A DNA stretch of 64,000 bases, taken from Chiridota heheva (lineage: Eukaryota; Echinodermata; Holothuroidea; Apodida; Chiridotidae). The position numbers and the translations under genes were made by a program. The notes beneath the pieces were generated by a model that saw only the letters and a list, made by a program, of their open reading frames with translations, was not told the DNA's origin and searched no databases. Location of the stretch: contig JAIGNY010002988.1 in NCBI GenBank assembly GCA_020152595.1, positions 191,001-255,000 of the forward strand, written 5' to 3'. This document shows, in pieces, positions 1 through 64,000 of this stretch (position 1 is its first letter; each line of letters begins with the position of its first letter).

Positions 1-309
1 TTCCACAGATGGAAAGCCATTACCCAATCATCCTTACTAACTATTCTTCAAAAGACACTCAGTATCAATTAAGGAGTCTCAGCATCAATTAAGTGAGGAC
101 ACTCAGTCAACTCAACGAAGTGTCAACTTGACTCAACAGTTTATCTCCAGTTTAATTTCCAAAGATGAATGGGCAATTGCAGGTTTCACACTCATAAATC
201 CTGAACAAAGCAGATCTAAATTCCCCATGAGAATAATCCAACCATGGAGTTAAAAGAGACAACCCAGAGATGTTTTATATCCAGTTCTTTGTCACTTTCA
301 AAGCTGCCT

Positions 310-960
310 TATGGCAAGTGAGGATAAATCTTTCTTAGGACCGTGTTCTCACTTATCTCCAGATCATTATCTCCCCTCTTCCCCTCCCTCAGCCAACATT
401 GACCATGTTCGATAAAGTGAAAACAAAAATTATCACTTAAGTGCGAGCTTGAGATGAGAAAATGGAGCTTATGTGATGAGACCCACTGCAGGCGATAGTC
501 ATGGTGCAGCTAGGAATAGATGTTTATATTGGGGGAAGGGGGAAGCAAGTAATGGAAGTGAACCAACAAGATGTACCAACATGTACACCCCCCCCCCTTC
601 CCCATATTCCCCCCTGTCCCCTCTGCCTACACCACTGGCAGGCGATCTGGTCGCAAGTCAAGATAAACGGAACAAAACATTAACATTTTACAGGCAGCAA
701 ACAGGATATTGCGTAACTAACCTGATCTGCATTTCAGACTCTTTTTTTTTCTTTCTTTCTCTCTTTCATATTTTCATCGTTGGGTTTGATCGCCTGCTCC
801 AGATCATGATCCTACACTCAAATAGGATCAAGATAAAGTAAATGTGATCAGAACGTGAACGTTCTTACGATAAAAAAATTAAAAACCGGCGGATCTGATC
901 GGCTAAAATAGATCAGATCGCAAGCTTGCATTCAAGTAAGAACATTCTTAAAAGTTCCAT
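310..960. mobile_element. GATC-rich foldback element, copy 1
   Basis: The two ends are loosely inverted: GTTCTCACTT near 336 faces AAGTAAGAAC near 940. AGACCCACTGCAGGCGAT (480-497) is the inverse of a motif at 9880-9900. The right half (785-955) carries CTCCAGATCATGATCC, AGGATCAAGATAAA and GGCGGATCTGATCGG, which recur in the same order at 9750-9930. I see no protein. Probably a non-autonomous DNA element; the superfamily is not recognisable and the exact ends are uncertain. Confidence 0.5.
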
Positions 961-1434
961 TGTAAATCAAAATTGTCTGGAAGAGTTAGGAAATGATCTT
1001 TCTCTATTTCTCCATCTCCTGGTTTCAGACATAATATGGAAGGAACGCTCTCTGAAGAGGATATGAGAAGTCTAATTTAGTCAAAATGTACAAGGGTATT
1101 TCTTCTCTGCCAAAATATTCAAGACAGTCCTGGGAGTTTTTACATTGATAAAAAATCAGTTTAATTGAAATTTATTTTGAAATTAGCGAGGATAATATTT
1201 TTTGAAGATAGCAAGGATAAATTCAGATGGATTGATTTATCTAAAGAATTAGATAAGGAAGTAAAATTCCCACTTTTCGGAGCAAGGAATAAAAAAAAAT
1301 TAAAAGCATAAAAGGGTAATCGACTCATCCACTCCAGGACCCCCTCTCAGTCCATTAAACCCCTATTTAATCCCTTGGTAAAGATCCCTCTTTCATTACA
1401 AATGATTAACTTATTCACATTATATACAGCTTTT

Positions 1435-1656
1435 ATTTTCAAAATGGATTTCTATTGTCAAAATGGACTGGAATAAAGCTTTCACATTACTATTGTACTC
1501 CTTTTTTGGGGACTTAATCAACTCTGTACCAGAATAAAATGCAAAAATTATGTTAGCTTTTCTGGTACAGAGTTTATTAAGTACCAAAGACAGAGTATAA
1601 TGGCAATGTGAAGGTTTTATTCCAGTCCATTTTGACAACAAAAATCCATTTTGAAA
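1435..1656. mobile_element. Long hairpin (foldback/MITE-like), arms ~97 bp
   Basis: The left arm (1435-1533) reads through CAAAATGGA...GTCAAAATGGACTGGAATAAA to CTCTGTACCAG. The right arm (1561-1656) is its inverse, from CTGGTACAGAG to TCCATTTTGAAAA, with a few mismatches and small indels. The loop is about 27 bp. No coding potential. It looks like a small foldback element or MITE. Confidence 0.85.
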
Positions 1657-1664
1657 AAACAATC

Positions 1665-1765
1665 AGAAATTTTAGATCGGGAGTGAGTACAAATGTAGGT
1701 CATGATTCGGAATTTATATTCTGAATCATGACCTACATTTGTACTCACTCCGATCTAAAATTTCT
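1665..1765. repeat. Near-perfect palindrome, 44-bp arms
   Basis: The left arm 1665-1708 (AGAAATTTTAGATCGGGAGT...) and right arm 1723-1765 (...ACTCCGATCTAAAATTTCT) are reverse complements except for one extra G in the left arm. The 14-bp spacer is AT-rich. It lies 9 bp from the preceding hairpin. The near identity implies a young insertion or recent conversion of the arms. Confidence 0.95.
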
Positions 1766-2504
1766 TATTGTTTTAAATAATAATAAGTTCAGGAAACCAT
1801 GATCAAAATTCCCTTCCTGTTTAGCATTTATTTATTTATTTTTTGGTGTGTGTGTATGTGTGTGTGTGTAGGGGGGGCTACACTATAATGTCCCATTTGA
1901 GCTATGAAACTGCCGCACATCTAAAACATTATGATATTTTTTCTTCCAGGACAAGACAGGTGGCAATAAATTCAAAACGTTATTCATTCCATTGTACATA
2001 TTTGCTTCAAGTTTTAAAGTTGAAGTTCATAACATTTATAAGGCACATCATTTAACACCATACTGCATCTAAACAAACTGATTCTAATGCGCCAAACAAA
2101 GTTTGTTTTAAAGTCTTTGTGTCTGAATACAATGTCCAGATCTCAACAATTCTTCCCTTAAATGGAAACATAGCAAAAATGTCTTTTTAAAAGTGAAAAA
2201 TACAAATTATATAAAAAGTCAATTTCAAATTTAATGAATAATTTATTGACTTAAAGCAAGCATACTAGCATATAGCGCATTTCTTACTTAATTAGAAAAA
2301 CTAAAACTACCCAAAGTATTGGTTGTACCACACAAAGACTTGTGAAAACTGAAAATGACACATTCTAAAAATACCCAAATATATCACTTTTAAATATTGT
2401 ATTGCCACCTGTATGCAAACCAATTGTTTGCTCATGTCTTTCAGAGAAAAACAGTTGACAAATATTGACACCTGAAGCCAGAAGAGTATTGGCCTCTCTT
2501 CTAA
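1766..2504. other. AT-rich unique stretch, possible minus-strand 3' UTR
   Basis: There is a (GT)n-like tract at 1845-1870 and a G run at 1871-1877. No ORF stands out on either strand. Read on the minus strand, AATAAA hexamers occur at about 1826-1837 (tandem) and about 2245. That would suit polyadenylation of a transcript ending in the exon-like segment at 2505-2540, but this is inference. Confidence 0.3.
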
Positions 2505-2540
2505 TCAATCAATATAATCAATGTCATCGGGCAGCTCCAT
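2505..2540 (-). CDS. Possible last coding exon (acidic C terminus, MELPDDIDYID-stop)
   Basis: On the minus strand, the pyrimidine-rich acceptor TTTTTCCCCCTAG (AG at 2542-2541) is followed by twelve codons reading MELPDDIDYID then TGA. The short acidic tail looks like a natural protein C terminus. Polyadenylation-like hexamers lie downstream on the same strand. I do not recognise the protein. Upstream exons would lie at higher coordinates and I could not identify them. A chance match is quite possible because the piece is only 36 nt; the reading frame is not fixed by anything except plausibility. Confidence 0.3.
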   Translation of the reverse strand: MELPDDIDYID

Positions 2541-2570
2541 CTAGGGGGAAAAATGATACACATAAAACTA

Positions 2571-2680
2571 AAGGAATATTCTTGTGAATTTTCATTTACA
2601 TGATACAGGATTATTACAGATACAAAATGGAAAGTACTATGTTGATATACTCTGTTTAATACAAAGTATGTCATACTTGC
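2571..2680 (+). repeat. Diverged half-copy of the 38.7-kb foldback
   Basis: AAAGGAATATTCTTGTGAATTTTCATTT, then ACAGATACAAAATGGAAA and ACTATGTTGATAT, follow the order and spacing of the left arm of the foldback at 38702-39317, with many substitutions. No right arm is seen. Confidence 0.5.
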
Positions 2681-2989
2681 AGATTATAGACAATTTTGTT
2701 CTACATAAAAAATCATATATATAATTTATTTTGAATGCAATTAAAAGAATATGTCTGAGGAATACTTGTGATTTTTTGTATATATATATGATAACTCCAA
2801 CATGGAAAAAGATATCAGCAAGGTTTTTAAACTAATTTGTTCCTTTAATAGTCCGTTGTCATATCAGGGACCGCGGGGACGAAGAGGGAAGGGGAGAACA
2901 TTTTAGCTGTGCAATAATAAATACAACTATATAGGAATCGCAGAATTTCACCTTCACAGTTTTCCTAGTTGGGATGAGGTAAGATTGGG

Positions 2990-3865
2990 AAATTATTAAC
3001 AGAAAATTGAAACAAGTGGTAGGATTTGGTAAAATTTGTTTGAAATTTCAGTCAAATTTGTCAGAAGAATTCCCAAAATTTTCCCAAAATTCCTCAAATT
3101 AAAAGAAAATTGGCTAAAAATGGAGGAAATTTCCAGAAAATTGACAAAGGGTTTACCAAAATTTAAACATAAAATTGAAAGAAAATTTGGTCAAATTGTT
3201 TGAAATTTTTGGTCGAATTTGTCAAAACAATTCCCCAAATTGACAAACACTCTTCAAAATCAAAGAAATTTGCCAAAAAATGTAGGAAATTTCCTGAAAT
3301 TTGAAAACAAATTGCCAAAAATGAATTAAATTGACAGAAAATTGTGAAAAGTTTAGCAAAATTCAACATAAAAGTGAAATTAGCAAAATTGAAAGGAAAT
3401 TTGGTAGAATTGTTAAAAAAATTGTCAAATTTATCAACAAATTTCCGAAATTAACAAAAATTCTTCAAAATCAAAGAAAATTCCCTAAAAATGAACAAAA
3501 TGTCCCGAAGATCATAGAAACTTGCCAAAAATGTACAAAATTGACATTTCAACAGTTTTAACAGTTGAAGTTTAATTTGTCAACAAATTCTTGAATATTG
3601 AAGAAAATTGAAGAAAATTGCCTTTAATTTAAGGAAATTTCCTTAAAATTGCAGAAAATTGCCCCAAAATAAACAATATATTCTTAACATTGTCTAAAAT
3701 TTCACCAAATTTTTTAAAAAAGTTCCTAAAATGAACTAGATTTCGTAAAAATTGCACAAAAATGAAGGAATCCTCCTTAAAATTGCCCATGAAGGAAATT
3801 TTCCTTAAATTGTCAAACAATTCACCAACATTTGAAGGAAAGTGCCTGAAATTTAACGAAAATTG
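2990..3865. repeat. Degenerate AT-rich array of GAAAATTTCC(A)AAAATT-type units
   Basis: About 870 bp of loosely repeating 15-25-bp units built from GAAAATT, GGAAATTTCC, CCAAAATT and TTGACAAA. Recurrent related arrays occur at 7175-7300, 23880-24085, 38010-38270 and 50770-51060. Several are followed by a similar unique-looking tail (AATTTACC-TTGCAATTTTTC...). The ORFs inside (for example 3163-3369, 3331-3561 and 3629-3883) are low-complexity Phe/Lys/Asn strings on both strands and are not genes. Confidence 0.8.
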
Positions 3866-5320
3866 AGATTTCCAACGGGGCAACGTCAGTGATGGAACTT
3901 AATTTACCCAGTGCAATTTTTCTACTTCTCCTGGACTTTCCCCCCTCCCCTCCCTCCCGACAGAAAATATGTACTAATGTGGTTAGGAGTTAGCGTACAG
4001 GGTTTACTAGTAATCTGAATGTGATGGCACCTTTTATTTTCACCATTAACTTCTTCAGCCCTCCCCCCCCCCCCTCCCACCTCAAAAATTGTTCCGTGCG
4101 GTCCTTGCATTTATATGAAAATGACAATTTACGGGCAATATTGTTTTAAATGTGGTGAGAACTGAGAATTGTATCTTGTGTGATGCAGGGCAAAAAAAAA
4201 AACTTTATGAAGAAAAATAACCTCAATATATATCTTGTCCCATTCAGGAGATGAAGTTGTAAAAATGTGTATAAAATGACTGGTGTAGACAAATATCTAT
4301 TATGGAAGGAAGATGATCCCTTGACACAGCACATGACAATGTGAAAGGCAGGGGCAAGGAACATGTCCCTGATGATTTGAGAGGCAATGTTTTTCAAAGC
4401 ATTTGAATTTGTCCATTCCACGAGAAATTAACCCTACGTCAATTCCCAAAACTGATCCTGCACCACCCAATTACAAACCATGTGGGGGGCCCTGCTTTCC
4501 ATTCTGATTAAAACAAGAGAAGGAACAACTGATTTCTCCATTAAATTGCATTATTAAATCATTCAGATGCTTCTTTTTACAAAACTATTTGTTCCAATAT
4601 TACTGTCGAATGATTTATGATTTTTCTGGATGAGTTGTGAATTTCTGATTTATGACAGATTATTATGTACTGTACCATTGTTTGCGACAAAAATATTGTC
4701 CTACACTTGTCCCATCCATAACAAAGGTCAAATACAATTTTTGAGTCATTTGCATTGTTGTTTCTGGAAATTTCCTATCAGGGGAAGGGGGAGGGGGGGG
4801 GGAAGTGTATATAGCTTTTCAAAATTTCCTCTATCCAATTCCACTGAATTTGCTTATAAAGATTACATCCTTTCCTCTCCTCTACCTGCAACATCTTTCC
4901 CTCCTCCTTTATCCCAACTTAAAACCCTTTATCCCTTTATGAAATTTGAATGCAGGTCGCTAAGGCTAAGTCTTCAGTCATAATATTGTGCAACATTGGC
5001 TTACAGTATCCTACTTTATATCTGTGCCTTCCACAAACAAAAAATGTAGGACACGAAACTGATACAACCACATTCCTCTTATTATTATCCAATTATTCAA
5101 TTTCAAGCTGCTTGGCAATCCTTCCAGTTTACAGAAGGAACAGCTGAAAGTACTGGATTGCCATTATGTGAGCATGACACACAATACACTCCAATCCCAT
5201 CTGGGGGTCATAGCTTTGCAATCAGAAGAAAAGTACTGGAGAGAGAGACTCATTCAGCTAATTTGAAAGGAAATTCAGAAAGGTTGCACAAGAAACTGTA
5301 TCGCCCCATACATAAATTCA
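3866..5320. other. No supported gene
   Basis: Contains poly-C/G tracts (3940-3960, 4060-4080, 4783-4802) and otherwise unique AT-rich DNA. ORFs on both strands overlap and resemble no family. The ORF at 5158-5397 runs into the foldback at 5321, so it is not credible as a gene. Confidence 0.5.
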
Positions 5321-5520
5321 AAGTGAATGCCACAGTGCTGCATGGTAACATCACTTCCAGGTTTCAATTTTCCTTATTGATTGCGAGAAATCTGTGAATA
5401 CACGTAAGCCCATATGTTCTGTCCAGCTGATATGTGATCAATAACATCGCACATTTTTCGCTATCAATAATGAAAATATAAAACTGGAAGTGACTTTACC
5501 AACACGACAGCGTTCACTTC
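5321..5520. mobile_element. Foldback element, ~75-bp terminal inverted repeats, copy 1
   Basis: The left end AAGTGAATGCCACAGTGCTG...ATCACTTCCAGG...TGATTGCGAGAAATCTGTGA is mirrored by the right end, where CATCGCACATTTTTCGC, AACTGGAAGTGA and CGACAGCGTTCACTT are the inverses. No protein. A second copy lies at 11396-11560. Similarity beyond the ends (ATACCTTTC.TTTAAA) suggests the duplicated unit is larger than the hairpin. Confidence 0.8.
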
Positions 5521-7170
5521 TGAATTTGTTTATGGAATAATACCTTTCTTTTAAAGTGACCTTCTCAAAACAAAGTCTGACCAGATCTTTTAAAACAGCA
5601 CTAAAAATAACTTCTGAGGGAGAAAACTTAAGTTTAAAAAATCTTAAGTCAATTATTTTAATTCAACAAGCTCTACAAAGTTGATATTGTTCAAAATATA
5701 TTTTAAAAATAATGGCAAAAAGTCATATTTAATTGGGTTCAAACTTACAAATTCCAGTGTTAGGATGGACAATTCAATAATAATTTCAAGATTTTTCCTC
5801 TCTTTACAGTTACCTTATCAATTTATACCTAATAAATTGTAACACTGGATGAGTTCAATAATTACGGTCATTGTTTCAAGAAAATATTTTGAAGATTTTG
5901 ACTTGTGAGACTGGAAATTTCTCCTAAATTGGTCTGATGCTCCTTTGGCAAATCAAGACTTCCACTATATTCCTTGCAGCAGCTTCATTTCTCTCACGAA
6001 GCAAATCACAAGTTTAAAATGTGTCAATGACCCCAAATTTTCATTCTCAGTCCACAATTATCTATCTTTGTTCAAATTTCACGCATGATTTACACCGTAG
6101 GTGTATAACTACTATTAATATCAAGTACAGAATTTCACTCATGGTGAAATTAATAGACACTTTCTTGAAAGAGATGCATTAGATTTAGACCTGAATATCA
6201 TTAGAAGAGGTTTCTTTTACAGATAAAAATAACCACCAATTAGAATGTATGACAGACATCTACCAACATGCACATGTTTTGATTTGGAGCTTAAAGTTTG
6301 ACGACAGTTTGTAAATTAATCATTTTTTGTAAGAAAATTGATTTCTTACTGGGCTTGTGTACTGATTTCTTTTTTGTTTATTATTCTCTTCATGATTGGA
6401 CACTACACACTACTGTACCAGTTTTGCTGGAATAATATATCCTTTAGTTTTGCTTGAATTTCCTACCATTTCCAGCATAATTAGAGGGAGGGGACCATGC
6501 AGTTAGTCCCTTCTTATGAGCATTTATGACAATAATTCCTGTAATTTTAAGATTATTGTATATTTAGTTCCAGGGTTTATGGCTGAACATGTTAAATTGA
6601 ATATTTTGTATCATTCTTAAACATCTTCAATATTTTTAAAACCATTTTTTTATTCCCTTTCTTTTCTTTTTATATCCAGAGATATATTTACACCTTGACA
6701 GTAATTGTCAATTTAGATGAAAACTCTAGAGTTTTAAGAAGAATAATACAAATGTGAAAATAAAGTGGCATCTGTCAGATCGATGAGAATAGCAGCATTC
6801 TCATTCCCTGTTCTCAAGCTCATAACCTCTCTTGCAGCCCTCCTCAAATCTGACACCCTCAACTTATAACACCTGATTGAGTAGCTTAAATTCCTGGCAG
6901 GTCAATCCACCCGATATCTGATTTCTACCTTCATATCTTTCACAATATTGCTGACGTAAATTGTCCAACCATGAAAAATTTGTCTCCCAAAAGGCAATCC
7001 TCTCATTTTATGTAAAAAAATGTGCAACTTTCATAAGACAACTTATTTTTGGAAGTAAAGATGAGAAAATCTTACAAATACCAGGGATATGGGATAGCCC
7101 ACAAATCAACAGTGGCACTAGGATTTGCCTGATGGGATGGCTATAGCCTTCCTGATAGGAGGGGGGATAA
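5521..7170. other. AT-rich, no supported gene
   Basis: No repeat array and no convincing ORF. On the minus strand between 5740 and 6010 several short open stretches occur in different frames, with a GTAAGT donor-like site at about 5749. Three overlapping frames look equally open, so I do not call an exon. Confidence 0.4.
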
Positions 7171-7174
7171 GTTA

Positions 7175-7370
7175 CTTTTTATACAACATTTTCCTTTCAT
7201 TTCCTGAAAGATTTCCACAAATAAAAGAAATTAAAGAATATTTCCTGAAAATTGAAGAAAATTTCCTAATAAGCTGCAATATTTAGAAACTAAATTTACC
7301 ATTGCAATTTTTTCCATTTGAGACCGGGAAAGATTTTGAGATACTTGCCCCCCTGAGAGGTGACCATTCT
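7175..7370. repeat. Short copy of the GAAAATTTCC array with tail
   Basis: TTTCCTGAAAGATTTCC..AATAAAAGAAATT..TTTCCTGAAAATTGAAGAAAATTTCC is followed by the family tail AAATTTACCATTGCAATTTTTTCC and CCTGAGAGGTGACC. The same tail elements, in varied form, follow the arrays at 3.9, 38.3 and 51.1 kb. Confidence 0.6.
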
Positions 7371-7894
7371 TATTCAACAAATTACGATGATTTTAAGACC
7401 AGTTATTGGGTTAACGTGGACAGAAATATACAATACAATCAAAGATTTTTGATTGGTCTTGATATTTGCACAGACCAATTAATAACCTGAAGTGATTTGG
7501 CTAGTATGTTGCACAATTACCCATTCCCCACGGTGTGTCAAGTATTGGAATGAAATATACCCTTTTTATCATCTGAACACTTAATTCTCAAAATATCGAA
7601 TGCAATGAAATATCTCCATTCTCATTCAACACAATACACCTTTCTACAAGGCTGAAATTTATCTTCTTATAATAAAACAGCGAGTTCTTTTTTTTATAGT
7701 TTTTTTTTAATGTTATCGGCACATAATTGTTCAAATGCGTTAAGACAAGAAAAACACCTCATTAATGATAGAGAGATTACATTTTTACGGATTTGTGCAG
7801 TTTTGTATTTAATATTTTTAGCAAAAACAGCAGACATGTTCTGCTTTTAAGAGTATCTTTTAATGGAAACTTCAGAATAAATTAACTCTAGCTA

Positions 7895-8345
7895 ATGAAT
7901 GATATTTGTTTCACTAAGCTAAGCAACTTCTTAACCCTTACCAATATTATCATGCCCAGTATGACGCAAAACAGACATACAGTTGCTCGTTTATCACATT
8001 TTCAAAATTGTAACTTTAAGCTCTGCGCCTACTCATTATTATGCATGATAATACCCCCAAAAACAATAAGGCACATCTGTAAACCAAAGGCTATCTGTGT
8101 ACCAAATATGACATGAATCCAGTTTACCCTTCTCAAAATACCAAGCTTACAAGCACTTTTCAGCAAAATCCCTAAGCCCTGCCCACTATGCATAATTTAA
8201 CGTTTTAACACCGTGAACATGTACACACCAGCTAACATCATAATTAAACTATATATGAAACAAAACAGGCATGCGCTATTGTTAAAATATGAACATTTCA
8301 GGATTCTTACATTACACCCCGCCTACTCATTATTTCTGGTAGAAT
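7895..8345 (+). repeat. 306-bp satellite-like family, ~1.5 units
   Basis: The signature TAAGC..TGCGCCTACTCATTATTATGCATGA at about 8005 recurs at about 8310, 306 bp on. Between lie ACAATAAGGCACATCTGTAAACC, GGCTATCTGTGTACCAAATATGACATGAAT and AACATGTACACACCAGCTAACATCATAAT, all shared with 13345-13640 and 16880-18170. It ends directly against the reverse transcriptase remnant. Confidence 0.8.
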
Positions 8346-8355
8346 CCTATAAAGC

Positions 8356-9243
8356 ATGATGGTTGTATCTTATCATTTATATGCTGATGACTTTCAACTT
8401 TATATCAATTTTGACCCTCCTGGTAACTCTTCCATCCAGTCAGCACTCTCCACGCATACCATGTGCATTAGTAACATTCAGTACTGGATAAGGACCAACA
8501 TGTCGAAACTTAATAACAATAAGACTGGAGTTTTTGTTACCCTATCAAACCATAACAAGTGCTCCATGCCTCCTGTCAGCTTACAGATTGGTGAGGACAC
8601 CATAACACCTTCTGAGACTGTGCGGAACCTTGGAAATATTTTTGACAGTTCAGATGTTACTGTCAAACCAAGTTTCAACTCTTTTCTTTGTTTCATTTCA
8701 CCTCGCAACATTTCTCGTATCTGTCGCTATCTAGACTTTGCATGCTTGCAATAATGTTGTGCGCTCACTCATTCTGTCCAGACTGGATTATGGCAATGTC
8801 CTGCTTCTGGGTGCTAAGGCATCTGACATTGCAACATTTACAAACCTGAGCAGCCAAGCTTGTTTTCCACACAAACAAAGATGACCAATCCATCCCCATT
8901 GCTAAAACAATTACACTGGCTACCTGTCAAGGAAAGAATATTTTATATGGCTATGCTCTCTATGTTTACCAATCCTTTACAGGTTCATCTCTGCCTTATC
9001 ACTCTACTAACATAATACTGCATCACCCTAGGTGTGAAGGTCTTGTGTTCCGCATCAGACAGAATCCGTCTTAAAGAAAGAAGTATAAATAGATGGTCAC
9101 TTAAATCTGCCGCTGACAAAGATTTCTTTCATATTGCAACTAACCTCTGGAACCTGGATAATTTATCCATTAGCATTCGTACAGCCAACTCTTTACCGGT
9201 TTTCATTAAAACATTGAAATCCCATTTATTTCCTCAGTCATAA
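8356..9243 (+). pseudogene. Broken reverse transcriptase, C-terminal half, CR1/L2/Jockey-like LINE
   Basis: This is the catalytic and thumb part of a non-LTR retrotransposon reverse transcriptase. YHLYADDFQLYI holds the YADD catalytic motif (codons at 8380-8391), preceded only by satellite sequence, so the 5' part is missing. The frame runs to 8754, then shifts. SRLDYGN, a conserved motif C-terminal to the active site in this clade, lies in a second frame (8753-8868). After more breaks a third frame (9034-9243) carries NLWNLDNL..SIRTANSLPVF..LKSHLF, matching the usual C-terminal LWNSLP..IR...S...FK..LKTHLF pattern. At least three frame changes and internal stops make it dead. The tail to about 9360 holds GGCACGGTATAAAAGCC, like the 3' UTR of these elements. 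Clade assignment is by motif only. Confidence 0.85.
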
Positions 9244-9399
9244 TACTTGTTTTTTTCTCACTTTTAGTTCATTTCTTAATCATCTCTCATGTATATCTAT
9301 TTTGGCACTGTGGTCTTAATGTTATGGCACGGTATAAAAGCCTTGTAAAAATCTTTCTGATGGAGAGGGTGATTCTTTCTCCCCCTAATGTGATGAGCA

Positions 9400-9551
9400 G
9401 CATGGGCAGGATTTGCCGACCAAAAGTTGGGGGGAAAAGTTAAAAGTGGGAAGGGGAAAATTAAAAATCACCACACAAAAGATACAAATTCAGAAAAAAG
9501 TAGGGGGGGGAATGCCCCCTTTGCCTCCCCTTAAATCCTGCAAATGCATAG
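9400..9551 (+). mobile_element. G-run MITE (GCATAGGCGGGATTTGC ends), copy 1
   Basis: The left end is GCATGGGCAGGATTTGCCGACC and the right end AAATCCTGCAAATGCATA, approximate terminal inverts. The interior holds AAAAGTGGGAAGGGGAAAA, ACACAAAAGATACAAATT, a G run and CCCCCTTTGCC. It is one of about nine short copies in the window. Confidence 0.75.
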
Positions 9552-9689
9552 GGAGCAGAGTTCAAATGAATTTGAGTAGTAATGAATCTCATTTTACACA
9601 TTTATTATTCCTTGTCCACAAATGCATGTCCTTCAACAATCATGTTTCTCATTCAACAACCAGACATATTACACGATACTGCATCACTA

Positions 9690-9935
9690 ACGTGATCGCA
9701 AGTCACTGATCTGCGTAATTCACTGTTTCTGATAATCTCATCAGTGTGATCCGATAACCCTGCTCTGGATCATTATCCTACCCTCCGACTAGGATAAAGA
9801 TCAATATCATGTGACTGTGATTAGATCCAGTGAGAGAAGAGCATTCTCACAGTAAAACATAGGCGGATCGGCACCTGCAGTGGGTCTGATAACAAGCTCG
9901 TACTTCAGTGAGAACAAACTCTTGAAGGTTTCATT
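9690..9935 (+). mobile_element. GATC-rich foldback, half copy 2
   Basis: GATCTGCGTAATTCACTG, CTCTGGATCATTATCC, TAGGATAAAGATCAA, GGCGGATCGG, CTGCAGTGGGTCTGAT and AAGCTCGTACTTCAGTGAGAAC follow the order of 700-955. The opposite arm is not seen. Confidence 0.55.
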
Positions 9936-10379
9936 ACTTGTACTATTACACATTCACTAAACAAAATTTCAAATCCCACATGATGAAGCACAAAATAAAG
10001 AGACTTGTTGCATTACATAAAAGGCTGATGAAAATCTAATCTGCCACCAGGATCATATTACAGATGAGAGAATTTATGTAATTTTCAATATTTAAAAATA
10101 TCTCTGTATATTTAAATGGTTTGAATGGGTTAACATTGTAATATTACTCATTCTGCATTTCGCAAAGAATCTATGCACCACTGATCATTAATTGTTAGCC
10201 GTTAATTTTGCAAGAATTGCTCTCGACAGAATTATTTATGATTTTGAAGTTTCTGACAAAAGAGGGTAATATTACTACTTCTCCTTGGCTTGTTTGAGTC
10301 TTACAATGCCCTGGCAGGACTTCATTAAAGATATTAGACGCCCACAACTATTTGAATGACTTGTTGTGGAGCACTCATT
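9936..10379. other. No supported feature
   Basis: Unique AT-rich sequence with no notable ORF, repeat or hairpin. Confidence 0.4.
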
Positions 10380-10455
10380 GGAGACCCACTGGGAATTAAA
10401 CTCAGGACACTCAAGTGAAAAAGCTGTATCTCTAATTGCTCTGCCAATAGGGTCC
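10380..10455 (-). mobile_element. tRNA-like SINE head (polymerase III boxes)
   Basis: On the minus strand TTGGCAGAGCAATTAGAG resembles a tRNA A box (TRGCNNAGY..GG), and about 30 nt on GAGTTTAATTCCCAG resembles a B box (GGTTCRANNCC). The piece runs GGACCCTA...GGGTCTCC, roughly tRNA-sized, but the acceptor stem does not pair well. It is more likely a degraded tRNA-derived SINE than a working tRNA gene. Confidence 0.45.
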
Positions 10456-11395
10456 TCATTTCTTGAGTTCAGTCTTTACTTCAAATTTCTTGAGTAGGTA
10501 AAATTATCAAGATAACTATTACAAGGCAGAATTTTTTTAATAATAATGTGAGTTAAAAAGAAATTCATAGTACATATGAGCAGTCCTGTAATTAGCTTCT
10601 AATGGACCCCTAATTATTGTCCGTAAAAAAAATTCAACTCTCTGATGTACAATTTAGGTTGGTAATTCAAACCATTTGAAACTGTGAGCAAAAATATTGT
10701 TAAACTTATGCCTAGTATATTTCACATCTTCAGACAAACTTTTTCACTAAAAAATGGGAAATTAAACAATTCAACATTTTCTGTCCAAAATAATTATAAA
10801 TGTTATCTAAAAGGGCCCATAGTAAATACTCCTATGAAATTGCTCCTTCCCCTCTCAATAGATGTTTGATGAGGGCTTAACGACACCGCGGCAACGAAGG
10901 TCAAATTGTGCCTTAGAGGTCAGATCATTTTAGAGGTAGGAAGAAAAGGAAACAGGGGGAAAAAGAGAAAAATTCAAGAACAAAAGGTCAAAAAGCTGTG
11001 ATTGAGAGGGGAGGTGCATGGTTGAAACAAAAACAAAGTAGAGAGGGTGTGGAAGAGGAGAATTAAATATGGTTGTAGAGGGAAGCATGGTGTTCTCTCT
11101 CAATAGAAGGTTCACCTGTCAAATTGATGTACTTGCTTGTACTAAATTTTACTAATTCTTGTCCGTGACATTTTAAAATTTGATTAATACATTTTCTTTT
11201 ATATCATTTTCTTTTTAAAAAACCCATAAAAAGTTACTGCATACCTTTATCCAAAAATGTGTAAAACTGCATGACACTTAACATAATAAGATCAATAGTC
11301 AGCATGAATATTTATAATGTATGAAAGAGCTAGGACAACAAAATATAATTCATCTAAAAAGATGTCGTCTCCTACATACATTTACAAGTGAACAC
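10456..11395. other. No supported gene
   Basis: AT-rich sequence with a purine-rich stretch at 10935-11100. The small ORFs at 10684-10869 and 10930-11115(-) are unlike any family and low complexity. Confidence 0.4.
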
Positions 11396-11560
11396 CGCCG
11401 TGCTGCTAAAATCACTTTCGCTTTTCAATTTTTCTTACTGATTGCGAGAAATCTGTGATGTTATCAATAACATGTGAGTCGCAGTGTTCGGTTTGGCGGC
11501 TGTGTTATCTATCGATAACATCACAGATTTATCAAGATCAGTAAGGAAATATATTAACTT
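11396..11560. mobile_element. Foldback element, copy 2 of the 5.3-kb family
   Basis: AAGTGAACACCGCCGTGCTG..AATCACTTTC..TACTGATTGCGAGAAATCTGTGATGTTATC pairs with GATAACATCACAGATTTATCAAGATCAGTAA. The outer part of the right arm is lost. The shared downstream ATGATACCTTTCCTTTAAA supports common origin with 5321-5520. Confidence 0.75.
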
Positions 11561-11874
11561 CTGAATATATTTAGGGATGATACCTTTCCTTTAAAAGAGT
11601 ACAAATTCAATCTTTTTCCATCACTCCTAGAGGCAGATACAGGTACTGCTGAGAAAACGGACTATGACTTCCAGGTTTAAAGGATTAGTTCAGGGGTCAA
11701 GCAAGTCTATTTTATATGAAAGAGGACTTTAAAAGAAACAAAATGTGAAGAAAGCGTTCAAAAATCTTACTCCGTTTAAGAGATATTCAAGTTTAAAGTT
11801 TGGTATCATTTGTGTAGAAACGACTGAAATCAGAGTTGTGATGTCATAGCCTCAGTGTTCCTCGAAGTCTTTAT

Positions 11875-12351
11875 CAGACCCCTAGCTTTGCTGTTTTACA
11901 GGGGAAGCCCGCCCTGCCCCTCTGTAGGCCTGCCCTGCCCCATGGGGTCCGCCCTGTCCCATGAGGGTCCGCCCTGCCCCTGGGGTCCGCCCTGCCCCTC
12001 ATGATATATATACATATATTTATTTTTTTCTTTTATAGTTTTTTTTAAAGAATTTTTTTTAACTTAATAATCTTATATAACCTCATACATAAAATACCTT
12101 ACATGGATACAGAACACAGAATGATAGCATAGTAAGCAATTGTCCTGTTTGGCTCAATGGTCCTTATCATTCAGAATAGTTTTATTCTGAGGTATGAATA
12201 TAGCTGAAATCCCAGAGCTTCTTCACCATGGGATTGAGCCTTAAGGGGGCCCTGGACTCCATGCCCAAAAGACGCAGCGCTTCACGCATGCATTAATGTG
12301 CCCCTCAAAAAGTCTAGCACTCTGCCCCTTTTAAATCAAGCTAGGGGTCTA
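11875..12351. mobile_element. 477-bp TIR element nested in foldback E
   Basis: The inverted ends AGACCCCTAGCTT (11876-11888) and AAGCTAGGGGTCT (12338-12350) match over 13 bp. TTTAT flanks on both sides (11870-11874 and 12352-12356), consistent with a 5-bp target duplication. The uninterrupted foldback copy at 19550-19562 shows the empty site. The interior holds CG-rich tandem units and a low-complexity AT stretch. No transposase is visible, so it is non-autonomous. Confidence 0.85.
11898..12003 (+). repeat. C-rich minisatellite (GTCCGCCCTGCCCC)
   Basis: About six imperfect units of GGGTCCGCCCTGCCCCTG or related sequence inside the nested element. It is locally very GC-rich compared with its AT-rich surroundings. 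Confidence 0.85.
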
Positions 12352-12713
12352 TTTATGTTATTCTATCATATTTTTTCCTGCAATTTTGTGGCCTATAAAC
12401 CATGGGATATGTCAAAAAAGTAGTAAAACTTAATCCAGAAAGAGTATTTATAATATACAACCTGAAAAAGTTTGAGGGAAAATAATTTAAATAGTAAAAA
12501 ATTCAATAAACTCTTTTAAATACATCAAGATGTTGAGAATCTGAAGCTGTGACATCACAACTGGTCTGATTTCTATAAAAATTACACCAAACTTTAAACT
12601 TAGATATCTCCTAAATGGAATAAGATTTTTGAATGCTTTCATCACTATTTTGTTTCTTTGGAAGTCCTCTCTCCTATAAGATAAACATGCCCGACCACTG
12701 AAAAAACTAATCC

Positions 12714-12850
12714 TTTAAAGATTAGTTCAGTGGTCAAGCAAGTTCATATTATATGAGGGGACTACAAAGGAAACAAAATGGTTAAAAAGCATATAACTTA
12801 AGGACAGATATATAAGTTTCAAGTTCAGTATCATTTCAAAATGTGGCGCT
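12714..12850 (+). repeat. Foldback family E, extra left-arm fragment
   Basis: Directly after the right arm of copy 1, ATTAGTTCAGTGGTCAAGCAAG..GGAAACAAAATGGTTAAAAAGC..AAGTTTCAAGTTCAGTATCATTT restarts the left-arm order, sharing the terminal TTTAAAG. This is a head-to-tail partial second unit. Confidence 0.8.
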
Positions 12851-13204
12851 TAGGAAAACAAATAAACTGAAGAAACTCCTTTCTTGAACCTCACTTTCAA
12901 AAGAACCTTGAGGATAATTTGTTATGCCAGAAACCATGTCTTCCTTCCCTAGTATCTTCTTAACCAATCTTCTTCAAATTACTTGTCAGCCACCTCTTTT
13001 TTTTCATTAAACGTTTGTCTCTTCTTTCTACATGAACCTCATAAATGTTATTCATGACATTCAATATATCATGTTTATGCTCACATAATTGGCAGACATT
13101 TAAAATAGTCAGTTTCAATTCATGTATTTCGTGTATCTAGGTCAAAGAAAAAAGACTTCCCAAGACAAACAGCATATATTCCTCCAACATGAAAGCTGCT
13201 CCGA
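12851..13204. other. No supported feature
   Basis: Unique AT-rich sequence with no coding or repeat signal. Confidence 0.4.
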
Positions 13205-14020
13205 ACAGACAAGAGGCTATGTGAGGCATGATCCAAGAGGAGATCAAACCAGAAAGTTCTGACGCACAATATGGATTTTAAGTAATTAATTACTAATATA
13301 CTCAATTTAATCACACAATGGGCTCAAAATAGCAATGACAACATAATGACTCACCATATGCTTAAAGCAATCACACTCAACTATTTTGATCACATTAACA
13401 TGCACCAACATAATCATTCCAGTATGAAATAAAACTGCCATGCTGTTAGCATTTTAACATTAAGCCCAGCTTACTCATTAATATGCATGAGATCGCAACC
13501 AAAAAGCATTAGGGTACATCTGCGGTCAATAGGCTATCTGTGTACCACAATACTGAATCCCATGTATCGTTTTGAGATACTGTGTGCAAGCTCTTTGAAC
13601 ACAATCATGTAAGCGCAATGCATATTAATGAAATTCAAGATTTTTGTACCATATGAACATATACACACTTCTGAACAAACAAGAGGCTATGTGAACACAT
13701 AATGCATATTAAATGAAATTCAACAATTTTGTACCATATGAATGGACAAGAGGCTATGTGAACACTTAATGCATATTAAATGAAATTCAACATTTTTGTA
13801 CCATATGAACGGACAAGAGGCTATGTGAACACATAATGCATATTTAATGAAATTCAATATTTTTGTACCACATGAACATGTTACACACTTCTGAACGGAC
13901 AAGAAGCTATGTGAACACATAATGCATATTAAATGAAATTCAATATTTTTGTACTACATGAACATGTTACACACTTCTAAACAGACAAGAGGCTAAGTGA
14001 GGCATGATCCAAGAGGAGAT
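13205..14020 (+). repeat. Unit flanked by direct repeats, holding 306-bp-family DNA and an alternating 67/86-bp array
   Basis: ACAGACAAGAGGCTATGTGAGGCATGATCC... occurs at 13205-13244 and again, nearly identical, at about 13979-14018. Between them, 13345-13600 belongs to the 306-bp family (ACTCATTAATATGCATGA, GGCTATCTGTGTACCA). From 13616 a tandem array begins, each unit starting AATGCATATTAAATGAAATTCAA and ending GACAAGAGGCTATGTGAACAC. Unit starts are 13616, 13701, 13768, 13835 and 13921, so lengths are 85, 67, 67, 86 and about 86 bp. The short units lack a 19-bp CATG..ACACACTTCTG piece. Confidence 0.85.
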
Positions 14021-14502
14021 ACAAAAAAATTGTCAAGTTGTTCAAAAAGAAATTCTTTTCCACAATACATAAAATAGCAAAATTTGCTTTTTGGCAATAT
14101 ATCTTTCAATTCAAGACAATTCCTTATTAAGAACGTTTCCAACATAAAAGACAATAAAAACAAATATACTTTTTTTTTTAAATTAAAATGCCATATTCCT
14201 TTTGTAAAAACACTTATTAAATCAAATTAGGGTAAACTATTGTGCCTCCATGAGGTCAGTAAACCTTCATTTTTTATTTTCTTCCCCTTTTATCCAAAAG
14301 AAAATCAAAGCACTGTAGTCTAAAATGACGTTTCCCTCACAATCTCAAAGGATTACTGCTAAAAGTATTCCAGGGTCTAGCCAATTATGAAATTTCATCT
14401 TATGGAAATGTTACTCTTACTGGCTACAAGCAATAGTTTCTGCACACTAAAGTTGATCAATTTGAGATATCAGTGCCCCTGTCTTTGTGTATAAACAGAA
14501 CG

Positions 14503-15430
14503 ATCATGGGCAGATCAGTATATGTTGAATTTGTACAATCATTTTTCAAGTGCAAATTAAGACTTATACCCAACTGGTAAGGTACACCTCTGATCCTCAT
14601 TGGAAATCTTAGTTAAATAAAGAAAGTGTCCCACTGGATTTTCTGACCCCCTTGCCCTGAATTCCTCCACCAAGATCATAGGCAGATCAGTATATCCTGA
14701 AATTGCATGATCACTTTTAAAGTGCAAATTAAGACTTATACCCAACATACAGACCTGCCAACCTTTAGAATCACCAAACTGTATTCTGGAACTACAAAAG
14801 TTGTTTTTTTGATAAAAAAAAAATTGTACTTTTCAAACAAAATGTACAAAACAAAAGTTTACTGTGGCTGAAAAAAAATTACAACTGTACTTTTAGTTTC
14901 TCTTATTGTACGCGGCAGTTGCCTTTTTGCATTTCTGGAGTGCTTCATTTTTTAATGTACGTTGATGGAATGGAATCCCTGCTGCTTGCCAATAGATCTT
15001 GCCAGTTAAACAGTCTGATAATACTGGAGTACTTAAACTTGATCGGAACTCTGTTGCAGGTAGGTTGCCTTATGCCTAATTAACTTGTAGTCTACACTTT
15101 TTGGCGGCAGCCGCAAATGGTTATAAATCGTATTCTGAATCTGAATCTAAATCGGTCAAGTCGGCAAAAATCTTTTAAGAGGACATGAATGCCAACCAAA
15201 CGTAAAAAGTATGTGTAAAAAAGATTTCAAAAAAAATGTATTCTGGTACCAAAAAACCTACAATTGTATTCTCAACATTTTCCTGTATTAAATACCGCAA
15301 AATCGTACTAGTTGGCAGGTCTGAACTAGTGAGGTACACCTCTGATCCTCATTAGAAATCTTAGTTTAATAAAGAAAGTGTCCCACTGGATTTTCTGCCC
15401 CCCTTGCCCTGAATTTCTCCACCACCACCC
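14503..15430 (+). repeat. 172-bp direct repeat, ~2.5 units, split by an insertion
   Basis: CAGATCAGTATAT at 14511 and 14683, CTTATACCCAAC at 14571 and 14737, and AGGTACACCTCTGATCCTCAT at 14581 and 15330 define a 172-bp tandem unit. The third half-unit resumes only after a 574-bp insertion. The ORFs at 14557-14748(-) and 15326-15571(-) share sequence because of this duplication and are not genes. Confidence 0.9.
14750..15323. mobile_element. 574-bp TIR element nested in the 172-bp repeat
   Basis: It starts CAGACCTGCCAAC and ends GTTGGCAGGTCTG, a perfect 13-bp inverted repeat. The tandem neighbour (14571-14600) gives the uninterrupted reading CCCAACTGGTAAGGTACACC. The flanks are AACATA on the left and AACTAG on the right, suggesting a short target duplication that is no longer exact. 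The interior is AT-rich without a transposase. CAG...CTG ends occur in several DNA-transposon superfamilies, so I leave it unassigned. Confidence 0.85.
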
Positions 15431-15884
15431 TGAGCAAGCTGTCACTGAGGATGATATTGTGTTTTCATGTGACACACACACAGTGGAAGCACATGCGTAT
15501 TTTATAATGGCAGAACTGAGGCACTCATGAAATGAACAAAAGCATAGCGGGGTAATGGTGAACTTTCTCATGGAATAATTTCCTCATCTGAAATTATAAC
15601 AAAAATATCTACTTTCTTCATATTGATCTTTTAACAATAATATAGCACATACACTTTTTGCCTCTAAAACCCTACATAAGATGGAAGTTATTTACTCCTG
15701 TGACCTTCAAAAATGCGTCAAAACATTCTCTATATCCCCACCTTCAACTTTAAGGATCTAACCTTTCTGTGATTTACGGGTGACCTACACCCTTTAATTA
15801 CATTTGTTAATACTTTGAGGAATATGCCTAGGTTCCTAGTTTTTTTATATATTTTTTTTATTTACAAATCTTCCGCCTCAATTT
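15431..15884. other. No supported feature
   Basis: Unique AT-rich sequence. A small hairpin-like CACACACACAGTG stretch lies at 15475. No gene signal. Confidence 0.4.
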
Positions 15885-16400
15885 AAAGGAGATGGCGGCC
15901 AAAAAGTGCAGGCATATTTTTCTTGAGTCTCAAGATTATTCAAGCACACTTTTCGTGCAGGTGATGGTACTGAAAACCTTTGATAATATTGCTTAAATAA
16001 TGCACTTGTCAGTTGTATGACTCACCCCTACTACAATGTCAAAGGTGAGTCATTGACATATGAAATAGTGACTCACATGTGTGTCATTGTACCAAATTGT
16101 CAGTCACCAGAGTGACTCTGGGGTGGGTTAATTTACTTTAGACCCAATGATTTTGTACAGAGGTGATTGATTTGGGTTCAGTCATTTAATCAAAAATGTG
16201 AGTCGCCTTAGTGACTGAGGGGAGCAGCAATGTACAAATTTGTCCTCCAACTTTGGGTGAGTCACACAATTGACAAGTGCATTAATCATAATTATTTCTT
16301 ATGAATACTTTTTGTACTTTTTCAACAATATGAGTATCAATCTGCATTATTTCACAATTCTCCTGACTTAGCAAAAAAGACACCCTGACCTTTTAGAGCT
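15885..16400 (+). repeat. Dispersed repeat D, copy 1 (carries a MITE)
   Basis: TTTTTCTTGAGTCTCAAGA..., GTGATGGTACTGAAAACCTTTGA, AATTATTTCTTATGAATACT, GACTTAGCAAAAAAGAC and GAGCTCCTTT follow the same order as 38455-38670. That copy has no MITE, so it provides the empty site. Confidence 0.75.
16001..16281. mobile_element. TGCACTTG-type MITE, copy 1 (281 bp)
   Basis: The ends are TGCACTTGTCAGTTGTATGA and its counterpart TCACACAATTGACAAGTGCA. The interior carries repeated GTGAGTCA/TGACTCAC blocks. The flanks are TAA on the left and TTAA on the right. The same family is at 42237-42555, 46979-47301 and, as a divergent longer form, at 47710-48237. No transposase. Confidence 0.9.
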
Positions 16401-16880
16401 CCTTTCAGAATTATAAGTGTTTATATTACTCATGCTCCAAACCTTCAGCCTATCTAGCTGATGACTGATCCAACACAGCCCAGAGACCACAAACACCCTG
16501 CACCAGTCATTAATCCCCAGATTGAGGCAATTATCAGGAACCTGAGACAGTTCAGTACCCACTTCATGACCTCCTTTCAAGCCTTTGTGTTAGGTCTTGA
16601 AAGACGCTAACAAGATGGTTCCAACTAGAACTGTTTTGTGCTCTTGTCAACAACTAACAAGCATTGTCATCAACCTTAAGAGTCTACCTTGAACATATAT
16701 AGGCAGGATTTGCTTTCCATAATAAGTGTGGAGGAGGGGAGTCACAAAATCGAATTTGCTGATTGTAAGTGGGGGAGGGGGAGAGGGGAAAATTGTACAA
16801 AATCATGCTAAGATACAACCAGAAAACTGAAAAGTTTAGTGGTTCCACATGCATTCTCTCATTGTTGGTTGATTTTCAAG
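16401..16880. other. Mostly unique sequence; degraded G-run MITE at its end
   Basis: ATAGGCAGGATTTGC at about 16699, then G-rich tracts and AATCATGCTAAGATAC near 16802, match the G-run MITE family. No gene signal. Confidence 0.45.
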
Positions 16881-18170
16881 TTTAATACTAACTGACATGC
16901 CTATCATGAAATAGGCTAAATAACATAAGATTCATAAGCCATGCCCACCATGTATATAAATAAAATAGAACCTGTTGACAACAATTGTGTACATGACATC
17001 AATATACCAAACTAATAGATCATACAGACCAACTCATGTGTGTACCACATATGACTTGTGTGCAAAGTGTTTACCAGTTTTTTGGGCACCCATATTAGAG
17101 ATAGAACCTGTTGACAATATGGGCATCTTGTACACAATAACTGACAAAGAACACATAAGGTTGCTATAAATTTATCACCTTTCACTAAGCAATATGATAT
17201 GACATCATCAACATAAACAATAGGGCACACAAACAGACAATGGGTTATGTGTACCACATAATGACCTGTGCTGTATCCAATGTATTGTCCTTGAGTTACT
17301 GTGTTTACAAGCTTTTTTCAGCAACACCATATTCAGCCCGCCCACTAAATATATTAATGATATTCAACCATCAAGCTAACAGCATAAATATACCAAGTAT
17401 GCATCAAAACAGACAGGTAGTTGTTAAAATTGGACCACTTCAAGATTCTTACATTAAGCCCTGCCTACTCAATAATATGAATGACATCACCACCAAAAAC
17501 AAAGGACATATCTATAAACCATGGGCTATCAATGTTCCAAATATGACATGAATGTAGTTTATCGTTATGAGATAGGCCTATCAGGTCAACAAGTTCTTTT
17601 CAGCACAACCATATTAAGCCCTGTACATTATGCATGTTAATGAAATTCAGTGTTTTTATACCAGAGCATGCATCACACTAGTTAACATTATAATCAAACC
17701 AAATATGAAACAAACCAGAGACATAATGTTGTTAAAATATGAGCATTTCAAGGTTTTTACATTAAGCCCCGCCTACTCATTAATATGCAAGACATCACCA
17801 TCAAAAACAATAGGGCACATCTACAAACCATAGGCTATCAGTGTACCAAATATGGCATGCATGTACAGTAGTTCATCGTTCTTAAGATATCCTGTTAACA
17901 AGCTCTTTTCAGCAAAATCATATTAAGCCGTGCCCACGATGCATGTTAATGAAATTTAACATGTTTATACCACGAGCATGTACACACTAGCTAACATCAT
18001 AATCAAGCCAAATATGAAACAAACCAGACATACAGTTGTTAAAATATGTGCATTTCAAGATTTTTACATTAAGCCCCACCTTCTCATTAATATACATGAC
18101 ATCACCATCAAAAACAATAGGGCACATCCACTGACCATGGGCTATCTTGAAACATCATGTTAACAAGCTT
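16881..18170 (+). repeat. 306-bp satellite-like tandem repeat, ~4 units
   Basis: The marker CATTAAGCC.CRCC..CTCATTAATAT recurs at about 17454, 17759 and 18066, spacing 305-308 bp. Every unit has GACATCACCA.CAAAAACAATAGGGCACAT, GGCTATC, TGTACCAAATATG, AACAAGCTCTTTTCAGCA and CACACTAGCTAACATCATAATCAA. The first unit is degraded. The small ORFs (17240-17551, 17630-17833, 17978-18163) are shadows of this repeat. Confidence 0.9.
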
Positions 18171-18176
18171 GCAGCT

Positions 18177-18223
18177 ACAGATACACATACACATACATAC
18201 ACACATACATACATACACATGTC
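18177..18223 (+). repeat. (ACATAC)n-type microsatellite
   Basis: ACACATACACATACATACACAC and similar, about 45 bp. Confidence 0.9.
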
Positions 18224-18357
18224 AGCATGACTGCATACATGTAGGCTCCTTATACTATTAGCATTGGAACCAAAAATAACCATACAAAAGATAACAAGTC
18301 AGAACAGTTCCTGCATGTTCAACAGTGTTGCATATTAAGCATGGGTGGCACCAGGAT

Positions 18358-18748
18358 TAAGCAGCTGGAGGGAGAGGGAGGGGGTAGCCTTCCTGTCAGG
18401 GCTGGGGGTAGCCTTCCTGTCAGGGCTGAGGGATAGCCTTACTGCCAGGGCTGGGGGTAGCCTTCCTGTCAGGGCTGAGGAAAGCCTTCCTGTCATGGCT
18501 GGGGGATACCCTTCCTGCCAGGACTGAGGGGTAGCCTTTCTGCCAGAGCTGGGGTAGCCTTCCTGCCAGGACTGGGGGTAGCGTTCCTGCCAGGGCTGGG
18601 GGTAGCCTTCCTGCCAGGGCTGGAAGGTAGCCTTTCTGCCAGGGCTGGGGGTAGCCTTTCCTGCCACCAGGGCTGGGGGTAGCCTTCCTGCCACGGCTGG
18701 GGTAGCCTTCTTGCCACGGCTGGGGGTAGCCTTCCTGCCAGGGCTGGG
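18358..18748 (+). repeat. G-rich 25-bp minisatellite, ~16 units
   Basis: The unit is approximately GGGGGTAGCCTTCCTGCCAGGGCT with scattered substitutions (CCTGTCAGG or CCTGCCACGG variants) and small indels. ORFs in several frames on both strands over this stretch are Pro/Trp or Ala/Gly strings from the repeat and are not proteins. Confidence 0.97.
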
Positions 18749-18918
18749 CCAAAATATGGAAATATCTTTGACAGGGAACTAAACGATGTTTAATCCCTGA
18801 AAGATTAAGAATCCCCTCAGGCAGCTAGAGGTCCTTTTCTTATTCAAATCTGGTCATGTGATGACATGTTTGGGTTTCAAAGGAGTCAGGACCCATTCAA
18901 TGCCTGTTTACAATCATG

Positions 18919-19178
18919 CACAAAAGCATAGGTGGGATTTGGGAGGAACAAGGGGAACCTTTTCCCCCACTTTTTTCACATAAATATATTTTGATCTCCC
19001 CCCCCCCCCCTCTTTTTAAATGTAGGCCTACCCTGCCATCCATTTTGAAAATATGATTCAATATAAAAAGCAGAAATGTTATTATAAATCCTGCTCCAGT
19101 ACTGTTTTTATCCAAATGTTTGCATTTCAATCACTGCCAAGCCATTCTAAAAAGTATACAATATGTACAAATGTTTGA
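18919..19178 (+). repeat. Duplicate segment X, copy 1 (single 25-bp unit at its end)
   Basis: GCATAGGTGGGATTTGG, CCCCACTTTTTTCAC, AATATATTTTGAT, a C run, TGCCATCCATTTTGAAAAT and GCCAAGCCATTCTAAAAAG, then one AATATGTACAAATGTTTGATCA. Copy 2 is 20314-20645, where the last motif has expanded. The left part is a G-run MITE head. Confidence 0.85.
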
Positions 19179-19354
19179 TCAGTCCCAATGTTCCAAAGCA
19201 AGTTGTATTCTGAACTAAGATACAAATGTTGCCTCTATAGCAAGATATGTAACATTTGAAGAATGTGATTTATGCACAGCTGGTTCTCAGCACTTTACTG
19301 CAGGATTAATGGGGGACTTGCACTTTTATTGCTACTCAAATCCTGTTAATGTAT

Positions 19355-20026
19355 TTAAAGGATTAGTTCAGTGGTTAAGCATGTTTATCTTATATAAAAG
19401 AGGACTTCAAAAGAAACAAAATGGTGTAAAAAGCATTCAAAAAACTTATTCTGTTAAGGAGATATTTAAGTTTAAACTTTGGTATCATTTGTGTAGAAAC
19501 GACTAAATTCAGACTAGTTGTGATGTCATAGCCTCAGATTCCTCAAAGTATTAATGTATTCTATCATATTTTTTCCTGCGATTTTGTGGCTTAAAAACCA
19601 TGGGATATGTCAAAAAAATAGTAAAACTGAATTTAGGAAGGGTATTTATAATAAACCACCTGAAAAAAGTTTAAGGGGAAATAATTTAAATAGGTGAAAG
19701 AATTAAATAAACTTTCTTTAAAATACATAAAGACTTTGAGGAATCTGAGGCTGTAACATCACAACTAGTCTGATTTCAGTCATTTTTACAGAAATGATAC
19801 CAAACTTTAAACTTAAATATCTTCTTAACAGAATAAGATTTTGCAACACTTTCTTCACCATTTTGTTTCTTTTAAGTTCTCTTTCATATAAGATGGACAT
19901 GCTTGACCACTTAACTAATCCTTTAACAGAGTAAGATTTTGCAATGCTTTCTTCACCATTTTGTTTCTTTTAAAGTCCTCTTTCATATTAGATGGACATG
20001 CTTGACCACTGAACTAACCCTTTAAA
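19355..20026. mobile_element. Foldback family E, copy 2 with tandem right-arm end
   Basis: The left arm 19355-19545 (TTTAAAGGATTAGTTCAGTGG...GATGTCATAGCCTCAG) and right arm 19735-19925 are inverse copies. The interior at 19550-19700 equals copy 1 but without the 477-bp insertion. The last ~95 bp of the right arm are repeated at 19928-20026. The ORFs at 19309-19506(+) and 19718-19900(-) come from the inverted arms and are not genes. Confidence 0.9.
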
Positions 20027-20073
20027 CAGATCCAAGAAAAAACATTACTGCATTTATGTGTCAATGTGTGTAT

Positions 20074-20258
20074 ACATAGGCAGTATTGAGGGGGTATGGA
20101 CACCTTTCCCCACTTTTCCAAATTTGTATCTTTTGTATGCCAATTTTTTGGAACATAGTGTGATCGACCCCCCCCCCCCCCCCTCCTCCCCCTTCCCCTT
20201 ACTCTCCCACTTTTGACTTTGCCCCCACTTTCGGTCGGCAAATCCCACCCATATGCGT
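20074..20258 (-). mobile_element. G-run MITE, copy in minus orientation
   Basis: It ends TTGCCCCCACTTTCGGTCGGCAAATCCCACCCATATGC, the inverse of the left end at 9400. The other end is ACATAGGCAGTATTG. A run of 16 C lies at about 20167-20182. Confidence 0.75.
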
Positions 20259-20313
20259 ATATGTTGTTTTTGTTACATTGAACACTTCATCTTCTAAGTT
20301 AAGAATTCGATGA

Positions 20314-20645
20314 ATGCATAGGTGGGGTAAAGGGAGGCAAGGGGAGGAGGCAAGAGGAGGGAAGGGGAGGAGGGAGGAGGACCCTTGCCCCCACTTTTTC
20401 ACACTAATATATTTTGATTCCCCCCCTCTTTTTACTTTATATATTTCATATCCTCAAATTAGGCACTGTTTTGGAGCTTTAAATGTTGGCCTAACCTGCC
20501 ATCCATTTTGAAAATTTGGTTCAATAAGAAAAAACAGAAATGCAATTATAAATCATGCTCCAGTACTGTTTTTATCCAAATGTTTGCATTTCAATCACTG
20601 CCAAGCCATTCTAAAAAGCATACATTATGTACAAATGTTTGATCA
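20314..20645 (+). repeat. Duplicate segment X, copy 2
   Basis: Same order as 18919-19178: GCATAGGTGGGG, CCCCCACTTTTTCACACTAATATATTTTGAT, CTGCCATCCATTTTGAAAA, AAATGTTTGCATTTCAATCACTGCCAAGCC. It has an extra G-rich stretch (20340-20380) and about 60 bp absent from copy 1. It runs straight into the expanded 25-bp array. Confidence 0.85.
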
Positions 20646-21196
20646 TATAATGTGTACAAATGTTTGATCATATAATATGTACAAATGTTTGAACATATCA
20701 TATGTACAAATGTTTGATCATATAATATGTACAAATGTTTGATCATATAATATGTACAAATGTTTGATCATATAATATGTACAAATGTTTGATCATATCA
20801 TATGTACAAATGTTTGATCATATAAATGTAACAAATGTTTGATCATACAAATGTTTGATCATATAATATGTACAAATGTTTGATCATATAATATGTACAA
20901 ATGTTTGATCATATAATATGTACAAATGTTTGATCATATAATATGTACAAATGTTTGATCATATAATATGTACAAATGTTTGATCATATAATATGTACAA
21001 ATGTTTGATCATATAATATGTACAAATGTTTGATCATATAATATGTACAAATGTTTGATCATATAATATGTACAAATGTTTGATCATATAATATGTACAA
21101 ATGTTTGATCATATATCATATGTACAAATGTTTGATCATACAATATGTACAAATGTTTGATCATATAATATGTACAAATGTTTGATCATACAATAT
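20621..21196 (+). repeat. 25-bp minisatellite, ~23 units
   Basis: The unit is ACAAATGTTTGATCATATAATATGT, very homogeneous, with a few ATCATATG and shortened variants. The unit contains the palindromes TGATCA and TGTACA. It is bounded on both sides by G-run MITE or duplicate segment X sequence. Confidence 0.97.
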
Positions 21197-21390
21197 GAAT
21201 GCATAGGTGGGGTTAAGGCAGGCAAGGGGAGTCCCCCTCCACTTTTTTCCTTTTGTTTCCCTATGATATAAAGGCTTTCATATATATCTTCTTCTTTTTT
21301 TATTATCGTTTGTTTAATGATTTTCCCACCACATGGATGGCAAATTTGATTTTGTGACTTTGTCCTTTCCATAGACAAATCCCGCCCATC
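21197..21390 (+). mobile_element. G-run MITE with both ends
   Basis: The left end GAATGCATAGGTGGGGTT and right end CATAGACAAATCCCGCCCATC are inverse-like. The interior has CCCCCTCCACTTTTTTCC and TGGCAAATTTGATTTTGTGACTTTG. Confidence 0.7.
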
Positions 21391-21469
21391 AATAGCAAAA
21401 CAACATCTATTAGTTCTTTATTTGGAGTAATGTTTATTAGGATGGGGTGATGGAGGTGTGGTGTTTGGG

Positions 21470-21600
21470 ATGGTATGAGGAGGCGAGGGGAGGAGGGGGG
21501 AGGAGGGAAGGGGAGGGAGGGAGGGAAGGGGAGGAGGCGAGGGGGGAAGGGGAGGAGGCGAGGGGAGGGAAGGGGAGGAGGGAAAGAGAATGGGGATGGG
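21470..21600 (+). repeat. G-rich purine tract
   Basis: GGAGGCGAGGGGAGGAGGGG-type units over 120 bp. Many GGG/GGGG runs with short loops could form G-quadruplexes. The ORF on the minus strand here is Pro/Ser low complexity. Confidence 0.9.
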
Positions 21601-23879
21601 GAAGATAATGTCAATATACTCATAGTGAGCTTTTAAGTCATTTTAGCTTAAATTAATTTAACTTTCAAAATGCTGACCCTCCACAAAAACAAACAAAAAA
21701 CCTCAAGTTAACATTGTGGCTGTTCATTAGATCACACATCCCCTGTAATATAACACCTTCCTTAATTTATAAAGTACTTCAGCCAAAATGTTATGATATA
21801 GCTAGGCCTATATCATGAAAACTCACAAACTTACTAAATGTCTCTAAAACCTCTAAAAATATTGTCAATTTGAAAAGACAGTTTTGCTATTGAAATCTGG
21901 GCAGTTTTTCTTTTCATAAGAACTACCAAATAGCACGTTTTTTGTGTCAGCCCTAGCTGCTGCAGGATTCACAAAACACACAAGAACAGTTTCCACATAG
22001 GCCTACAAACCCCACTTATTCAAATAACACTTTCTCCTCAATCACAGGACAAAAACATCAATTTATCAACTCTCGCTTTTCTTTCTCCTCAATCACAGGA
22101 CAAAAACATCAATTTATCAACTATCGGTTTTCCCTAAGGACCTTCTTTCCCAACCTCTCACCATTTAGCCAAGAATAAATAACAACAAATGCAAAACATT
22201 CTTTTGTGTGAAATAGATAAAGACAGAAAATATATCAATGCCCATTTGTGTCAATGGGTCTGCTTTCAAAAGCCCACTGAGGCAGAAAGGTTTGCAGGTT
22301 CCATTTCCTGTTATATTATCTAGGGGCTGCCATAGGAAAATTGTATTTCTCTGAAAATGTTCGGTACAAACGATAAATATCAAGGGGTTAGCATTCGCAG
22401 CCCAACAATTTTTGATTTGGGAGGGGCACAGAATTTGAGGGGCACCACAGACATAGGAAAGGGGACAGGAGGACATTAGAGGATTTTAACCTTCAAATAT
22501 TTGGAAGGAGAAAAATGGGAATTGTTCAAGAAAATTGTGGTAATGTTGAAGGAGAAGTTTAATCTAAAAGCTTCTCTGATTTCAGGAAAATAACGAAAGA
22601 GCAGCACTGTTTAATGAAACAATTTAAAAAAGCAATACTTCTGCTTGTTTTGAACACAAATGCAAAACATTATTTTGTTTAGGATAGAGAAAGAATACCA
22701 ATGGTCATTCGTGTTTATGTCAATGATGTCCGCTTTAAGGACACTACTAAAGTGAAACAATTCTCAGGTTCCATTTCCTGGTAGTTTACAGTATCTAGGA
22801 GCTGCCATGATGCCAATTCAAAGTAAAAATTTAAGTGTCATCTCTTCAAATGGAAATTTGCCATTATTAGTGATAAATATCAGCACATTGCCATTTTCTA
22901 TCGTGGTCCTCAGGACGTGATAGGTCTAGTATTGTAAACTCCATGTTCAAAACCCGCCATCTTTTAATTGAGAAGTATATTTTAGATTTTATTAAATGAA
23001 GAGAATATTGACTTCAAATTAAGTGCTATTTATTGAAGGTTGTATTTTAATAGTTACTATGCTACAATCAATTTCAGCAACGCTAAATATATCAATTTAA
23101 AACGTTGTTTTACTCGCAAAAGTCATGTAAATTGGCAATGTTGAGGAATGTAGATGAAAACTTCTGGTGCCAATTCAATATCTTTTATAGCCAGATCCAA
23201 ACAGTGATATGAAGAATCATGGTATTATTAGACATTTTTACTGTTTCAGAAACAAAATAGAAAACATTTATTACACCAAAATATATTTTGAAGAGTCAGT
23301 GAAGGATAATAATATTATTTGAAATGAACAATGCTAGTCTCACCAGATGTAGTAAAATAAATTGCCTCACTCGGTAGCCTGACGCACTACATGCTAGGCA
23401 ATACTAGCAGTGCTTGCATAGCAGCCATGTAGTGGCTATAGTATATAATATGGGAAGAATGTTGACTACACTGGATGCAGTTCTGAAACTTAAAGAGCTA
23501 AGTTAACAGGTTATGAAATTGTTAGCATCCATCACGTACACACTGTAATCTTGCAAGCTGTCAAATTCGGCGTGGGTAGAATTTATTTCAGAAGAACCGT
23601 GTCAATGCATATTGTCTTTATTAATTGTATCTATTCTATTGTATAATGAATAAATTAAAACCTACATAACTTTCTTCTCTTTCTTTAAGGGTCGTGTGTA
23701 GCTTTTCGTTTTTGGGAGGGCTTAAGCACCCCCCCCCACCCCACAAAAAACAAAACACTGAATGCCATTTTCAGATTAGGGAGGACAGAGGCGTAGGAGG
23801 TAGGGCCCCCGAAAGGGCTTAAATTTCCCTGTTGCACATGCTTTATTTTGATGAAAGTGTGGAATTGTTAACATAAAAT
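21601..23879. other. Mostly unique, AT-rich, two local duplications
   Basis: A 50-bp direct duplication at 22031-22131 (TTTCTCCTCAATCACAGGAC...). A diverged duplication pairs 22186-22335 with 22645-22815 (AAATGCAAAACATT..TTTTGT, CAGGTTCCATTTCCTG, TCTAGG.GCTGCCAT). No gene signal. The ORF at 22165-22476(-) spans one duplicate and is not convincing. Confidence 0.5.
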
Positions 23880-24085
23880 TTGTTCGATTTTCGCAACACT
23901 TCCTAAGAATTTCTCGAAAGGACAGCTTGCTTTACTGGAAAGTGAAGAATTTTCCTGGAAATTAAAGATTTCACCAAAGAGCTTCAAGCTCTTTGATTTC
24001 ACGAAAATGAAAGAAATTTCCCAAAAAATGAAGGAAATTTCCCGAAAACTGAAGAAGATTTCCTTACAATTCATGAAAATTTCGC
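23880..24085. repeat. GAAAATTTCC array, minor copy
   Basis: GAAATTTCCCAAAAAATGAAGGAAATTTCCCGAAAACTGAAG and related, with a small hairpin AAAGAGCTTCAAGCTCTTT near 23975. Same family as 2990-3865. Confidence 0.65.
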
Positions 24086-25480
24086 AGAAGTTGAATTTTT
24101 TTTTCTCGCTTTTTTTAGGGGAGGGGGCTATGATTTTTTAGGGGGAAAAGCCTGCCTCCCTCCCCCCCCCCCCTCCCATAGAACACGCCATGGCTTTCTT
24201 TATTACTATCCATACACAAAATTAAATGCCATGACAGCCCTTTTGTAAAGGGTGTTCTTGTAGATGAAGGGGTTGTTTGATCATGAACTGGCAGGAACAT
24301 AGGAACTTTAGGGTCAAAGGAAGAATCACTTCTCAGGGAGAAAAACCCCATAATGTCCCCAGTCCCAAGTGAGAAAATCTCTTTCAGAGAAACACAAATA
24401 AATTATGTTCTACTAATTTCCCCTCACCCGCGACTATAGGTGGGTGTAGGTGTATGCATGTGGGTGGGGCAATATAGTGTAGGTGTGTGCATGTGGGTGG
24501 GATAATATTCTTTCTTCCATAAAAGAACAATATAAAGAACTAAAATTCAGATCGACCACATTGGTATGCAATTGAGATTTCTGTGACTGCATACTTGACT
24601 CCCTTCATTCAAATTTCCCATCTCATAGTATCTGAGCTAGTTACATTGCTACAGCTTGCGCATCCCACCCCACCTACCAGCATCAAAAAAGTGAGGGGGT
24701 CCAAGAAGGTGCTAGACCCCCTCCCCTCCCATCACAAAGTGTTCAAATTTAGCACACTTCTGAGGGCAATTTCGTTTTTTAAAAGCAAAAATATATATAA
24801 AAAGCAAAGTTTATCCCAAATTCTAGACCCCCCCCCCCCCTCCCATGGCTATGCCACTGCCACCCACACACATACATTGGGATCGTAATTATCCTTCATA
24901 TAGTGGCGGCATGGAGCCATACTTTCTCCCATGGAGACAAGTGTTTTACACAACTTTATGTATTTTGTTTTTGTTTATATCGAAAAGTGAGGGCCAAGTA
25001 CACCCCGTTCTATCCCCCTTCCCCCTGGAATTCTGCTCTGATGCACATACCACACACACCAATGCAAGTGTTTCTGTCCATGAAATGCAGAGTACCATCT
25101 TATCTTCTGGACAAGTATAACCTTACTTTGACAGAACATAAGGTTGAAATCCTGATCAGTCAAATATCAATTATCCTGCTAATGGTCTTAAATCCAATCT
25201 AAATAAGGCTTTACAAAAGATACAATCATGATGATAGAGAGGCTAATCCATAAGTTGTGTGTCTTGATTCCTCTAGTATTGTTGCCATTGATTTTTCTAT
25301 TCCAGTTCCAATCTCTCATTTCAGGCAAAGGGGGAGGTATTAAATCTTCTGGAAATTGACAAGAGGTATTTAATTAGCTGATTAACTGAAATAGGAAAAA
25401 GGGTTTAAAAGGTACTTAAAGAGTTCTTATTGATTTCATGCTAGTGTATAGAAGCAATTGCCTTAGACTGATCAGTTAAA
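24086..25480. other. No supported gene; poly-C tracts and a 40-bp duplication
   Basis: GTGTAGGTGTATGCATGTGGGTGGG is repeated at about 24445 and 24478. C runs occur at about 24160-24175 and 24828-24840. Overlapping small ORFs in several frames resemble no family. Confidence 0.45.
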
Positions 25481-26570
25481 GACTATGTTACCAATATAGA
25501 CTATCTTACCAATATAGACTATGTTACCAATATAGACTATGTTACCAATATAGACTATGTTACCATTATGGACTATGTTACCATTATGGACTATGTTACC
25601 ATTATAGACTATGTTACCATTATAGACTATGTTACCATTATGGACTATGTTACCATTATGGACTATGTTACCATTATGGACTATGTTACCATTATGGACT
25701 ATGTTACCAATGTAGACTATGTTACCATTATAGACTATGTTACCATTATGGACTATGTTACCATTATGGACTATGTTACCATTATGGACTATGTTACCAT
25801 TATAGACTATGTTACCATTATAGACTATGTTACCATTATAGACTATGTTACCATTATGGACTATGTTACCATTATAGACTATGTTACCATGATAGACTAT
25901 GTTACCATTATAGACTATGTTACCGTCATAGACTATGTTACCATTATAGACTATGTTACCATTATAGACTATGTTACCATTATAGACTATGTTACCATTA
26001 TGGACTATGTTACCATTATAGACTATGTTACCATGATAGACTATGTTACCATGATAGACTATGTTACCATTATAGACTATGTTACCATTATAGACTATGT
26101 TACCATTATAGACTATGTTACCATTATAGACTATGTTACCATTATAGACTATGTTACCATTATAGACTATGTTACCATTATAGACTATGTTACCATTATG
26201 GACTATGTTACCATTATAGACTATGTTACCATGATAGACTATGTTACCATTATAGACTATGTTACCGTTATAGACTATGTTACCATTATAGACTATGTTA
26301 CCATTATAGACTATGTTACCATTATAGACTATGTTACCATTATGGACTATGTTACCATTATAAACTATGTTACCATGATAGACTCTGTTACCATTATAGA
26401 CTATGTTACCATTATAGACTATGTTACCATTATAGACTATGTTACCATTATAGACTATGTTACCATTATAGATTATGTTACCATTATAGACTATGTTACC
26501 ATGATAGACTATGTTACCATTATAGACTATGTTACCATTATAGACTATGTTACCATTATAGACTATGTTG
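25481..26570 (+). repeat. 18-bp minisatellite, upstream array, ~60 units
   Basis: The unit is GACTATGTTACCATTATA with ATGGAC, CATGATA and CCAATATA variants; the CCAATATA form is concentrated in the first five units. Because 18 is a multiple of 3 and the unit lacks stops, a 336-aa IDYVTI-repeat ORF (25568-26578) appears. It has no non-repeat domain and the same array is also open in other frames elsewhere, so I treat it as an artefact. Confidence 0.98.
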
Positions 26571-28890
26571 AAGATTAGCTTGGCGCTTGTTTATGAGCTG
26601 CCAGTGTTAAAATTTGTCTCGTAATTTCTTCAGATTTTTTTATCTTTTGCTGTTTTTTATCGTTTGTGAACGTGATTATTGTTTTATATGTGGATTACTA
26701 ACTTTAAATATGGTGCTTGTGAGTGAACTAAAAAACCTGGTTTGTTATATTTTTCATTTACTTTTGGTAGTGAAATTAGCGTCCTTAGCAACTACCCATC
26801 CTACCATGCTTTTTGGAGTCACCATGCCTAGCCTACACTCTAGCTCCTAATCTTTATACAATTTTCGGAGGAGGCAGGTTTTCACAATAGATTCACGATT
26901 GATGAACAAATTAAAAGACTTCATCATAGAGGCTCAAGAGCTGGATTACAACAACGCACTAGACATACACATCCGTCTAATTTCAGCTTTCCATATGGTT
27001 TGACAGCAAATGTAAATAGCCTCCAAGGAAAATTTATGCATTTAGATCAAAGAATTGCTAACTTGCGTAATCTATCATTTATAGCTCTACAAGAAACAAA
27101 ACTTTAAAATTTGGACCAACTTTTCCAGAATGAAATGCCACAACACAGAGTAGCAGATAATGCGCTGCTAATCGACGATTATTACATGTTTCGTCATGAC
27201 AGGCAATTTCTAGCAAATGGGGGAGGACTCATTACTTATATTTCAAAGAAATGGACAATATGTACCCCTAAAGTATGTCAATCAGTGTCAACAGAAGATA
27301 TTGAATTGCTTGCAATCCGGGCGCGCCCTCATTATCTACCAAGTGACACATCAAACATTACTACTGTAAATGTGTACACCAGACCATCATCAAACTTTAC
27401 AACAGCTGATAATGAATTGAAAGCGCTTCTTACTTATCTACAAAGAGAAAATCCCAGGACCTATTTCATTATTGTTGGTGACATAAACAGGCAAAGAATC
27501 AGATTCCTTGAAACAATGTCCTTCAAAAATGAAGCAGATTTTGTCACTTTCCCCAATGCAAATTCAACTCTGGATGCTGTATATGTCAAAGGTGATTATT
27601 ACGTAACAAGGGAATCAGCCCCTATCTCCACGCCTGATCATAACAGTATATTACTAATGCCAAAATACAACGAAAAGCACCGTAAATTTGAACCTAGGAA
27701 AAGGAAAACAGAAAAAGATTTAACAGACCAAAATATAATGAAAATGCAGGAATGTCTTAAGACCACCGACTGGAATTTGTTCAAAGAATCATGACAGTCT
27801 TGATAAGTTTACAGAAATTACTTCATGCTACATCGACTTTGTTTATAAACAGTGTATACCACTCAAAAAGTCAGCACCCGTGAAAATGACAAAATCCACT
27901 GGATAGCAGAATTACCCAACTGGAAAAAGACAAACAAAAGGCGATAGAGGAAGGGAAGAAAGGCTTGAGAAACAAGATTCAGAGGACAATAAATAAATGT
28001 GTATGAGATGTGGGGAGTGAAACCTTAGGTCACATGAAGGCTAATTCAAAATCTTTTTGGAGCTTAATTAAATCTGTTAGAAACCCAGATGAAAACAATA
28101 AAGTTTGTATTGCTGAAATTATTGGGGATGAACTGAACACACATTTTGGTCGTTTGAATCAATCCTGTAACAAAGACATTAACTTTTCCTCGCCAGAATA
28201 CACGGGAGATGCATGCATTACTGAGTTAAATGTAGAATCTGTATGTAATCAATTCAAAAGGTTTAAAAGGGTGTTGCCTGCGGATCTGATAAACTTCCTT
28301 AGTGGGTCTTTAAGTTTCTAAGTAACGATTTAGCCCCTTTATACACATGCATTTTTGAGGAAACTATTTTTCCAACAGTAAAATACCATTGCTAAGGAAA
28401 AAGCCATAACAGCCCCTATTCCCAAAATTAAGACACCTCAAACTGCAAATGATTATAGGCTGATAGATTTAGCAAGTAATGCTTTTAACAGCCTTCAGAA
28501 AATTATATTGCCCCGTTTGATGGAGAGAGTTGAAGAAGTAGGTGATGCATATCAGTTTGCCTATAAAAAGGGTGTTTCATGTGTAGATGCTATACTAATT
28601 CTGGTTAACGATATTGTTACTCGTTTGAATTGCAAGGAAACCACTATATCAAAGGTTCTTTTCCTTGATTTCTCAAGTGCGTTTAACACGGTGTTGATTT
28701 CTAACTAAATTTGTAAAAGATCCGTGGCTTATCCATCTTAATTTCTTGAATTACCATGATAGACTATGTTGCCAATAAAACTATGTTACTCATTATAGAC
28801 TTAACTAAATTTGTAAAGACTAGATATAGACTATGTTACCATTGGCTTATCCATCTGATAGCCCAATTTCTTACAGACTATGTTACCATG
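26571..28890 (+). mobile_element. LINE (CR1/L2/Rex-like) embedded between two 18-bp arrays
   Basis: A non-LTR retrotransposon with an endonuclease, linker and the N-terminal half of its reverse transcriptase in the right order, bounded on both sides by the 18-bp minisatellite. It has a non-coding leader of about 290 bp. The 3' half (YADD region, thumb, 3' UTR) is missing. This is unlike normal LINE insertion, which loses the 5' end. The last ~200 bp interleave LINE pieces with minisatellite units. Confidence 0.85.
26880..27794 (+). pseudogene. LINE apurinic-type endonuclease domain, interrupted
   Basis: The endonuclease nicks target DNA for target-primed reverse transcription. A frame open from about 26880 reads RLHHRGSRAG, SFPYGLTANVNSLQGK and FIALQETKL. 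RG.R.G followed by NV.SL and QET(W/K)L is the normal start of such ORFs, with the catalytic Glu in QET. A TAA at 27105-27107 stops the frame. The same frame resumes with GGGLITYISK, then VGDINRQ (the GD.N motif), STLDAVYVK and STPDHNSILL (the (S/T)xDH motif). It ends in DWNLFKES at 27794. After a +1 shift the linker continues as DSLDKFTEITSCYIDFVYKQ. One nonsense codon and one frameshift make it non-functional as it stands. Confidence 0.85.
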
Positions 28891-28900
28891 TTACCATTAC
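28010..28900 (+). pseudogene. LINE reverse transcriptase, N-terminal half, truncated in minisatellite
   Basis: The first frame (28010-28321) has SFWSLIKSVRNPD and GDELNTHFGRL, the connector normally found before the catalytic core. A break at about 28321-28400 is followed by ITAPIPKIKTPQTANDYRLI (RT motif 1-2), QFAYKKGVSCVDAIL and KVLFLDFSSAFNTV, which contains the first catalytic Asp (motif A). A shift at about 28704 brings TKFVKDPWLIHLNFL. The frame then falls into the 18-bp array. A second, minisatellite-interrupted copy of the same segment (TKFVK...HWLIHLIAQFLTD) follows at 28801-28880. The YADD region is absent. Confidence 0.85.
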
Positions 28901-30915
28901 AGACTATGTTACCATTACAGACTATGTTACCATTATAGACTATGTTACCATTATGGACTATGTTACCATTATGGACTATGTTACCATTATGGACTATGTT
29001 ACCATTATGGACTATGTTACCATTATGGACTATGTTACCATTATGGACTATGTTACCATTATGGACTATGTTACCATTATGGACTATGTTACCATTATGG
29101 ACATTATGGACTATGTTACCATTATGGACTATGTTACCATTATGGACTATGTTACCATGATAGACTATGTTACCATGATAGACTATGTTACCATGATAGA
29201 CTATGTTACCATGATAGACTATGTTACCATGATAGACTAGACATGATAGACTATGTTACCATGATAGACTATGTTACCATTATAGACTATGTTACCATTA
29301 TAGACTATGTTACCATTATAGACTATGTTACCATTATAGACTATGTTACCATTATAGACTATGTTACCATGATAGACTATGTTACCATGATAGACTATGT
29401 TACCATAGATAGACTATGTTACCATGATAGACTATGTTACCATGATAGACTATGTTACCATTAGACTATGTTACCATTACAGACTATGTTACCATTACAG
29501 ACTATGTTACCATTATAGACTATGTTACCATGATAGACTATGTTACCATTATAGACTATGTTACCATTATAGACTATGTTACCATTATAGACTATGTTAC
29601 CATTAAAGACTATGTTACCATTATAGACTATGTTACCATTACAGACTATGTTACCATTACAGACTATGTTACCATTACAGACTATGTTACCATTACAGAC
29701 TATGTTACCATTACAGACTATGTTACCATTAAAGACTATGTTACCAGACTATGTTTATAGACTATGTTACCATTATAGACTATGTTACCATTATAGACTA
29801 TGTTACCATTATAGACTATGTTACCATTATAGACTATGTTACCATTATAGACTATGTTACCATTACAGACTATGTTACCATTATAGACTATGTTACCATT
29901 ATAGACTATGTTACCATTATAGACTATGTTACCATTATAGACTATGTTACCATTATAGACTATGTTACCATTATAGACTATGTTACCATTATAGACTATG
30001 TTACCATTATAGACTATGTTACCATTATTACCATGATAGACTATGTTACCATTATAGACTATGTTACCATGATAGACTATGTTACCATTATAGACTATGT
30101 TACCATTACAGACTATGTTACCATTATAGACTATGTTACCATTATAGACTATGTTACCATTATAGACTATGTTACCATTATAGACTATGTTACCATTATA
30201 GACTATGTTACCATTACAGACTATGTTACCATTACAGACTATGTTACCATTACAGACTATGTTACCATTATAGACTATGTTACCATTATAGACTATGTTA
30301 CCATTATAGACTATGTTACCATTATAGACTATGTTACCATTATAGACTATGTTACCATTATAGACTATGTTACCATTATAGACTATGTTACCATTACAGA
30401 CTATGTTACCATTACAGACTATGTTACCATTACAGACTATGTTACCATTACAGACTATGTTACCATTACAGACTATGTTACCATTATAGACTATGTTACC
30501 ATTATAGACTATGTTACCATTATAGACTATGTTACCATTATAGACTATGTTACCATTATAGACTATGTTACCATTATAGACTATGTTACCATTATAGACT
30601 ATGTTACCATTATAGACTATGTTACCATTATAGACTATGTTACCATTATAGACTATGTTACCATTATAGACTATGTTACCATTATAGACTATGTTACCAT
30701 TATAGACTATGTTACCATTATAGGCTATGTTTATAGACTATGTTACCATTATAGACTATGTTACCATTATAGACTATGTTACCATTATAGACTATGTTAC
30801 CATTATAGACTATGTTACCATTATAGACTATGTTACCATTATAGACTATGTTACCATTATAGACTATGTTACCATTATAGACTATGTTACCATTATAGAC
30901 TATGTTACCATTATA
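28746..30915 (+). repeat. 18-bp minisatellite, downstream array, ~110 units
   Basis: Same unit as the upstream array, continuous from about 28871. Blocks of like variants occur: CATTATGGAC (28935-29150), CATGATAGAC (29155-29450) and CATTACAGAC or CATTATAGAC (29460 on). Irregular joints are seen at 29098-29106, 29236-29245, 29746-29760, 30027-30036 and 30722-30734. Long ORFs in all three forward frames (28833-30947) are repeat translations. Confidence 0.98.
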
Positions 30916-31329
30916 CAAAACAATTAAGCAGTTCCGAATTCAAATGAGATGTTTAGAGAAACAATTTTTCTTGCAGTTATATGACACAGCTACTCGGAAT
31001 CGGACTGGGATGTTTTAGGGGGTAGGGGGGTCTGATCTTTGGTGTCAATAAATAGCTGGAGTGAGGCCAAGGGTGCCAGGGGGAGGTGGTCCTCGGAGCC
31101 TTTGAGTATGGGGCCATCATGCCAAAGGGCGGATATCAAGTTAACATGGATACCATGGAGACACGGCTATAATTCTCATTTGGAAAATGAGAACAAGGAG
31201 CAAATTTTCCCCCAAATATACTGAATTGTATCAATTCTACTAATAAGTGGGGGGGGGGCATTTCCCCATGCCCCCCTCCACCGAATTACGGCCCTGCATG
31301 GAGATAAGAATTAGGCCTATGATACAATC
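30916..31329. other. No supported feature
   Basis: G runs at 31019-31030 and 31238-31258. The CCCTCCACCGAATTACGGCCCTGCAT piece looks like a dispersed-repeat end, but no second copy is clear. No gene signal. Confidence 0.35.
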
Positions 31330-31465
31330 CAACATCTCTGATTGGTTGAAATAATTGCACAATCAATCACCATGCACTGACTGAGCCAATAAATTACTGT
31401 TGTGGAAGTGGCATTACTAGTACGCTTAGATTTATTGGTGAAGATTTAATCTAAGTGACATTCAT
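31330..31465 (+). repeat. Dispersed repeat with CCAAT-like motifs, copy 1
   Basis: TCTGATTGGTTGAAATAATTG, GAGCCAATAAATTACTGT, GGCATTACTAGTA and GATTTATTGGTGAAG match, in order, 44450-44560. Confidence 0.7.
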
Positions 31466-33240
31466 TAGAAGAATCATTTTAATGACTTCACTGATAACTT
31501 GAATGATTAATGCACAAAACCTTACCTTAGCCATCCATACAATTATAATGCTACCCTTAGGTCCACCTAGGGAAAAGGTCATTATGAGGCCCTGCAGCAA
31601 AGTCAGACCTGATAACCCTGTTTGAGGTCCCAAAAGGAAACTTAACACAATTTAACAACTGAGCTTGTTCTTTTTTTTTTTTTGTTTTTTTTAAATGATT
31701 TTGGCCAGGTAAGCCTACTAATGATATCCTCATATCGTAAAATACAAGGAAACACCCAATTTTATTCATACAGCAAAAGGTGTGGTGCATTGCATTCATG
31801 TAAAGCATTTCAGATCACTCCCCCAACCCCAAGCTGCAAAATATGACCCTGGGACCAACAGTGATCGAGTCATGATCTTATAAGAAAGAGATACAAAATA
31901 CCCATTTTACTTGTAGGACCAAATGTGTGTGTTTTTGCAAAGTATTTTATACTCCCCTCCCTTATTCATTATTGCCGCGGGAAAGAAAGGGGTCACTTTC
32001 AGTACAATTTGAAGAATCACCCCATGTCCCCCAACTTTCTGGATGACAATTACAACCCTGCCACCCATATCCCCTCCCCCAACCGTGGGGCAGCAGAACA
32101 TTCAAAATATTGGCATGCCATCATGTCAATGAGGTCGGGTGAAGTAAAAATACATGCTGAACTAAATTGTTTGGGGCTAAAATCCCCCAGCCCCCAGGGT
32201 CTGCTGCTGGTGAACCAACTATCTCATCAGTGTTTAAATGAGGGGTAGAGGGATTCCCCCTCTATTTTATTAGAATTCCACCTTAAATAAATCACATAGG
32301 GAGGAATTTGTTGTTGCTTTACATCAGCTGATAAACCAATAATTCCATTGAAATTTAAATATCCACTGTGAACAGTTCATCCCCCCCCCCCCTCCTCCCC
32401 ATTCCAATTTTCCTTTCAAACCATTATTCTAGAACCAGCAGTGACCTATGTAAATGATTCATTTTGATCATTATTAATGATAATTATTTCCTTTTTGTGA
32501 TGTTAGAGTACCTTCTGTCATGCCATGCTACGTTCAATTGCATTCTGAAAAGTCAAACCAGCCACAAGTGACCATTCTCTTTCCATCGAATCTAAAGAAG
32601 CATTTAATATTCTGTTTGTATTTTGCCAAGTCAATATTTGCTCAGCTCACAAATGGATTCAAAAAGACACAGGAGCTTATTCCATTATGTCACACAGGCA
32701 AATTTATACAGCTCCATATTTCAATACCTTTATAATCTTACATGAAATTTCTCAACACATTTTCTAAAAATTCTTGTATTTCTTCAAGCAATCTGATTCT
32801 GTAACTTCCTGAAAGACAGGAATAGCTCCCAGAAATGTAAACATAGAACACATATTGCAAAATGAGTTTCCTTACTAGTTCCACGTTTTTGCATTTAAGT
32901 TTCATTTTTTGAGATGTTTTGGCATTTTTGACAGATATTTGTTTGTGATAACACATCTTCATTGATACTGCAGCAAAATATATAGGTCAGGTTACTGGAC
33001 AGGAAGAGGCTTAAATGGACAATAAGTCACTATTTGGTGTGTTTATTTTCTATAACAGTAGGAAGATGGTATTCAAATCTGGCTTTTTCGTCATTTAATA
33101 TGATAGAAATATTAATTTCAAGTCATCTGAATAAAATTCATATTTTTTCCAATTTATTAAAACATTGACTCTTACATGAGAGCTGCCATTTTGTTCATAT
33201 GCCCTCTAAAAAGTGTATGTTATACACTCAGTACAGAATA
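31466..33240. other. No supported gene
   Basis: AT-rich unique DNA with homopolymer tracts (T run about 31672-31690, C run about 32382-32392). ORFs at 31925-32248(+), 32520-32735(+) and 32738-32962(-) have no recognisable motif or context. Confidence 0.4.
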
Positions 33241-33260
33241 GAATATTAACATACATGTAA

Positions 33261-33468
33261 CTTTGGAACTCATTGCCATTTGCACTCAAGTCATCACCCA
33301 GCACCAACATGTTCAAAAGGAACTTAAAAACATACCTGTTCAAAGAGACATTCTGACTGTGACTATAGCTGATACATTTATTATTGTTGTGTTTGCAAAA
33401 GCACCATGAGCATCATTTTTTGATGGATACCGGTGCTTTATAAATGTTCATATTATTATTATTATAAT
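33261..33468 (+). pseudogene. 5'-truncated LINE 3' end (CR1/L2-like) with ATT tail
   Basis: Codons 33261-33356 read LWNSLPFALKSSPSTNMFKR then NLKTYLFKETF and TGA. This is the standard C terminus of the CR1/L2/Rex group (LWN.LP...FK..LKTYLF). The following ~110 bp are a 3' UTR with GGTGCTTTATAAATG and a (TATTAT)n tail, also typical. Only the last 31 codons survive, the usual product of aborted target-primed reverse transcription. Confidence 0.85.
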
Positions 33469-33599
33469 TATGTATTTCTACATCAAATGTTCTTTCTAAG
33501 AATTAATTTTTCCTTTGCATGGGCCTATGAAGTTTTAATTGTATATGATATCAATGATATAAAGCCTTTTAAACCTCATGACAAAGCAAGCACACCAGT

Positions 33600-33795
33600 G
33601 CACCCAACTCGTTATCAAAGGCCGTGGACATGAACTTGGTTGTCGATGTTATGTCTGTCCGTACGTCATACCTGTGTTCTCGTCCGGGTCATAATAAGCG
33701 TTTCGTGATAGCATTGTTACTATCACAACCGAATACGCAGGCAACGACCTCGTCATTGTAATTGTGTGTTCACTTGTCCGTCGTCGTAAAAAAGC
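33600..33795 (+). mobile_element. SINE body (lacks tRNA head), copy 1
   Basis: ATCAAAGGCCGTGGACATGA, CTTGGTTGTCGATGTTATGTC, TTCTCGTCCGGGTC, AAGCGTTTCGTGATAGCATTG and GAATACGCAGGCAACGACC match 51405-51590 nearly base for base. The tRNA-like head present there is missing here. Confidence 0.85.
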
Positions 33796-33839
33796 ATTTC
33801 AGAAAGAAACTTCAAAGAAAAGTCTCAAAAATACATGAT

Positions 33840-34011
33840 GTCACAACTAGTCTGATTTCAGTCGTTTCTACATAAATGATACCAAACTTGAAACTTGAAT
33901 ATCTCCTTAATGGAATAAGATTTTTAAATGCTTTCACCCTTTTGTTTCTTTTGAAGTCCTCTTTCATATAAGATGAACATTCTTGACTACCGAACTAATC
34001 CTTTAAGTTCA
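33840..34011 (-). mobile_element. Foldback family E, single right arm
   Basis: GATGTCACAACTAGTCTGATTTCAGTCGTTTC, ATACCAAACTTGAAACTTGAATATCTCC, TTTTGTTTCTTTTGAAGTCCTC and CGAACTAATCCTTTAA match the right arms at 12537-12718 and 19735-19925. No left arm nearby. Confidence 0.85.
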
Positions 34012-34600
34012 GCAATCAATTTCCAAACACTGCAGATAAAATTGCAAACATGCTATATTCTCATAATTATAAATGAACTATATAAATGAACTACTTCTTC
34101 TCCTAGAGAGTAAAGATGATCATTCTAGAAAATAAACCTGGAAGCGATGATAAACTCCATGGTTTTAAAACAGGATACTTGACAATAAGCGTGCACATGG
34201 AATTAACCTCCCAACATCTACAAATCCAAGAATCCGCTCCACACAAAGGGTTCCGACAATCCATTTTTTGAAGTAACGGAATCAGTTTGACAATTTGACA
34301 AGAAAAATATCAAAAATTATTACACGCTTGCTATGGGCTGATGACAGTTGTCCAATTATAACCTGGCCTGGGGGGTTAGTCCGTTACTTGGAAAGAAAAC
34401 ACCATGCTAAAAGGAACACTGGTATCAGAGACTTGGTTAATTTAATTTCTTTCTTTAAACTTCTTAATGGAGGTCAGCTACAAGCCTACAAGTATTTGAC
34501 TTACAATGGCAACTAGGTCTTCCTAGAATTAGGATAAATTTTTTTGTATAATTTTAATTATTTGGTTTAGATTGAAGATGAATTAGACCTATTGTATGCA
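34012..34600. other. No supported gene
   Basis: The ORF at 34295-34516 has no family resemblance that I can see. No repeats detected. Confidence 0.35.
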
Positions 34601-34720
34601 AGCATAGGCAGGATTTGGGGGGAGGGGGTGCCAGGAACCCTGGGCATTTGTCCCCTCCTTTTATGATTTTGTTCCCCCCCCCCCCCACTTTCGATAGGCA
34701 AATTCCGCTTATATATGCAT
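34601..34720 (+). mobile_element. G-run MITE, complete short copy
   Basis: AGCATAGGCAGGATTTGGGG at the left; ACTTTCGATAGGCAAATTCCGCTTATATATGCAT at the right, inverse-like. A C run of about 14 lies inside. Confidence 0.8.
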
Positions 34721-35599
34721 GCCAACATCTACGTGTACAAGGGGAATAAGTTTTTTTAGCTTCAGTAAGTGGTCTCTAAGTTACAGTGTGGTTCACATGA
34801 GTTCACTATCCCTTCTGCTCCCATTTCTTTAGGTTTTTATTTTATTTTACAATGAATCATGTCATTTGGTGCATCAGACAGGATAAACAATCTCTCCATG
34901 TTGGGGGGGGGGGAAGAACTTCTACCCTGGAAAGAACTGCACGCACAAATTATGCACAATATGCTTTAGTATCACAACTGGCCAGACAAATGTTGACAAC
35001 CGCCCCTTCCCCAGTCCTCCCACAGAAAATCCTCCTGGATCAGCCAGTACCTGAGGGACAAATTTACTCAATTTAGCATAGCAGTTTGCTAATCAAAATG
35101 GTTACAGCTTGCTACAAAAAATAAATTTTGATTTTGAATGTCAGCCATATTTGATAATCAATTTTCCAAATGTAAAATATACCCTTGGCAGTAGGGTCAG
35201 GCCAACTGACAAAATAACCCTCATCTTTATTCTAATAATTCCGTTCGTCAGGTTTGTTGATCTATTCATGACAACTACTGTATCACCTCCTTGATCAGCA
35301 GCGCTGCATGTTTGAGAATGATTACAATATCATGAGTGGTTTTAGAATTCAGCATGTTAATTGGCATATATTTAGTGCTCTAGACCATAAACACATTTAA
35401 AAAAATCATATAGAGAAAATAAGTTAACATTAGTTGGCAAGTACACAAGTATAATAAAGTGAAGAAAGATCAAAGAGCATTAGAAAATATTACACATGAA
35501 CTCAATGTAGAGAGTTCACACAAGAAACACATATACCTTCATCCATGCATATTAACTACCCAGGTACACACAAAAAAAAATTTCATAGAAATAACTGTA
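34721..35599. other. No supported gene
   Basis: Unique AT-rich DNA with a G run at 34902-34912. No convincing ORF. Confidence 0.4.
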
Positions 35600-35915
35600 G
35601 TACCTGATTAAAGTCAGTTTTGAATCAGATTTTTGGATCAAATATGGTAGTCAGATTCAAGTCAGTTTTGAATCACATTTTTGGATCAGTTTTTAGTCAG
35701 AAATGCTTTAAATCAGATTCGAATCTGAATTTTGGAACAAAACTGACTACAGTGGTTTTCTTTAATCAGTTCTTATAAGTTTTTTTTTTTTTTTTTATCA
35801 ACTGACTCAATGAATAGAATCAGTTTCGGGTCAGTTGTTATGATCAGAATATAATCAGTTTTGTTCCAAAAAACCAGACCAGAATCTGCTTCAAAAGACT
35901 GACTAAATTCTTACT
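35600..35915. mobile_element. AATCAGTTTTG-rich foldback element
   Basis: AGTCAGTTTTGAATCAGATTTTTGGATCA recurs twice (about 35611, 35660). AATTTTGGAACAAAACTGACT (35729-35749) is mirrored by AATCAGTTTTGTTCCAAAA (about 35859-35877). There are many ATCAGTT/AACTGAT blocks in both orientations around a T run. No protein. Confidence 0.7.
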
Positions 35916-36070
35916 CAAATTTCTTCAAGGGCTTTGATAATTGGCTTATTGAGACTTTCTCATTCTGAAGATAAATGGCCAACCATTGTCTTATCGTGGA
36001 AATGAATATATTTATAAGATATAATTTGTCGTTTGTGATTAGTCTAAATGTTTACACAAATACTGGCAAT

Positions 36071-36316
36071 AAGTAGCAGAGAGTGATGTCAATGGTATTA
36101 AACATGTCAAGAAGTAGCAGAGAGTGATGTCAATGGTATTAAACATGTCAAGAAGTAGCAGGAAGTGATGTCAATGGTATTAAACATGTCAAGAAGTAGC
36201 AGGAAGTGATGTAAATGGTATTAAACATGTCAAGAAGTAGCAGGAAGTGATGTAAATGGTATTAAACATGTCAAGAAGCAGCAGGAAGTGATGTCAATAG
36301 TATTAAACATGTCAAG
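36071..36316 (+). repeat. 41-bp minisatellite, 6 units
   Basis: The unit is AAGTAGCAG(A/G)AGTGATGTCAATGGTATTAAACATGTCAAG, very homogeneous. Confidence 0.97.
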
Positions 36317-37388
36317 AAATTTTTAGGGGACTAGATCCCCTTTTGAACTGAATACGTTACACCTTCAATTAAGAAATGCTCTTGCTTTCATATTGTCAGT
36401 GCGTGAACCTTTCACAGTTGAACTAACACTAATTCTTTATATTCTAAACTACTCCTCATTAATCAACTGTTATCACTCTGTTGTATAATTTTCCAGATAA
36501 GTTCAGTTTGACTAGAATTTGGCAATGGCGACAATAGACATATTAATCAATCTTGATTAAAAGCCTCACAAATGATCCAGACAGTAAAAGTGTAGACAGA
36601 AGTTACTGAACCAATACAAGCCTTTTATTTTCAGTAGCCTAGTAACCTTGGAATATACCATAGATTTGATAGATTATCCAACCCTTGCTGTGCCAGGTAC
36701 TACCTTAAGATGGATCTCTATTCATTAAAAAGGTAGTAAAGTCACAAATTACAATTTACCAAAAGTGGGGAATCATAATCAAACTAAGATACAAAAAAAT
36801 CATCATAAAAATATGAAAGAAGTGGCGGAATATCCCCCGCAATTCCTGCCTATGCATTTGACCCTGACTTTTAAAACTTTTCTGGCAGTTTCAAGAGGGG
36901 TGGGTGAGAAGGGTTCATAATACTCACAGGCCGAAAGCCATAAATGCTTTATTCCCACAGGTTTCCCCACAGGTTTCCCCTCTTTGCTCCTCAGATTTTG
37001 ATAAATAGGAAATGGGGTGGATGTATCTAACCCCTCTCCCAGATAACGTTCTCAAATACAAAAAAGCTTGACTACTGTACCAGCCTGAGTTTCACAACTG
37101 GTGTAAAGGCTGACAATGAAAACTTTCATGCCATCCTCAGGTTCCTTTATCTTCAACAAAAGATTCACACCCTTGCTTCCAGTGGCAGCTGGTCATAGAG
37201 GCAAGGGGTGCTTTTGCCCCAAAGATAAGCTAATAATGTTTCTTTTGTATTGAGATATATGTAAAATAAAAACATATTCGCCCCCTCCCCACCCCATCCC
37301 CAACAATGTTTTCCCCTGAAACTCAAAATCTCTTACACAGCCACCATGAATGCTTGTAAGGGAAGCAAAAGCATCCACACCTTTAAAG
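36317..37388. other. No gene; one degraded G-run MITE
   Basis: AAAGTGGGGAATCATAATCAAACTAAGATAC...CCCGCAATTCCTGCCTATGCAT at 36762-36860 fits the family. CCACAGGTTTCCCC is doubled at 36957-36980. No gene signal. Confidence 0.5.
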
Positions 37389-37555
37389 TCACGGGCGGAA
37401 TTTGCATACTGAAAGTGGGGGAGGGGAAAGTCAAAAGTGGGGGGGGGGAAGCAAAATCATGCTAAGATGCAAAAAGTTACCATCTAAAAGACACAAATTA
37501 AAAGAAAATGTGGTGGAAGGTAAGTTCCCCCTTTCCCCCTTGAAATCCTGCTAAT
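37389..37555 (+). mobile_element. G-run MITE copy
   Basis: CACGGGCGGAATTTGCATACTGAAAGTGGGGG..., AATCATGCTAAGATGCAAAAAG, AAAAGACACAAATT, CCCCCTTGAAATCCTGC match the 9400 copy in order. Confidence 0.8.
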
Positions 37556-38009
37556 GTTTGAAGTCAAGTCATATTATTTCAAATCATTCATTGGAAACTG
37601 TGACAACATATTGTCCAATACATAACATATTTTCACTTCAACATTAGTGACCATATGTTGGCATTCCATATTTAATGACCATAAACCAAAGTGACCAATT
37701 ATTTTATTTTCTTTTTTTGGCCAGTGAGAAATTATGTGGTTTTGTCCAAATTCTTTTGGTTGACCAGTAATAAAGATGATAAATTATTGTCTCATACTTA
37801 CTCCCTTGTGACCACATTTTTGTTTGAAATATGAACAAGTAGGAAAGAAACAAAATGTTGAAGAATAGTTTCTTCAAGTTCTGTCAGAATCAGAGGCATA
37901 CAAAGGGAGGGCGGAGAAGGGGAGGCAAGGGAAGCAAGCTGCTCCTGGGTGGAATTCATCTTCCTGAATGCATGCTTTCTGCCTGGTTGGGAGAAGAAAT
38001 AGGAAATTT
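37556..38009. other. No supported feature
   Basis: Unique AT-rich DNA; a purine-rich segment at 37905-37935. Confidence 0.35.
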
Positions 38010-38345
38010 TGGAAAAATATTAACATCAAATTGAAAAAATGTGGTAAAATCATTGAATATTTTCATAAAATTTTCATAAAATTTTCATAAAAATGAATCA
38101 AAATTTTCAGAAAATTAATCAAAATTTCTCTGAAAAGTTGCCAAAATTTCCAGAAAAACTGGCCAAAATTCCCAAAATTAAAGAAAATTTCTCAAAAATG
38201 AAGAAAATTTCAGATAAGATAGGAAATCTCCCAAAAATGTTAGGTATTTTCCAATTAGAAGCATTTTTTTAAACTTGTCACCAAGAACATTTTGGTTCCC
38301 TTTCCCCTGAAAGGTGACCCTTCCTATGCCCCTTAGGTCAGAGTT
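38010..38345. repeat. GAAAATTTCC array, copy with tail
   Basis: ATTTTCATAAAATTTTCATAAAATTTTC..., CAAAATTTCCAGAAAAACTGGCC, AAAGAAAATTTCTC, then the tail CCCTGAAAGGTGACCCTTCCTATGCCCC, similar to 7340-7370. Confidence 0.75.
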
Positions 38346-38454
38346 GTGTAAAGATGACTAAAACCATACAGCAAGCAATGTTCATCAATTTCTTAAAAGT
38401 TTTTGTCACTTATTTAAATGTTTTAAAGTGATTAAGACCCATTTTCCTACATAA

Positions 38455-38670
38455 TGGATCTAGTGAGGCAAATTTTTCTTTGAGTCCCAATAATAATCCA
38501 GCAAACTTCCATGCATGTGATGGTACTGACAACCTTTGACATGTTCAAACCAATCAAAATTATTTCTTATGAATACTCAAGTAATTTTGCAATGACAACT
38601 GCTATATTTTAAAATTCGCAGACTTAGCAAAAAAGACTGTTCCACCATTGAAAGCTCCTTTAATGGTATA
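38455..38670 (+). repeat. Dispersed repeat D, copy 2 (no MITE)
   Basis: TTTTTCTTTGAGTCCCAATAATAATCC, GTGATGGTACTGACAACCTTTGA, AATTATTTCTTATGAATACT, GCAGACTTAGCAAAAAAGAC and AAAGCTCCTTT. It serves as the empty site for the MITE at 16001-16281. Confidence 0.75.
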
Positions 38671-38701
38671 ATTCCATTACATGACTTGTCCTTCTCCTTA
38701 A

Positions 38702-39317
38702 TTAAAGGAATATTCTCATGGATTTTCATTTTTTTTTTTCTTATATGACTTTTTTTTTTTTTTTTTCATAAATGATAGAAAAAATTTCAGAAACAAAGTG
38801 GTGAAAAAACTATGTTAATATCTTATTCCGTTTAGAAGTTATAAAATTTTAAAGTATTTTTAAATTTGGACAAAAGTGACTGATTGGCAACATCTGTGAT
38901 GTCATAGAGACAATTTCAACAATTTTTTTTTTTTTTTTTTTTTTTTTAAAAATGATTTGGATTTTTTTTCTCATTGAAAATAAGATGTACACCAAGAAAA
39001 ACAAATACTTTCTTCTCAATCATATATTCCACCCTATCTCTAAAATGAACCAAAAATGTTGTGTGATAATGTAAATAAAGTGTGATTAAATTTATAAGAA
39101 ATGCATAACAACTGTGCTGTAATTGCCTTGATGACATCATCAAGCTGAAGGACATACACACTGTATGAGGTGTTTATAAGAACATTTTTCAAATCTTTAA
39201 ATTGTTATAACTTTTAAATGGAATAAGATATTAACATAGTTTTTTCACCACTTTGTTCCTATGAAATTTCTCTACCACGTAGGGAAAAAATGAAAATCTA
39301 TGGAAATATTTTTTAAA
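38702..39317. mobile_element. Foldback element with ~200-bp arms
   Basis: TTAAAGGAATATTCTCATGGATTTTCATTTT at the left and AAAATGAAAATCTATGGAAATATTTTTTAA at the right. Inside, ACAAAGTGGTGAAAAAACTATGTTAATATCTTATTCC is mirrored by GGAATAAGATATTAACATAGTTTTTTCACCACTTTGT. Poly-T runs and GTGATGTCAT/ATGACATCAT sit nearer the centre. The arm shares its middle with family E (AACAAAATGGTGAAAAA...CTTATTC), so the two are distantly related. Confidence 0.9.
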
Positions 39318-39810
39318 GTATGTACATCCAGCAAATGTTATATCATTCCATCTGTTTTTTTTTAATTTTAAACATTTTTTAATTTACATTACAGTTCAAA
39401 AATCTTTCTATTTCTCGTTGTTGTCAAGAAAACATTTTTTTTTTTTTTTTTTTCCCTCCAGAAACGACTGCAGTGCCATTTCTAAACTGGAGTATTGAAA
39501 TATTGATGACGTGAGTTGAGTGAATACAGTTCCTGACCAATTCCGGGTGCTACCTACATGCGTGATAGTTTATTGTATATTCAACATTTAGTTAGCTAGC
39601 TGTGTACTAAATGTCTGCAAGTATGCTGTTCTAAGTTACGGTTAGTAAATTTGTTACGGCAATTGAAAACAGCCATTTGAATTACAGTTTGAGGCTTGAT
39701 ATTTCTTGTTTGGATTACATTTGTCTTGTCTCGATTTCAAAATCGTTCAAAAAGTGTTTTTATTTTAATTTTCTTGAAGATACATTGCAAAACTTGTTAC
39801 TTTTGGGGCC
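39318..39810. other. No supported feature
   Basis: AT-rich with T runs (39356-39363, 39436-39454). No gene signal. Confidence 0.35.
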
Positions 39811-39981
39811 TTAGTTTAGTCGCACATAGGCCCAGGCTAAGGTCAAGTCTTGTGTATCCGATGCCGTTTCAGGATCCAAAGGCTCAAACTGATATGGAAT
39901 TGTTTCCGAATCATCAACATAAATGTGAGCTATGATGTCTTCTGCACTATTTGCAGTCTTATTCCTGGGTGCTGGAATTGT
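39811..39981 (-). CDS. Possible coding exon with PYQFEP motif (P2X7-like intracellular family?)
   Basis: On the minus strand, after acceptor-like TTTCTAAACAG (AG at 39983-39982), an open frame reads SAEDIIAHIYVDDSETIPYQF and then EPLDPETASDTQDL before stopping. In many invertebrate proteins annotated as P2X purinoceptor 7-like, a PY(M/Q/R)FEP motif followed by an acidic stretch stands at the very N terminus. The acidic composition also differs from the surrounding AT-rich noise. No ATG and no clear donor are seen, and no Cys-rich domain exon follows nearby. It could be an exon of such a gene, a decayed copy, or chance. Family naming is from memory of the motif. Confidence 0.28.
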   Translation of the reverse strand, partial: TIPAPRNKTANSAEDIIAHIYVDDSETIPYQFEPLDPETASDTQDLTLAWAYVRLN

Positions 39982-40011
39982 CTGTTTAGAAATTTGAGCT
40001 TTTGTCGGCAA

Positions 40012-40925
40012 ATTTCAATAAGTTAGAACTTGAGGCAGATCCCATATAAGTATTATTGCACAGTGCAAATGCAGAGTAGAGCACTTCATAGCCTTCAAAT
40101 ATCACCTACATCATAATCGCCTACAGTTCTTATGGAAATGAATCATTATGAGAGCGAGAAAATTATCATCAATTTTCAGTTTTTAATTTTTTTTAATTTT
40201 TTTTTTGGGGGGGAGTGTGGTGATTTTGTAATCAGTATAAAATACCTATTTCATATATGGAGACTTGTTGCTTGATGTCCATAGTCCTTCAAGTTTGGTG
40301 AAGTATAGAGGTTTGTTCACACACACAAACTTCAATTTTTCAATTCACTGTAAAACTTTAATTTTTCTTTTTTTTTTAAAGTCATTTTGTATCAAAACTT
40401 ATCTTTTAATAAAAGGCTGTCTAAATGAAACTTTGCATTAAAAATGTATTCCAAAATTATATGCAGTCATGAAGGCCCCAGCCCTCCCCCCACACACTTT
40501 GTCCCCCCCCTCCCCTCCCCCACCTTTCCCCTATACACACACACACACTTTGTTTCTTTCAAATTCCTCCCACAGCATGAAATATTTTCCTCCTCAATTA
40601 ACAAGTCTCTCTTTAAAACCTTCACATTGTGAATGGCTTTTAAACTCCTCACACTCACAGATTGTAAATATCATCTGCAATTTAAATTGAAAGGCTTGAG
40701 CAAACCTTGCTGTTTACCAAAGGGACCAGAATGTAAATATATCTTTACTGCTCAGCCAGAATCTTCAGTCAAACAGATGTGTGCGTTCTAACTAAGCAAT
40801 GGGTTTTTCAACTGAAACCTGCAGTAAACCTGACAGAAGACATTTAAATAGGCCTACTGCTAGCTAGTACTAGAGAGCTGCCATTTGCTATAACTTACAA
40901 ACCAAGTGTTTAACAAGCTAAAATG
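40012..40925. other. No supported gene
   Basis: Contains a T run and G run (about 40187-40213), a C-rich tract (40485-40530) and a CA stretch (40533-40548). Nothing coding. Confidence 0.4.
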
Positions 40926-41040
40926 CATGGGGTAGGAACCAGGGGACCACAGGCATGTCCCCCACCCATCCACTTTTCTGAAAAATGACAAAAGGGCCCC
41001 TTTTGAAAAAGAAAAGTAAAGAGTCTCTCAATTAATGACA
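40926..41040 (+). repeat. Dispersed repeat, copy 1 of GACAAAAGGGCCC family
   Basis: CAGGGGACCACAGGCATGTCCCC, CACTTTTCTGAAAAATGACAAAAGGGCCCCTTT and AAAAGTAAAGAGTCTCTCAATTAATG match 62268-62360 (GGGGAACGTCCCCACTTTTTCG, ACTGACAAAAGGGCCCTTT, GTGCCCCTCAATTACTG). Confidence 0.65.
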
Positions 41041-42236
41041 ACCTCAAGTCCAATTGGGACCCTACCACATTTTGGACACAAGCTACTGTACTATGTCAGG
41101 CCCCTAGTTTCACTTTTTTCAGAGGGTATCTACCCTGCCCCTATTGCCCCCACCCTACATTTTACACTCTATATTTTGTTCTCAAAAACATACATTTGTG
41201 AGAACTATTTTGCCTTCTTTTCATGCTGATTACAGATCCTGGATGTAAAATGATGCAGGAACAGTTCTTGTTCAAGGTTTGTTGTAATAATTACTCCCTT
41301 ATTTTCATTTAAAGTGCACTCAATCCTGCCCTCAATGAGCCCTTGAAATGACCCCTTTTGGTCAGTTAAACCCTGCCCCATCCACCTTTTATGCAGCGAT
41401 ATTTCTTGTTCTTCAAGACTTTTTTAATGTTTGATAGATTCTTCAAACATCGCCTACTTTTAGACTCAAAATGGAAATGCCATGACAACCAGAATCCATA
41501 CCAGTCATGCAATATTTACAATGAGCAAATACATTATTTGAACTGACATCACATTTTCAAGTGGCCATCAATGATACTGCGGAATCTTCATTGTTATACC
41601 CTTGATTTGGCACCCTTCTTCTGCAGGAAACAAAGTCATGAGTAGTACCACTTTATGCCAAGCACTATGTGGCAACCTTTGACATTTACAAATTACAATC
41701 AGGCGTAATAGTAGACCATTTTGACTGGTGGGTGTAAAATATAAGATTTACCGCCAGCTTCAAATGAGCATCCCATTTGCCAAAACTGCCTCTTTCAAAT
41801 GATGCATGAAATGACTCAATTCAATAATACATATGACCATAGTGAGAAAAATTAATTTGAAATGCATCTTTATGCAAATTTTGCTAATATTTCATAATTT
41901 TACCATTTTTGTTCAACCGTTTGTAACAACTTAGTTGTTTATATAACTTATTAAGTTTAATAATTTACTAACTTTATTAACTTACTAACTTTAATAACTT
42001 ACTAACTTTAATAACTTTTCTAACTTTGCAGAAAATATGCAGAAATAAATTTTCTTTACAATGACATAACAATTGAGTACCTTTATTATTATATGTTGAT
42101 GTTATTATCACATTATAATACATTATGATACCACTAGCGCTCAATTATACAAATATACATGGTACTGTGCATGTACAGTACAGTGCGTGTATGTCATTAC
42201 ATAGCTCGTGAAAGTCGTCAGTCATCCAGGCCTTAT
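41041..42236. other. No gene; small tandem repeat at 41958-42028
   Basis: The short array repeats TAACTTACTAACTTTAA about four times. The rest is unique AT-rich DNA. Confidence 0.5.
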
Positions 42237-42555
42237 TGCACTTGTCAATTGTGTGTGACTCATCTCTACACCCCCCCCCTCCCCTTCCTCCAGGACAAGG
42301 TGAGTAATTGTAGGTGGACAGAACATGTACATTGATGCACCTTAGGTGACAGACATTTTATGTGAAATAACTTACCCCAAATCAATCACCGCTGTACAAA
42401 GTCAATGGGTCTGAAGATAATTGACCCACCCCAGAGTCACTTTGGTGACTGACAATTTGGTACAATGATGCACATGTGAGTCATTATTTCATACATGTCA
42501 ATGACACACCTTTGAATGACATTGCCAGGGGTGAGTCATACAACTGACAAGTGCA
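42237..42555. mobile_element. TGCACTTG-type MITE, copy 2 (319 bp)
   Basis: TGCACTTGTCAATTGTGTGTGA at the left, GTCATACAACTGACAAGTGCA at the right. Internal GACTCA/TGAGTCA blocks and CAAATCAATCACC...GTACAAAGTCAATGGGT match the other copies. Its right end abuts the piggyBac-like fragment. Confidence 0.9.
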
Positions 42556-42556
42556 T

Positions 42557-42964
42557 AAGTCTAACTATCTATCGTTACGTACAGGCCTAATCCTAGCGTT
42601 AGCATTAGAATCACTTACTGAATCGCTATCACTGTCCCATGATTTTGATCAGAATATTTCCCCGAAAATCCTCATCATCACCATATCGATACTCAAAAAT
42701 GCTTCTTTAGCAGTACACATTTTCCTTTTTTCACTCCAAAATTTCTCAAAATTATTCAATGTAACCCCCTTGCAATTTGGTATCAATTTTTGCAGAATTA
42801 GTTCATTACATGATTTGGAATTTATACGTGTTTGTAGAAAGTACGGGGTAAGTGAAAGTAATTGCTTAAAGTCAACAAGTCAAACGGCGGATATACCCGT
42901 CCACTGTCCGTGGTGCACGATTGCGCTCCGTGGATATATCCGCCCTCAGTCCTTAAAGGGTTAA
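42557..42964 (-). mobile_element. piggyBac-like 5' terminus with start of a broken transposase ORF
   Basis: On the minus strand, from 42964: TTAA (the piggyBac target), then CCCTTTAAGGACTGAGGGCGG and ATATATCC, with a second GGGTATATCCGCC. A TTAA-CCCTTT start with a CGGATATATCC(G) stretch is typical of piggyBac-like terminal repeats in animals. About 240 bp in, an ORF from ATG at 42720 reads MCTAKEAFLSIDMVMMRIFG, has one TGA, then in the same frame WDSDSDSVSDSNANA. An acidic Ser/Asp N terminus precedes the catalytic domain in such transposases. The rest is absent: the MITE at 42237-42555 follows. Superfamily call rests on the terminus. Confidence 0.6.
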
Positions 42965-44440
42965 GAGCAGGGGCTTGTGGGATATGTCATTTTAAATATC
43001 CATGTTAAGTGTGAGCTATCAGAAATGGCACCTAGGGTACAGTTGAAGACTCATATGTTATGAGTATGCAAATGTCGTTGAAATTTTCCCACAAAGTGAA
43101 ATTGTACTTAATATGTAAATGACTGAGAGTCGCTAAGTTTTGATACAAGCAGGGCCCTAACTCCTGGGAGACAGGGGAACTCTTTTCAGACAAAATCATG
43201 TGAATATATTTTCGAGGAACAACCCACTGAATAATTCATGTCATTGGTATTCTAGATGTATAATAAGTAGTACAGAAGCAGGGGGTGACCCCTAGCTATT
43301 ATTTCTAAGGGGCTAAGTGGATGACCCTAGCTAAAATTTTGATATTTGAAGTACGGTCATTTAAAATTTGATCAGATTCTTGCGATATGAATCAATATCT
43401 ATTCTCTAGATTTTTTAGTGTGTTTTAGCAAAATACATCCTTTTAGTTACCTGCAATGCTCATGGCTTCTCATTACATGGTTCTTTCGTGGCAAGTTTAT
43501 TTTGATTTGTCCATGATAGTGAATCAATGCATCATAGATCAAGAGACCCCTAGCTAAAGAATTACCTCTACATCACAGGGTATAATTACCAGTAGAATAA
43601 TTCCCACCTAAATATTAAGTGCAACAAATTTATGTAGTATGCAAATACATGAGTGTAGGGAGGGGAGACGACCGGGACTGTCCCCCTCCTCAGATCCAGA
43701 TTTTAAGGCAAAGGCTTTCTATTTTGCTCTTCATTAAAATCTAGCAAATGACCGCTATTTTGACTTAATTTTGGAGCAAACATTTCGCCATCAACAATTT
43801 CTTTTGTTCTACAATACCCCCCTCCCATCATCCCAAAGACTACACCCCTGTAAAAGAAATCCTTTCAAACAACCAAGAAAGAACTAGTGACCTTATTATA
43901 AAGTAACTACAGCTGGGATGTATTATTTTCCTGACAATCTTATCCAGTTATCACTTACAATATTATTTGGTAGAAGTTTTGTTTATTCATATAGCAAGGA
44001 TTACTTTTAAATTGCTGTCTGCTAAAAGCTTTCTTATCTCTTATTCATCACCTACTCATAAACAGAGTCATAAACAGTTGAAAATGTTCTATGATATTTT
44101 CATTATGTATTACAAGAGACTGTTGCTTTCCACTTTTTGTTTGATCTTCCTGCACAGTAAATGGCCACTTTTTATTTGTTTGACATATAAACCATCTTTA
44201 GTTTTGGTTTGATGATGTTTTGCAACAGTCAAAGTCAAATGTGCCAGGAGGGTGTTAAAAACCAAGGTGCATGATTTAGGACAGAGAGGACAGAGAGGTG
44301 GGAAGGAGGGAGAGAAGGAGGGAGAGAAGGTGGGTGAGGGGAAAAAGTTAAGGTAATAAAAGGAAGGTGAGGAAGGTAAGGCGGAGAAGGAAAGGAAAGG
44401 GAGGTTGAGTTAAAGGCGAGATATGCTGTTAACACGATAA
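42965..44440. other. No supported gene
   Basis: Unique AT-rich DNA. GACCCCTAGCTA occurs at 43289 and 43556, echoing the ends of the 11875 element but without a matching partner. A purine-rich stretch lies at 44278-44405. ORF 43967-44212 is unrecognisable. Confidence 0.4.
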
Positions 44441-44444
44441 AAAT

Positions 44445-44560
44445 TCAACCCAATGTTTCTGATTGGCCAAATTATTGACAAAATTCCCAATAAGCTGATC
44501 AATTACTGTGTGGAAATAAACGTTACTAGTATATATCGGATTTATTGGTGATGGGTCAAG
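44445..44560 (+). repeat. Dispersed repeat with CCAAT-like motifs, copy 2
   Basis: TTTCTGATTGGCCAAATTATTG, GATCAATTACTGTGTGGAAATAAACGTTACTAGTA and GGATTTATTGGTGATGG, parallel to 31350-31460. Confidence 0.7.
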
Positions 44561-44984
44561 CAATTCTTAAGACACAATTCCCTCTTCAAGTTAAAGGAGT
44601 CCTAGACTGAAATGTGAGGGTGCTCATTTTTGTGAATTTCACAGATATATTATCCACAACAGATCGATAAACTTCATATTTCTATAGCCCACAGGCGATG
44701 TGAGGGCAAAGGTCACTTGAATATTCAAATCTAATCAGGAAATTGCTATTCCGTTGCGAGCTAGATAAGCATTTGATTTTTGGAGGTCCCCATAAAAATA
44801 TGCTCTCACTTTTCGCTCTAGTGCTTCGTAAGTCAGAAATGACTTCACGCAAAAAAGGCATGGGGAAAACTAAAGAAAAGGGAATTTTCTATGATATCAT
44901 TCAAGTCATAGATAACAAGGTGAAAAAATGTGCAGAGGGAAAATATTTGAAAACAGAACTTCTTCAAAACAAACCCCTAGCTTG
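44561..44984. other. No supported feature
   Basis: ORF 44743-44985 has no recognisable motif and ends at the purine minisatellite. Confidence 0.35.
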
Positions 44985-45170
44985 AACCAGAAAGGGGAAG
45001 GTGGCAAGGCCAAAAGGGGGAAGGTGGCAAGGGAAAAAAAAGGAAAGGTGGCAAGGGAAAAAGGGGAAGGTGGCAAGGAAACAAAGGAAAGGTGGCAAGG
45101 AAAAAGGGGAAGGTGGCAAGGGAAAAAAGGGGAAGGTGGCAAGGCCAAAAAGGGGCATTTGAAAAGTAGC
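44985..45170 (+). repeat. Purine-rich 18-20-bp minisatellite, ~9 units
   Basis: Units of GGGGAAGGTGGCAAGG(G/C)(A)n with variable A runs. ORFs on both strands here are Lys/Gly or Pro/Phe strings produced by the repeat. Confidence 0.95.
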
Positions 45171-45334
45171 GAGGGCCATGCAGTATAAATTTGGGGGCAC
45201 TTCGAACAATTCAAAGTAGTGTATCTCCATCTTTTTGTATTAGGAGTCTGTAAGCATCATCAAAAGAAGGTCAAGCAATTATGAAAGTACAACTTTCTTG
45301 ACAAAATGTAGATAAGTTGTGAAAAGGAAGCAGG

Positions 45335-45424
45335 GTGGAGGAAGAAAGGGATACGGTGGAGGAAGAAAGGGATACGGTGGAGGAAGAAAGGGATACGGTG
45401 GAGGAAGAAAGGGATACGGTGGAG
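45335..45424 (+). repeat. 21-bp minisatellite, ~4 units
   Basis: GGTGGAGGAAGAAAGGGATAC, identical units. Confidence 0.97.
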
Positions 45425-45476
45425 CATCCCTCTGAAAAAGCCTACGGACTTGAATTGTAACTCCGTATTTGGGAGA

Positions 45477-46203
45477 TTTGGCATACAAATAAAATAACAT
45501 ACGACCAGAAGACTAGAGATTTGGCATACAAATAATATAACATATGACCAGAAGACAAAAGATTTGGCGTACAAAATAAAATAGCATACAACCAGAAAAC
45601 AGATTTGGCATAAAAATAAAATAACATACAACCCGAAGACAGAGATTTGGCATGAAAATAAAATAACATACGACCAGAAGACAAGAGATTTGGCATAAAA
45701 ATAAAATAACATACGACCAGAAGACAAGAGATTTGGCATACAAATAAAATAACATACGACCAGAAGGCAGAGATTTGGCATACAAATAAAATAACAAACG
45801 ACCAGAAGACAAGAGATTTGGCATACAAATAAAATAACAAACGACCAGAAGACAAGAGATTTGGCATACAAATAAAATAACAAACGACCAGAAGACAAGA
45901 GATTTGGCATACAAATAAAATAACATACGACCAGAAGACAAGAGATTTGGCATACAAATAAAATAACATACGACCAGAAGACAAGAGATTTGGCATACAA
46001 ATAAAATAACATACGACCAGAAGACAAGAGATTTGGCATACAAATAAAATAACATACGACCAGAAGGCAGAGATTTGGCATACAAATAAAATAACATACG
46101 ACCAGAAGACAAGAGATTTGGCATACAAATGAAATAACATACGACCAGAAGACAAGAGATTTGGCATACAAATGAAATAACATACGACCAGAAGACAGAG
46201 GAT
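45477..46203 (+). repeat. 43-bp minisatellite, ~17 units
   Basis: The unit is AGAGATTTGGCATACAAATAAAATAACATACGACCAGAAGACA, with a shortened GAAGGC or GAAGACAG form at intervals. Read on the minus strand it is open in two frames (45260-46384 and 45442-46428), giving repeated FWSYVILFVCQISCL-like peptides. Both frames are equally open, so a protein is not supported. Confidence 0.97.
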
Positions 46204-46206
46204 TTT

Positions 46207-46978
46207 TAAAACATGGAGCAGGGAAAAGTTGGCTGATGTCCAATGGTATTCTGAACCGTGAATTACCACCAGTAAGTAGTCTCTCAATGACAAATTTTGC
46301 ACCCCCTTGACAAAACACACTGAACAATTTGTACTGTGAGTCCATATAAGCACTGTTATAATGGGAAAATTTCTTTTCACCCATTGATGCAGACCAAAAT
46401 TCTTTACAATTTGTCCTGTTTTGGTCAAAGATCAGAGGATTTCCTCCAAGGCCTTAATCCTATCAAGTTCTCTGCCATGCACACACACCTTGAGATGTTT
46501 GCCTCTTGTACTTAGCTTAAAAGAGCAAAATCTTTAAAATAAACAACATACTTATCCACTTACTAGAAAGAGGTTCTTAAACTTCTGATCCCTGTTACCA
46601 ATAAATAATGCCATTAGCTGCAAAGGCTATTTATTGCTTCCAGGATTAAGACACTTCAAACCTTATTTAGAAGGTAAAGGGGAAGTTCTTTTAGCATTTG
46701 GAATGGAACTCTTGATTGGGGACATTGAAATGTTATTGGGGCATGAAAGGTCAATATCACTGACATCATGTACGGGTGAATCGCTCTTGGGTCATTATTT
46801 AAAGGGAGATACAAGTCTTCTTGAAGTGTTCTTCTTTATGTTTGAACTTTATTGGAATTTTAAAGGTATATGTATGTACAGGTACAAAAGGTTGCTGTTC
46901 ATCCACCAACTGAACAGAGCATTTTAAGTCCGAGTTGAAAAGTCTTGGGATTTTGAAAATAGTATAGTTTTCAAGTTA
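46207..46978. other. Flank of the 43-bp array; open on minus strand, undecided
   Basis: On the minus strand 46452-46207 two frames are free of stops for 80 codons or more. One contains DQNRTNCKEFWSASMGEKKF, which reads like protein, but nothing matches a family I know and splice sites are unclear. The plus ORF 46634-46927 is likewise unrecognised. Confidence 0.25.
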
Positions 46979-47301
46979 TGCACTTGTAAATTGTGTGACT
47001 CACCCCTACACCCCCGGACAAGGTGAGTCATTGCACCAAAGTGGGTGGACAAAACATGTACACTGGCGCACCCTTCAATCACTTAGTTAAGTGACATTTT
47101 TTGTGAAATGACTTACCCCAAATCAATCACCTCTGCACAAAGTCAATAAGTTGGAAGTAAATTCACCCACCCCAGAGTCACTCTGGTGACTGACAATTTG
47201 GTACAATGACGCACATGTGAGTCACTAGTTCAAGTCAATAACTCACCTTTGACTGACATTGCCCAGGGTAGTAGGGATGAGTCATACAACTGACAAGTGC
47301 A
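46979..47301. mobile_element. TGCACTTG-type MITE, copy 3 (323 bp)
   Basis: TGCACTTGTAAATTGTGTGA and GTCATACAACTGACAAGTGCA ends, with TTA and TAA flanks. The interior CACCCCAGAGTCACTCTGGTGACTGACAATTTGGTACAATGA is shared with copies 1 and 2. Confidence 0.9.
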
Positions 47302-47709
47302 TAATGAGTAATCATAGTTGGAATTGTTTGCAATATATTAATAAAATGTGACATATGATCAGGAAGACATCTTCAGGTTGAGGTTGAATGGAGGGGGTGG
47401 CAAAATTCAAATCATCCTCTCAGATTTATTCTTCACTCTTTTATAGAGAAGTGGCAGAAGGTTAAAAAACAATGGATTTACATGAGAAAATAAAGACTAT
47501 ATGAATGTCCCATTTATCCTATTCATTATATCACAGAGAGTATAATGCAAGAAAATCTTTAAAACTGTAAAATGGCCAATTTTTAACCGATTTTGATGAT
47601 GAAATTTTCTGCTTTCTTTATGTTTTGTAGTGGATTTTAAATCCATTAAACCATTGTTGCCATTACTTGTCAATACTTTATAACCTACATTAAACTACAG
47701 GATAGTTAT
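47302..47709. other. No supported feature
   Basis: Unique AT-rich spacer between two MITEs of the same family. Confidence 0.4.
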
Positions 47710-48237
47710 TGCACCCATCAATTGAATGTCCCACCCCTATCCCCGGCAAGGTGAGTCAGAGGTGGGTCAACTCGCATGTGCATCATTTCACTTAAGATGT
47801 CAGTCATAAAGGTGTTGTGGGATAAGTCATTTTACCAAAGATGTCAGTTATTTCATTGACACAGATGTGGGTCACTTGCTAAATCTGTTGCATGTGATTA
47901 AATGTACAATTTGTGAAGGCCAAAGATAATACCCTTAAACATTCTATTGCTTTTCCTACAACTAGTGATTGCTTCATGAGGTTGGATAATGATTCCGAAC
48001 TCAATGAATTTTCAAGGCTTTTTTCCTCCAATATGTGCTTTCTTGACTGTGGTGTGCGCCAATTACATTGAAATGTGCGTCACTTTTGTGATGCAGGTAC
48101 AGTCATTTTGAGACAAGATGTTAGTCATTTGTGTGTCTGAGGGGTGCATCAAAATACACCACTTGTGTGACACAGGTCGTGCAATGACCCGCATTGTCTA
48201 GGGTATATGGGGGTGGAACATTCAATTGATAGGTGCA
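47710..48237. mobile_element. Divergent longer MITE of the same group (528 bp)
   Basis: The ends TGCACCCATCAATTGAATGT and ACATTCAATTGATAGGTGCA match as inverts at 19 of 20 bases. The interior keeps CCCACCCCTATCCCCGGCAAGGTGAGTCA and repeated GTCATT/GTCACTT blocks, but is about 200 bp longer. TTAT and TTAG flank it. Confidence 0.85.
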
Positions 48238-48730
48238 TTAGAATATGAATATGAATAAGTTATATCAACAAGTTATAAGTCACCTTGAATTTGAAATACT
48301 TATTTCCTTGTCGCAGCCTGGGTTACAAGATGGACGAAGGGGTTGGGTTTGAAATCCAGGATGGCAGAGATGTACGAAGGGGTTGCGTTACCTCCCAAGG
48401 TTCCCCACTATTTACTGGCCAAATAAAACATCTAATTTGTACCAACAAAAAAATCAGCAACCACATTATGTTCAGCCCCCCACCCCTCCCCCACACACAT
48501 TCAAAAAAGCAACACCATCACTAAGGAGTATTGTACTATTTACCACAATTTCAGTTTCGTAAATAACATTTTTACTGTTCTATTGTTTAAAAACATAACA
48601 AAATGTGATATTAAGTAAACTAGAAGTTAAAAAAACTGATGTCATCATCAGTGGGGAAAGGAAAAGTTCCAGTTTGAAATTAATTCCAGGCAGTTGCCCA
48701 CAAGCAAATAAAGAGTATTCTAGTACTTAC
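48238..48730. other. No supported gene; GATGGACGAAGGGGTTG doubled
   Basis: A 45-bp imperfect duplication (48330-48400) gives GATGGACGAAGGGGTTG and GATGTACGAAGGGGTTG. An acceptor-like TATTTCCTTGTCGCAG precedes it at 48300-48315 and CCAAG|GTTCCC ends it, but two frames are open and no protein is recognised. Confidence 0.3.
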
Positions 48731-48826
48731 CTACATGACCTACTCCAAATTTCTGAGTACAACAATTACCAGTCACTTCCCAGTGTTCACAGGAATCCCC
48801 CCTTGTTTTTTTGTTTTTTATCCCCC
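48731..48826 (-). CDS. Exon-like segment with Cys residues (candidate exon 2)
   Basis: On the minus strand a long pyrimidine tract (about 48870-48838) ends in AACAAG, then an open frame contains RGDSCEHWEVTGNCCTQKFG and VGHV. It ends at GTAG|GTAAGT, a strong splice donor (48731/48730). It starts with two bases to finish a codon and leaves one base over, so it is in phase with the signal-peptide exon at 49224-49347. The G..CC spacing loosely recalls extracellular Cys-rich (for example TNF-receptor-type) modules, but one segment cannot prove that. The first third is A-rich (a slipped CAAGGGGGGATAAAAAA duplication), which weakens the call. Confidence 0.25.
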
Positions 48827-48939
48827 CTTGTTTTTTGGGGGGAGGGATTTAAAAAAAAAAAAAGGGGGAAAGGATTTATTTTTGGAGAATTAACAGAAAT
48901 ACCAGAAGAGACCTAAGGATACCACTGAAAATGCCAAGC

Positions 48940-49223
48940 TATACAGATGGAAAATACAGAATCTGACCCTTTGGAGAAGGGAGAAGGGTGGGGAATTTGG
49001 CTTTTGATTTGGTATTTTTTGGCATTTTATTGATTTTTTTGCAGGAATTTCCCCCATTTGAATGATTTTTTTGTTTTTTTTTTATTGCGGGAATTTGATA
49101 ATATGGGTGGGAATCCCGCACCGTAATGTAAATACAGCCCTCCGCACTGCCTGCCCCCAACCACCACTCCTCAATAATGTATTTTTAAGGATGAATTTTA
49201 CGAAGTACATCACAAAGCCTTAC
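48940..49223. other. No supported feature (T-rich)
   Basis: Contains low-complexity T-rich DNA (49030-49085). If the two exon-like segments are real, this is intron. Confidence 0.35.
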
Positions 49224-49347
49224 CTGAATTATTGGCAAGAATATTAGGCAAGATGGAAACGAAGACGATGAACAGGCTACGAGTACGACTCCAGGTCAGA
49301 AACCTTGTACGAGATATTATTTCCTTCATTATTCCAAAATCACTCAT
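49224..49347 (-). CDS. Possible first coding exon with signal peptide
   Basis: On the minus strand an ORF follows an in-frame TGA. It has ATG at 49347 (MSDFGI...) and a second ATG at 49329, the latter with A at -3. From the second ATG the peptide has a basic start (SRTRFLTWSRTRS), a hydrophobic core LFIVFVSILPNILA and ANNS, a good signal-peptide layout with cleavage likely near ILA-NNS. Directly after, TTCAG|GTAAGG (49224/49223) is a near-ideal splice donor, leaving phase 1. This suggests the first exon of a secreted or membrane protein whose other exons lie at lower coordinates. The complementary strand is also open here, so chance cannot be excluded. Confidence 0.35.
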
Positions 49348-50769
49348 CCACTGGCGTTGGAAGAAAGATTCCAAACTTCAAATCTAAAAATCGCCTATCT
49401 TCACCAATTTAATAAATATATCATGCACTCCAATAGAACAACTTGTGGACTTGCAATGTATCAGAAACAAATTTCAGAAACCTTTAATTTGTAAATGAAC
49501 TTCCAAGATGTTAGATTGTCATTTTTAAAAGCGATTTTGGATTAAAATTACATGCAACACAAGACGTATCAGAACTGTGATATAAGCATCAATGAACTTT
49601 TAAGTTGTATGAATGACATCACATTCCTTGTGGTTTACGCATCCACGCGAGCTCTGTTGTGGTCGAAATCTTCCAATGTGTTTCCAATTTTTAGACAAGG
49701 ACAAAGAAATCATCCAAAGAATCCACAAAAACATGCCTATTTTCCACACGAAGGAACCAAAAGAAAAGTATAACTGCTGTTTAAGACAAAGCTTACAGAG
49801 TGAGTTTGCTCAGAAAATTGCAGCGAATAGTGCGAAAACTGCCGCGGGTATTTAACTTCGAAATACTCCACGGAATACTCCACGGAATACTAACAAACTT
49901 TTCAATCGAAGTGAACTTTGAAGTGTTCTCTTCACAATATTCAAACCAATACAAATCTAGGAAATCTCAAGCTGCCACGAGTGAGTGCTCCCTGGCCGAA
50001 TGGTATACTCATAGCACTTGCACTTACTATGTATACTGCACTTGCACTTACTATGCATACTGCACTCACACAGGCACTGAGGATACATTATGTCCTCCGA
50101 AAAGTTTGTTTTGAAGTATACCTGCGATCTCCCGTGACAAACAAACCGTTAAGCCTCCCTCGGTTATTTGACCTCTATTTTCTGATATGTTTACCTTGGG
50201 GATGATGTAATTTGTTTTAATTTAATTGAACTATAGAGGACACGAGGGTTGGTATAATTGGCTTTTTACAAGCCAAATTTGAGAAATATGGCTTTTTTGA
50301 GATTGATCCGCAAAATAGCGCAGAGTGTGGGATCTTTTTGTAAAATAGTTAGGCAGATTTGACTGTTATGATATTTGACGAATTTGCTGTTCTTTTTTTT
50401 TGAAGGGGGGGGGGGGTGGTGGGGGGAAAGAAATGGGGTTCTTAATACCTTTTTGAGACTTGTTTGTCTCTCAATTTACTTGGCTTCATTCTGGCCTTTT
50501 CTCAAAGAATTTGACGGAGAATAAAAAGGCAGATGTTTTTTGTTTGTTTTTTTTTTTGCTTTCAGTACATATTAGGCCTACCCCTCTCATAAAAGCCCCT
50601 GAGCCAGGTGGCCGATTCCCTTCATAGTTTGGAGTTTTCTTAACTTGATTTACAGCTTTTTAAGCCCAAACTGGCTTTTTTGCTCAAACTTATTTGCCTT
50701 TTTGATATTGAAACCCCCCCCCCCCTCTAAACAAATTTAGGGAAAGAAAGTAAAATTAATGGGAATTTG
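49348..50769. other. No supported gene
   Basis: CACTTGCACTTACTATG.ATACTG is doubled at 50018-50062. G runs (50406-50416) and C runs (50706-50716). Several overlapping small ORFs without motifs (49552-50205). Confidence 0.4.
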
Positions 50770-51130
50770 GGTGAAATATGCATGGTAACATTTTCCAAAA
50801 AATTAAAGAAATTTCGCGAAATTTCCCGGCAATTGAAAAATCTGCCAGAGAATTGGCCAAAAAATGAGAACATTTTAATTAAAATTTCGCGTAATTAAAA
50901 CAATTTTTCCGAAAATCGAAAAAATTTCCCAAAATGTGAAGGAAATTTCCTCAAAATGAATGATTTTTTTTTTTAAATTAAAGGGTATTTCCCGAAAATT
51001 GTCCCGATTTCCCGATTCGCCAAGCAAGTAGAACATTGATAAAAACTTTATTTACCATTGTAAATTTTCCGCTTGCAACAGGGGAATTGTAACCCACACT
51101 TCCTGAGGGAGACCTTTTCTACGCCCCTGA
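50770..51130. repeat. GAAAATTTCC array, copy with tail
   Basis: AAATTTCGCGAAATTTCCCGGC, AAAATTTCCCAAAATGTGAAGGAAATTTCC, then TTTACCATTGTAAATTTTCCGC and CTGAGGGAGACCTTTTCTACGCCCC, the family tail. Confidence 0.75.
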
Positions 51131-51324
51131 TGCTGATCCATCCTTTGCTGTTTGCTTAAATATCAGCAACTCCCTGACCAAAGGATGATGGCTTTATCCA
51201 GATATCTACTGGGCTTTGTATTCAACATCGACAAGTGTATTCGTAAGCGTTTAATGTCAACGTCATTTACAGGGCATTTCCATAAAGATGTTGTACTTGT
51301 AGTGGAACAATTGTCTACCTACTG

Positions 51325-51590
51325 TTGGTGTGGCGGTTATCATACATGTCTACAGACCACGAGGCCCTGGGTTCAAGCAGGGAGCTGGTAACAGCTCCCT
51401 GATCAAAGGCCGTGGACATTGACTTGGTTGTCGGTGTTATGTCTGTCCGTACGGTCGTACATATTCTCGTCCGGGTCGTATTAAGCGTTTCGTGATAGCA
51501 TTGTTACTATCATAATCGAATACGCAGGCGACGACCCCGTCATTGTAATTGTGTGTTCACTCGTCGTCGTCTTCGTCGTGGGATACTTAC
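51325..51590 (+). mobile_element. tRNA-derived SINE, copy 2 with head
   Basis: Head: GTGTGGCGGTTATCATAC (A-box-like) and, about 33 nt on, CTGGGTTCAAGCAG (B box GGTTCRANNC), the spacing of a tRNA promoter. A small hairpin GGAGCTGGTAACAGCTCC follows. The body from about 51405 (AAAGGCCGTGGACATTGACTTGG...) is shared with 33600-33795. The body has no coding potential. The parent tRNA species is not determined. Confidence 0.8.
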
Positions 51591-53659
<2,069 letters not shown>

Positions 53660-53935
53660 ATGGGGGCATAGAATGTGAGGGCACATAATTTATGGGGAAA
53701 ATAATATGAGGGGCATAAATTTTAGGGGCACAGAATATTGGGGACACAGAATTTGCTGGGCATAGAATCTGAGGGTCACAGAATTTGAAGGGCACATAAC
53801 AGCAGAATGTTAGAGTCACAGAATTTGAGGGGCACATAATTTGAGAGGTACACAATTTGAGAAGCACATAATTTGAGAGGTACAAAATTTGAGAGGTACA
53901 GAATTTGAGAGGCCCAGAATTTGAGAGGCACTCTG
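53660..53935 (+). repeat. Degenerate ~18-bp minisatellite
   Basis: About 15 units of approximately GAATTTGAGGGGCACATA, with AGAGGTAC and GGTCACAG variants. The minus ORF 53487-53885 is a shadow. Confidence 0.9.
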
Positions 53936-54699
53936 TTATTGACTTTCAGAAACAGGGATGATTGCTAGAAATAAGTGACAGCCTTCTTAATGGAACAAAA
54001 GTCCAAGTATAGGATATAGGATTAGGGGTATTTTAAGACTGTTTTGGTGATAATTTCGAGACTTGGGAACCCCAATTTCCGAAATGGAAAAAAAAATATT
54101 TTGTACAAAATGGCTATTTTTGACCATTTTATAATTAGGAAGGGGGTAGGAGGGGGGAGCAGTGTAGTTTGTATCAATGCAAAATTATATTCTTCCATAC
54201 TTGATCGTTTGTAATTATCCTAATTTACTTATAAGAGCCGTGTATTGCACACATTCAAAGTCTTTTGGGGGCATCTAAAACTTGGAAAATGCGAGGTTTA
54301 CCTAGTTCGCCCCAGGACCCTTACCTGGGCTTTGCCCCTGGACCCCACAAGGGCACCTTGACCCATGTAGATAAGATTTGTGCTCCCAATATCGAACGCC
54401 TATTTTTGACCGTTTTTAATGGGGAGTGGGGTCTGTGTCATTGTATGCTGGTAAATTGCATTCTTTGTAATCATCCTAGAGCCTGTGTATTGCACACATT
54501 CAGAGTCTTTTGGGGGCATCTAAAGTTTAGATAATGCGAGATTTCCCGGGGCCATGACTCCATGCCGGAAAGCTTTGTGCCCCCCCCCTCTTATATCAAA
54601 CCTCTGGCGGCGCCACTGCTCAGAAGGCGATTCTGCGTTACTTTTTTAAGACCACAACCATTGGGGACGGGCAGTCAGTGAGTTTTTATCATCACCCCA
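53936..54699 (+). repeat. Dispersed unit and internal tandem duplication
   Basis: CACTCTGTTATTGACTTTCAGAAAC, AGAAATAAGTGACAG and AATGGAACAAAAGTCCAAGTA match 62418-62505. TGTATTGCACACATTCA.AGTCTTTTGGGGGCATCTAAA occurs at 54240 and 54486. GACCACAACCATTGGGGACGGGCAG...GAGTTTTTATCATCACCCC (54650-54700) matches 62579-62628. ORF 54265-54534 spans the duplication and is not supported. Confidence 0.7.
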
Positions 54700-56423
54700 A
54701 ATTCCAACTGCATATTTATTGTTTAGCCACACATTTTGTTGTAACATGCCTATGCCGCCAACCTAGCATTATTCTCCTAAAATAGTGATATTCTGTCTAC
54801 GCCATGCACCGACTAGCTGTCTCTTAAGCGAAAATAATGAACACCGTTGTCGCTATCTAAATGGGAACTTTTTATCGCTGAAAGGGAGATTTTGTATCAC
54901 TGAAAGGGGAACATTCCATCGCTGAAAGGGGGTATACTTTTCATCACTGAAAGAGACACTTTTCATCACTGAAAAGAGACACTTTTCATCACTAAAAGGA
55001 GCACTTTTTTCGCTTAAAAAAAAATGTGGGGTGATAGGGTGTTTTATCTTCTGCCGCCCCAAATCCTCCCACTGCGGCACAGGAATATGAGGCTCAGTGA
55101 TGGAAGACTCGGGGTAATGTAACCAAGCCAACTAAAATGACAGACAACACTGATACATACAATGGGGTATTTAGGAGACCTGCTCTCTTATTTGCTGCCC
55201 TAATTACGAAATGGTCACTGTCATTTTCGGTATTCAAACGTTATGAAAATAGAAGATCCTTGATAACGGGCCATTTGTGATTGAATTTTTTTATTTCATT
55301 ATTAAGGCGTATCAATAAACCTGACAAAAAATGTAAATGATTACGATGGTGATTTATCAGTCGCGAACAATGTAACACGAAGAGGCCGAAAGTTAAAATG
55401 GTAATCGATGTCCTGAAATGCACTCTGACTCTGAGTTTAATTAAACACAGATAAGCTTGGCAATAATTTGGATTACACTAGACCTGTTTTTACCTCTTTT
55501 TAATTTGTGGGATAACCACCGTATGATCGTGGCCAGTACATAACATATGGGAGGGGGAGGGGAGGGGGAGAAGCCCGAGGCCTAGGTTTAGGGTTCCTCA
55601 GCCGTACTTGCGCATCAAGTTAGAGGGGGCGGCTTGCTATACTCGTGCCTTGAAAACCTACAAATTAACCACAAATTAATGAAAGATCCATGCAGTATCT
55701 TAATTCACAAAAAAATGCAAACAAATTCTTGCTAAATTCATTATATTTTACATTATTTTCCGGCAGATAGCGAAAAATTCTCCCATTCGGAAAGGAGGAG
55801 GGGAATGTTTCCGGGAGCCACCCCTTTTTGATTGCGATTGGATTTTTTTACTAAAAACGTTATGCAGAACCCGGCCATTTCCCGTGCCGAGGAACGCTAC
55901 TACAAGAAGAGGGCGTACTGTAAAAACAAATTTCTTTAAAATGGTTTGCACAACTTGTTCTTTCTCAAAGAAAGTATAATTCCAGTTTTTATTTTGAACA
56001 CCGTTACGCCTAGTTAATCTTTTTGCTATCCAACGTGTTGTGTATTGCCCTTTCAGAGTTTGTATTTACACGTACTTATTTCTGTTCATGTGATGAATCT
56101 ATTTAATCCCGTTTACTTCAAGTTTAATATCTACTTTAGATGTCATTCTTTTTTCAACATCATTGTTTACTACCAGGATTTCCGACAGTGGAAAAAGCTA
56201 TTACACAGTATGAAGCGTTGTTTACCAGTTTACTGGTTTATTTGAAAATGAAAGTATTTTAGTCATCTCATTGTGACTTTGGTCCGTATGAGAAGGGGAA
56301 GAGAAGAAAGAAGGGAGGGGGAAGGGGGGGAGGGGGGGGGAGGGGGTGCATACTAAAAACTAAACCAAAAACCATTTCCGCAGTATGACACATTTGTTGA
56401 TACCTGCATCGGTAAAATTTCAA
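54700..56423 (+). repeat. 1.72-kb tandem segmental duplication, copy 1
   Basis: It runs from AATTCCAACTGCATATTTA to GTTGATACCTGCATCGG and is followed at once by copy 2. It includes a short array of CACTTTTCATCACTGAAAGRG units (54870-55010), a G-rich tract (55548-55570), CGTTATGCAGAACCCGG and ACCGTTACGCCTAGTTAATC. No ORF is preserved between copies in a way that suggests protein: the 60-codon minus ORF at 55241-55423 differs from its twin only at amino-acid-changing sites. Confidence 0.95.
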
Positions 56424-58146
56424 ATTCCAACTGCATATTTAATTTTCAGCCACACATTTTGTTGTAACATGCCGATGCCGCCAACCTAGCATTATTCTTT
56501 TAAAATTGTGATATTCTGTCTACGCCATGCACCGACCAGCTGTCTTCTCAAGCGAAAATAATGAACACCGTTGTCGCTATTTAAATGGGAACTTTTTATC
56601 GCTGAAAGGGGGTATACTTTTCATTACTGAAAGAGGCACTTTTCGTCACCGAAAGGGGCACTTTTCATCACTGAAAGAGACACTTTTCCTCACTGAAAGA
56701 GACACTTTTCATCACTGAAAGGAGCACTTTTTTTAGCTTTAAAAAAATTGTGGGGTGATAGGGTGTTTCATCTTCTGCCGCCCCAAATCCTTCCACTGCG
56801 GCACAGGAATATGAGGCTTAGTGATGGAAGACTAGGGGTAATGTAACCAAGCCAACTAAAATGACAGACAACACTGATACATACAATGGGGTATTTAGGA
56901 GGCCTGCTCTCTTATTTGCTGCCCTAATTACGAAATGGTCACTGTCATTTTCGGTATTCAAACGTTATGAAAATAGAAGATCCTTGATAACGGGCCATTT
57001 GTGATTGAATTTTTTTATTTCATCATTAAAGCCTATCAATAAACCTGACAAAAAATGTAAATGATTACGAAAGTGATTTATCAGTCGCGAACAATGTAAC
57101 ACGAAGAGGCCGAAAGTTAAAATGGTAATCGATGTCCTGAAATGCACTCTGACTCTGAGTTTAATTAAACACAGATAAGCTTGGCAATAATTTGGATTAC
57201 ACTAGACCTGTTTTTACCTCTTTTTAATTTTTGGGATAACCACCGTATGATCGTGACCAGTACATGACAGATAGAAAAGGGGGGGGGGGGGAGGGGGAAA
57301 TGCCCGAGGCTTAGGCTTAGGGGTTCTCAGCCTTACTTGCGCATCAAGTTAGAGCGGGGCGGCTTGCTATACTCGTGCCTTGAAAACCCACAAATTAACC
57401 AAAAATTAATTAAAGATCCATGCAGTATCTTAATTCACAAAAAAATGCGAAACAATTCCTTGCTAAAAATTCATTATATTTTACATTATTTCCCGGCAGA
57501 TAGCGAAAAATTCTTTCATTCGGAAGGGAGGAGGGGAATTTTTCCTGAAGCCACCCCTTTTTGATTGCGATTGGATTTTTTTACTAAAAACGTTATGCAG
57601 AGCCCGATCATTTCCCGTGCCGAGAAACGCTACAACAAGAAGAGGGCGTACTGTAAAAACAAATTTCTTTAAAAATGCTTAGCACAACTTGTTCATTCTC
57701 GAAGATGGTATAATCCCAGTTTTTATTTTGAACACCGTTACGCCTAGTTAATCTTTTTTGCCATCCAACGTGTTGTGTATTGCCCTTTCAGAGTTTGTAC
57801 TTACACGTACTTATTTCTGTTCATGTGATGAATCTATTTAATCCCGTTTACTTCCAAGTTTAATATCTACTTTGGATTTCATTCTTTTTTCAACATCATT
57901 GTTTACTACCAGGATTTCCGACAGTGGAAAAAGCTATTACACAGTATGAAGCGTTGTTTACCAGTTTACTGGTTTATTTGAAAATGAAAGTATTGTAGTC
58001 CTCTCATTGCGACTTTGGTCCGTATGAGAAGGGAAAGAAAAGAAAGGGGGTGAGGATGGGGGGTGGGGGGGGGGGGGCTGCATACTAAAAACCAAACCAA
58101 AAACCATTCCCGTAGTATGACACACTTGTTGATACCTGCATCTATA
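56424..58146 (+). repeat. 1.72-kb tandem segmental duplication, copy 2
   Basis: It matches copy 1 at a constant offset of about 1723 bp with scattered substitutions and differing homopolymers (for example the G run at 57279-57291 and the longer G tract near 58070). The internal CATCACTGAAAGRG array (56600-56735) has a different unit count. Confidence 0.95.
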
Positions 58147-60514
58147 GAATTATACAATTTTGATATCCGCAGTATGGAAGAAGTCAATTATGATGCCTCC
58201 AGTATCGATTATTCTTAAGATGCCTCCAGAGTATCGATTATTCAACAAAAACAAAAATGGACCAGCAGTACGAAATTGACCAAGTAAAACAATAATTTGA
58301 ATTGGCCAGCTTCATGTACCATAGATATGCCAAGATCATACTTTACCCAGTTCAGTTCGTATCGGGAGACTCAAGCATGCGCACTGAGCTTACAGTGATA
58401 TATGGAAGCCTTCATTTTTATTGTGAAGTTTTAGTCATAGACGTTTATCAGTCGTTTCATTGAAGGTTTGTAACAAATTTTGCTTTGTTCATGTTCAATT
58501 TCACAAAAATAAAACAACTTACGTTACTATCACGCAGTTATCGCTAAATAATTTTCTTAAATCCCCAAGTTATTTTTCATAATTTCAGAAAACCTTGTTA
58601 AAGAGCGACTGCCGCCTAACAGTAAGACATGATAAGAATTCATCACTTTTCTTTAAATCTCTCGAAAACCGCACGGTGAATTTTAAAAGCGCACGGTGAA
58701 AAGATCATTCATATGCCAATATTTCAAATCGTGAAGAAAATTTCGCAGTGGTTAAGCTCCCCACACTCGAAATGTGTATAATTTGTATGTTATTCCTATA
58801 CAAAATTTTAATTGGGATAGATGCATTGTGGGATACTTTTGTAAAGGGTACCCCGATGGGAGAACAAAACTGATCTCCTGATCGGGGGTACAAACCGGAC
58901 TGATACCAAGGGGATATCTATATATACAAACAAATTATAAGTAGCCTATGGTTTCCCCTTACGTTTGTTTACTTTATACTGATATAGGGGCAGTAGGGGT
59001 GTAGCATGATATTTTGAGGGTCTTTTTCACCAGTGGTGAAAGTATCTCTTAATGGTGTCCTCATGTGCAACAACCCATAATTATGACCCTTTTCCCCACA
59101 AAGCTTTTAAAAGACAATTTCTTCAAATGAAGCGGTGAAAAGAAAGGAACTGAAATTTGCATTTAGACCATAACTTTACTGACTGAACTTTCAATAGATT
59201 GTGCAGCACCCCATCAAGAGTCAGCAATGATTTGGTGTCGGTAAGGTCTCGCCGGGAGGAAGATCCATCCAGGCTGTCGCTAGTCGGGTAGTATTCTTGT
59301 TCACGTGATTTGTCGGAAAAGAATTAGCAGTATCAAGGGCGTCGGGAGCGGAGTCGGGGGCTGGGGTGCTTTTCCCCTAATCAAAATGCGCCCCCTTCCC
59401 CATTTTTCAGGGAATTTTTCCAGTACTTTTTATTGTTTTTATTTCGGGAAATCCTTCAAGTCTTAATGGAAATATATACTGGATTAAAATTTTGACTGCG
59501 ACTTTGATTCCACATAAAAACATAAGCATTTACTTAGATATTTGTGGGGTATTCTATAACTATGACAGATGCCGGGCTTTTTTATTTGCAAAATTTAAGT
59601 AAATTGAATCATATACTACTTACATTATGATGATCAACAAATCTTACATTTGGGGTGAGAACTTAGAATACAATGTTTGAATTATATCTTTTGTAAACAA
59701 ATGGGAATGGATTGATACGGAAATTATCTTGCGATTTGTAAGTTTCATGACTAAGGATGTGACTTGAATCTGAAATACAAAATTAACAGCATTTGAGGTT
59801 TTCCTATGCAGACTATTCACTAAAACGACCCCCATTTCAGGTGTGACTATAATATTAGGATTTTCCAACTATTTAGCTTAAGTGATATAGGCCTAATTTA
59901 GACTTCATATTTTTTATTTTCATCTTTCAGGTGAACGAATTTTATGACATGTTGATGTTGTAATTAAAAATTGCCCAGTCATTAAAAGTAGGAAAGGTTT
60001 GTATCTTAAACTTAGCATGTATTGATTTTCTACTCCTATAACTTATCTATGGCAAACCTACCTATAAGATTTATTTGAATCATTCCCGTGTAGACGTACC
60101 TTTATGTGAATCACCATCAAATTTTGAGTATAATAAGTTCATGTTTATTCATGCTTATGGCTAAACAAAATTATAATATCTTATGGTTCATGGTGATTCA
60201 TACTCGGACTTGATATTTGGTAAAATACATTTTTGGTAGATAAAGAGATTGAAGTAATGTTCTTGAATAAGATCTAGATTATTTCAGATTTGAATAACTG
60301 AATAGACAAATGATTTGTTTCTAGCAAAGAGGTTATGAATGCTTAGGTTTGGTTGCATGGAATTACAAAACGTAGGCGGTTACAACTTATGATTTACTGC
60401 TAAACAGAACAATTCCCATTTGGTGCCTATGATTGTAATCCACCAGTCAAGATTCGCACTCACGATCGGGAGAACAGTTTTGGTCTCCCGACCAGGAGAT
60501 ACTTATATCAGAAG
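58147..60514. other. No supported gene; inverted pair at 58855 and 60461
   Basis: GGGAGAACAAAACTGATCTCC, then TGATCGGGGG, at 58858 is inverted at 60462-60500 (CGATCGGGAGAACAGTTTTGG then TCTCCCGACC). On the minus strand of the second, GTGCGAATCTTGACTGG loosely resembles a B box. A T-rich remainder has no coding signal. Confidence 0.45.
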
Positions 60515-61444
<930 letters not shown>

Positions 61445-62144
61445 GAGATCTGATATCACACAGGGGCTGGATTTAGAAATGTGGGGGCCCTTGGCACATT
61501 CCCGATGTGTGGGCCCTTTTCAAAAACATTTCACCTGTAAAAATACAAAATAACTTGATATGATCACATAAGAGAATACATTTTTAATCTTTCCTTATAT
61601 ACAGTATATTGGCTTCTAAGACAACAAAATTGTCAACACTTTTTCATTCATAATTGGGAAACAAACTGAATTACAGATATGGGAGAAAATAATGCTCCAA
61701 CATGCCCCGTGTTCCATCTATGACCAGCGGTGTCGGAACCACGGCGGCAAAGGGGCGACTGCCCCTTACCCTGGAGTAAGGGGGTAAAATAGGGCAGGAG
61801 GTGTCCTTATACCACTTGATGGGGACATGAAGTGCCCTTTCGAATGCTGAGGGTGGACCGTGGCAGAAAACGCCTGTTTGAATGTTACATGAAATTATTC
61901 TAGGTCGTTCTTGAAGCTTGAAAACAAATAAAAATCCTACATAGTACATTACAAAATGTAAGATACATTTAATATTTATTTGACACAATTAAAGCATTAT
62001 CATTTACCAGGGAGCCTGATACTGAGAGCCGCGCATGATGGGAGGGGCACTTTCCCACTAACTTATAAAAGCTTAATCTTTAAACCTATTCACCCAATGG
62101 GCCATTGCGAACATTGGTCCTGGCTCCTAAGCTTTATACCAAAC
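61445..62144. other. No supported gene
   Basis: A GTGGGGGCCCTTGGCAC..GTGGGCCCTTTTCAAAAAC stretch (61480-61530) and GGCGACTGCCCCTTACCC (61755) look like repeat edges. ORF 61671-61988(-) is unrecognised. Confidence 0.4.
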
Positions 62145-62365
62145 CCATAGGCGTGGTGGGTGGGGGAAAATCATGCTAAGATTGACAAAATCACAAAACA
62201 TTTTGAAAAAGTGGGGATGGCGCAAGTACCCCGCAATTCCCGTCAAGATGCTAAAGCCATATGTGTAGGAGTCAGGGACAGGGGAACGTCCCCACTTTTT
62301 CGAAAACTGACAAAAGGGCCCTTTAAAAAAAAATGAAAAGTGCCCCTCAATTACTGTCACAAAAG
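62145..62365 (+). repeat. G-run MITE remnant followed by GACAAAAGGGCCC repeat, copy 2
   Basis: CATAGGCGTGGTGGG, AAAATCATGCTAAGATTGACAAAATC, AAGTGGGG and CCCCGCAATTCCCG (62148-62245) belong to the MITE family. 62268-62360 matches 40926-41040. Confidence 0.6.
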
Positions 62366-62397
62366 TGCACTCACTTAATTTTTTGGGGTACATAAGG

Positions 62398-62650
62398 GGT
62401 ACAGAATTTGAGAAGCGCTCTGTTATTGACTTGTAAACCGGAGAAAGATTGTTAGAAATAAGTGACAGATTTCCTAACAGCCTAATGGGACAAAAGTCGA
62501 AGTAGGGCCTTTAAATGTTAGACGTTATTTTAAAACTGTTATGTTTCTCTTTGAAGGCGATATCTGCTTTACTAAGTAGGACCACAACAAGTGGGAACGG
62601 GCGGTTCGTGAGTTTTCATCACCCACCCCAAAGTCCAACTTCATATTCCA
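62398..62650 (+). repeat. Dispersed unit matching 53900-54710
   Basis: GTACAGAATTTGAGAAGCGCTCTGTTATTGACTT, AGAAATAAGTGACAG, AATGGGACAAAAGTCGAAGTA, GACCACAACAAGTGGGAACGGGCGG and CACCCCAAAGTCCAACTTCATATTCCAACTGC. The intervening 54.1-54.6 kb part is absent here. Confidence 0.75.
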
Positions 62651-63892
62651 ACTGCGTATTATCAAAAAGCAAAGTTAAAGGTTCATCGGTAATTATTTGG
62701 TAATTAAAGGCCAGTTATCGTCTATTACGAGGAGTTTAATAGATTCAAAATCGCGTGTTTTGATTGGTCGAAACACAATGATACAATGTGTATTGATAGG
62801 CCAATCAGAATCGTTTGGGAATAAAATGTAAGCTGCCACATTCTAATCACAATAAATGGCCTTTAAATAAAAGATAAAAACAGATTATCAAACTTATACG
62901 TTGCAATACAATTTCATTTGTCTGCCACGTTGGCCATCATAATTTGAAATTTTGAAATCTGTAAGCACAAGTTCGTGGCATAATACAAGTAAAAGTGTGT
63001 ATTATTGTTTGTGTTGACAAGTCAAAGCTTTCAAGCGGACATAAAGTCTGACATAATCCTTATTTCAAATGATAGACTTGAAAATAACAAATCATCTGAC
63101 CAAGTTTCATAATTTCTGAAGCAGTCTAACACATTTTATGTACTTATTAAAAACTTTAATACTACTTAACTTAATAGTATCATAGGAGCTGCCATTTTGA
63201 TTTCAAAACATGCAGATTATGTCATCAGCCCTGCAGAATGTTGATATGCTTTGTGTTTTTTTTATAATCTGCCTTAAGTTTCTAGCTCATGAAAAATTGT
63301 TTTTCTTGTGTAGGGGTCAAGGAAATATTTGTGTACACATGAAATTATTAAAACATGCTGTTAAAACTTTAGTCACATCATTTTGGAATAAAAACTTTAA
63401 TTACATTATAAAGAAATACATTATAATCCTTATGTCCCGATTGGGGAAATTTTGTCATCATGCACAATAGTTTAACACGGAGTTGAACAAAATGGCAGCC
63501 CCCATGTGTCGATTTCAAACATGAATAACTTGAGATAGGAATACGATTTTGACTTGCTGTGTTTGGCACTTGGTTTAGATTTTGTATCCTCTATCATATG
63601 AAATAATGATTGTATCAGACTGTATGTCTCCTTTATAGCCTAAGCGACTATCCTTGGATGAACACAAAGGAAACATTTCTATGAAAAGTTGCTGCCAATC
63701 TGGAAAACTTCACTTATCGGGAAATTTCCCTATAATTAGCCTATAGATAAATAAATGGATGGGATTGGTTCAACGGCTGTTGGCGTTATAATTATTTATA
63801 ATTGATTGCAATATTCTAATATCCCAGCGGCTAACAGATTTCGCAATCCCAGCAAATATCACAACCCCAGCTAGAATCAAACTTACGACACA
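62651..63892. other. No supported gene
   Basis: Unique AT-rich DNA. TTTTGATTGGTCGAAACACAATG and TAGGCCAATCAGAATCG (62758-62812) form a loose inverted pair of CCAAT boxes. ORF 63210-63470 has no recognisable motif. ATCCCAGC-type triplication at 63820-63870. Confidence 0.4.
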
Positions 63893-64000
63893 TGGGGGCA
63901 GTTGGGTTGGGGAGGGGTCAGTTTAATTGGGGAGGGGATCAGTTCGGTTGGAGAGGGGTCAGTTGGGTGAGGAGGGGGTCAGTTGGGTGGGGAGGGATCA
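63893..64000 (+). repeat. G-rich ~21-bp minisatellite, cut by window end
   Basis: About five units of GGTCAGTTGGGTGGGGAGGG with TTAATT and TTCGGT variants, continuing to the last base. Confidence 0.9.

Follow-up and report, generated by a model that had tools for sequence, protein, structure and literature searches.

A LINE with an intact 5' end and an absent 3' end lies between two stretches of one 18-bp minisatellite in the window (the whole 64,000-nucleotide stretch of Chiridota heheva DNA that was analysed). Its 3' edge, as assembled, is a patchwork of LINE and array pieces, and other copies of the same family are found within other tandem arrays. Probably, a 5'-complete LINE was inserted into an existing 18-bp array and its 3' part was lost later through breakage and repair of that array. 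The features of the window are as follows:

25481..26569, + strand: 5' array, 60 full units, each exactly 18 bp long (GACTATGTTACCATTATA and its variants), followed by the half unit GACTATGTT (TRF, unit parse)
26570..26577, + strand: filler GAAGATTA, about 8 nt between the 5' array and the LINE 5' end (by-eye comparison with 15 near-full sister copies)
26578..28750, + strand: LINE copy, 5'-complete and decayed, first pass of the family sequence (genome matches, 15-sequence alignment, FastTree)
26844..27791, + strand: AP-endonuclease region of the LINE, with one internal stop (PF03372, PF14529)
28382..28705, + strand: N-terminal part of the RT domain, to motif A (FLDFSSAFNTV) (RVT_1, profile positions 2-82 of 205)
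28697..28702, + strand: scar, ATTTC in place of 22 family nt (sister copies, parse, by eye)
28751..28873, + strand: patchwork edge, with an array piece, a second LINE pass (28767-28817 and 28844-28873) carrying array-like insertions, and an array piece at 28828-28843 (alignment, exact-match parse)
28874..30915, + strand: 3' array with 112 anchored units, of which 103 have a length of exactly 18 bp and 9 an odd length (TRF, unit parse)

The two arrays consist of one unit type in one orientation according to the unit parse. When a single rotation of the unit was compared with the whole window allowing up to 3 mismatches, 172 matches were obtained, only at 25478-26557 and 28759-30912, against a mean of 0.16 in shuffled windows. 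TRF at period 18 gave 60.8 copies with 95% matches at 25476-26569 and 114.8 copies with 94% matches at 28888-30915; these are tandem head-to-tail units within the range (about 10-100 bp) that characterises minisatellites. The array-LINE-array order with a common 18-bp unit, described in the initial annotation, is borne out. An exact 30-mer from the array has no second place in the assembly, and a higher-order repeat scan of the 5' array gave a weak peak at 342 bp (0.960 vs a median of 0.948).

The element itself has the properties of a LINE carrying an endonuclease and a reverse transcriptase. Its endonuclease region matches PF03372 when queried as two open frames joined with an X at the stop (E 1.6e-5, above its cut-off), and also PF14529 (E 1.2e-5, below its cut-off), and the RT domain, present only in its N-terminal part, matches RVT_1 (E 6.6e-9); the claim that the endonuclease and the first part of the RT are kept thus holds. 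The LINE has a terminal branch of about 0.04 substitutions per site in the 15-sequence FastTree analysis. Comparison by eye with the near-full sister copies places its 5' edge at the 5' end of the family; the filler before it is neither array-type nor common to the sister copies, and its exact edge is uncertain by 1-4 nt. At the 3' end the final third of the LINE, about 1,140 nt, is missing. The corresponding stretch of sister copy L013 matches nothing in the window except 28 nt at 12015 (E 0.005, BLAST), in agreement with the reported absence of the YADD half, and no RT text follows downstream of 30915 on the + strand up to 33200. Contrary to the initial annotation, the LINE extends past motif A by about 50 nt, up to the position that corresponds to FLE(G); this segment recurs among the array pieces to 28873. 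Because the 3' junction is lost, the target-site duplication of this copy is unreadable.

Matches to the LINE in its own genome comprise 49 pieces in 40 places, and near-full copies are 90-94% identical. The copies scored are 40 of 271 candidates, window copy included. In the 39 other places the first match begins at query positions 7-1339, so these are dispersed copies that share their 3' end and are 5'-truncated to varying extents. They continue, by reading, through GVPQGG, and L039 has TATGCTGATGAT, read as YADD. The family, about 3.3 kb long, ends in a short tandem tail of TTGAA/TTGAAA. The element is a candidate LINE of the CR1/L2/Rex1 type, with which it has in common the endonuclease and RT domains, the short tandem 3' tail, the 5'-truncated copies and the length; comparison with a single approximate LINE fragment gave 37% identity. 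Searches for relatives in viral contig, genome contig, phage and plasmid collections found none, the PDB sequence search gave no match below E 0.69, and the motif strings had no match in a literature search.

Five of the 39 other copies also lie between two stretches of one tandem repeat:

L014: 76-bp repeat on both sides, AACTC at both edges
L027: 24/48-bp repeat on both sides
C1530 (L065/L066): 50-bp repeat on both sides
L033: (TA)n on both sides, 3' end lost, cut directly by the TA repeat
L028: 24-bp type, a weaker case (TRF gave only a 12-bp period with 3.2 copies on the left side and a 24-bp period with 2.2 copies on the right)

Not counted among these were C3717, flanked on both sides by GA-rich repeats whose units differ; C1750b, with an 18-bp array on its left side alone; C1987, with a 22-bp array close to where its right end is expected; and C1822, L025 and L037, which have repeats close to an edge. 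AACTC at L014 is a candidate target-site duplication; no clear one was seen by eye in the copies inspected (5' flank in ten, 3' end in 9/12). The embedding repeats differ from the 18-mer by eye, which indicates that the sister-copy arrays were not built from one LINE-derived unit. As these copies lie in tandem repeats of quite different kinds, the case in the window appears to be for the most part a normal insertion that was damaged afterwards, and its edge is unusually scrambled. The first proposal of the initial annotation, a jump of the LINE into an array already present and then loss of its 3' part by recombination or array change, is supported by these copies, four of the five having kept the tail, and by the two multi-copy unit variants, ..ATTATG and ..ATGATA, that the 5' and 3' arrays have in common (hypergeometric P 0.012).

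An origin of the minisatellite in the LINE sequence itself, through slippage in its RT region or 3' part and with subsequent spread to the upstream side, is quite improbable. The unit continues the RT frame of the window as FLTD-YVTI, close to a LINE motif, but the junction in intact copies is AATTTCTTGAAGGGTGGACC, with no 18-bp unit. Intact copies read FLEGWTRQIR there, which rules out birth of the unit from an RT motif after motif A. The segment just past motif A was rejected as well, the match of the outer-left units to the LINE being equalled by 241 to 295 of 300 shuffles. The sole founder candidate inside the LINE is the 19-mer TGGACTATTTTACCCTTAT, found in intact copies about 674 nt 3' of the point of loss on the same strand, with 2/19 mismatches to a unit variant (9/12 copies scored). 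Its ungapped score was reached by 12/1000 shuffles of the 3' part and 9/400 of the whole LINE, and by 0/50 window pieces and 0/29 upstream flanks. On the other hand, under gapped scoring 26 to 87 of 300 shuffles equal the unit consensus, which leaves a birth from the +674 segment conceivable but unsupported; 1/10 unit shuffles equalled the 3-mismatch match, the 3' loss does not end at the 19-mer, and a LINE-born repeat would require a separate event putting an array upstream of the intact 5' end. The significance of the 19-mer is doubtful, and an array born at the site that spread to both sides, the other possibility raised in the initial annotation, is not needed. A first gapped scoring of founder matches was discarded as too permissive (62/300 shuffles and 10/49 window pieces as good).

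At the 3' edge, a LINE segment of about 85 nt is present twice, interrupted by array pieces. Positions 28757-28822 align to an intact LINE copy with a score of 53, equalled by 0/300 shuffles. Upstream of this edge, the 9-mer TTGATTTCT at 28694-28702 repeats, by eye, positions 28665-28673, and the scar is therefore possibly a templated insertion. It is very unlikely that the LINE RNA or cDNA ended within the RT and was truncated at integration, for example by a start at an internal position of the RNA that pairs with the array: the tail is absent from this copy, and an overlap of 3 nt (TTA) is readable by eye at the 28871-28873 edge, but the tail is seen in 35/39 sister copies (L070 added by eye), and simple internal priming is not expected to yield a duplicated, interleaved edge. 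Another reading, unlikely too, keeps the insertion of the LINE, beside or inside the array, but attributes the patchwork, the missing 3' part and the 3' units of odd length to mistakes in the assembly or consensus, such as two merged alleles. The damage of the two LINE passes is partly complementary and the changes in the second resemble array units; odd-length units are confined to the 3' array, and L033 in (TA)n is likewise in a place that is hard to assemble. Against such errors, the 5' array is perfectly regular (60/60 full units), 34/39 sister copies have the tail by BLAST, and the 601-bp 5' flank matches only itself in the assembly, plus three short matches of 72-78%. Against insertion into an existing array, this 5' flank revealed no empty-site allele or second haplotype. 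As to the insertion itself, assembly error and insertion with later loss overlap.

For the insertion into an existing array with later 3' loss, we infer the order of events, the target priming and the repair pathway. Target-primed reverse transcription would have placed a 5'-complete LINE of a common family into the pre-existing minisatellite, which would thereby have been divided in two. The unstable array would then have been broken and repaired, with deletion of the last 1.14 kb or so of the LINE, and the remaining RT segment would have become joined to the downstream array. End-joining or template switching within the array may have produced the patchwork edge, leaving short duplicated, intermixed LINE and array pieces, and the 3' array would afterwards have changed and expanded locally.

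A preference of the family for arrays is not settled. The number of embedded copies is 4 (without L028 and L033) to 6 of 40, inflated by one as the window copy was chosen for its array, with binomial P from 0.03 to 0.37 against backgrounds of 6.0-7.6%. With the rest of the window as background (7.6%), P is 0.37, 0.19 and 0.08 for 4, 5 and 6 copies; with the distal flanks minus L014 and L027 (6.0%), it is 0.21, 0.09 and 0.03. A background of 12.0%, inflated by these two copies, was dropped. There is a weak association of 3' loss with arrays, 2/6 against 1/32 elsewhere (Fisher 0.059), or 3/34 elsewhere when two copies of uncertain 3' state are counted as lost (Fisher 0.154).

Non-LTR retroelements sit inside satellite blocks, for example in Drosophila centromeres, as cited in PMC9659126. 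As in those cases, the window holds a LINE-type element within a tandem array not of its making; unlike them, the array is a minisatellite of 18-bp units, short and confined to a single locus, and the copy lacks its 3' end and shows a scrambled edge. For transposon-derived tandem repeats, PMC9659126 and PMC3389668 discuss slippage, recombination and microhomology repair as causes. The LINE of the window is likewise physically joined to a tandem repeat, but no founder of the 18-bp unit was established in intact copies, so derivation from the LINE is not supported.

In this genome tandem arrays cover roughly 6-8% of the points sampled, and an array-LINE-array structure needs no special mechanism, and sister copies provide a simple control for claims of this type. 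The inserted LINE is a unique-sequence marker that makes array breakage and re-joining visible, and the scrambled 3' edge together with the 3'-cut L033 offers a small testable case for such events with templated patches. It is a doubtful, though conceivable, extension that tandem arrays erode embedded LINEs from the 3' end through repeated microhomology or template-switch repair, the window copy and L033 being two records of it; if true, array-embedded LINE copies would preserve a readable record of array breakage.

The same 18-bp minisatellite lies on either side of the LINE, as the initial annotation had described, and its orientation is the same on both sides. The LINE itself keeps an endonuclease region of the AP type (PF03372, 1.6e-5) and the beginning of a reverse transcriptase (RT; RVT_1, 6.6e-9), also in line with that description.

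Features of the locus (window positions)
25481-26569: 5' array, 60 full units, each exactly 18 bp long (most frequent form GACTATGTTACCATTATA), plus a half unit
26578-28750, plus strand: LINE copy, separated from the 5' array by about 8 nt of filler
28751-28873: patchwork edge of LINE and array pieces
28874-30915: 3' array, oriented as the 5' array, 112 anchored units, of which 103 measure exactly 18 bp

The main explanation of this arrangement, an ordinary one that we consider quite probable, is that the LINE would have inserted into a pre-existing 18-bp minisatellite and that its 3' end would have been cut later. Chance is excluded as the source of the unit matches: one rotation of the unit, with up to three mismatches, gives 172 matches against 0.16 expected from shuffles, all within the two array blocks and the edge between them. 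In the assembly (1.1 Gb, 3,744 contigs) an exact 30-mer from the array has at least 89 matches, those counted all lying in this array block, and at this stringency the array seems confined to the locus. A 601-bp 5' flank matches only itself in the assembly apart from three short matches of 72-78%, which leaves no second haplotype for comparison. Elsewhere in the window, at 45473-46205, about 17 units of 43 bp form another array; the overlapping open frames on its minus strand (203, 328 and 374 codons) are probably no gene.

Multi-copy unit variants are of three types in the 5' array and four in the 3' array, with two in common (hypergeometric 0.012), as is expected if one already diverse array was split. 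Variant ATTACA (18 exact-length units) occurs solely 3' of the LINE, and AATATA solely at the beginning of the 5' array. Odd-length units amount to none of the 60 full units on the 5' side versus nine of 112 on the 3' side, where long runs of one variant are also found; both features indicate that the halves changed differently after the split.

A DNA search of the same genome with the LINE, in which 40 of 271 candidates were scored, gave 49 matching pieces at 40 places, window copy included; besides this copy, 29 places were inspected as loci and ten by their flanks. Near-full copies show 90-94% identity, and a tree of 15 near-full sequences, including the window copy (branch about 0.04), is a near star-like radiation. 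The 5' ends of 15 near-full sister copies fall on roughly one base, which shows the window copy to be 5'-complete. The family sequence measures about 3.3 kb, and its tail is a short repeat of TTGAA or TTGAAA; the 3' truncation reported initially is confirmed, with about 1,140 nt gone, for which the only match in the window is at 12015 (E 0.005). A different, second LINE remnant at 8353-8751 consists of the RT half that contains YADD (RVT_1 E 0.013, which misses the cut-off). Besides, the short (TA)n in the 3' untranslated part of the LINE reads as at least 78 copies of AT in one sister copy (L057/L058), so that the element contains a seed of its own from which a microsatellite can grow.

Among the 39 other copies, five are flanked on both sides by stretches of one tandem repeat, with units unrelated to the 18-mer by eye.

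Sister LINE copies embedded in other tandem repeats
L014: 76-bp array; 5'-complete, 3' tail present, AACTC at both edges
L027: 24/48-bp satellite; tail kept
C1530 copy (L065/L066): 50-bp array; tail present
L033: (TA)n directly on each side; LINE part 1501-3036, cut at both ends
L028: weaker case, same 24-bp type on both sides by eye; TRF calls only 3.2 copies of a 12-bp unit and 2.2 of a 24-bp unit

The array-LINE-array order is therefore an outcome of insertion into an existing array in this family. L027 and L028 apparently lie in one 24-bp satellite type (about TGGGATGCCATGTGGGACATGGGG, by eye), in opposite orientation relative to the LINE. A further copy (L063/L064) has GA-rich repeats of different units on its two sides and was left out of the count. 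The counts do not establish a preference of the family for arrays: for 4, 5 and 6 of 40 copies embedded, the window copy being one of the 40 and chosen for its array, P is 0.37, 0.19 and 0.08 with the remainder of the window as background (7.6% of points in arrays), and 0.21, 0.09 and 0.03 with distal flanks as background, L014 and L027 left out (6.0%). A background of 12.0% takes in these two embedded copies and is too high.

The 3' tail was found by BLAST in 34 of the 39 sister copies and by eye in one more (L070). L026 ends early, with 782 of the 1,140 nt; L033 has lost its 3' end, stopping just before RT motif A, and there (TA)n abuts directly. The tail is absent in 2/6 array-embedded copies versus 1/32 others (Fisher 0.059), or versus 3/34 (Fisher 0.154) when L052 and L054, in which the stretch examined may have missed it, are scored as lost. 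A link between 3' loss and arrays is suggestive at most.

An array born at the site had been the other initial proposal. The window reads FLTD-YVTI from the RT into the array, which resembles the LINE motif FL..R.QYV and would suggest that the 18-mer was born from the RT at the junction; at the same internal point, however, intact copies read AATTTCTTGAAGGGTGGACCCGAC (FLEGWTRQIR) after the common segment and lack the unit, which decides against a junction birth. An origin elsewhere in the LINE draws on TGGACTATTTTACCCTTAT, which 9 of the 12 copies scored carry on the same strand and which differs from a unit variant at two of 19 positions; its ungapped score is equalled by 12/1000 shuffles of the 3' part, 9/400 of the whole LINE, 0/50 window pieces and 0/29 flanks. 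When gaps are allowed, 26 to 87 of 300 shuffles equal the score of the unit consensus against the LINE, and units at the outer left of the 5' array match the LINE no better than chance. Because several unit variants and both strands were scanned after the data were seen, a LINE origin is kept only as an unsupported and improbable rival to insertion into a pre-existing array.

The unusual part of the locus is its patchwork 3' edge, where the family segment after motif A is present twice. In the first pass (to 28750), ATTTC stands in place of 22 nt and about 7 nt more are gone; its first scar reads TTGATTTCT, which by eye repeats 28665-28673, a short way upstream. The bases lost from the first pass are present in the second (28767-28817 and 28844-28873), but this one is interrupted by array-like insertions and by a complete piece of array. 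The patchwork may be a consensus error, for example two merged alleles, which would give a similar-looking edge. Templated bits and short overlaps are traces of polymerase theta end-joining or replication-based template switching, and we infer that the window patchwork was left by end-joining or template switching. It is this edge, which may record repair of the array, that makes the locus of interest.
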